Shown here piece after piece: positions 1 through 36,538 of a stretch of 36,538 nt of DNA; within the stretch, counting starts at the first letter, position 1, and the number at the start of each line of letters is the position of its first letter. Where the stretch lies: NCBI GenBank assembly GCA_003221805.1, contig QHUA01000108.1:1-36538 (forward strand), given 5' to 3'. Below the pieces are notes generated by a model, which saw only the letters and a list, made by a program, of their open reading frames with translations, had not been told where the DNA came from and did not search any database. The stretch comes from Gemmatimonadota bacterium. Lineage in GTDB: Bacteria > Gemmatimonadota > Gemmatimonadetes > Gemmatimonadales > Gemmatimonadaceae. The position numbers and the translations under genes were made by a program.

Positions 1-42
1 GATGGAGGAGTAGGCCCTCCGCGCACAGCTCACGTCGCTTAA

Positions 43-71
43 TTGAACGGCGACACTTGCCCGGCTAAATT
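43..71 (+). promoter_or_regulatory. Weak promoter-like pair before yggS
   Basis: TTGAAC at 43-48 and TAAATT at 66-71 are separated by 17 nt. Each hexamer matches the sigma70 consensus at about four of six bases. A transcript from this site would begin near 78-80, at the ATG of yggS, so the mRNA would be leaderless. That fits the absence of a Shine-Dalgarno sequence before the ATG. Chance matches of this quality are common, so confidence is low. Confidence 0.3.
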
Positions 72-79
72 TGACAGCT

Positions 80-763
80 ATGGCTTTTCCCGGCCTGGCT
101 GATCGTGTAGCCGAAGTGCGGGCGAGAATTGCCGCCGCCGCGGCGCGCGGCGGACACGGACAACAGGTCACCATCGTCGCCGTAACCAAGACTCACGGGC
201 CCGACGCAGCGCGCGCTGCGTACGAGTCCGGACTCCACGACGTTGGTGAAAACAAGGTTCAGGAAGCTTTGAAGAAGATAGGTCGGGTCGCGGTACCCGT
301 TCGGTGGCATTTGATCGGGCATCTCCAGCGGAACAAGGTGAAGTCTCTCGAGCATTTCGTGATGCTGCACTCGCTCGACAGCCCTCGCCTGGCCGACGCG
401 GTGTGCGAGTTCGGAATCGCGCGCGGTCGCGCAGTCGACGTGTTGGTAGAGCTGAATCTTTCGGGAGAGGACACCAAAGGCGGCTACCACATCTCCGACG
501 TTTTGCCGGAAGCCGAGCGGCTGTCGGCGCTGTCGGGGATACGCGTCCGCGGAGTGATGACAATGGCTAGCTTTACGGCAAGCGAGCGGGAGCTCCATCG
601 CACCTTCGCGGAGGCCCGCGAGGCGCGCGACGTTCTCGCAGATGCCGGCCATCCCGCCGTAGAGCTGTCGATGGGGATGTCGAACGATTACGAGATCGCA
701 GTAGAGGAAGGCGCGACAATGGTGCGACTGGGAACAACCCTCTTCGGAGCGAGGGCTAAATGA
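80..763 (+). CDS. yggS: YggS/PROSC family pyridoxal phosphate homeostasis protein
   Basis: A 227-residue single-domain PLP-binding protein of the YggS/YBL036C/PROSC family, which buffers cytoplasmic pyridoxal phosphate and has no known catalytic turnover. The Schiff-base lysine is Lys37 in AVTKTH, followed by the conserved DVGENKVQE. The C-terminal SMGMSNDYE and GATMVRLGTTLFG segments bind the PLP phosphate. Length matches the family (about 230). I prefer the ATG at 80; a TTG at 71 would add three residues. Neither has a clear ribosome binding site. The stop overlaps the start of the DivIVA-domain gene (ATGA), so the two are probably translationally coupled. YggS genes often sit near division genes, as here. 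Identification is firm; the start is less so. Confidence 0.93.
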   Translation: MAFPGLADRVAEVRARIAAAAARGGHGQQVTIVAVTKTHGPDAARAAYESGLHDVGENKVQEALKKIGRVAVPVRWHLIGHLQRNKVKSLEHFVMLHSLDSPRLADAVCEFGIARGRAVDVLVELNLSGEDTKGGYHISDVLPEAERLSALSGIRVRGVMTMASFTASERELHRTFAEAREARDVLADAGHPAVELSMGMSNDYEIAVEEGATMVRLGTTLFGARAK

Positions 764-1281
764 TCGACGAAGCGTTTCATCTTACCCCACTGGACGTACG
801 GCGCTATGACTTCGGTCGCGCGCTGCGCGGCTACAACCCCGCGCGCGTCGATCAGTTCAGAGATCAGGTCGCCGAGGAGATGGAGCGTCTCACGCGCATC
901 AACCAGGATCTCGACTCGAAGGCGCGCAGCTTTCACGAGCAGTTGCGGGCATTTCGCGAGCGCGACAAGGCGCTCAACGACGCGCTGATCGCCGCGCAAC
1001 AACTTCGCGACGATGTTCGAGCACAGGCCGAGCGCGAGGCGCAGCTCATTATTCGCGAAGCGCAAGCCGAGGGTGAGAGAATCATCGAGGCGGCCAAAGC
1101 CGATGTGCGCAGAATGGAGGAAGAGCTCGATACCCTGGATCGCTCGCGGCGCACCTATCTGGCGCAGATGCGCACCTTGATCGCAAGGCAGCTCTCCGAG
1201 GTCGAGGCGTCCGACTCACAAGTCGTCGCGAGCACGCTGAGGGGCGCCGGCGCCAACTCTTCGGGGCCGACGAAGGAATGA
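760..1281 (+). CDS. divIVA: DivIVA-domain coiled-coil protein
   Basis: A 173-residue protein whose N terminus has the DivIVA signature: LTPLDVRRYDF at about residues 8-18, then RALRGYNPARVDQFRDQV. The rest, to about residue 150, is charged and heptad-like (many Arg, Glu, Ala), predicting a long parallel coiled coil. A short low-complexity tail follows. DivIVA-domain proteins bind curved or septal membrane and recruit division or polarity factors; GpsB is a shorter relative. It overlaps yggS and ileS by 4 nt each. The yggS-divIVA-ileS-lspA order is known near dcw clusters in several phyla. The role in this organism (pole, septum or growth zone) cannot be read from sequence. Confidence 0.88.
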   Translation: MIDEAFHLTPLDVRRYDFGRALRGYNPARVDQFRDQVAEEMERLTRINQDLDSKARSFHEQLRAFRERDKALNDALIAAQQLRDDVRAQAEREAQLIIREAQAEGERIIEAAKADVRRMEEELDTLDRSRRTYLAQMRTLIARQLSEVEASDSQVVASTLRGAGANSSGPTKE

Positions 1282-4200
1282 CCGCAGTCCGCCCCGTCTC
1301 GAGCTCGGCGGGGGGAGCGGAAGACGAGAAGGGCAGACGCTTCCGTCGGCTCCCCACCGACCGCTCGCCGGACGACCTCGAAAATGAGATGCTCACTCGC
1401 TGGAAGGAGGAAAAACTCTTCGAGCGGACTCTGTCGCAGGCGGCAGGAAAGCCCGAGTTCGTGTTTTTCGAGGGACCACCGACCGCCAATGGCCAGCCCG
1501 GAATTCATCACGTCTTCTCGCGCACCGTAAAGGATCTCTTCTGTCGTTATCGCGCGATGCGAGGCAATCACGTCGCGCGCAAAGCGGGCTGGGACACCCA
1601 TGGCCTTCCCGTCGAGATCGAGGTGGAGAAGCGCATCGAGACGGACTTCGGCATCCGCACCGCCAAGCAGCAGATCGAAAAAATCGGCGTCGAGCGCTTC
1701 AATGAAATGTGCCGCGAAAGCGTGTGGCGGTATCGCGCCGACTGGGAATCGCTCAGCGAACGCATCGGTTACTGGCTCGACTACAGTGATCCTTACATCA
1801 CCTACTCGAACGATTACATCGAAAGCGTTTGGTGGGCCCTCGCCACCCTTTTCCGTCGGGGGCGACTTTATCGCGGTCACAAGGTTCTGCCCTACTGCGC
1901 GCGTTGCGGCACCACGCTCTCCAGCCACGAAGTCGCCCAGGGATACAAGGACGTCAAAGATCCGAGCGCTTTCGTGGCGCTGGATCTCGTCGACGAAAAG
2001 TCAGCGAAGACACGTCGACGCATTCTGGTATGGACGACCACGCCGTGGACGCTTGTCTCCAACGTGGCACTCGCCGTCAGCCCCGCGCTCAAGTACGTCG
2101 AGCTGCGCAAGAAGAAGGGCGCGGATAACGAGACGATCATCCTGGCGCTGACGCGTGCGCCGGCCGTGCTGGGCGACGACTACACGGCACGGTGGGAAAC
2201 CGTGCGCACTTTCCCAGGCACTGAGTTGGTCGGCAAGACTTACAAGCGTCCGCTCGATTGGGTCCAGTACAAGGACGGAAAGCATGAGCTGATCATCGGC
2301 GAAGAATTCGTTTCGGCCGAGGAAGGCACCGGCGTCGTCCACATGGCACCCGCTTTTGGCGCGGACGACTACGCTGCCGGTCAGAAGCATGGGCTCGCGT
2401 TCCTGCAGCCGGTCAACCTCCGCGGTGAGTTTCCGAGTGCGATGCCACTCGTCGGGGGCATGTTCGTCAAGGATGCCGATCCCGTCATCCTCGAGGAGCT
2501 GAAACGCCGCGGTGTTCTCTTTAAGTCGGCGCAGTTCGAGCACGCGTATCCACACTGCTGGCGCTGCGAGACTCCGCTCCTCTACTACGCCCGCACGTCC
2601 TGGTTCGTGCGCACGACCGAATTCAAGGATGCGATGCTGGTTCGCAACTCGCGCGTCGACTGGCATCCGCCAGAAGTCGGCTCTGGTCGCTTCGGGGAGT
2701 GGCTGACTAACAACATCGATTGGGCCGTTTCGAGGGATCGCTACTGGGGTACGCCGCTGCCGATCTGGGTTTGTGAGAAAGATGACTCGCACGTTGAGGC
2801 GATTGGGGGCTACGCGGAGCTGGCCGAGCGCGCGGGCGTCAAGCTGGCGGACAATTTCGACCCGCACAAACCGTTCATCGACCGCTACAAGCTCAAATGC
2901 AAGTGCGGCGGAATCATGAAGCGCACACCCGAGGTCATCGACGCCTGGTTCGATTCGGGATCGATGCCCTTCGCCCAGTGGCACTTCCCGTTCGAGAACC
3001 GCGAAAAGTTCGAGCGCTATTATCCGGCTGACTTCATCGCCGAAGGAATCGATCAGACCCGCGGCTGGTTCTACTCGCTGCTGGCCATCGCCACGGGACT
3101 GGGTGACGCCCTGCCGAACAACTTGCTCGCACACGAGGCGCATGGACCCGGCGCAGGTGAAACGGCGCCTTATCGCGCGGTTGTCGTCAACGATTTGGTG
3201 CTCGACGCGGAAGGGCAGAAGATGTCGAAGCGGCTCGGCAACATCATCGACCCGAACACGGTCATCCCGCGTTACGGGGCCGATGCGGTGCGACTGTTTC
3301 TCACGACCTCGAGCCAGCTATGGACCCCGCGTCGATTCGACGAACCGGGAATCCGCGACACAGCCGGGCGATTTCTGCTCACGTTCAAGAACGTGTACGA
3401 CGGGATCTTCGCCGAGTACGCGAACTTTGGCTGGGCTCCTTCTGATGAGGATCCTCCGCCGGCGAAGCGTCCTCTGGTGGATCGGTGGATCCTTTCGCGA
3501 TTGGCGACCGTCGAGGCCGAGGCGGACAAGCTTCTGGAACGATACGAAGCAACCAACGCGGCGAAGTCGGTTATGACCTTCTTCGACGAGGATGTCTCCA
3601 GGTGGTACGTGCGACAGAGTCGTCATCGCTTCTACGACGTCGACGGTGAAGACAATCGGGCGGCGTTTGCGACGCTGCACGAGATCATTGCTGTCACGTG
3701 CCGGCTGCTAGCGCCCTTCGCGCCCTTCATTACCGACTGGGTGTATCGTGAGCTCACGCGGTCTTCGGTACACCTGGCTGCCTACGCGCGTGAGACGCCG
3801 GGCGAGGTGGATGTCGATCTCGAGCGGGCGATGCAACACATTCGGACGCTGGCGACGTTGGGACGCGCCGCGCGGGAAGATGCGGGCGTGAAAGTGCGCC
3901 AGCCCCTCTCGCGAATGGTCTGCGTAGTGCCGCTGCACGGCGTCGTTCCAGGCGCGGCCGAAGCACGGGTCGGAGGAGTTCTTGAGGAGCTTAGTCCCCT
4001 CCTGGCGGCCGAGCTCAACATTAAGAAAATCGAGTTCATCATAAGCGCCGCCGACCTAGTAACTTTAAAGGCTCGGCCGAATTTCCGTTCGCTGGGTAAG
4101 AAGTTCGGCAAGGAAACGCCACTCGCGGCCGGAGCGGTTCAGGCTTTGAGCAGCGACGCGCTGAGAGATTTCGAAGCTGGAAAGCCTTTGTACGTTTCGG

Positions 4201-4595
4201 TCGGAAATGATTCGCATCAGTTGAGCGCTGAAGATCTGACCGTTATCAGAAGTGCCTCGGGCGACATGGTGGTAAAGGAGGAAGCCGGCTATTTTGCCGC
4301 GCTCGATCCGACGGTGTCGCGTGAGCTCAGGCTGGAGGGTTTGGCTCGGGAGCTGGTGAGCCGGATTCAAAGGCTGAGGAAGGAATTGGGTTTCGCCGTC
4401 AGTGATCGCATCACGCTTTTCATAGGTGGCGGTGCAGAAATTCAGGAGGCAGTCAAGGCGCTCCAGAAATGGATCGCCGACGAAGTACTCGCCGTGAAAG
4501 TGAGCATTGGCGAGAGAATCGAAGGAACACACGCGACAAAAACGTTCGACCTTGATGGGCAGAACGTCGAGGTCGCCTTGGAGAGGGTTGGATAG
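1278..4595 (+). CDS. ileS: Isoleucyl-tRNA synthetase, type 2 (IleRS2) with GXHH signature
   Basis: A 1105-residue class I aminoacyl-tRNA synthetase that charges tRNA-Ile in the cytoplasm. Its length and sequence fit the eukaryote-like type 2 group rather than the roughly 930-residue type 1 enzymes. The Rossmann fold opens with FFEGPPTANG. The HIGH-equivalent motif reads G75-I-H-H78, so the first and third positions of HXGH are swapped. The CP1 editing domain has VWTTTPWTL (about 250-258) and GTGVVHMAPAFGADD (about 350-364). Cys207 and Cys210 (YCARCG) begin a zinc-binding cluster. KMSKR is at 648-652. The C-terminal anticodon-binding extension is full length. The start overlaps the preceding gene (ATGA). 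Type 2 enzymes are generally less sensitive to mupirocin. Confidence 0.97.
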   Translation: MTAVRPVSSSAGGAEDEKGRRFRRLPTDRSPDDLENEMLTRWKEEKLFERTLSQAAGKPEFVFFEGPPTANGQPGIHHVFSRTVKDLFCRYRAMRGNHVARKAGWDTHGLPVEIEVEKRIETDFGIRTAKQQIEKIGVERFNEMCRESVWRYRADWESLSERIGYWLDYSDPYITYSNDYIESVWWALATLFRRGRLYRGHKVLPYCARCGTTLSSHEVAQGYKDVKDPSAFVALDLVDEKSAKTRRRILVWTTTPWTLVSNVALAVSPALKYVELRKKKGADNETIILALTRAPAVLGDDYTARWETVRTFPGTELVGKTYKRPLDWVQYKDGKHELIIGEEFVSAEEGTGVVHMAPAFGADDYAAGQKHGLAFLQPVNLRGEFPSAMPLVGGMFVKDADPVILEELKRRGVLFKSAQFEHAYPHCWRCETPLLYYARTSWFVRTTEFKDAMLVRNSRVDWHPPEVGSGRFGEWLTNNIDWAVSRDRYWGTPLPIWVCEKDDSHVEAIGGYAELAERAGVKLADNFDPHKPFIDRYKLKCKCGGIMKRTPEVIDAWFDSGSMPFAQWHFPFENREKFERYYPADFIAEGIDQTRGWFYSLLAIATGLGDALPNNLLAHEAHGPGAGETAPYRAVVVNDLVLDAEGQKMSKRLGNIIDPNTVIPRYGADAVRLFLTTSSQLWTPRRFDEPGIRDTAGRFLLTFKNVYDGIFAEYANFGWAPSDEDPPPAKRPLVDRWILSRLATVEAEADKLLERYEATNAAKSVMTFFDEDVSRWYVRQSRHRFYDVDGEDNRAAFATLHEIIAVTCRLLAPFAPFITDWVYRELTRSSVHLAAYARETPGEVDVDLERAMQHIRTLATLGRAAREDAGVKVRQPLSRMVCVVPLHGVVPGAAEARVGGVLEELSPLLAAELNIKKIEFIISAADLVTLKARPNFRSLGKKFGKETPLAAGAVQALSSDALRDFEAGKPLYVSVGNDSHQLSAEDLTVIRSASGDMVVKEEAGYFAALDPTVSRELRLEGLARELVSRIQRLRKELGFAVSDRITLFIGGGAEIQEAVKALQKWIADEVLAVKVSIGERIEGTHATKTFDLDGQNVEVALERVG

Positions 4596-4597
4596 AA

Positions 4598-5026
4598 ATG
4601 GCAACAGCAGCCAGCAGCAAGAAAACGAAGGTCAAGGCGATGCCTAAAAAGAGCCTGCAGCATTTTGAGAAGCGGCTTCTGGAAGAGAGGAAGCGCGTCC
4701 TCAAGGAGCTCGGGCACTACGACGAGACATTCGGATCGACGCCGCAGGGCGCCGACGGTGATCTAAGCGCATACTCGTTCCACATGGCAGATCAGGGGAC
4801 CGACGCCATGGAGCGAGAGAAGGCGTTCCTCTTCGCCAGCCAGGAAGGACGGTTCCTCTGGCACATCGATGAAGCGCTGCGTCGGCTTTATCGAAATCCG
4901 GAACAGTTCGGCAAGTGCCACAACTGCGGAAAGGACATCAGCTTCGAGCGTCTCGACGCGCTGCCGCACGCCAGGTATTGCATCGAATGCAAGCAGCGCG
5001 AAGAAGATGGAAAGCGCCAAGCCTAA
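4598..5026 (+). CDS. TraR/DksA-family C4 zinc-finger protein
   Basis: A 142-residue member of the TraR/DksA family, which bind in the secondary channel of RNA polymerase or its vicinity to modulate transcription. After a Lys-rich N terminus, a helical region (about 20-100) is followed by a four-cysteine zinc finger, C107-x2-C110 and C128-x2-C131, within KCHNCGKDISFERLDALP and YCIECK. At the coiled-coil tip, classical DksA has a DxxDxA motif; this protein has HMADQGTDAMEREK, which is closer to the YteA/YocK-like branch. I therefore do not call it dksA itself. It starts 2 nt after ileS and its end overlaps lspA by 20 nt. A stringent-response or ribosomal-RNA role is possible but not shown. Confidence 0.88.
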   Translation: MATAASSKKTKVKAMPKKSLQHFEKRLLEERKRVLKELGHYDETFGSTPQGADGDLSAYSFHMADQGTDAMEREKAFLFASQEGRFLWHIDEALRRLYRNPEQFGKCHNCGKDISFERLDALPHARYCIECKQREEDGKRQA

Positions 5027-5543
5027 TCCTCCCCTTTTCTGGGGGACACTGGCTTTAGTCGTTGCGGTCGATCTGGTCACGAAGCTGATTGCCGCCGCTA
5101 CTCTCTCGCCGCAACACGTTCCGCACGAGATCATCGGCGACCATTTGCGTCTGACGCTGGTCTACAATCCCGGGGCGGCGTTTGGGCTCAATCTCGGGAT
5201 CTACTCGCGCTGGATTTTCATGGCCCTTACGGCGGGCGCGCTGATTATCCTCGGCCGTCTCTACAAGGCGACGAGGCAGGGGGATTTCCTCCGCACCGTC
5301 GCTCTGGGACTCGTATGCGGCGGAGCGGTCGGAAACCTCATCGATCGCCTCCGCTCCTCGGCAGGAGTCGTCGATTTCATCGACGTCGGGATTCGAGATC
5401 TGCGTTGGCCGACGTTCAACGTCGCTGACATGGCGGTTAGCGTGGGAGCGTTCCTGCTGGCCTGGGTACTGTGGGGCGAGGAGAGGTCCTCGGCCACGGT
5501 CGTGGCAGGCACACCCGTATCGGATAATCCGGCGGAGAGTTAG
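5007..5543 (+). CDS. lspA: Lipoprotein signal peptidase II
   Basis: A 178-residue inner-membrane aspartyl protease that removes the signal peptide of diacylglyceryl-modified prolipoproteins. Four hydrophobic segments are visible at about 12-30, 66-84, 95-110 and 138-157. The family boxes are present: NPGAAFG (54-60), GNLIDRL with catalytic Asp113, and FNVADMAV with catalytic Asp141. The reading frame is open further upstream, but the ATG at 5007, inside the end of the zinc-finger gene, gives the normal length and an N terminus leading directly into the first membrane helix. The preceding frame is out of step with the zinc-finger gene, so the overlap is genuine. rluD follows 3 nt after the stop, matching the widespread lspA-rluD pairing. 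Confidence 0.95.
   Translation: MESAKPNPPLFWGTLALVVAVDLVTKLIAAATLSPQHVPHEIIGDHLRLTLVYNPGAAFGLNLGIYSRWIFMALTAGALIILGRLYKATRQGDFLRTVALGLVCGGAVGNLIDRLRSSAGVVDFIDVGIRDLRWPTFNVADMAVSVGAFLLAWVLWGEERSSATVVAGTPVSDNPAES
5534..5539 (+). promoter_or_regulatory. Shine-Dalgarno supporting a CTG start of rluD
   Basis: GGAGAG lies 7 nt before CTG at 5547 in the rluD frame. No ATG, GTG or TTG occurs in that frame between the lspA stop (5541-5543) and the middle of the S4 domain. A GTG at 5551 is in a different frame. The site therefore decides the start. Confidence 0.55.
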
Positions 5544-5546
5544 CCT

Positions 5547-6518
5547 CTGAGTGAAATCAGGGAGTTTCCCGTCGAGGCGGACAGCAATGTCCGCCTCGAT
5601 CTCTTTATTGCCCAGCGCGCTGAGCTTTCGAGGACGCAGGCGGCAACCCTCATCGCGCAGGGACACGTCCTGGTCGATGGCCGCCGCGAGAAGGCGAGTT
5701 ACCGGCCCGAGGAAGGAGAGCTGGTCCGGGTCGAGATCCCCAAGGTTGAAAAGCGGATCATCACCGGCGAGGCCATACCGATCACCATCGTCTACGAGGA
5801 TGAATCGCTGCTCGTGGTCGATAAGCCCGCCGGAATGGTGGTCCATCCAGCGCCTGGCAACTGGAGCGGTACGCTGGTCAACGCGCTGATGGGACGCGGC
5901 GGCGACCTGTCGAAGGAGGGCGATCCGGAGCGGGCTGGCATGGTTCACCGGCTCGACAAGGAGACTTCGGGCCTCCTGATCGTCGCCAAAACCGATCGAG
6001 CGCATCGGGTATTGAGTAGCGCGATTGCCGCTCGCCGGGTGGTCAGGCGCTATGCCGTCATGATCTGGGGTCACCTCTCGTCCGACTCCCTCACAATCGA
6101 CAAGCCGATAGCCCGCGATCCACGAGACCGGAAGCGCATGGCAATCGTCAATAAGGGTCGGCCGGCCAAGACCGACGTCACACGCCTTGCTCGGTTCGAT
6201 GCGGGGGACCTTCTTCGTGCCCATCTCCATTCCGGACGGACTCACCAAATCCGCGTTCATCTCGCGTCTATCGGCCATCCTGTCATGGGCGATGACGTGT
6301 ATGGAGGGGGCGGAGGACGTCGTGTGGCCGGACTTCCTCCCAAGCGCCATTTCCTCCACGCGGCCTGGCTCGCGTTCGATCACCCAGTGACAGGCAAGCC
6401 CCTCGATTTCCGCTCACCTCTGCCCGAGGATTTGCGCCGCGCACTTGCCACGATTGCCGGGGAGCACGCGCTTCCGGCCGGCGTGGATCCACTCGTCGCG
6501 CTTCGGTTCTATGAGTGA
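5547..6518 (+). CDS. rluD: RluD-type 23S rRNA pseudouridine synthase, apparent CTG start
   Basis: A 323-residue RluA/RluD-family pseudouridine synthase that modifies large-subunit rRNA uridines. An S4 RNA-binding domain occupies about residues 12-75 (RLDLFIAQRAELSRTQAA onward). The catalytic domain starts at IVYEDESLLVVDKPAGMVVHP. The catalytic Asp137 lies in HRLDKETSG, and the domain ends with GRTHQIRVHLASIGHPVMGDDVYGG and HAAWLAF. The first canonical start codon in frame is an ATG at 5814, which would delete the S4 domain and the start of the catalytic core. Starting at CTG 5547 gives the family length of about 320 and is backed by GGAGAG at 5534-5539. An untested alternative is a one-base sequence error joining the GTG at 5551. 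The end overlaps cheW by 8 nt. Confidence 0.88.
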   Translation: MSEIREFPVEADSNVRLDLFIAQRAELSRTQAATLIAQGHVLVDGRREKASYRPEEGELVRVEIPKVEKRIITGEAIPITIVYEDESLLVVDKPAGMVVHPAPGNWSGTLVNALMGRGGDLSKEGDPERAGMVHRLDKETSGLLIVAKTDRAHRVLSSAIAARRVVRRYAVMIWGHLSSDSLTIDKPIARDPRDRKRMAIVNKGRPAKTDVTRLARFDAGDLLRAHLHSGRTHQIRVHLASIGHPVMGDDVYGGGGGRRVAGLPPKRHFLHAAWLAFDHPVTGKPLDFRSPLPEDLRRALATIAGEHALPAGVDPLVALRFYE

Positions 6519-6978
6519 CGCCGTAGCGGTGCCGCCAGAGGAGGTGTTAGCCGAGGAGCCACAGGTACCGACCAGGCGACTGCTGGTGTTCGACGTTGGC
6601 GGGCACGGCTATGCGTGCGACATGGACGCATTTCGGGAAACGCGGCTGCCAGGTGCTCCGGAAACCATCTGCGGGCTCATCAATCTGCGTGGAACGATTG
6701 TGACGGTGATCGACGGCGGCGCGGCGCTGGGCAAGCGGCCATTCAAGAGGGCGGAGGGCTTGATTCTCCTCGCTGAATACCAGGAGCGATGGGTCGGAAT
6801 AGGGGTCGACGATGTGCGCGACATTCAGGATGTGCCGATAAACCTGTTCGCGTCTCCTGGCGAGACGGGGATTTCTCTGGCGGGTGCGGTAACTGGGGCG
6901 GTAGAGATCGATGGAGAGCGGGTGCTCGTTCTCGATATCAAGACGGTGGTTCAGCAAGTAATCGGACAAGGGAGGTAG
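6511..6978 (+). CDS. cheW: CheW-domain chemotaxis coupling protein
   Basis: A 155-residue protein made almost entirely of one CheW domain (about residues 20-150). The domain is recognised by RRLLVFDVGGHGYACDMDAF, by GLINLRGTIVTVIDGGAALG, and by the late AGAVTGAVEIDGERVLVLDIK. CheW joins the CheA kinase to receptor tips in arrays. The ATG at 6511 lies inside the end of rluD; an upstream start at 6445 would add rluD-antiphase sequence with no CheW similarity. It is the first gene of the chemosensory block and is followed 1 nt later by cheY. No receptor gene is nearby, so its partner must be encoded elsewhere or be non-canonical. Confidence 0.93.
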   Translation: MSDAVAVPPEEVLAEEPQVPTRRLLVFDVGGHGYACDMDAFRETRLPGAPETICGLINLRGTIVTVIDGGAALGKRPFKRAEGLILLAEYQERWVGIGVDDVRDIQDVPINLFASPGETGISLAGAVTGAVEIDGERVLVLDIKTVVQQVIGQGR

Positions 6979-6979
6979 G

Positions 6980-7342
6980 GTGAGCAGCACTGTGCTCGTT
7001 TGTGATGATGCCGTGTTCATGCGGACAATGGTCAGCGACATCCTGTCCCAGGCCGGGTTCACGGTGGTCGGCGAGGCGGAGAACGGGAAGCAGGCGGTGG
7101 AGAAGTACCAGCAGCTGAAACCGGACCTGGTCACGATGGACATTATCATGCCGGAGATGGGTGGCATCGAGGCGGTCAAGCAGATCACGCAGCTGGATCC
7201 TGCCGCGCGGATTCTCATGTGCAGCGCCATGGGTCAGCAGGCGCTGGTGCAGGAAGCGTTGCAGGCGGGGGCTCGCGACTTCGTGGTGAAGCCATTCCAG
7301 CCAAGCCGCGTTCTCGAAGCGGTACAACGGGTGCTCGCCTAA
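6980..7342 (+). CDS. cheY: CheY-like single-domain response regulator
   Basis: A 120-residue stand-alone receiver domain. The acidic pocket is Asp9-Asp10, the phospho-acceptor is Asp54 (TMDIIMPEMGG), the conserved hydroxyl residue is Ser82 (MCSAM) and the switch lysine is Lys104 (VVKPF). The start is GTG, preceded by GGGAGGTAG at 6970-6978, a strong ribosome binding site. The stop touches the GTG of cheA with no gap. With no output domain it should signal by protein-protein contact after phosphorylation by the adjacent CheA. The target here (a flagellar switch, the GTPase module or another) is unknown. No flagellar gene lies in the window. Confidence 0.94.
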   Translation: MSSTVLVCDDAVFMRTMVSDILSQAGFTVVGEAENGKQAVEKYQQLKPDLVTMDIIMPEMGGIEAVKQITQLDPAARILMCSAMGQQALVQEALQAGARDFVVKPFQPSRVLEAVQRVLA

Positions 7343-8962
7343 GTGGACACCGGCCGCTACGCCAAACTCTTTCTCTCGGAGAGTCGCGAAAGTCTCACCG
7401 AGATCAACAACGCGCTGCTGGAGCTGGAGCGCGGTGGAGGCGATGCGGCCGTTGCCAGACTCTTTCGCGCCGTCCACACGATGAAGGGGATGGGCGCGGC
7501 GATGGGCTACACGTCGGTGGCGGATCTTTCCCACGAGCTCGAGACGTTGCTGGACAAGGTCAGAAACGGAGCCATCGTCGTCGGCCGGCCCGTGATCGAC
7601 ACGCTCTTCGCGGGAGTAGACTCACTGGAGCAAGCGGTGGACTTGGCGACCGCGCCGACTCCCCAGCAGCTGGATGTCACCAAAGTCATCGCTCGGATTC
7701 GTGAGACGGCGAGCCCCGAGGAGGTCACGCAGACCTTCACCTCGGAGTTCGCCATCGCTGCCGGTGAGAAGAAAATGCCGGCGCCCGCGTCGGACGTGCC
7801 GGCTCCTCTTCCAACCCAAAAAGCACCCCGTCATATACGCATCGAGTCCAAGCGGCTCGACACACTGATGAACGTGGTCGGAGAGCTGGTGATCGCTCGC
7901 GATCGCATCGCAAAGGTGGCGGAACGCCTTGGCGACGACGAGCTGGCAGAATCCATTCTGCGGGCCTCGCAGATTCTGGCCAATCTGCAGAACGAGATCA
8001 TGACCAGCCGGATGGTTCCCGTCTGGCAGGTGTTCGAGCGATTCCCGCGTGTCGTCCGCGATACCGCCAAAGCCTTGGGCAAAGAGGTCGACTTCAAGAT
8101 CGAAGGCCGCGAGATCGAGCTCGATCGCTCCATGCTCGACGAGATGGGTGAACCCGTGTTGCACCTCCTTCGCAACTCGCTCGATCACGGTATCGAGGCT
8201 CCCGCCGAGCGGGAGAAGAAAGGGAAGCCGCGCGTCGCGACGTTGATTCTGACGGCGGAGCGCGATCGCGCCACGGTGTTGATTCGCGTCACCGACGACG
8301 GACGCGGCATCGATCAAACGCGGGTGTTGCCGCGGGCGAAGAAGATGGGCCTCGTCGACAAGGAGACGACCAGGCTCACGGAGCAGGAGCTAGTGGCGAT
8401 CATCTCCCGGCCGGGCTTCTCCACCGCTGAAAAGGTGACGGAGATCTCCGGCCGCGGCGTCGGTTTCGACATCGTCGCGAACCGTGTTCGGGCACTCGGC
8501 GGGTCGCTCGAGGTGCACACCGACGCCGGACTCGGCACCAGCGTCAGCATGCGCCTGCCTCTCACACTCGCGATCTCGCGCGCGCTCCTGGCGAAAGTCC
8601 AGAAGGAGACGTATGCGATACCCCTTACCCACGTTCTGGAGACGTTCAGTCTTTCCAAGCCGATGTTACTGGAGTCGAAGGGCCGGCTGGTGGTGGCTAT
8701 TCGCGACGATCTTTTTCCGGCGATCTGGCTTCGTGAGCGTGTCGGCCTGCCACCGACGGAGAGCGCTGCAGCCGGCCAGGTCGTGCTCATCGAGCTGGCC
8801 GAGCGCAAAGCGGCGCTGATTGTAGATGAATTCGTTGGGCAGCAGGAAATCGTGGTCAAGCAATTCGATGGCGTGAACGACAGCAAAACTCTCTTCAGCG
8901 GCGCGACCATTCTTGGCGATGGCTCGCCCGCGCTCATCGTGGACGCTTCCAGTCTCCTCTGA
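7343..8962 (+). CDS. cheA: CheA chemotaxis histidine kinase
   Basis: A 539-residue class II histidine kinase. The N-terminal HPt domain carries the phosphorylated His45 (FRAVHTMKGMG). A linker of about 60 residues, with a Pro/Ala-rich part near 140-155, stands where a CheY-binding P2 domain would be, so P2 seems absent. The P3 dimerisation helices begin at HIRIESKRLDTLMNVVGELV. The P4 ATPase domain has Asn278 (N-box, HLLRNSLDHG), DDGRGID at 318-324 and GRGVGFD at 370-376. A CheW-like P5 domain completes the protein. It starts at GTG directly after cheY. All catalytic residues are intact, so the kinase should be active. Confidence 0.96.
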   Translation: MDTGRYAKLFLSESRESLTEINNALLELERGGGDAAVARLFRAVHTMKGMGAAMGYTSVADLSHELETLLDKVRNGAIVVGRPVIDTLFAGVDSLEQAVDLATAPTPQQLDVTKVIARIRETASPEEVTQTFTSEFAIAAGEKKMPAPASDVPAPLPTQKAPRHIRIESKRLDTLMNVVGELVIARDRIAKVAERLGDDELAESILRASQILANLQNEIMTSRMVPVWQVFERFPRVVRDTAKALGKEVDFKIEGREIELDRSMLDEMGEPVLHLLRNSLDHGIEAPAEREKKGKPRVATLILTAERDRATVLIRVTDDGRGIDQTRVLPRAKKMGLVDKETTRLTEQELVAIISRPGFSTAEKVTEISGRGVGFDIVANRVRALGGSLEVHTDAGLGTSVSMRLPLTLAISRALLAKVQKETYAIPLTHVLETFSLSKPMLLESKGRLVVAIRDDLFPAIWLRERVGLPPTESAAAGQVVLIELAERKAALIVDEFVGQQEIVVKQFDGVNDSKTLFSGATILGDGSPALIVDASSLL

Positions 8963-8963
8963 A

Positions 8964-9611
8964 ATGACCAATCCCCGCGACACACCATCTGGCGACAGCG
9001 GCACCACGCTCCTGAGCACAGCACGGCTCGACGCGCTCCGCGAAGTGGCAAACATCGGCGCCGGTCACGCCGCGACGGCTCTTTCAACTCTCACCGGCAC
9101 CCGCATCATGATCAGCGTGCCGATGGTCAACATCGTGCCACCGGGCGATTTCGTTCCCGAGCTCGAGCCGGGTGTGGAGATTGTCGCCGTCCAGATGGCG
9201 ATGAACGGGGACATCGCCGGCCAGACGGTCTTTCTGTTGGCGATCCCCGCCGGACTCCGACTCGCCGAGCGCATGCTGCGGCGGAAGCGCGGCACGTCAC
9301 CGAATCTTGGAAAGCTCGAGCAGTCCGCGCTCAACGAAGCGGGAAATATTCTCGCCGGCGCGTATCTTACAGCGCTCAGCGAGTTCCTCGACATGCGGTT
9401 GATGCTTTCGCCGCCACGCCTCATCACCGGAGAGGCTGGTATCGCGCTCAGCACACTCGGTGATCACGCCCCGCGAGTGGAGTCGCCGATTCTGTGCGTT
9501 GAGACCGAGTTTTTCCTCGAGGAGCCATCGGAGAGCCTGCATGGCTTCTTCCTGCTCGTCCCCGATCCGAAAGCATTCGACGCCATCTTCCGCGCGGTCC
9601 GAGTAGAGTAG
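8964..9611 (+). CDS. cheC: CheC-type CheY-P phosphatase
   Basis: A 215-residue CheC/CheX/FliY-family protein that dephosphorylates CheY-P. Both pseudo-repeat active sites are intact: Glu27-x2-Asn30 with Pro53, and Glu125-x2-Asn128 with Pro150/151. These fit the E-x2-N-x22-P signature. Length is typical of CheC and lacks the C-terminal CheW-like or FliN-like parts of CheV or FliY. The ATG at 8964 is 1 nt after the cheA stop; an open frame from 8913 inside cheA would add non-family residues. In Bacillus and Thermotoga CheC is activated by CheD, but no cheD is present here. It supplies the signal-termination step of the neighbouring cheA-cheY pathway. Confidence 0.92.
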   Translation: MTNPRDTPSGDSGTTLLSTARLDALREVANIGAGHAATALSTLTGTRIMISVPMVNIVPPGDFVPELEPGVEIVAVQMAMNGDIAGQTVFLLAIPAGLRLAERMLRRKRGTSPNLGKLEQSALNEAGNILAGAYLTALSEFLDMRLMLSPPRLITGEAGIALSTLGDHAPRVESPILCVETEFFLEEPSESLHGFFLLVPDPKAFDAIFRAVRVE

Positions 9612-9615
9612 TCTC

Positions 9616-12057
9616 ATGAGCCCAGCGGCAACTGCCCGCCCATCGGCAGCCGCGCACGGCGGTGAGATCGACATCCTCCGATCGTTCGCTCGTCGAATCG
9701 ATCCATCGGACGCGGGCGCCTACAACAATCTCGGAGTCTTCTATTTCAGAAAGGGACTGACCGAGGAAGCGATTGCTGCGTTCTCGCGCGCGCTGGCGCT
9801 CGACGAGCGTATGGGCGTGGCCCGCCGGAATCTAGAGATCGCCTATGGTGAAAGCGGGATTCTCGAGCGGCGCCTACAGGACCTGGAAGAGCGCCTGCGC
9901 ACCAACCCTGATGATCTCGAAGCTCTGGTTCAGAGCGGAATAGCCGAGAAGACAGCCGGACGTCTCGAGCGCGCACACTCGCTCTTCCAGCGGGCCATCG
10001 AGAAGGATCCGGACAGCTCGGTGCTCCACTTCCTGCTCGCGGAAACGCTGTACAACCGGGGTCTGCACGAAGAAGCGATGCGCTCGGTGAAGCGCTCGAT
10101 CGAGCTGAATCCCGAGAACCCGGACGCGCTTTACCTGATCGGATTCATTCTCGGCGATCTCGGCCGCGGTGAGGAGGCAGCGGAGGCGAACCGCCGCGCA
10201 GTGATGCTCAATCCGACGCTCGTCCGGGCGCAGGCTAACCTGTCGCTAGAGACGTACCGGCACGAAGTGACGCCGAGTCACCCGCAAAGGACTTCCGCCA
10301 GCGCGCACATCACTCTTGGCCGCGCGCTGCGACAGAAGGGCTACTTCCAGGAAGCGCTGCGCGAGTACGAGAAGGCGATGGAGGGCGGCGAAGGAAACGC
10401 CGAAGTGCTGATGGCGATGCTGGAGCTGTACCTGCTACAACGCAACACTGGCGCAGCCATCGCCACCGCGGATCGGTTCGCCCGCGAATTCTCGGCGACG
10501 GCAAAAACGTGGAACGGACGTGGTGTCGCCCTCCAGCTAGAGAGTCGTCACGCTGAAGCGGAACAGAGTTACACTCGTGCGCTGGAGATCGACTCGAGCT
10601 ACCCCTTCGCGCACAACAATCTCGGCGTTCTGCTCTGGCACAAGAGCGACACCAAGGGTGCGATCAACTCCTTTCGGCGAGCGTTACACACTCCGAATCC
10701 GCCGGTGGAAGCCCGACTCAACCTTGCGCTCGGGCTGTTTCGCCGTAAACACACCGAGCTCGCGCTCGAGGCCTATCGCCAGGTTCTGAGCTCCGCCCCC
10801 GAGCATCCAGTTGCGTGGAACGGTATCGGCCTGATCCTGGTCGATCTCGAGAAATACTCGGACGCGCGCAACGCCTTCGCGCGCGCAATCCAGGCCAATC
10901 CGGACTTCGCCGAGGCTCATTACAACATGAGCTTCACGCTCTCGAACCTCGGGGACTTTGCGGCCGCTTTACGCGAGACCAAGCGCGCGTTGGCGCTCGA
11001 CCCGATGTACACGCCGCAGAAGCTGGAGCTGGCGATCGAGCTGCCGCACGAGGAGATCCGCCTCACCGTTGCTCCGCCAATCACCGAAAAAGACGAGAGC
11101 GTCGATCACGTCGAGGATTTCCACTTCGATCCTGCCATCATCGAGGCGCTCTTCGCCGAGAAGCCGGCGCGTCTGACGCCGACTGGACAGAGCGCCATGA
11201 CGGGTTACACACTCGCCCGCGATCTGATCACCAAAGGATTGTACGATCGGGCCCAGGGTGAGATCGCGCGCGTTCTCGCGCGCGGCGGCGACAAGGTTCT
11301 CGGACTGGTGCTTGCCGGTGACGGCTTCGCCGCGCAGGGCCTGCACGGAGAAGCGCTGGAGCGCTACCGGCGCGCGCTCGACATGGAGGACTCGAATCCT
11401 TATGCGCGGCAGGGGATCGCTCGCTCGCTGCTGGCGCTTGGCCGCGCCGACGAGGCGCGCCCACACGCGGAAGCGCTGGTAGAGGTCGGAAGCACGGACG
11501 TCAACCTTCTCCTTCTTGCCACCGAAGCGCGGGTGGCGTCCCTGGACAAACCTGGTGCGCGCGAGATCCTGATAACGCTGCAGAAAAGCGAGGCGCGCAA
11601 CGCCAACGTCCTCAAGCGAGTGGGTGACTTGTACGCCGCCCTTGGCGACACGGACGAAGCGATCGGCGCGTACCGCAGCAGCCTCGGCATCGACGAGCGG
11701 CAGACCGAGACGAGAGTCTCACTGGGGCGGCTGCTCGCCAAAGCGGGGGACGACACTGCGGCAATCAGGGAGCTCGAGAGTGTCCTTGTCACGGCGCCCA
11801 ATCACGACATTGCAGTGGTGGAGCTCGTCGGGCCGTATCGTCGCACGGGTCGCTCGCGCAGCGCACTGCCGCGCATCGTTGCGCTCATTCGCCGTGACGT
11901 CTACCACTTCGCTGCACTGATCGCATTGGGCGAGATCCTGATCGATCTGGCGCGGGAGAATGACGCGCTGAAGGCATTCGAGCGAGTACTGCGCTTCGAC
12001 CCGAATCACTCGGAAGCGCTCCGGTATCGCCGGCTGCTTCTGCGAGGGCGCATCTGA
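9616..12057 (+). CDS. Large tetratricopeptide-repeat protein
   Basis: An 813-residue soluble TPR protein with no signal peptide or membrane helix. Repeats begin near residue 33 (AYNNLGVFYFRKGLTEEAIAAF) and continue to the C terminus, interrupted by an acidic, less regular section at about 480-530 that separates two TPR blocks. Clear units include AHNNLGVLLWHKSDTKGAIN and AWNGIGLILVDLEKYSDARN. TPR solenoids are protein-interaction scaffolds, and no enzyme domain is visible. The gene starts 4 nt after cheC and its stop shares one base with the next ATG. I infer a scaffold linking the Che proteins with the PATAN, roadblock and GTPase proteins; the specific partner is unknown. Confidence 0.85.
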   Translation: MSPAATARPSAAAHGGEIDILRSFARRIDPSDAGAYNNLGVFYFRKGLTEEAIAAFSRALALDERMGVARRNLEIAYGESGILERRLQDLEERLRTNPDDLEALVQSGIAEKTAGRLERAHSLFQRAIEKDPDSSVLHFLLAETLYNRGLHEEAMRSVKRSIELNPENPDALYLIGFILGDLGRGEEAAEANRRAVMLNPTLVRAQANLSLETYRHEVTPSHPQRTSASAHITLGRALRQKGYFQEALREYEKAMEGGEGNAEVLMAMLELYLLQRNTGAAIATADRFAREFSATAKTWNGRGVALQLESRHAEAEQSYTRALEIDSSYPFAHNNLGVLLWHKSDTKGAINSFRRALHTPNPPVEARLNLALGLFRRKHTELALEAYRQVLSSAPEHPVAWNGIGLILVDLEKYSDARNAFARAIQANPDFAEAHYNMSFTLSNLGDFAAALRETKRALALDPMYTPQKLELAIELPHEEIRLTVAPPITEKDESVDHVEDFHFDPAIIEALFAEKPARLTPTGQSAMTGYTLARDLITKGLYDRAQGEIARVLARGGDKVLGLVLAGDGFAAQGLHGEALERYRRALDMEDSNPYARQGIARSLLALGRADEARPHAEALVEVGSTDVNLLLLATEARVASLDKPGAREILITLQKSEARNANVLKRVGDLYAALGDTDEAIGAYRSSLGIDERQTETRVSLGRLLAKAGDDTAAIRELESVLVTAPNHDIAVVELVGPYRRTGRSRSALPRIVALIRRDVYHFAALIALGEILIDLARENDALKAFERVLRFDPNHSEALRYRRLLLRGRI

Positions 12058-12800
12058 TGGCGATCGAAGGCCCGCTGCGCGAGCTCGGCATCCACGACGT
12101 CTTCCAGCTGCTCGACCTGAGCCGGAAGACGGGTGTCCTGCGCGTGCATTCCCCGGAGCGAAACAACGAGGGAAGCGTGTTCTTCGATGCCGGCACCATC
12201 GTCGCGGCGACAATGAAGAGCAACCCGCATCTGCTCGGGACGATCCTCGAGCGCTCGGGAAAAGCGACCGCAGCGGATCTCGCGCGCGCCACGGCGATGC
12301 AGCGAGCCGGCGACAAACGAAGGGTCGGCGAGATCCTCGTCGCGCACGGCATCGTTACGCCGAGAGACATCGACCGGTTCATGCGGCAACAGATCGAGAC
12401 GGTGGTATTCGATCTGATGTCGTGGTCTGAAGGATTCTTTTCGTTCACCGAGGAGCCGCCGCGACCAATCCGCAAGGACATCGCCGTCAGGGTCAGCACC
12501 GAGTCGCTGCTGATGGAGGGCGCGCGACGCATTGACGAGTGGTCTCGCATGGCGGACAAGATCCCGGACGCCCGGGTCACGCCTCGCCTCGCGCCGCTCG
12601 ATGACGGGCCGGAGTCGTTCATAGACCTGCTGCCCCGCGAGTGGGAAGTGCTGTCGGTGATCGATGGCGAGAGGAATCTGCACGAGATAGCGAAAAGGCT
12701 GGTCCTACCCGAATTCGAGGTCGCGAAGATCATCTACGGAATGTTGAGCACCGGGCTGATCGAGATCGCGCCGCAGGAACATGACGCCGCCAGTGTCTGA
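12057..12800 (+). CDS. PATAN/DUF4388-domain protein with inserted GspE-N-like segment
   Basis: A 247-residue protein opening with the PATAN/DUF4388 pattern: IEGPLRELGIHDVFQLLDL, KTGVLRV, and GSVFFDAGTIVAA. Residues about 60-120 contain RRVGEILVAHGIVTPRDIDRF, which resembles the N-terminal domain of GspE/PilB-type ATPases. The C-terminal part (about 150-240) has ESLLMEGARRIDEWSRM and a winged-helix-like stretch ending FEVAKIIYGMLSTGL. The start and C-terminal sections are paralogous to the PATAN-TPR protein at 14831. PATAN proteins are best known from cyanobacterial PatA-type regulators and are widespread in myxobacteria. It overlaps the next gene by 20 nt. The role is inferred to be an adaptor in the GTPase module. 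Confidence 0.82.
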   Translation: MAIEGPLRELGIHDVFQLLDLSRKTGVLRVHSPERNNEGSVFFDAGTIVAATMKSNPHLLGTILERSGKATAADLARATAMQRAGDKRRVGEILVAHGIVTPRDIDRFMRQQIETVVFDLMSWSEGFFSFTEEPPRPIRKDIAVRVSTESLLMEGARRIDEWSRMADKIPDARVTPRLAPLDDGPESFIDLLPREWEVLSVIDGERNLHEIAKRLVLPEFEVAKIIYGMLSTGLIEIAPQEHDAASV

Positions 12801-13167
12801 GTCCGCACGGACGCTCTTCGCCACGGCGATCGGCGAGGCCGAGCAGACGGCGTTGCTCCTCGACTCGTCGGGGGCGCCGCTGGCGGGCAGCTACATCGAC
12901 CACCGCGGTCGCGACATCTCGGACGAGATCGGCGCAGCGCTGAGCGGCGTGAGCACGGAAGTCTCCCGGTCGATGCGGCTGCTTTCGATCGGTCGCTGGA
13001 CGGCAGTCGTCGTCGAGACTGACGCCGCAACGATCGCGCTTGCACCTGCCGCCGAGGATGCGGTCGTTCTGCTGGCATCGTCATCGACGGTGCCGCTCGG
13101 ACTCGTGCGCCGGGTGCTGACGCGGTCGGTCGCGCTGGCGATCAATTGGATGCGGGGTCGCGTATGA
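12781..13167 (+). CDS. Roadblock/LC7-like protein 1
   Basis: A 128-residue protein with the alternating strand-helix pattern of roadblock/LC7 domains: TALLLDSSGAPLAGSYID at about 22-39, a central helix, ATIALAPAAEDAVVLLASS, then a long C-terminal helix. Similarity is modest, so the fold assignment rests on pattern and context: three such genes precede an MglA-type GTPase. In Myxococcus and Thermus the roadblock protein MglB is the GAP or GEF of MglA. The ATG at 12781 lies within the end of the PATAN gene. The stop overlaps the next start (ATGA). Confidence 0.7.
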   Translation: MTPPVSESARTLFATAIGEAEQTALLLDSSGAPLAGSYIDHRGRDISDEIGAALSGVSTEVSRSMRLLSIGRWTAVVVETDAATIALAPAAEDAVVLLASSSTVPLGLVRRVLTRSVALAINWMRGRV

Positions 13168-13523
13168 AGGTGAGTCAGGTGGTCGCCACGCTATCGCACG
13201 TTCCCGGAGTCGTGGCGGCGATGGTTGTCGGCGCAGCCGATGGGCTGATTGTCGAGACGAGCGCGATGCTCGGCGCGACCGACGGCGGCAGCGATCCGAG
13301 GAAGCATACCGCGGCGCTGGCGGCCTATCTTTATGCGAAAGTAACCCGCGCTTCCGACGCAGCGCGTCTGGGCAAGCCCGCGTTCATGCGGTTGGAGGCG
13401 GAGATGGGTCACATCTGCGTCGTGGGGGCGCGCGACGTGGTACTCGTTACGATCGTCACTCCTGACGCCAACCTCGGACGAGTGAGACTCGACATGATGA
13501 CGGCAGCCAAGGGAGACCTGTGA
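13164..13523 (+). CDS. Roadblock/LC7-domain protein 2 (best MglB-like candidate)
   Basis: A 119-residue single roadblock domain. The opening VVATLSHVPGVVAAMVVGAADG and LIVETSA match the first helix and beta hairpin of the MglB/roadblock fold. The central helix carries AALAAYLYAKVTRASDAA, and the end FMRLEAEMGHICVV plus a final helix completes it. Of the three roadblock genes here this is the clearest. The ATG at 13164 overlaps the previous stop; an upstream ATG at 13146 would add six residues and is less likely given the coupling. The end overlaps the next gene as GTGA. I infer GAP, GEF or scaffold activity toward the GTPase at 14004. Confidence 0.78.
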   Translation: MKVSQVVATLSHVPGVVAAMVVGAADGLIVETSAMLGATDGGSDPRKHTAALAAYLYAKVTRASDAARLGKPAFMRLEAEMGHICVVGARDVVLVTIVTPDANLGRVRLDMMTAAKGDL

Positions 13524-14002
13524 CCGATCCGACAGTAGCCGAAGCCTGGGTTGCAGCGCCGCTCAGACGGCTGAAGGAAGATGCGCGTCTGATCTCGGGG
13601 GTTCTGCTCTATCCAACGGGCCGCGCCGTCGGTCAGTTCGGCTTTTCGAATGCCGCCGACGTAATGTCGATCTGCGCGCTCACCTCCGCGATCAATGCAT
13701 CCTCGCGCGAGCTGGGGCGCCAGCTCGATGGCAAGCCGTTCTACGAGCTGCATCACGCTGGCGCGGATCGCCAGGTATTCATGGCGCGCGCTACTTCGGG
13801 CGGCCAGGAATTTCTCTTCGTCGGTGTCTTCGATCGTGAGAGCTCGCTCGGTGTCGTCGAGATCTATTTCGCCGAATTCCAGAAGGCTCTCGAGAAATTG
13901 CGCCCGGAGAAACAGGTACCGGTGCCCGGGCCATCGGGCGATTTCGAGGGCGAGCTCAATCGGAGTCTCGACGCGCTCTTTGGTCCGATAGGAAAGCGCT
14001 AG
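13520..14002 (+). CDS. Roadblock/LC7-like protein 3
   Basis: A 160-residue protein starting at GTG, overlapping its neighbour by 4 nt. The first 125 residues show the roadblock order: a helix, then [20 protein letters not shown], a helix with [19 protein letters not shown], then [20 protein letters not shown] and a terminal helix. A tail of about 35 charged and Pro/Gly-rich residues follows. Similarity to the other two roadblock proteins is low, so they are not recent duplicates. Being immediately before the GTPase gene (1 nt gap), it is a good candidate for direct contact with it. The fold call is moderately secure; the function is inferred from position. Confidence 0.68.
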
Positions 14003-14003
14003 G

Positions 14004-14609
14004 ATGTCGGTCGTCAATTACGGCACGCGCGAGATCACGTGCAAGATCGTTTACTATGGGCCGGGGAGATCGGGGAAGACGACGAATCTCCAGCACGTCT
14101 ACTCGAAATTGCCGGAGGAGCGTAAGGGGAAGATGGTCTCGCTGGCGACGGAGACCGATCGCACGCTGTTCTTCGACTTTCTTCCCCTCGACCTCGGTAC
14201 GATCTCCGGCTTCGCGACGCGCTTCCAGCTGTACACGGTTCCCGGGCAAGTCTATTACGCCGCCACGCGGAAGCTCGTGCTGCAGGGGGTCGACGGCGTC
14301 GTTTTCGTCGCCGACAGCCAGTCGCGTCAGTTGGCGGAAAACATCGAGAGCCTGCAGGACCTCCACGCCAATCTCGCCGACGAGGGACTGGATCCGCGGA
14401 CCATCCCGCTGGTGATGCAGTACAACAAACGCGATTTGCCCGCCGGCGAGATCAGCGCCATCGCAGACCTGGATGGGACGCTCAATTTTCGCGGCGTGCC
14501 CCATTTCTCGGCGACGGCGATCACTGGCAGCGGCGTGTTTGAGACCCTACGCAGCATCTCCAGCCTGGTGCTGTCGCGCCTGAGCGCGCCGGCTACCAAA
14601 GGCTCCTGA
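14004..14609 (+). CDS. mglA: MglA-like small Ras-type GTPase
   Basis: A 201-residue GTPase closely resembling Myxococcus xanthus MglA, the polarity switch for gliding and type IV pili. The P-loop is GPGRSGKT at 19-26. [17 protein letters not shown] includes Arg53, the G3-equivalent is T78-V-P-G-Q82, and G4 is NKRD at 141-144. As I recall, Arg53, Thr78 and Gln82 are the numbered functional residues of the Myxococcus protein, and they fall at the same numbers here. The ATG at 14004 is 1 nt after the third roadblock gene. All nucleotide-binding motifs are intact, so it should cycle GTP. The effector may be the adjacent TPR and PATAN proteins, pili or envelope machinery. Confidence 0.93.
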
Positions 14610-14611
14610 GA

Positions 14612-14830
14612 GTGGCGAAGGAAGCCGAGCAGAAAGCGGAAGAAGAGGGCGGCGAGTTCGCCGATTTCCTTGCCGATGTCAGCAAGGAGATCGCGCAGCG
14701 CGTCGAGTCGCTCGACAAGCGCGCCACACCGGCGGCAACGGAAAAAAAGAAGACGCCGGTCGTCGCCGATGCTGGAGTCATCGTCGAGTGGCCGAACGTC
14801 GCCGATCGGATGATCGAGGAGATGCGCTAA
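14612..14830 (+). CDS. Small charged hypothetical protein
   Basis: A 72-residue protein that I do not recognise. It starts at GTG 2 nt after the GTPase stop and abuts the ATG of the PATAN-TPR gene without a gap. The N-terminal half is Glu/Lys-rich and helical (KEAEQKAEEEGGEFADFLAD). The middle has a Lys run, and the C terminus has a compact motif, VIVEWPNVADRMIEEM. There is no signal peptide or membrane helix. Its spacing within a tightly coupled chain supports translation. It could be a small adaptor of the GTPase, but no family is evident. Confidence 0.6.
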   Translation: MAKEAEQKAEEEGGEFADFLADVSKEIAQRVESLDKRATPAATEKKKTPVVADAGVIVEWPNVADRMIEEMR

Positions 14831-16123
14831 ATGGCTATCAAAGGTAGCCTCAAGGAAGCGAGCCTCCCCGACGTCTTGCAGCTCCTGTCGATGGGAAAGA
14901 AAACCGGCTGCCTCGGCCTTTCCTTCCACGACAGCTTCGGCTCTATCTACTTCGACAATGGGCGCATCTGTCACGCAGCGATCGTAAACCGCCCTCTCGA
15001 CACAGAGAACGCCGTTTATACGCTGTTCACGTGGACGAGCGGCACTTTCAACTTCGAGCAGGGCGTCGAGCCGGAAGACGGCGCGGAGCGAGTTTCTGTC
15101 GATCCCCAATCGCTGCTGCTCGAGGGCGCGCGTCGCGTCGACGAGTGGTCATTGATCGAGAAGAAGATTCCAAGCTTCGATGTGGTCTTCAGCCTCGATC
15201 GACCCCGCCTGATGATGAATCGCGATCCGCTGTCACCGGAGCAGGAAGCGCTGCTGCCCCTGATAGATGGCCACCGCGACATCAACGGTCTGATTCGCGA
15301 TTCCGGGCTCGGCGAGTTCGAGGTTGGTAAAGCGCTGTACGGACTATTTAACACCAACTTCCTGCTCCCGGTCGGTCGTAAGCGTACAACCCCGACACTT
15401 CCCAGAAATGCCAGTCCTCTGGAGCGCCGCGAGCTGGCGAGTGCGTTGTACAGAGCGGGGATGCACGAGGAAGCGCAGCGCGAATTCCGGGCTCTGGTCG
15501 AGGAGGCTGCCGATCCCGTCGCGTCCTTTCACGTCGGACTGATCGCGCTGCGGCAGAAGGAATTGACCGGGGCAGTGAACGCATTTATGACAGCGGCGCC
15601 AAACGCTCCCAACAAGACAGCTTTGCTCCATAACCTCGCGCTGGCATACGAACAACTTGGCCAGTTGGAGAAGGCGCGATTGGTGATCGAGCGCGCGCTC
15701 ACCTCGGGCGGCAGCGGGGACCCGGTCATCCAGCTGGAGGCAGCCGTCATCGCGCTGCGACTGGCCGACTATCAGTCGGCGAAGGTTCGTTTGAGCGAGG
15801 CGCGCAGCCTTTGGACATCAAGTCCTCCGCCGGCCGTCTGGTTCCATTATGCGGCGCAGGTGGCGTCGGTAACGGACGATCCGGATCGCGAGATGCTGCT
15901 GCTCGCTGCGGCTACGGAAACTCATCCCGAGTCGCCAGTGCTCCTCAACAACCTCGCGGCTGGATATCTCAAGCGTGAGGACTTCGCGAATGCGCGCGAG
16001 GCCGCCGAGAAGGGCCTGGCGCTGGCCCCCGAGCTGCCGCAACTGCGGCGCAACCTTTCCGCCGCGCTGGAGGGAATAGCGCGCGTCGAGCGGAAGGGTA
16101 GCGAACCCTCAGCTCGTTCCTGA
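14831..16123 (+). CDS. PATAN/DUF4388 protein with C-terminal TPR repeats
   Basis: A 430-residue protein. Residues 1-75 form a PATAN/DUF4388 domain (LKEASLPDVLQLLSMGKKTG, GSIYFDNGRICHAAI). A linked region has QSLLLEGARRVDEWSLIEKK and a winged-helix-like LGEFEVGKALYGLF (to about 178). This is the same arrangement as the protein at 12057 but without the GspE-N-like insert. From about 195 to 425 there are TPR-like repeats (ALYRAGMHEEAQREFRALVE; LLHNLALAYEQLGQLEKARL; VLLNNLAAGYLKREDFANA). It is cytoplasmic with no catalytic motif. It sits between the GTPase block and cheR, so it may connect the two halves of the module. Confidence 0.82.
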   Translation: MAIKGSLKEASLPDVLQLLSMGKKTGCLGLSFHDSFGSIYFDNGRICHAAIVNRPLDTENAVYTLFTWTSGTFNFEQGVEPEDGAERVSVDPQSLLLEGARRVDEWSLIEKKIPSFDVVFSLDRPRLMMNRDPLSPEQEALLPLIDGHRDINGLIRDSGLGEFEVGKALYGLFNTNFLLPVGRKRTTPTLPRNASPLERRELASALYRAGMHEEAQREFRALVEEAADPVASFHVGLIALRQKELTGAVNAFMTAAPNAPNKTALLHNLALAYEQLGQLEKARLVIERALTSGGSGDPVIQLEAAVIALRLADYQSAKVRLSEARSLWTSSPPPAVWFHYAAQVASVTDDPDREMLLLAAATETHPESPVLLNNLAAGYLKREDFANAREAAEKGLALAPELPQLRRNLSAALEGIARVERKGSEPSARS

Positions 16124-16132
16124 GCCCACCAC

Positions 16133-16951
16133 ATGGTTTACGGCGATGACGCGGGATTCCGCATGCTGACGGAGAAGATCACGCGCGATCGAGGATTCCG
16201 CTGCTCCAGTTACAAGGACAAATGCCTGCGCAGGCGCGTAGCAGTGCGGATGCGCGCGAAGCAGACCACGAGTCACGCGGAGTATGCCAGCATTCTTGAC
16301 CACGATCCGCGAGAGTACGATCGGCTGATCCGGTCCCTCACGGTCAATGTGACGAAGTTCTTCCGCAACTGGGACACTTACTCGGTCATCGAGAAGAAAG
16401 TGATTCCTGCCTTGTGGGAACGCAGCGACGAGGAACTGCGCGTCTGGAGCGCCGGGTGTGCGTCCGGAGAGGAGCCTTACTCGCTTGGCATCCTCATGCA
16501 CAAGCACGCAAAGGAGACCAGGTCAACCTCCCATCTCGACAGCGTGTCCATTCTCGGCACCGACATCGACGGTGAATGCCTCGGCGAGGCGCAACGTGCG
16601 TTTTACGCGGAATCGGCGCTCGGGGACACACCGGCTTCGTTGCGCACGGAATACTTTCCCGAAATGGCAGGCCTGCACACGATGCTGCCGGAAGTCCGTC
16701 GTCTGGTGACGTTCGAGTGCAACGATTTGCTCAGCTACCAGGCACCGACGCAAAACGTTCACCTGTTGGTGTGCCGGAACGTCATCATCTACTTCGAGCG
16801 CGAAGCGCAGGACGCGCTATTCGCGGAATTTCATCGCCTGCTGGCGCCTGGCGGGTTCCTGGTGCTGGGAAAGGTCGAGTCGCTGCTCGGTGATGCGCGG
16901 AGCCTCTTCACGCCCGTCAATGCGCGCGAGCGCGTCTTCCAAAAGGCGTAG
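16133..16951 (+). CDS. cheR: CheR chemoreceptor glutamate methyltransferase
   Basis: A 272-residue S-adenosylmethionine-dependent O-methyltransferase that methylates receptor glutamates for adaptation. The all-helical N-terminal domain includes CLRRRVAVRM and NVTKFFRN (72-79). The SAM-binding core has SAGCASGEEPYS (106-117), an acidic ribose-binding site at TDID (143-146) and CRNVIIYF (214-221). It ends with the typical GGFLVLGKVESL. There is no C-terminal TPR. Length agrees with canonical CheR (about 270-285). The start is ATG, 9 nt after the preceding stop. A functional methyltransferase implies a methylated receptor somewhere in the genome, although none is in the window. Confidence 0.95.
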   Translation: MVYGDDAGFRMLTEKITRDRGFRCSSYKDKCLRRRVAVRMRAKQTTSHAEYASILDHDPREYDRLIRSLTVNVTKFFRNWDTYSVIEKKVIPALWERSDEELRVWSAGCASGEEPYSLGILMHKHAKETRSTSHLDSVSILGTDIDGECLGEAQRAFYAESALGDTPASLRTEYFPEMAGLHTMLPEVRRLVTFECNDLLSYQAPTQNVHLLVCRNVIIYFEREAQDALFAEFHRLLAPGGFLVLGKVESLLGDARSLFTPVNARERVFQKA

Positions 16952-16959
16952 GGCTGGCG

Positions 16960-18008
16960 ATGGCTGACGCGACCGAAAAAAGCACGACCGTCCTCGTCGT
17001 CGACGACAGCGCCTTCATGCGCCGGCTGATCGCCGAGCTGGTGGAATCTAGCGGAACATTTCGCGTGGTCGGTACGGCGGGGGACGGAATCGAGGCGCTG
17101 CAGAAAATCCGCGAGCTCAAACCAGATGTCGTTACTCTCGACATCGAGATGCCACGTCTGAACGGGCTCCAGGCCCTTGAGCAGATCATGGCGGAGATGC
17201 CGCGTCCAGTAGTAATGCTGAGCGCGGCCGGTTCCGAGCTGGGGAACGAGATGACGCTGCGCGCGCTCGAGCGCGGCGCGCTCGAGTTCGTGCGCAAGCC
17301 ATCGGGTCCGGTGAGCATCGATCTCGCGTCGGTGCGCGAGCAGCTGATGTCGGCGCTCGACGCGGCGCGGGCCGTGAACATGAAAGGGATTCGCGCGCCG
17401 GCGCCGCCTCCGCAACCACCGCATGCGGAACCTGCGCCGCGGAAATCGGCCGACGCGGCGACGAGGGTGGTGGCAATCGCGTCCTCCACGGGCGGCCCGC
17501 GCGCGCTGGCGGAAATCATTCCTCACCTGCCCGAAGACCTGGGCGCGGCGGTCGTGATCGTCCAGCACATGCCTCGCGAGTTCACCAGGTTGCTGGCGCA
17601 ACGTCTCGATGCCATGGGTCAGCTGTCGTCTATGTGGCGCCCGGTGGATATCACATTACGCTGGGCGGCGGCGCCGGAAACGCTTCGATTCAGCTCGACA
17701 CCTCGGCGCCGATGTGGGGAGTGAGGCCGGCAGCAGATCCGCTTTTCTTCTCTGTTGCCGACACTTTCGGTCGTGCGGCGATTGGTGTTGTGCTGACAGG
17801 TATGGGAAGGGACGGCGCAGAAGGGCTACGCAAGATCAGGCAAGCCGGTGGCGCGGGAATCGTGCAGGACCGGGAAAGCTCGATCATTTACGGAATGCCG
17901 CAGGCCGCGCTGGCGGTGGCCGGGGCGGACCGCGTGGCGACCGTGAACGAGATCGCGCCGCTTATCACCGAGCTGTGCGTCGACAGGACGCGAGGTATTG
18001 GCGTGTGA
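16960..18008 (+). pseudogene. cheB: cheB protein-glutamate methylesterase, disrupted by an internal out-of-frame deletion
   Basis: The receiver domain (Asp15-Asp16, phospho-acceptor Asp61 in LDIEMP, RKP near 111) and the first half of the methylesterase domain are read in one frame from 16960. They include IASSTGG with the catalytic serine and VQHMPREFT with the catalytic histidine. That frame then ends at a TGA at 17722-17724 after about 30 unrelated residues. The rest ([36 protein letters not shown] with the catalytic Asp, YGMPQAA) continues in another frame from about 17628 to 18008. In CheB about 20 residues normally lie between RLD and VYVAPGG; here 17 nt remain. This implies loss of roughly 43 nt near 17616-17632. 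It may be real gene decay or an assembly error. The first product lacks the catalytic aspartate. Confidence 0.9.
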
Positions 18009-18041
18009 TTATGAAGTCAACGAACGAGGGATGCACCCACG

Positions 18042-19160
18042 ATGCGTAGGATCCTTGTAACAGGCGCCGCCGGATTCATTGGCAGCAATTTCGTCCAGTT
18101 CTGGGCGGAGCATCACCCAGCCGACAAGATCATCGGACTGGATGCGCTGACGTACGCCGGCAACCTGGCGAGTCTTGAACCGGTCGCGAAGCACGAGCGG
18201 TTCACTTTCGTCAAGGGTGACATCCGCGATGGCGACGCAGTGCGCGACATCCTCAAGCGCGAGGGCATCGACACCATCGTGCACTTCGCGGCGGAATCGC
18301 ACGTCGACAGATCGATCCACGGCCCCGATCCGTTCATCGACACCAACGTCAGAGGCACCCACGAGCTGCTGAAAGCGGCGCGCGCGGTATGGACGGAAGA
18401 CTGGTCAGGAGGAGCGCGACGATTCCATCACATCTCGACCGATGAGGTCTACGGAACCCTCAGCCCGACCGCGCCGGCGTTCACGGAAGAGAACGCGTAT
18501 GCCCCAAATTCTCCGTATGCGGCGAGTAAGGCGGGGTCAGACCATCTCGTCCGCGCATACCATCACACGTATGGCCTGCCGGTCACGACCACGAACTGCT
18601 CCAACAACTACGGTCCCTATCACTTTCCGGAAAAGCTGATACCGCTCACGATCGTGAACGCGCTCGATGGGAAGCAGTTGCCGGTCTATGGCGACGGACT
18701 TCAGATTCGCGACTGGCTATACGTGCGCGACCATTGTCGCGGCATCGAGAGAGTGCTGGAAAAGGGGCGCGTCGGAGAGACCTACAATCTCGGGGGAAGC
18801 GCCGAGCGAAAGAATCTCGACGTCGTCAAAGCGATCTGTGCTGACATCAACAAGATTTTTGCGGCGGACGAGAAGACGCGCGAGCGGTTTCCGAAATGTC
18901 CCGCCGCTCTTGGCGGCGACACTGCGGAGCTCATCCAGTTCGTGAAGGATCGCCCGGGGCATGACCGACGCTACGCGATCGACGCGATGAAGGCCACGCT
19001 GGAGACCGGCTATGGGCCGTCGGAGTCATTCGAGACCGGGCTCTTGAAAACGGTCAAATGGTACGTCGCAAACGAGGGCTGGTGGCGCGCAGTCATGGAT
19101 GGCAGTTACCGCGATTGGGTCGAACTCAACTACGCCAGTCCGAAGAAATCCAAGAGGTAG
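18042..19160 (+). CDS. rfbB: dTDP-glucose 4,6-dehydratase
   Basis: A 372-residue extended short-chain dehydrogenase that converts dTDP-glucose to dTDP-4-keto-6-deoxyglucose in nucleotide-sugar (rhamnose-type) synthesis for surface polysaccharide. The NAD-binding Gly motif is at 8-14 (GAAGFIG) and the active-site TDE is 133-135 (HISTDEVYG). The catalytic Tyr159 and Lys163 lie in [22 protein letters not shown] and the late ETYNLGG are RfbB-specific. Length is slightly above the usual 330-360. GAGGG at 18026-18030 may be the ribosome binding site. Partners rfbA, rfbC and rfbD are not adjacent. It ends the plus-strand run from yggS and is followed by the long palindrome. Confidence 0.95.
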
Positions 19161-19370
19161 GACTGCAGATTGCGCATTGCGGACCAAGTGCATTGCGGAC
19201 TGCTGACTGACTACGCATTGGGGGACTAACTGCGGATTGGTGGACTGTGCGGATTGCGAGTTTCGGACTAAGTCATCAATCCGAAGTAGGTCTCCCAATC
19301 CGCAATTAGTCAGCAGTCCGCAATGCCGTTGGTCCGCACCCCGCAGCAGTTAGTCCGCAGTCCTCAGTCC
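19161..19370. repeat. Long imperfect palindrome built from a reused word
   Basis: Begins directly after the rfbB stop. Core arms 19179-19222 and 19294-19337 pair at about 38 of 44 positions. Pairing continues inward at about 20 of 30 positions (about 19224-19253 with 19262-19292) and weakly outward to 19161 and about 19370. The words ATTGCGGAC and GCGGATTG recur within an arm. There is no coding potential and no T-tract. It could end rfbB transcription, separate the two units, or be a dispersed palindromic element. A second palindrome with the same design but different sequence lies at 35727-35892. Confidence 0.8.
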
Positions 19371-19383
19371 CTCAGCAGTTGGG

Positions 19384-19412
19384 TTGACAGGCATTTGGGC
19401 GCACCCTAGACT
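19384..19412 (+). promoter_or_regulatory. Sigma70-type promoter
   Basis: A perfect TTGACA (19384-19389), a 17-nt spacer, and TAGACT (19407-19412, four of six with the first, second and last bases kept). Transcription would begin at about 19418-19420, two to four bases before the ATG at 19422. It is the best canonical promoter in the window. It may drive the small ORF, the former tRNA-Val, and perhaps the downstream secreted TPR gene and dcw cluster. Confidence 0.65.
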
Positions 19413-19421
19413 CCCTCGCTT

Positions 19422-19673
19422 ATGGCCAAAACTGATCTCGCAAGTGGGCCACGCACCGGACGCGAAACTGGCACGCGCCGCTCCTGGCTTTATTGGACTA
19501 TCGCAACAATAGTGTTGCTCGCCGGCTTCGCCGACCTCGCGCGAGGCGGTGAGACGCTTGCCCCGATTCTCCTGGTTATCGGGTATTGCGTGCTGGTCCC
19601 GCTGGCCATTCTTTTAGAGCGCCTGCCTTACACGCAGGATGTCGGGGGTTCGAGTCCCTCCTCGCCCACTTAA
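19422..19673 (+). CDS. Small two-helix membrane protein running into a tRNA remnant
   Basis: An 83-residue ORF of unknown function. Residues 1-21 are polar and basic, and two hydrophobic helices are visible at about 22-40 (WLYWTIATIVLLAGFADLA) and 46-65 (LAPILLVIGYCVLVPLAILL). From residue 66 on (ERLPYTQDVGGSSPSSPT) the codons are tRNA-Val sequence read in frame, so the natural C terminus has probably been replaced. The likely ancestral arrangement is a short membrane-protein gene just upstream of tRNA-Val, with the intervening bases lost. A strong promoter ends 10 nt before the ATG, so the mRNA would be almost leaderless. Expression is plausible but unproven. Confidence 0.5.
   Translation: MAKTDLASGPRTGRETGTRRSWLYWTIATIVLLAGFADLARGGETLAPILLVIGYCVLVPLAILLERLPYTQDVGGSSPSSPT
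19617..19668 (+). pseudogene. tRNA-Val(UAC) fragment lacking the 5' part
   Basis: The 3' side of the D stem (GAGC, 19617-19620) is followed by a perfect anticodon stem CCTGC/GCAGG (19622-19626 and 19634-19638). The seven-base loop holds anticodon TAC (19629-19631). The variable loop is ATGTC, the T arm is GGGGG-TTCGAGT-CCCTC (19644-19660), and the acceptor 3' strand CTCGCCC with discriminator A ends at 19668. No CCA is encoded. The 5' acceptor strand (GGGCGAG expected), the D-stem 5' strand and most of the D loop are absent upstream, where coding-like sequence stands. As it is, the gene cannot fold into a complete tRNA. Confidence 0.85.
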
Positions 19674-19692
19674 GGAAAGGGACCCACGGATT

Positions 19693-19728
19693 GGGAGGTG
19701 GGGTAAGAATGTTTACTGATTTGGAGGT
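19693..19728 (+). promoter_or_regulatory. Two ribosome binding sites for alternative starts
   Basis: GGGAGGTG at 19693-19700 sits 8 nt before ATG 19709. GGAGGT at 19723-19728 sits 7 nt before TTG 19736 in the same frame. The first gives a nine-residue acidic N-terminal extension; the second gives a conventional signal peptide. Confidence 0.55.
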
Positions 19729-21409
19729 TAAACCATTGCAGGTAAGTCTACGTCATTCAGGTCTCATCCTCGCCGCCGTCGCGACGATGGGATCTGCCCC
19801 GTTGGTGGCGCAGAGTACCAAAACCGGCGACCGAGTCATGATCCCGACGCTTCAGAGCTCGGACAAAGACCTCGGGGTCCAGGCAGCTGAGGCCATCAGG
19901 AGTCAGCTGTCGAAGCAGACCAACATTCGCGACCTGGTAGTCGTCCCGAAGGCCGACATCAACAACAGTCTTCAGTCGTCGGGCTACTCTACCACTGAGG
20001 CGCTTGCACCGGGCGATGCCAAAGCGTTGGCGACGCTCGTCCGCGCGCCGCAGTATCTCGAAGGGGCCGTCACGCGGACGCCCACCGGATACAAGATTGA
20101 TTCGCGTCTCATCATCTCGCGCGACATGAACAAAGGCCAGGTTTTGCCTCCCGCTCAAGCGTCCAAGCTTGACGACGCGGCGGGCCAGGTAGCCAAGTCA
20201 ATCAGAGACGCGCGGCGCCAGTTGGGCGCCGAAGAGGAGTGCCACAACGACGTGGCGCAGGGCAAGTATCAGGAGGCGGTCGCCGCCGCTCGCAAAGGGC
20301 TTGCTGGTTATCCCAACGCGAACATCGTCGCTGCTTGCCTCGCCGAGGCGTATAACGCGCTCAAGATGCCGGATTCGGTAATCGCGGTTGCCGAGCGGAT
20401 CCGCGCCAACGATACGCGCAACATTCCTGCGCTGAAGATGCTCGCCGAGACTTACGGCACCAAGAACGATACTACCAAGCGGTTGCAGGTTCTCAGCCTT
20501 CTCGCTGCGGCCGATCCGACCAACATTCGACTGATCCAGGATGTCGTCGCCGACATGGCGAGACTGGGTCACCCGGAATTGGCGGTGCCCCTCATGCGCG
20601 ATTTGCTCCAGAACAATCCGGGCGATCCGCAGCTGCTCAACCTGGCGTGGCTGGTCTACCTGAACGCGAAGGACTACGGGGGAGCGATCAACGTCGGCAC
20701 CGAGATGGTTCGCGTCGACACCGCTCAGGCCACCGCCGACTACTATTCACGACTCGCCGCGGCTTATCTGGCCATCAACCAGCCGCAGAAGGCTTCTGAA
20801 GTAGCGGCTCTCGCGGCGAGGAAGTACCCGGGGGACGCGAGCATCCAGCTTTTCAATGCCCAGGCACTTTACAAGGCCGGCCAGTTGCAACAGGCCGAGG
20901 ACGCCGCGAAGAAGGCTGTCGCGGCTAACCCGAAGAATGCGCAGGGCTATTTCCTCCTCGCGACGATACAGGGCGCGTTGAACAAGGGCGACGACCTGGC
21001 GAATACGCTTCAGACCGCGAGGACCAACGGCGCCGATCCGGGTTCGCTCTCGCAGTTAGCGTTGAAGGCGGGCAGCGATGCATATAAGGCGGCCACCGCC
21101 TCGAAGGAAATCGCCGATTACCAAAAGGCGATCAAGTTCCTCCAGCTCTCTGATCAGTTGCAGTCTTCTGCCGACGCCAAGTTCCTGATCGGCGCCAGCG
21201 CTTTCTCCGTCGGCCAGACGGCGACGATCTCGGCGAACGAGAAGCGCAGCTGCGACCTGGCAAGAACGGCTCGCGATGCGTTCAACCTCGCGTCGATGAA
21301 TCTGCCCGCTGGCGGACAGAAGTACCCGAACGAGGCTGCTCAGCTCATGACGGCGATCCCGCAGTTCACGCCCGCTGTCGACAATGAGGTGAAGCGCTTC
21401 TGTAAGTGA
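19709..21409 (+). CDS. Secreted TPR protein with an N-terminal TolB-like domain
   Basis: 566 residues from ATG 19709. A signal peptide is evident (hydrophobic LILAAVATMGSAPLVAQS, cleavage likely after AQ or nearby). Starting at TTG 19736 would give the better n-region, MQVSLRHSG. After the signal, about 100 residues (DRVMIPTLQSSDKDLGVQAA ... YLEGAVTRTP) resemble the N-terminal TolB/CsgG-type fold that precedes TPR arrays in many envelope proteins. TPR-like helices cover most of the rest (about 180-480). Two cysteines lie near the end. Its stop overlaps the GTG of rsmH, placing it at the head of the dcw cluster where mraZ often stands. An envelope or periplasmic role is inferred; the precise function is unknown. 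Confidence 0.75.
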   Translation: MFTDLEVKPLQVSLRHSGLILAAVATMGSAPLVAQSTKTGDRVMIPTLQSSDKDLGVQAAEAIRSQLSKQTNIRDLVVVPKADINNSLQSSGYSTTEALAPGDAKALATLVRAPQYLEGAVTRTPTGYKIDSRLIISRDMNKGQVLPPAQASKLDDAAGQVAKSIRDARRQLGAEEECHNDVAQGKYQEAVAAARKGLAGYPNANIVAACLAEAYNALKMPDSVIAVAERIRANDTRNIPALKMLAETYGTKNDTTKRLQVLSLLAAADPTNIRLIQDVVADMARLGHPELAVPLMRDLLQNNPGDPQLLNLAWLVYLNAKDYGGAINVGTEMVRVDTAQATADYYSRLAAAYLAINQPQKASEVAALAARKYPGDASIQLFNAQALYKAGQLQQAEDAAKKAVAANPKNAQGYFLLATIQGALNKGDDLANTLQTARTNGADPGSLSQLALKAGSDAYKAATASKEIADYQKAIKFLQLSDQLQSSADAKFLIGASAFSVGQTATISANEKRSCDLARTARDAFNLASMNLPAGGQKYPNEAAQLMTAIPQFTPAVDNEVKRFCK

Positions 21410-22356
21410 TCGACTCCGACACCGTGACCGGCCGGTGGGACAGCTCCTACCATGCGCCGGTCCTGGTCGAAGAGGTGGTGGGGCTGTTTGAAGGCGCAAA
21501 GGAAATATTGGATTGCACGCTGGGCGGGGGTGGTCACGCCGAGGCCCTGCTGGCGTCCGGCTCATCGGTCGTCGCGATAGATCGCGACGAGGCAGCAATA
21601 AACGAAGCTCGAGAGCGGCTGGCGTCCTACGAGACGTCCGGCCGCTTTCGAGCTTTACGGGGCAATTTCGGTGAGATCGACCACTTCCCGGAACTCATTG
21701 GCCGGTCGTTCGACGGCATCCTGGCCGACCTCGGTGTGTCCTCACACCAGATCGACGCCGACGATCGAGGTTTCTCTTTTCGCCCTGGCGCGTTACTCGA
21801 CATGAGGATGGACCGTCGTGCTCCGGGCACCGCAGCTGATTTGCTCAACACCCTCGATGAAGCCGATTTGTCCCACATTTTTCACGACTACGGAGACGAG
21901 CCGCGCGCCGGCCGCCTTGCCCGCGAGATCGTACGTCGCCGCGCGAGAAAACCGATGCGCCTGAGCGACGATCTCGTCGACGCAATTCGCGGGGCTTATG
22001 GCGCGCGAACTGGTCCCGCGGACTTCGCGCGACTCTTTCAGGCGGTGCGCATCGCGGTGAACGACGAGCTCACCACACTGGAGAAAGCATTGCCGCTTCT
22101 GCGGGAGAAGCTTCAGCCCGGAGGATTGCTGGTCGTGATCGCTTATCACTCGGGCGAGGATCGCCTCGTGAAGCACACCATGCGGGAGTGGAGTCTGGAC
22201 TGCATCTGCCCACCAAGGCAGCTGACCTGTACTTGTCGGGGGAAAGCACTCGGCGGACTGGTCAACAAGCGCCCCATCAAGGCCAGTCAAGTTGAGATGG
22301 CTATCAACCCGCGCTCGCGGAGCGCCAGGTTAAGGGCATGGCGAAAGGCGGCGTAG
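21406..22356 (+). CDS. rsmH: 16S rRNA (cytosine-1402-N4)-methyltransferase
   Basis: A 316-residue RsmH/MraW methyltransferase acting on 16S rRNA C1402. The entry HAPVLVEEVV, the SAM-binding LDCTLGGGGHAEALL, the acidic VVAIDRDEAA, and DLGVSSHQIDADDRGFSF are diagnostic. FARLFQAVRIAVNDEL and the C-terminal Cys-rich CICPPRQLTCTCRG plus RSRSARLRAWRKA complete the family pattern. The usual S-[FY]-H-S-L-E-D-R segment reads AYHSGEDR here. The start is GTG, overlapping the preceding stop. The end overlaps ftsL by 19 nt. It is the conserved first or second gene of dcw clusters; mraZ is missing. Confidence 0.95.
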   Translation: MIDSDTVTGRWDSSYHAPVLVEEVVGLFEGAKEILDCTLGGGGHAEALLASGSSVVAIDRDEAAINEARERLASYETSGRFRALRGNFGEIDHFPELIGRSFDGILADLGVSSHQIDADDRGFSFRPGALLDMRMDRRAPGTAADLLNTLDEADLSHIFHDYGDEPRAGRLAREIVRRRARKPMRLSDDLVDAIRGAYGARTGPADFARLFQAVRIAVNDELTTLEKALPLLREKLQPGGLLVVIAYHSGEDRLVKHTMREWSLDCICPPRQLTCTCRGKALGGLVNKRPIKASQVEMAINPRSRSARLRAWRKAA

Positions 22357-22646
22357 CGCTTCGAGGGCGGAGTCTCGTCGGGCTGATACTCGGCGCGTTC
22401 GTCCTGATCGCGCTGGCGATCGTGTGGCGCAGAACGATCGGCATCAGCCAGTCGGAACAGCTCGCGGTGATCGACGCGAAGCGCGTCAATCTGGAAAGCG
22501 AGCGCGCGCGACTGGACGCGGAAATCCGCGACGCATCGAGCAGGCAGAATCTCGGAACCGCCGTAGAGCGGCGACTCGGGATGCACGTTCCGACGGACAA
22601 GCAGGTTGTCATCCTCCCCAGAGTGCGGCCGGATGAAGCGCCCTAG
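22338..22646 (+). CDS. ftsL: FtsL-like cell-division membrane protein
   Basis: A 102-residue bitopic protein. A short basic cytoplasmic tail is followed by one membrane helix (about 12-31, SLVGLILGAFVLIALAIVW). A heptad-rich periplasmic segment (IDAKRVNLESERARLDAEI) and a final EXRLGMHVP-like turn (AVERRLGMHVPTDKQ) complete it. That pattern and its position between rsmH and ftsI identify FtsL despite low primary conservation. FtsL pairs with a FtsB/DivIC-type partner and activates FtsW-FtsI. It overlaps rsmH by 19 nt and ftsI by 14 nt. No ftsB is in the window. Confidence 0.87.
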   Translation: MAKGGVALRGRSLVGLILGAFVLIALAIVWRRTIGISQSEQLAVIDAKRVNLESERARLDAEIRDASSRQNLGTAVERRLGMHVPTDKQVVILPRVRPDEAP

Positions 22647-24669
22647 TCGAGCCGCGATCGTCCATGGGTTCTTTGTGCTTTTTGCGGCGACGCTGGTGGC
22701 GCGCGCCGCGAAGGTGCAGGTGGTCGAAGGAAAGCAGTGGTCCGCGCGGGCCAAGCGTCAACACTTCTTCGCATCGGCGCTGGCAGGGCCGCGTGGCGAG
22801 ATTCTGGACGCCGGCGGCAACACCCTCGTTGAAAGCAGAGAGATGACACGCGTCGCGGTAGCCCTTCCGGAAGTGCGCGACACTGCTTTCGTCATCAGGG
22901 CACTGCATCGGGCACGGGTCGACGCCGACGCAGTACACGCAGCGATTGCGCGTCGCCGCCGCTGGATCGAGTTGCCGGGAGTTTACTCGACCGCCGATGT
23001 TGCTTCGATCTCCAAGCTCAACGGCATTCACCTGACGCCCGTTCTGCAGCGCGTCTACGCCAATTCCACCGGCATCAAGCGCATCATCGGCAGCGTCGAC
23101 GGACAAGGAAACCCGCTCGATGGACTCGAGTTGGCACTCGACACTCTGCTGCGAGGCGATTCGGGGAAAGTAAAGCTGGCGCGAGACAGAGATGGACGGG
23201 CGCTCGATTCGCCGGACGGTTGGACCGATCAGCCCAAGCAGGGCGCGACGGTGGTGCTCACGATCAACCACGCGCTCCAGGATATTTGCGAGCGCGAGCT
23301 GGCCATCGCAGTCGATAGCCTGCGGGCGGATGGTGGTGACGTCGTCGTCATGAATCCGCACACCGGCGAGATTCTGGCGATGGCAAGCAACAGGGTAGGT
23401 CGGAGCGCCTTTGCGAACACTGCTGTCACTGAGCCGTTCGAGCCAGGCTCGACGCTCAAGCCCTTCGTCGCTGCGTCGCTACTGGAGAGGGGAAAAGCGC
23501 GCCCGACCGACGTCGTCAACACCCACAACGGTCAGCTCGAGCTCGATGGCCGCGTCATCAACGACATGCACAAGGCGACTGCACTTTCTCTCGCTGATGT
23601 CATCCGCTACTCGAGCAACGTGGGGATCGTCGAGTTTGGTCAGCGTCTCACTCCGCGTCAGAAATACGAAACCTTCCGCGATCTCGGCTTCGGTATGCCG
23701 CTCGGCGTGCCACTTCCGGCTGAAGCCGCCGGCACGCTGCGCGACCCGCGACAATGGTCGAAGCAGTCGAGTGCCTCGATCCTGATGGGTTACGAGATCG
23801 CCGTCACTCCCTTGCAACTTGTCACGGCGTATGCGGCGATCGCCAATGGTGGTGAGCTGCTCGAGCCGCATCTGGTGAAAGAAGTACGTTCGGCGGAGGG
23901 CAAGACGGTCTACACTGCCGAGCCGCGCGTGATACGTCGAGTGATGTCGTTCGACGTCGCGCGAACAGTGCAGCAAATGCTTCTCGCTGTAGTTCAGGAA
24001 GGAACAGCGACTAAAGCCGATCTTGCAACTTTCGATGTCGCCGGCAAGAGTGGCACCGCGCGCCGCACATCTCAGAACGTCGGTTACACGGCCGGCAATT
24101 ACACCGCGTCGTTTGTCGGGCTATTCCCCGGCAATGATCCGCAGTACGTGGTGCTCGTCAAGCTCGATTCGCCGAAGGGTGGCCATTACGCCGGCGGAGA
24201 CATCGCCGCGCCGGTGACGCAGATCGTGTTGAGAGCGGCGCTCGCCGCCCGCGACGCGGCTCTCAATCGCGAAGACCTGGCGGCGTCGGAGAAACAAGCC
24301 ACCTCGCAATCTCCGAAAGGTGACGCATCCACCACGAACAAGCTTGCCTTGCGCACCGCAAACGAAGGTCCGAGGACGAACCCGGAGTCTTACGATCCGA
24401 ATGGCAACCTCTCCCGCCGCGAGGCCGCAGAGGCGCCCAAGCCGTACGTCGTCGACTTGCCGGCAGCGCCGCGGCCGGCACCCGCCGTCGTTACTCCACG
24501 CCCGGTTCCGGACGTGCGCGGACTGTCGGTCCGAGAGGCGGTGCGCGCGCTGCACAACGCCGGCTTCCGAGTGCGACTGCTGACTGCCGCATCGAGCGGA
24601 ACTTCACCCGCCGCGGGAACGATAGCGGCACCAGGCACCATCGTTCAGCTAGTCCGTCCCCTCGAATGA
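22633..24669 (+). CDS. ftsI: FtsI/PBP2-type septal transpeptidase with C-terminal PASTA domain
   Basis: A 678-residue class B penicillin-binding protein that cross-links septal peptidoglycan. One N-terminal membrane helix (about 8-25, VHGFFVLFAATLVARA) leads into the dimerisation domain (GPRGEILDAGGN). The transpeptidase motifs are Ser273-x2-Lys276 (PGSTLKPF), Ser327-Ser328-Asn329 and Lys472-Ser-Gly (GKSGTARR). After a Pro/Ala-rich, low-complexity linker (about 545-620), one PASTA domain ends the protein (VPDVRGLSVREAVRALHNAG). PASTA-bearing FtsI relatives occur in Firmicutes, Actinobacteria and some didermic phyla. The ATG at 22633 lies in the end of ftsL; an open frame from TTG 22606 is less likely. 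The stop overlaps murE (ATGA). Confidence 0.95.
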   Translation: MKRPSRAAIVHGFFVLFAATLVARAAKVQVVEGKQWSARAKRQHFFASALAGPRGEILDAGGNTLVESREMTRVAVALPEVRDTAFVIRALHRARVDADAVHAAIARRRRWIELPGVYSTADVASISKLNGIHLTPVLQRVYANSTGIKRIIGSVDGQGNPLDGLELALDTLLRGDSGKVKLARDRDGRALDSPDGWTDQPKQGATVVLTINHALQDICERELAIAVDSLRADGGDVVVMNPHTGEILAMASNRVGRSAFANTAVTEPFEPGSTLKPFVAASLLERGKARPTDVVNTHNGQLELDGRVINDMHKATALSLADVIRYSSNVGIVEFGQRLTPRQKYETFRDLGFGMPLGVPLPAEAAGTLRDPRQWSKQSSASILMGYEIAVTPLQLVTAYAAIANGGELLEPHLVKEVRSAEGKTVYTAEPRVIRRVMSFDVARTVQQMLLAVVQEGTATKADLATFDVAGKSGTARRTSQNVGYTAGNYTASFVGLFPGNDPQYVVLVKLDSPKGGHYAGGDIAAPVTQIVLRAALAARDAALNREDLAASEKQATSQSPKGDASTTNKLALRTANEGPRTNPESYDPNGNLSRREAAEAPKPYVVDLPAAPRPAPAVVTPRPVPDVRGLSVREAVRALHNAGFRVRLLTAASSGTSPAAGTIAAPGTIVQLVRPLE

Positions 24670-26129
24670 ATGTGAACGTCCAGGCAATAAAGAGCGCTCT
24701 CGCCGAGCGTGGCCTGCTGGTCGGCGTACGCGGAGAAATCCCCGCCGCGGCAAGCGGGATTTCCGACGACAGCCGCAAGCTCGCGGCCGGTGAAATGTTC
24801 ATTGCCGTTCGCGGCTGGAATAGCGATGGCCATGACTATCTGGATGCCGCCGCCAAGCGCGGCGCAGTCCTGGCGATCGTCGAAGATCCTTCGCGAACGT
24901 CGCTGCCAACTCTCCAGGTGCGAGAAGGCAGACGCGCTGCCGCGTTTGCCGCTGCCGCCGCCTACGGCGACCCCGCTCGCAAACTCCGGCTTCTGGGAGT
25001 CACTGGAACGAATGGCAAGACGACTACGACGTCGATCATGCGGCACCTTTTCGACGACGGCAAAGAATCAAGCGCATCCATCGGAACGCTCGGCGTTCTG
25101 GTTGGAAGCGACGGCGAGGTTCTCCCCGGCGGCAGTGGACTGACGACCCCTGGTCCCGTCGAGCTGCAACGCGTTCTGCGCACACTCGCTGATCGGGGCG
25201 TCCGAACCGTCGCCATGGAAGTGTCGTCCCACAGTCTCGACCAGCGGCGGGTCGATGGGCTCGAATTCGACGTAGTGGTGTTCACCAATCTCACCCGCGA
25301 TCATCTCGATTATCACGGCACCATGGAGAGCTACCTCAAGGCAAAGGCTCTCCTTTTGGGTTACCTCAAACGCGACGGCACAGCAGTGATAAACGCTGAC
25401 GCGGATGAATGGCGAGCGCTGCATCCCCGCTCGCGCCCGCTGACGTTCGGGCTGCACGAAACCGCTGACGTTCGCGCCGAACGCGTCCGCTTCACATCGC
25501 GGGGCAGTGAATGGCGACTCGTCACGCCGCGCGGCGCGGCCGACGTCGCTCTGCCGTTAATTGGAGATGTCAACGTCGAGAACGCGTTAGCTGCCGCGGC
25601 GAGTGCGTTTGCGCTCGGCGTTTCGGCCGACGTGATCGCCCGTCGCCTCGCAACCGTTCCTCAAGTGGCGGGAAGGCTGGAAATAATTTCTACCAGTCCG
25701 ACCGTGCTGCGAGATTATGCGCACACTCCGGACGCTCTTGAGCGCAGTCTGAAAACGGCGCGCGCCTTTACGCGTGGAAAGCTGATCGTCGTCTTCGGTT
25801 GTGGCGGTGACCGCGATAAAGGGAAGCGTCCGCTGATGGGGCAGATTGCCGAACGCGATGCCGACTGCACTATAGTTACTAGCGACAATCCGCGTACCGA
25901 GGATCCTGACGCCATCATCGACGACATCGAAGCCGGAATGCGCGGCTCACAACACGAGCGCCTCACTGATCGGCTCAGCGCTATCCGCCGCGCGATGAAT
26001 CTCGCGGGCGATGACGACATCGTGCTGCTGGCCGGGAAGGGACATGAGACGTATCAGGTCCGTGGCACTACTTCATATCCATTCGACGAAAAGGAAATCG
26101 TGAAAGAAATAACTGGGAGCCACGCTTGA
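24666..26129 (+). CDS. murE: UDP-MurNAc-L-Ala-D-Glu:meso-diaminopimelate ligase
   Basis: A 487-residue Mur ligase that adds the third stem-peptide residue in the cytoplasm. The N-terminal UDP-binding domain has SDDSRKLAAGEMFIAVRG. The ATP loop is GTNGKTT at 114-120. The central domain has MEVSSHSL and FTNLTRDHLDYHG, including the carbamylated lysine region YLKAKALL. The C-terminal domain carries D407-N-P-R410 (SDNPRTEDP), the motif associated with meso-diaminopimelate rather than lysine. GKGHETYQ follows. Peptidoglycan is therefore predicted to be DAP-type. It overlaps ftsI and murF by 4 nt. Confidence 0.96.
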   Translation: MNVNVQAIKSALAERGLLVGVRGEIPAAASGISDDSRKLAAGEMFIAVRGWNSDGHDYLDAAAKRGAVLAIVEDPSRTSLPTLQVREGRRAAAFAAAAAYGDPARKLRLLGVTGTNGKTTTTSIMRHLFDDGKESSASIGTLGVLVGSDGEVLPGGSGLTTPGPVELQRVLRTLADRGVRTVAMEVSSHSLDQRRVDGLEFDVVVFTNLTRDHLDYHGTMESYLKAKALLLGYLKRDGTAVINADADEWRALHPRSRPLTFGLHETADVRAERVRFTSRGSEWRLVTPRGAADVALPLIGDVNVENALAAAASAFALGVSADVIARRLATVPQVAGRLEIISTSPTVLRDYAHTPDALERSLKTARAFTRGKLIVVFGCGGDRDKGKRPLMGQIAERDADCTIVTSDNPRTEDPDAIIDDIEAGMRGSQHERLTDRLSAIRRAMNLAGDDDIVLLAGKGHETYQVRGTTSYPFDEKEIVKEITGSHA

Positions 26130-27490
26130 GCGCCGGTTTCTGGACGCTCGATCGGCTCGCTGCGGCTCTGAAGGACAGCGCGGTCGGCAAGCTGCCGCGC
26201 GGTAGCGCCTCGGTGACGGCAATCACCACCGACACGCGCAAGATCGCCAAGGGGAACGTGTTCGTGGCGCTGCGGGGCGAAAGATTCGACGGCCACGACT
26301 ATTTGAATGATGCCGTTCGTGATGGAGCAGCGGCGGTGGTGGTATCTAAAGCTCCCAAGCTCAGCACGCTCGACGTGCCGGTCTACGAGGTTCGCGACAC
26401 ACTTGTTGCGCTGGGCGCACTGGCTCACTACTGGCGGCGCGCCTGGGGTAAAACCGTCATCGGCGTCGCCGGCAGCAACGGCAAAACGAGCACGAAGGAT
26501 CTGATCAAGGCAGCGCTCAGTCGGTCCTTCGCCATTCACGCTACCACTGGGAATCTGAACAACCGCGTCGGCGTTCCGCTGTCGCTCCTCTGCTTGCCGC
26601 CGGAAGCGGAGCTGGCTGTGATCGAGCTCGGCACCAGTCTTCCGGGCGAGGTTGCAATACTGCGGGACGTCGCTGAACCCGACATCGCACTGGTCACCTC
26701 GATCGCCGAGGAACATCTGGAAGGACTCGGCGACCTTGCCGGCGTGCTGCGTGAGGAAGCGGCGGCCTATGAAGGCGTTGCCGTCGGCATCGCGCCTTCA
26801 GCGCAAAAGGAGATCGCCGAGTCGGCTCGCGGCAAAGCAAAGCGGGTTGTAGTGGCCGGCCTCGATCAGGATGCTGATCTCAGACCAGACCGCTGGGAAA
26901 TCGGAGCTGACGGACTCGGGACGATCGAGATCGACGGCGTAGTCGTCCGACCTCCCGTTCGTGGCCTGCATAACCTGCGCAACGCGATGCTCGCTCTCGC
27001 GGTCGCGCGGGAGTGCGGAGTGAGCTATGCCGACGTCGCGGAAGGAATCGCGGCAATGCCGCAGCCGAAGATGCGCTCGGCGTGGGAACAAGTGGGTGAC
27101 GTGACGCTCATCAACGACGCCTACAACGCGAATCCGGGATCTACACGCGCCGCCATCGAGCTGCTCAAAGGAACTGGTAGCGGACGGCAGAGGGTAATCG
27201 TCCTTGGTACGATGCGTGAGCTCGGTGCGGCGTCGGAGCAGTGTCACGCCGACATTGCGGGTCTCGCGTTGGCGTCCGGCGCCGATATCGTCGCCGGAAT
27301 CGGTGAGTTCGCATCCGCGCTCGAGAAGCAGAATCAGCGCGAGCGCGTTATCACCGCGCCCGACGTCGATGACCTCTGGCCTCAGCTCGAGGCCAGGCTG
27401 AAGCGCAACGCCATCATTCTGCTCAAAGCCTCGCGGGGTGTGCAGCTAGAGCGTCTCGTTCCACATCTAACTACCTGGGCCACTGCATAG
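26126..27490 (+). CDS. murF: UDP-MurNAc-tripeptide D-Ala-D-Ala ligase
   Basis: A 454-residue Mur ligase that adds D-Ala-D-Ala to the UDP-MurNAc tripeptide. Its entry DTRKIAKGNVFVALRG, the ATP loop AGSNGKTS (115-122), NNRVGVPLSLL, ELGTSLPGEVAIL and NDAYNANPGSTRAA are MurF-specific. Length matches the family (about 450). The start is TTG at 26126, overlapping the murE stop as TTGA; no better start in frame is nearby. It shares one base with mraY at the end. The D-Ala-D-Ala ligase gene (ddl) that supplies its substrate is not in this cluster. Confidence 0.95.
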   Translation: MSAGFWTLDRLAAALKDSAVGKLPRGSASVTAITTDTRKIAKGNVFVALRGERFDGHDYLNDAVRDGAAAVVVSKAPKLSTLDVPVYEVRDTLVALGALAHYWRRAWGKTVIGVAGSNGKTSTKDLIKAALSRSFAIHATTGNLNNRVGVPLSLLCLPPEAELAVIELGTSLPGEVAILRDVAEPDIALVTSIAEEHLEGLGDLAGVLREEAAAYEGVAVGIAPSAQKEIAESARGKAKRVVVAGLDQDADLRPDRWEIGADGLGTIEIDGVVVRPPVRGLHNLRNAMLALAVARECGVSYADVAEGIAAMPQPKMRSAWEQVGDVTLINDAYNANPGSTRAAIELLKGTGSGRQRVIVLGTMRELGAASEQCHADIAGLALASGADIVAGIGEFASALEKQNQRERVITAPDVDDLWPQLEARLKRNAIILLKASRGVQLERLVPHLTTWATA

Positions 27491-28638
27491 TGCTGAACTA
27501 TCTACTAGTCCCATTCGTAGGATTGCCGCACTTCGGGTTTCTGCGACTGTTTCAGTGGATAACCTTTCGCGCCGCTGGCGCGGCGGTCAGCGCGATTCTT
27601 TTGACATGGATCGTCGGTCCCGGAATCATGCGCCGGCTGCGCCGGATGCGGCTTCATCAAGTGATCCGCGAGGGAACGCCCGATGCGCATCAGCAGAAGG
27701 GAAGAACTCCGACGATGGGTGGACTCATCATTCTCGGAGCGACGCTCACCAGCACCTTCCTCTGGGCGCGTCTCGACAATCGTTACGTGCTGATCGCCAT
27801 GATCTCGATGGCGTGGATGGGCGCAATCGGCTTCTGGGACGATTATCTCAAGCTCAAACAGAAGCTGGCCGGGAAAAAGAACACTGGATTGGTCGAGAGC
27901 TATAAACTCGCCGGACAAGTCACGCTTGGTTTCGCTGTCGGGTACTACCTCTGGAAGCATCCGCTGTCGAACCTGCCCGGAGCATCGACGACGCTTCCGT
28001 TCTACAAATACATCCTCATCGTCCCTCTCACTGCGGGCCTCGGCTGGCTGTACGTGTTGTTCGTCACGTTCGTGATGACGGGTGCCAGCAACGCCGTCAA
28101 CATCACCGATGGACTGGACGGCCTGGCCGCTGGACTCACAGCGATTGCCGCACTGACCTTTGCGTTCTACTCCTACGTCGTCGGTCGCGTCGACGCCAGC
28201 CAGTACCTGCACGTCTACTTTCTGCGCGGCTCGGGCGAGCTGACCGTTTTCTGTGCCGCATTGATGGGGGCTTGTATCGGCTTCCTTTGGTACAACACCC
28301 ATCCCGCCGAAGTCTTCATGGGCGATACAGGCGCGCTCGCGCTGGGCGGGGCGCTGGCCGCTGTTTCAATCCTGCTCAAGTCCGAATTTCTGCTGTTGAT
28401 CGTAGGCGCCGTATTCGTGGCCGAGATGTTTTCGGTCATCCTGCAACGCTTCGTGTTCAAGTATCGCAAGCGACGATATGGAATCGAGTACGCCCGCGAG
28501 CACCGAGTATTCAAGCGAGCGCCTCTGCATCATCACTTCGAGGTGAAGGGGTGGGATGAGGCTCAGGTCGTCGTTCGTTTCTGGATCCTCGGAGTGCTGG
28601 CAGCTTTCATCGGACTGAGCACGCTGAAGTTGCGATGA
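27490..28638 (+). CDS. mraY: Phospho-MurNAc-pentapeptide translocase
   Basis: A 382-residue polytopic inner-membrane enzyme that transfers phospho-MurNAc-pentapeptide to undecaprenyl phosphate, forming lipid I. Ten hydrophobic helices can be traced. The cytoplasmic motifs are GRTPTMGGL (early loop), Asp117-Asp118 in FWDDYLKLKQK, NAVNITDGLDGLAAG, and MGDTGALALGG with the late HHHFEVKGW. Length is slightly above E. coli MraY (360). It begins with GTG, sharing a base with the murF stop, and overlaps murD by 4 nt. Identification is unambiguous. Confidence 0.97.
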   Translation: MLNYLLVPFVGLPHFGFLRLFQWITFRAAGAAVSAILLTWIVGPGIMRRLRRMRLHQVIREGTPDAHQQKGRTPTMGGLIILGATLTSTFLWARLDNRYVLIAMISMAWMGAIGFWDDYLKLKQKLAGKKNTGLVESYKLAGQVTLGFAVGYYLWKHPLSNLPGASTTLPFYKYILIVPLTAGLGWLYVLFVTFVMTGASNAVNITDGLDGLAAGLTAIAALTFAFYSYVVGRVDASQYLHVYFLRGSGELTVFCAALMGACIGFLWYNTHPAEVFMGDTGALALGGALAAVSILLKSEFLLLIVGAVFVAEMFSVILQRFVFKYRKRRYGIEYAREHRVFKRAPLHHHFEVKGWDEAQVVVRFWILGVLAAFIGLSTLKLR

Positions 28639-30011
28639 CACCGCGCGAGCTCGTATCGCGCGAGAGCGAGATTGCAGTAATCGGTCTCGCCCGCAGCGGT
28701 CGCGCCGTGGCGATGCTCCTCAGAAAGCACGGCTACAACGTTTATGCGTCGGATGTAGCGTCGTCGCCGGATACCGGTCACTGCGCCGAGGAGCTGCGCG
28801 CTCAGGGAGTTACGGTCGACGTCGGCCGCCACGATCTAGAGCGCGTGGCTCGGGCCGGATTGGTAGTGACGAGTCCCGGCGTTCCTCCCTCGGCCAAGCC
28901 GCTCGCTTTCGCCAGAGAAAATGGAATTACGATTGCCAGCGAGGTCGAGGTTGCGCTCAACTTCCTCGAAGGTCCGCGTATAATCGCGATTACCGGCACC
29001 AACGGGAAAACGACGACGACGGCTCTCATCGCGCACCTGTTGCGAGGCATTGACCTGGAGGCGGTGGAAGCGGGCAACATCGGGACTCCCCTCTCAGAAA
29101 TTGCGATGCGCGATCCGCAGCCGAAATGGATCTCGCTGGAGATGTCTTCGTTCCAGCTGCACGACACTCCGAGCCTAAAGCCCGTAGTCGGAGTCCTGAC
29201 CAACCTGAGTCCGGATCACCTCGACCGCTACGCCACTGCCGACGAATACTACGCCGACAAGGCGCGCCTGTTCAAAAACGCCGACGGGGAGTCAGCGTGG
29301 GTCGTGAACGACGACGACAAGACCGTCGTGCGGATGGTGCGCGATGTTGCCGGGCACAAGTTCGAATTCTCACTGACGAAGAAAGCAGACGGTTACGCCG
29401 ATGCGCGATCGGGGCAGCTCATCGTGCTTGGCGCGCCGCTCCTTGAACGCACGGAACTCCCTCTCCTTGGACAACACAACGTCGCCAACACGCTCGCTGC
29501 GACACTGGCGGTAATGGCTGCAGATCGATCGCACCAGACTCAGAAAGCACGAAAGGGAATTGCGAAGGCGATCAAATCCTTCCGCTCGCTCCCACACCGG
29601 TTGGAGCTGGTCGGCGAGTTTGGCGGCGTGCAATGGATCAACGACTCCAAGGCGACCAACGTCAGCTCGACCGCGGTCGCAATTGACGGTATGGAGCGTC
29701 CGACCGTCCTATTGCTCGGAGGGCGGCACAAGGGTGAAGCATACACGCCCCTCGCTGATTCGGTGAAGAGAAAGGTGAAGCGCGTGATCGCTTATGGAGA
29801 GGCAGCATCAATCATCGCCCGCGATCTGCGACCTGTCGTGGACGTCGTGCGTCTCGGATCCGATTTCGACGAGGTGATGCGCGCGGCGCGGGCGGCAGCC
29901 CAGGCAGGTGAAGCTGTGCTCCTTTCGCCGGCCTGCTCGAGCTACGACATGTTCTCGAATTACGAGGAGAGAGGAGAGCGGTTCCGTGCTCTCGCGGTAA
30001 AAGAAGGCTGA
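28635..30011 (+). CDS. murD: UDP-MurNAc-L-Ala:D-glutamate ligase
   Basis: A 458-residue cytoplasmic Mur ligase that adds D-glutamate to UDP-MurNAc-L-Ala. The N-terminal Rossmann-like domain has VIGLARSGRAVAMLL and SPGVPPSAKPL. The ATP loop is GTNGKTT at 121-127. The central LEMSSFQLHDTPSLKP and LTNLSPDHLDRY, and the late WINDSKATNVSSTAVAI and LLLGGRHKGEAY, are specific to MurD. The end has LSPACSSYDMFSNYEERGE. It overlaps mraY by 4 nt and shares one base with ftsW. All expected residues are present. Confidence 0.96.
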   Translation: MTPRELVSRESEIAVIGLARSGRAVAMLLRKHGYNVYASDVASSPDTGHCAEELRAQGVTVDVGRHDLERVARAGLVVTSPGVPPSAKPLAFARENGITIASEVEVALNFLEGPRIIAITGTNGKTTTTALIAHLLRGIDLEAVEAGNIGTPLSEIAMRDPQPKWISLEMSSFQLHDTPSLKPVVGVLTNLSPDHLDRYATADEYYADKARLFKNADGESAWVVNDDDKTVVRMVRDVAGHKFEFSLTKKADGYADARSGQLIVLGAPLLERTELPLLGQHNVANTLAATLAVMAADRSHQTQKARKGIAKAIKSFRSLPHRLELVGEFGGVQWINDSKATNVSSTAVAIDGMERPTVLLLGGRHKGEAYTPLADSVKRKVKRVIAYGEAASIIARDLRPVVDVVRLGSDFDEVMRAARAAAQAGEAVLLSPACSSYDMFSNYEERGERFRALAVKEG

Positions 30012-31192
30012 TGGAATCAACAATCGACATTTCACACCGATGGCAGATGGGCTCGGAGGCGCGCGCGCTGGTCATATTGACCGGCGTGCTGCTGGCTTTC
30101 GGCTTGGCGACGGTCTACAGCGCCAGCGCGATCGTGGAGATGCAGGCCGGCTACGGACACGCCCACCTGCTCGTCCGACAACTTATCGGAATGGCGGTCG
30201 GGGTCGCTCTCTTTGCCATCGTCGCCAAAATCGATGCTGAGCTCTGGGAGAAGTGGGCGTGGCCACTCATGATCCTGTCGCTGGTGCTGCTGCTGGTCGT
30301 CATCCTGCCATTCACCGCCACCATCGCTCCGCGCGTGCATGGCTCGCGACGCTACCTCTTCGGGAGCTCGCTCCAACCGTCCGAGCTAGCCAAGCTCGGT
30401 GTCGTTATCTGGGGGTCGATGCTGGTCATCAAGAAAGGTGACCAGCTGCGCCGTCTGACGAAGGGACTGCTGCCATTTCTGGTGGTGATTGGCGCTCTGG
30501 ACATCCTGGTGATGATCGAGCCTGACCTGTCGACGGCGATGATGTTCACGCTGGTTCTCGGAATCATTCTGTTCGCCGGTGGTGTCCGAATCGGGCACTT
30601 CGTCGCCCTCGGCGTGCTGCTGATTCCGCTCCTCTACGTCAAGATCGAGAGGCTGAATTACGTCCTGTTGCGCATGTCGGCGTTTCTCGACCCCGGTGCC
30701 GCCCCCGAGGTCAACTATCAGTTGCGACAATCGCTCATCGCCGTCGGATCAGGTCAGATCTTCGGCGTAGGGTTCGGTAGGGGAAGGCAACAATACGGCT
30801 TCCTGCCGTTCGGATACGACGATTTCATCGCCGGGCACATCGGTGAGGAATGGGGGTTCATTGGGCTCATGCTGCTCATCGTCGCGTTTGCGCTTTACGC
30901 GGCGCTGGGCTTCAGGATCGCGCGCAAGGCGCGCACACCGTTCTTACAGCTGGTGGCCGTAGGACTCACGGTGACAATGGTGGTCACTGCGTATCTTCAT
31001 ATCGGGGTGGCAACCGGCTTGCTTCCAACGACCGGGCTGACGCTTCCATTTATTTCCTACGGCCGCTCAAATCTGGTTCTCTCTCTCGTCATGACCGGAA
31101 TCCTCGTCAACATTGGCAGCTCCCGTGAGAGAGTATTTCGCGGAGCGAAGGCAGACCCGCTTGCATTCCTCGCGCTTTCTGCGCCGCGATGA
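30011..31192 (+). CDS. ftsW: FtsW septal peptidoglycan glycosyltransferase (SEDS)
   Basis: A 393-residue SEDS-family membrane protein with about ten transmembrane helices. Together with FtsI it polymerises septal glycan from lipid II. Signature segments are TVYSASAIVEMQAGY, GSRRYLFGSSLQPSELAKLG, MIEPDLSTAMM and IGEEWGFIGLMLLI. The late ATGLLPTTGLTLPFISYGRSN carries Arg and Asn where most FtsW/RodA proteins have GGSS or GGTS. Position between murD and murG supports FtsW over RodA. It overlaps murG by 4 nt. Confidence 0.94.
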   Translation: MESTIDISHRWQMGSEARALVILTGVLLAFGLATVYSASAIVEMQAGYGHAHLLVRQLIGMAVGVALFAIVAKIDAELWEKWAWPLMILSLVLLLVVILPFTATIAPRVHGSRRYLFGSSLQPSELAKLGVVIWGSMLVIKKGDQLRRLTKGLLPFLVVIGALDILVMIEPDLSTAMMFTLVLGIILFAGGVRIGHFVALGVLLIPLLYVKIERLNYVLLRMSAFLDPGAAPEVNYQLRQSLIAVGSGQIFGVGFGRGRQQYGFLPFGYDDFIAGHIGEEWGFIGLMLLIVAFALYAALGFRIARKARTPFLQLVAVGLTVTMVVTAYLHIGVATGLLPTTGLTLPFISYGRSNLVLSLVMTGILVNIGSSRERVFRGAKADPLAFLALSAPR

Positions 31193-32298
31193 GAGTGATT
31201 TTCGCAGCTGGCGGCACGGGTGGACACCTCTACCCGGGCCTGGCGATTGCCCGGGCGCTAAAACGGGCTGATCCGCGCATCGAGCCGTTCTTCATCGGCG
31301 CTCGCCGCGGCATCGAGCGTGACGTGCTGCCGCAGGTCGGCTTCGCCTTCGAACTGCTAGATCTTCATCCGCTGTACCGCTCGAAGCCGTGGGAAAATTG
31401 GAAGACGCTTCGTGGCGGCATGACGGCGTGGCGGATGATCGGGGCTGAGGTGCGCAGTGAGCCGCCCGCCTGCGTCGTCGGCACCGGTGGCTACGCTTCC
31501 GGTCTCGCGCTCGCTTACGCGACCGCGCATAGAATCCCGTTCGTGTTGCAGGAGTCGAACACCTATCCGGGAATCACCGCGCGCTTCTTCAGCCGATTCG
31601 CCGCGCAAGTCCACCTCGGATTTCCGGAAGCACGCCGCTACATCTCGCCGGGGAAGTCGACCGAGGTGTTCGATACCGGAAATCCCGTCGAGCCTCCGCC
31701 GCCAGACGCGTCAGTCAAAGCGCCCGGGCGCACGAAGTGGGGATTTCCCTCCGCGCAGGGTCGCGTGCTCCTCGTCTACGGGGGAAGTCAGGGCTCACAG
31801 GCAATGAACGGCGTCGTCGCGAACTGGATCGACCGCGGGCTGCCGCGCGACCTATTCGTGATCTGGGCGACCGGCAAAGCGAATTATGCGAAGCTCGCGC
31901 ACTACGAGAGCGCGCAGGTGAAAGTGCGAGCCTATATCTCTCCAATCTCAGAGGCGTACCGCGCCGCTGATTTCGCCCTGTCTCGTGGCGGAGCAATGGC
32001 AACCGCGGAGCTGTGCGCGTGGGGGATTCCGGCCATCGTCGTTCCTTTGCCGACCGCAGCTGCCGATCACCAGACGGCCAACGCAAAGGCGCTCGCCGCC
32101 GCCGGTGCCGCCGAGATGATCAGACAGTCAGAGCTCAACGTCGATCGTCTCTCGAGCACGGCGGTGTCGCTCCTCTCGAACCCGGCAAAGTTGTCGACCA
32201 TGCGTGAGAAGGCGCTCCTGCGCGCGCGACCCACTGCGGCGGCCGACATCGCTGCTCACATCATCGATCTGATCGGGCGTCAACTACCGCACCGCTAA
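31189..32298 (+). CDS. murG: UDP-GlcNAc:lipid I N-acetylglucosaminyltransferase
   Basis: A 369-residue peripheral GT-B glycosyltransferase on the inner face of the membrane that converts lipid I to lipid II. The N-terminal GGTGGH (8-13) binds the lipid diphosphate. VVGTGGYASGLAL, LQESNTYPGITARFFS, GNPVE and YGGSQGSQAMN are conserved. The donor site has SRGGAMATAELCAWGIPAIV followed by PLPTAAADHQTANA. It overlaps ftsW as ATGA and is followed 13 nt later by murC, the first real gap in this cluster. Confidence 0.96.
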   Translation: MRVIFAAGGTGGHLYPGLAIARALKRADPRIEPFFIGARRGIERDVLPQVGFAFELLDLHPLYRSKPWENWKTLRGGMTAWRMIGAEVRSEPPACVVGTGGYASGLALAYATAHRIPFVLQESNTYPGITARFFSRFAAQVHLGFPEARRYISPGKSTEVFDTGNPVEPPPPDASVKAPGRTKWGFPSAQGRVLLVYGGSQGSQAMNGVVANWIDRGLPRDLFVIWATGKANYAKLAHYESAQVKVRAYISPISEAYRAADFALSRGGAMATAELCAWGIPAIVVPLPTAAADHQTANAKALAAAGAAEMIRQSELNVDRLSSTAVSLLSNPAKLSTMREKALLRARPTAAADIAAHIIDLIGRQLPHR

Positions 32299-32311
32299 CC
32301 AACAGTCACCG

Positions 32312-33691
32312 ATGTCTTCGATCGATAGCCCCGATCCGCGACCGATTCACTTCGTCGGAATTGCAGGCGCGGGAATGCGAGCTCTCGCTGAGTTGCTCGC
32401 CCGTCGGGGAATTGCTGTCAGCGGCTGCGACGCCCATCCCGGCTCCATTGACGATCTCGAAGCACTCGGCATCAAGGTCCTGAAAGGGCACAGCCCCGAC
32501 CACGTCAGCGACGCGCGCGAATTGATCGTGACGTCGGCGATGCCCAAGAATCATCCGGAGCTGCAGCGCGCGCGCGAGCTGGGAGTCCCCATCACACGGC
32601 GCGCCGAAGCCCTGGGGCGTGCCGTCGCCGGTGGCCGGCTCGTTGGCATCGCCGGCACGCACGGAAAGACAACGACCACAGTCATGACTACAGCGGTCCT
32701 CGCCGCCGCCGGTCTCAAGCCAACGGGAATCGCGGGCGGACGCGTCGCTGTGTGGAAGGGAAATCTCCGCTACGAGGGTGATGATCTCTTCGTCGTCGAG
32801 GCCGACGAATACGATCGCTCGTTCCTGACGCTGTCGCCGAGCATCGCGGTCGTGACCAACATCGAAGCAGATCATTTGGACATCTACCGTGATCTGGAAG
32901 ACATTCGTTCGACTTTTGCGCATTTCGTTCACGACGCCGCGACGATCGTACTCTGCGACGACGACCCCGGCGCACGCTCTCTCGATGTGCCGCCCAGCGC
33001 CGAAGTGATCCGATATGGACTCAGATCGCCGGACGCGAGGCTCGTTGCCACCAACGTTGGGTCGAACGGCCAGCAGACGTCGTTTGCAGTCAGCTACGAT
33101 GGCGACGCGCTCGGTGAGGTAACCCTGCGCGTCCCCGGCCATCACAACGTGCAGAATGCGCTGGCCGCTATCGGCGTTGGCCTCTCGCTCGGCCTCGAGC
33201 TCGAAGTAATGCGTGCGGGCCTGCTGCAGTTCGGGGGCGTCGACCGCCGATTTCAGCTCCTCTGCGATGTCGCGGGCGTCATCATCGTCGATGATTACGC
33301 ACACCACCCCACTGAAATCGCCGCGACGCTGCAGGCTGCCCGCGCATCATATCCGGGTCGCCGCATTGTAGCAGCCTTCCAGCCCCACCTCTTCTCGCGC
33401 ACGCGCGACTTTTCCAGGGAATTCGCCATCGCGCTCGCCGGGGCCGATGGTGTCTTCCTCGCCGAGATCTATCCGGCCCGCGAGCAGCCGATTCCAGGCG
33501 TCACATCGGATCTGGTCGCGTCCTCGCTGAAGGAGGCTGGCCGTCCGGTTGCCTGGCTGGGATCGCGCACCGATCTCGCCGCCGCGCTCAATGAATTCGT
33601 TCGCGATGGAGATGTCGTCATTACCATCGGGGCTGGAGATATCACCCAGACCGGACCTGAGCTCAGGCGTCACCTGGAGTCACGGCGGTGA
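32312..33691 (+). CDS. murC: UDP-MurNAc:L-alanine ligase
   Basis: A 459-residue Mur ligase that adds the first stem-peptide residue, L-Ala. The N-terminal domain has HFVGIAGAGMRALAELLARRG. The ATP loop is GTHGKTT at 115-121. VEADEYDRSFLTLSP, VVTNIEADHLDIY and DDYAHHPTEIAATLQAAR are specific to MurC. The C-terminal FQPHLFSRTRDF and EIYPAREQPIPGV complete it. In many clusters murC is followed by murB and ddl; here ftsQ follows at once with a 4-nt overlap (GTGA). No separate ribosome binding site is obvious at its start. Confidence 0.96.
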   Translation: MSSIDSPDPRPIHFVGIAGAGMRALAELLARRGIAVSGCDAHPGSIDDLEALGIKVLKGHSPDHVSDARELIVTSAMPKNHPELQRARELGVPITRRAEALGRAVAGGRLVGIAGTHGKTTTTVMTTAVLAAAGLKPTGIAGGRVAVWKGNLRYEGDDLFVVEADEYDRSFLTLSPSIAVVTNIEADHLDIYRDLEDIRSTFAHFVHDAATIVLCDDDPGARSLDVPPSAEVIRYGLRSPDARLVATNVGSNGQQTSFAVSYDGDALGEVTLRVPGHHNVQNALAAIGVGLSLGLELEVMRAGLLQFGGVDRRFQLLCDVAGVIIVDDYAHHPTEIAATLQAARASYPGRRIVAAFQPHLFSRTRDFSREFAIALAGADGVFLAEIYPAREQPIPGVTSDLVASSLKEAGRPVAWLGSRTDLAAALNEFVRDGDVVITIGAGDITQTGPELRRHLESRR

Positions 33692-34428
33692 TCTCGCGTG
33701 AGAGGCTGAGAAAGCCCGGCTGGAAAATACTCGGCGCGCTGTTTCTGGTGGCTGTGATCATGGCCGCTGCCTGGGGAACACGCGCCGTCGCGCGGGAAAT
33801 GGCGTTCTTTCGTATCAGGTCGGTAGAGGTGCGGGGCGCGCGGTATCTACAGGCGAGCGAGATCATTTCGCGACTGAAGGTGGACACCCTCGCATCGCTC
33901 TGGGACGATCTTGCGCCATACAGGGACAGAATCCGCGGACATCCCCAGGTCTCCGATGTCAGCATCGGCCGCAAAATGCCCGGGACTCTGGTCGTCACGA
34001 TCAAAGAGAATCTTCCGGTCGCGCTGATTCAGACTCCGAGCGGACTTCTGCCGTACGACTCGCTAGGCAAGCAGCTGCCAATCGATCCAGCCCGAACCAG
34101 TCTCGACCTGCCAATTGTTGCGACTGACGATCCCGTTCTTCTTAAGCTCGTCGGCGCGATTCGCGCGACCGAGCCGCGGGTGTTCGCGCGAATCGAAGAA
34201 GTGAGGAGAACGGGCAGGGATGAAATTCTTTTGACCCTATCGAGGAGCACGAATTCCGCCGAGACCGACGGACGCGTGCGACAGCTTCTCGTTCGCGTTC
34301 CGGTAGGACTGTCAGTAGAGCGGTTGGCCGATATCTTTCCCGTTGAAACCGATCTCGTTCGCCGGCAGGCACACGTCAGTGAGCTCGATTTACGCTATCG
34401 CGATCAGGTCATCGCAAGGCTTCAATGA
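33688..34428 (+). CDS. ftsQ: FtsQ/DivIB cell-division protein
   Basis: A 246-residue bitopic protein starting at GTG. A basic tail is followed by one membrane helix (about 12-31, LGALFLVAVIMAAAWGTRAV). A POTRA domain follows, beginning at FRIRSVEVRGARYLQASEII, and the FtsQ beta domain includes KMPGTLVVTIKENLPVALIQ, a typical strand leading out of POTRA. FtsQ links FtsL/FtsB to the early divisome. Primary conservation is low, but the order POTRA, beta domain, then ftsA makes the call secure. It overlaps murC and ftsA by 4 nt each. Confidence 0.92.
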   Translation: MISRERLRKPGWKILGALFLVAVIMAAAWGTRAVAREMAFFRIRSVEVRGARYLQASEIISRLKVDTLASLWDDLAPYRDRIRGHPQVSDVSIGRKMPGTLVVTIKENLPVALIQTPSGLLPYDSLGKQLPIDPARTSLDLPIVATDDPVLLKLVGAIRATEPRVFARIEEVRRTGRDEILLTLSRSTNSAETDGRVRQLLVRVPVGLSVERLADIFPVETDLVRRQAHVSELDLRYRDQVIARLQ

Positions 34429-35684
34429 ATCCTGAAACTATCATCACCGGACTGGACATCGGTTCGTCGAAGACGACGGCGGTAATTGGCCAGGCGATAC
34501 CGGCCGACGCCAAGAGCGCGCCGTATCTCAAAATTCTCGGCGTCGGTCAGGCTCGCACGACCGGGTTGCGGAAGGGGATCGTCTCCGACATCGAGGAGAC
34601 CACACGGTCGATCAGGAAAGCGGTCGAAGACGCCGAGCGGATGGCGGGAACGAAGATCGATACTCTCTATGCGGGAATTGCCGGAGAGCACGTGCGCGCG
34701 ATGATCAGCAAGGGAATCGTCGCCGTGAATGGCGACGAGATCTCCAAAGCCGATGTCGACCGCGCAAACGAGGTGGCGAGAGCGCAACCCGTCCCACAGG
34801 ACAGAGAGCTGCTGCACGCGATCCCGCAGGAGTACTCCGTCGACAAGAATCAGGGTATCCGGGATCCGATTGGAATGATCGGCACCCGACTGGAAACCGA
34901 GATGTACCTCGTCACCATCGGCGCCTCGCCGGCGATGAACCTGCGCAAGTCGGTCGAGCGCGCTGGTTATCACGTGCGCGAGCTCGTGCTCGAGCCGCTG
35001 GCCAGTGCGTTGAGTGTTCTGACTGAAGACGAGAAGGAGCTGGGAGTCGCGCTCGTCGAGGTGGGAGCCGGCACGACGGACATCGCCGTTTTTCACGAGG
35101 GCAAGATCCGGTATCTCGGGACCGTCAACTACGGCGGCAACAACGTCACCAGCGACATCGTGCAGGGAATCGGTGTTACGCAGGCGGACGCCGAACGATT
35201 GAAGGAGAGGTACGGCTGCGCCTACGAGCCGCTCGTAGATCCCCAGGACGTCCTCCAGCTGCCAAGCACAGTCGCCCAGGGCGAGCGTCACCTACCGCGC
35301 CAGGTGCTCGCGCACATCATCCACCAGCGGATGGACGAGATCTTCAATCTCGCGCTCGCCGAGATACAGCGCGCCGGTTTCTCGCAGCGGCTAAATGGCG
35401 GAGTCGTGATTACGGGTGGCGCGGCGGCGATGCAAGGCGTTGGCGAGCTGGCGGCGGACGTGTTCGGAACAGGCGTCAGGATCGGGTCGCCCTCCGAGAA
35501 TATCGGCGGGTTAGCCGATTCGGTCGAAGCCCCGCGGTTCTCGACGGTGGTGGGTCTGGCGCTGTACGGCGCCCATCGCTCGGCGGCCGGATTTGCCCCC
35601 AGTGGGAGGCACCGCGCGCTTGCCGGGGCGGGGGTCGACCGCTTCACGAAGCGGATCAGGACCTGGCTGGAAGATTTCTTCTAG
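34425..35684 (+). CDS. ftsA: FtsA actin-like divisome anchor
   Basis: A 419-residue actin-fold ATPase that tethers FtsZ to the membrane. The phosphate-1 loop GLDIGSSKTTAVIG opens the protein. The SHS2/1C domain starts with GLRKGIVSDIEETTRSIRKA. The phosphate-2 region is ALVEVGAGTTDIAVFHEGKI, and the adenosine motif is VVITGGAAAMQGVGELA. The C terminus, FTKRIRTWLEDFF, is an amphipathic membrane-targeting helix as in other FtsA proteins. It overlaps ftsQ (ATGA). Unlike many clusters, ftsZ does not follow directly but is 420 nt away. Confidence 0.96.
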   Translation: MNPETIITGLDIGSSKTTAVIGQAIPADAKSAPYLKILGVGQARTTGLRKGIVSDIEETTRSIRKAVEDAERMAGTKIDTLYAGIAGEHVRAMISKGIVAVNGDEISKADVDRANEVARAQPVPQDRELLHAIPQEYSVDKNQGIRDPIGMIGTRLETEMYLVTIGASPAMNLRKSVERAGYHVRELVLEPLASALSVLTEDEKELGVALVEVGAGTTDIAVFHEGKIRYLGTVNYGGNNVTSDIVQGIGVTQADAERLKERYGCAYEPLVDPQDVLQLPSTVAQGERHLPRQVLAHIIHQRMDEIFNLALAEIQRAGFSQRLNGGVVITGGAAAMQGVGELAADVFGTGVRIGSPSENIGGLADSVEAPRFSTVVGLALYGAHRSAAGFAPSGRHRALAGAGVDRFTKRIRTWLEDFF

Positions 35685-35726
35685 TAGGCTTGTCATTCGC
35701 TGCATACACAAAAAGACAACTACCTG

Positions 35727-35892
35727 CTGCGCGCTGACCGCTGCTGTCGCTGAGCGCTGACCGCTGCCTACGACGGGACAGATCTCAGGGGCGGGAGACG
35801 AACAGCACTGCTTTTCCTACGACTCCACGAGAATCTGTCTGGTCGTTTGCAGCGGTTAGCAGTCAGCGACAAAAGCGGTCAGCGCCTGGCAG
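35727..35892. repeat. Second long imperfect palindrome, between ftsA and ftsZ
   Basis: Arms 35727-35787 and about 35829-35892 pair at roughly 51 of 60 aligned positions, with one 3-nt and one 1-nt bulge and a loop of about 40 nt. Within the left arm, GCGCTGACCGCTGC occurs twice, 23 nt apart. There is no reading frame and no T-tract at the 3' side. It may terminate or attenuate ftsA transcription, insulate ftsZ, or be a dispersed palindromic element. Its architecture mirrors that of 19161-19370 but with a different word. Confidence 0.8.
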
Positions 35893-35966
35893 GCCGTTGT
35901 CTTATCACATGATCGCGTCCCACTCTTTCCTCCGAAAAAATCATAATTCTTCGGGCGTTTCCTCAA

Positions 35967-35975
35967 TGTGGATAA
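35967..35975 (-). promoter_or_regulatory. Perfect DnaA box
   Basis: TGTGGATAA is the exact reverse complement of the consensus box TTATCCACA. It lies 130 nt before the ftsZ start and just upstream of the promoter-like hexamers. A perfect 9-mer in an intergenic region of a GC-rich genome is notable, but one site alone does not prove binding. Confidence 0.5.
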
Positions 35976-36065
35976 CTCGCTTGACAGGGGTTGTACTTTT
36001 TTTGACCTCCGTTCGTCTTTGCCTATGGTACTTATCGACTAACGGTCTTATACTAGCCCGAGATT

Positions 36066-36074
36066 TTTTCCACA
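36066..36074 (+). promoter_or_regulatory. Relaxed-consensus DnaA box
   Basis: TTTTCCACA differs from TTATCCACA at one base and fits TTWTNCACA. It is inverted relative to the box at 35967 and lies just downstream of the likely transcription start, in the ftsZ leader. Confidence 0.4.
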
Positions 36075-36104
36075 AAGCCCCGTCGTTGCGGAGTTTCCGA
36101 CCTG

Positions 36105-36538
36105 ATGATATTCGAATTCGAGGAAAGCCAGTCACAGAACGCCCGCATGAAGGTCGTGGGCGTGGGTGGCGGGGGTGGAAACGCCGTCAACAGGATGATC
36201 GAGGAGCACCTCGAAGGGGTCGAGTTCATATCGGTTAACACCGACGCCCAAGCCCTCCTGAACTCGAAGTCAGACATCAAAATCCAGATAGGTAAGAAGC
36301 TAACCCGCGGCCTCGGAGCTGGTGCGCGACCCGAGATCGGCAAGCAGGCTATCGACGAAAACCGTGAGGACGTTGCGCGGGCGATGTACAATGCCGACCT
36401 GGTCTTCGTGACCTGCGGAATGGGCGGTGGGACGGGAACCGGAGCCGCTCCGGTTCTTTGCGAGCTCGCTCGCGAAGCGGGTGCGTTGACCGTTGGAATC
36501 GTTACCAAGCCGTTCCTCTTTGAAGGCCGCAAGCGGAT
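36105..36538 (+). CDS. ftsZ: FtsZ tubulin-like division GTPase, truncated by the window edge
   Basis: The first 144 codons of FtsZ; the frame is still open at the last base. After a short N-terminal tail ([16 protein letters not shown]), the core begins with [15 protein letters not shown]. It continues through [15 protein letters not shown] and [19 protein letters not shown] to the tubulin signature GGGTGTG at 106-112. Residue 103 is Cys, where Ala is usual before GMGGGTGTG. The start at 36105 is supported by GGAG at 36090-36093. An alternative ATG at codon 15 would remove the variable tail only. FtsZ forms the division ring to which the FtsA encoded upstream attaches. Confidence 0.96.

Follow-up and report, generated by a model that had tools for sequence, protein, structure and literature searches.

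cheB of a Gemmatimonadota draft genome: a break seen in the sequence and very likely absent from the organism

Is cheB broken in this organism, or only in its assembled sequence? The question is raised by a chemosensory cluster in which cheB, situated after cheR and ahead of an rmlB-like gene, changes frame within its catalytic domain. The window (the whole stretch of DNA analysed, 36,538 bases) is the entire contig C72 of a draft of 3.14 Mb in 247 contigs that is 91.8% complete. The nearest named relatives of the draft are Gemmatimonadetes/Gemmatimonadaceae metagenome genomes, presumably of permafrost and soil origin to judge from their isolate names. The cluster contains cheW, cheY, cheA, cheC/cheX-like, TPR, DUF4388, roadblock and MglA-like genes; these names were given by eye, except those of CheA, CheR and CheB.

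The break in cheB

The features on which the argument turns are as follows.

7343..8962, + strand: cheA, the kinase of the same cluster, intact
16133..16951, + strand: cheR, the methyltransferase, intact, the neighbour expected of a CheB gene
16960..17626, + strand: 5' part of cheB, with the receiver, the linker and the first 52 methylesterase positions (Ser, His), 69-82% identical to 8 relatives
17626..17627, + strand: junction, without the 43 nt found in 7/7 aligned relatives, read here as a probable lossy contig join
17627..18008, + strand: 3' part of cheB, read in a second frame, with methylesterase positions 66-174 (Asp) and the stop at 18006-18008, 67-82% identical to 8 relatives
17629..17724, + strand: out-of-frame tail of the 5' ORF, with a stop at its end, unmatched in that frame by the intact relatives

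The gene (16960-18008) keeps one frame as far as about 17626; from about 17627 onwards it is in a second. Its 5' ORF, 16960-17724 (254 aa), encodes an N-terminal receiver domain (PF00072, E 1.2e-22, residues 11-118) followed by positions 1-52 of the 174 in the CheB methylesterase profile. The profile search places positions 66-174 in the other frame and finds 53-65 missing, so that the assembled gene has no complete C-terminal methylesterase domain in a single frame. The motifs of the catalytic triad, which we take to be Ser in IASSTGG, His in VQHM and Asp in GMGRDG, are all there but divided, the first two in the first frame and the third in the second. An earlier note on this DNA had described just such a division of the triad, and had placed the break inside the catalytic domain at 17616-17632, a range that includes the frame switch at 17626/17627.

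The same note had estimated that about 43 nt were missing and had proposed a comparison with cheB of sister genomes. In the DNA alignment, exactly 43 columns present in all seven aligned relatives are absent from the cheB of the window, and the bases kept on each side of the gap meet at 17626/17627. The net loss against one relative, G011, calculated from protein coordinates, is also 43 nt. In close relatives at the genus level, cheB is a single unbroken open frame of around 365-377 codons; the filter used yielded an ORF at 15 of 17 loci (the exceptions being L028 and L032), and the comparison left out partial matches in G012, G018, G019 and G039. The window resembles the typical CheB (PF00072 + PF01339; solved examples 6ymz and 1a2o) in having both domains and an adjoining cheR, and the intact CheB of one relative (L037) aligns with both structures along nearly its full length. 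What sets the assembled esterase domain apart is a switch of frame and the absence of profile positions 53-65.

Apart from the 43-nt gap, no further lesions were seen in either half of cheB. Against the five nearest relatives, both halves have a dN of 0.11-0.15 and a dS of 1.1-1.8; judged from these rates (dN/dS of about 0.1), both are under strong purifying selection. Since even the nearest relative is distant (dS >1), a recent true deletion would leave no trace in dN/dS.

The earlier note had also suggested that the 43 nt were lost by slippage between short TGTCG/GTCG repeats. This idea was rejected: when the two ends of the loss were compared in the seven relatives, direct repeats came to 0-2 matching bases, which is no better than at random positions (mean 1.9). 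The absence of microhomology at the cheB join argues against slippage.

Losses and gap sizes across the draft

The other genes of the window keep a single frame when compared with G011 (around 0-28.6 kb) and G002 (4.6-31.5 kb), and in the ORF comparison with G011, cheB is the sole frame change in the window. A comparison of 495 kb of the draft (G000) with 1.63 Mb of G011 gave 165 orthologous ORFs and 57,668 aligned residues. Clean net losses, of 43, 47, 55, 62, 67, 67, 70 and 91 nt, were found in eight of the 165 draft ORFs; a ninth, of 59 nt, emerged when the comparison was reversed. Besides cheB, the genes concerned are those of a methyl-accepting chemotaxis protein (MCP), an M1-like peptidase, a HAD hydrolase, a lactonase, a MalK-type ATPase, an ABC permease, an aldo/keto reductase and ETF alpha. 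In the reverse direction, G011 itself has no loss of at least 11 nt in any of the 165 ORFs, nor is there one in the 110 ORFs of the control relatives G002, G005, G009 and G014. Fisher's test gives p = 1.3e-4 for 9/165 versus 0/275, although the genes of one set of 165 are for the most part those of the other, so that the two are not independent; for 8/165 against the 110 control ORFs alone, p = 0.023. Losses like that of cheB thus affect genes of the draft that are unrelated to one another, and are absent from the relatives compared, as an assembly artefact would have it.

These counts depend on which frame changes were retained. Direction A (the draft ORFs against G011) gave 13, from which eight were counted; those set aside are three small ones (-1, -8, 2), an N run and 40 nt extra in G000, the last being at a gene boundary. 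Direction B, the reverse, gave 10: the 59-nt loss was added, those of 43, 47 and 64 nt repeat events of direction A (64 corresponding to the 70 of A), and the remainder consists of a 14-nt etfB loss, left uncounted, and five small changes. The 110 control ORFs had 12 frame changes, with net values of 1, 10, -20, -2, -22, -2, 1, 1, 1, 1, -1 and -44, no loss among them exceeding 10 nt.

At L237:1702-3356 (contig C39), ETF beta lacks 14 nt and ETF alpha 91 nt in comparison with G011, which puts two breaks within around 1 kb. Clean losses of 47-70 nt, together with one N run about 50 nt short, occur at L230:5324-8406, L175:7632-11001, L178:8227-9354, L236:5849-6550 and L152:10248-12015, in transporter, hydrolase, lactonase, aldo/keto reductase and peptidase genes.

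The gaps that the assembly does mark are also informative. The fetched stretches of the draft contain 11 short N runs of 9-197 N, a count that leaves out four stretches that are N throughout. Relatives give a true gap of 117 nt for each of the runs of 67 and 69; the run of 197 corresponds to 235 nt in eight relatives and 241 nt in seven, and the run of 9 to 70 nt in three relatives (both by hand, the former from alignment rows). For a further run, of 88 N, none of 18 relatives provided a match. All four measurable runs of the 11 are therefore 38-61 nt too short, a shortfall close to the size of the clean losses and one that speaks for an artefact.

In the one MCP gene that was detected in the genome (L152:4231-6083, contig C28), an out-of-frame loss of 67 nt interrupts the reading frame; in four relatives the gene is whole, with open frames of 624-640 residues. 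Two chemosensory genes, cheB and this MCP, are therefore among the approximately 10 losses, which, taken alone, would also fit a decay of the system. That idea, prompted by the split MCP, was dropped because like losses occur in ABC transporter, peptidase, hydrolase, lactonase, aldo/keto reductase and ETF genes.

Assembly, deletion or a split protein

The break in cheB is, with high confidence, an artefact of draft assembly, as judged by comparison of sequences. It would have arisen when two contigs, both ending within cheB and separated by about 43 nt, were joined and the bases between them left out. If gaps were recorded 38-61 nt short, a true gap of around 40-70 nt would not be recorded at all, and the contigs would abut. 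There is no N in the window at the cheB junction, which in itself counts against an artefact; however, with joins recorded around 40-60 nt too close, a 43-nt gap would leave no N, as in cheB. The etfB and etfA losses, at 14 and 91 nt, are outside the 43-70 nt range and also count against this reading. We infer that a scaffolding or gap-closing step caused the losses.

Such faults have precedents. Cooley and Wright (2024, PMC11017572) report that assembly errors underlie many purported bacterial pseudogenes; there too, apparent breaks come from assembly and not from decay. They tallied frameshifts and internal stops across a large number of genomes; the signature here is one of losses of tens of nucleotides at what look like joins in a single draft. 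A 2012 paper (PMC3504050) describes negative and under-predicted gaps as known scaffolding faults, with scaffold gaps estimated as negative or too small, as seems to be the case here; the faults described there concern eukaryotic drafts.

Another possibility is that the 43-nt out-of-frame deletion is real and fixed, which would make cheB a recent pseudogene and leave CheR methylation without demethylation by this CheB. The sequence as given supports this, as does the out-of-frame loss in the only detected MCP, and in cheB alone a recent real deletion would look just like an artefact. It is the pattern across the draft that favours an artefact: similar clean losses, not present in relatives, are scattered over unrelated genes, and the gaps marked by N fall short to a similar extent. 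Nor does the junction have slippage repeats or either half a second lesion, and dN/dS is around 0.1. A real deletion is consequently very unlikely. The wider proposal, that the losses in both cheB and the MCP are real and that the lineage has recently given up receptor adaptation but retained CheA, CheW, CheY and CheR, is less likely still. The two outcomes envisaged in the earlier note have therefore fared differently: an assembly fault agrees with the recurrent losses of 43-91 nt and the short N runs, but an adaptation system with methyltransferase and no methylesterase does not find support.

The deletion might instead be carried by some cells of a mixed population, the assembler having chosen or merged that path. 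Strain mixtures are common in metagenome data, and a draft in 247 contigs whose named relatives are metagenome genomes could be of this kind. However, independent minority deletions of similar size would then be needed in around nine genes, and the N runs that are too short would be left unexplained, so that we consider this highly improbable, more so than the wider proposal above. Finally, cheB might be functional as it stands, either as two polypeptides or through a programmed frameshift, given that each part is open in its own frame and conserved. But the fold is short of around 13-14 residues (profile positions 53-65), so no frameshift can restore the CheB domain; moreover, the segment is kept in 7/7 aligned relatives and similar breaks affect unrelated genes. 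A functional split is scarcely credible, the least so of the readings weighed here.

Consequences for the chemosensory system and for use of the draft

Assembly error would also account for the break in the MCP, which probably shares the explanation given for cheB. A second CheR, together with a free-standing CheB domain without a receiver, is found intact at L001:608-2085 (contig C165), where the pair adjoins a response-regulator/histidine-kinase gene; similar short CheB frames are found in relatives. The idea that this second cheB has taken over was set aside, as it is a different gene with no bearing on the break.

From 6445 to 18008 of the window, TPR, DUF4388, roadblock-like and MglA-like GTPase genes (domains assigned by eye) lie between the chemosensory ones. 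Because of this interleaving, and because the only detected MCP is on another contig, the target of the chemosensory output may be surface motility instead of a flagellum.

At the sampled rate of nine clean losses of 43-91 nt per approximately 173 kb of compared coding sequence, the whole draft would, by extrapolation, contain breaks of this kind in numbers of the order of 150. Claims of gene loss, and gene breaks, taken from this draft are therefore unreliable without reads. As for cheB, the sequence has the break, but the organism very likely does not. In the living cell the gene is most probably whole, and the organism would then keep an ordinary CheB, with receiver and methylesterase, beside CheR, CheA, CheW and CheY.
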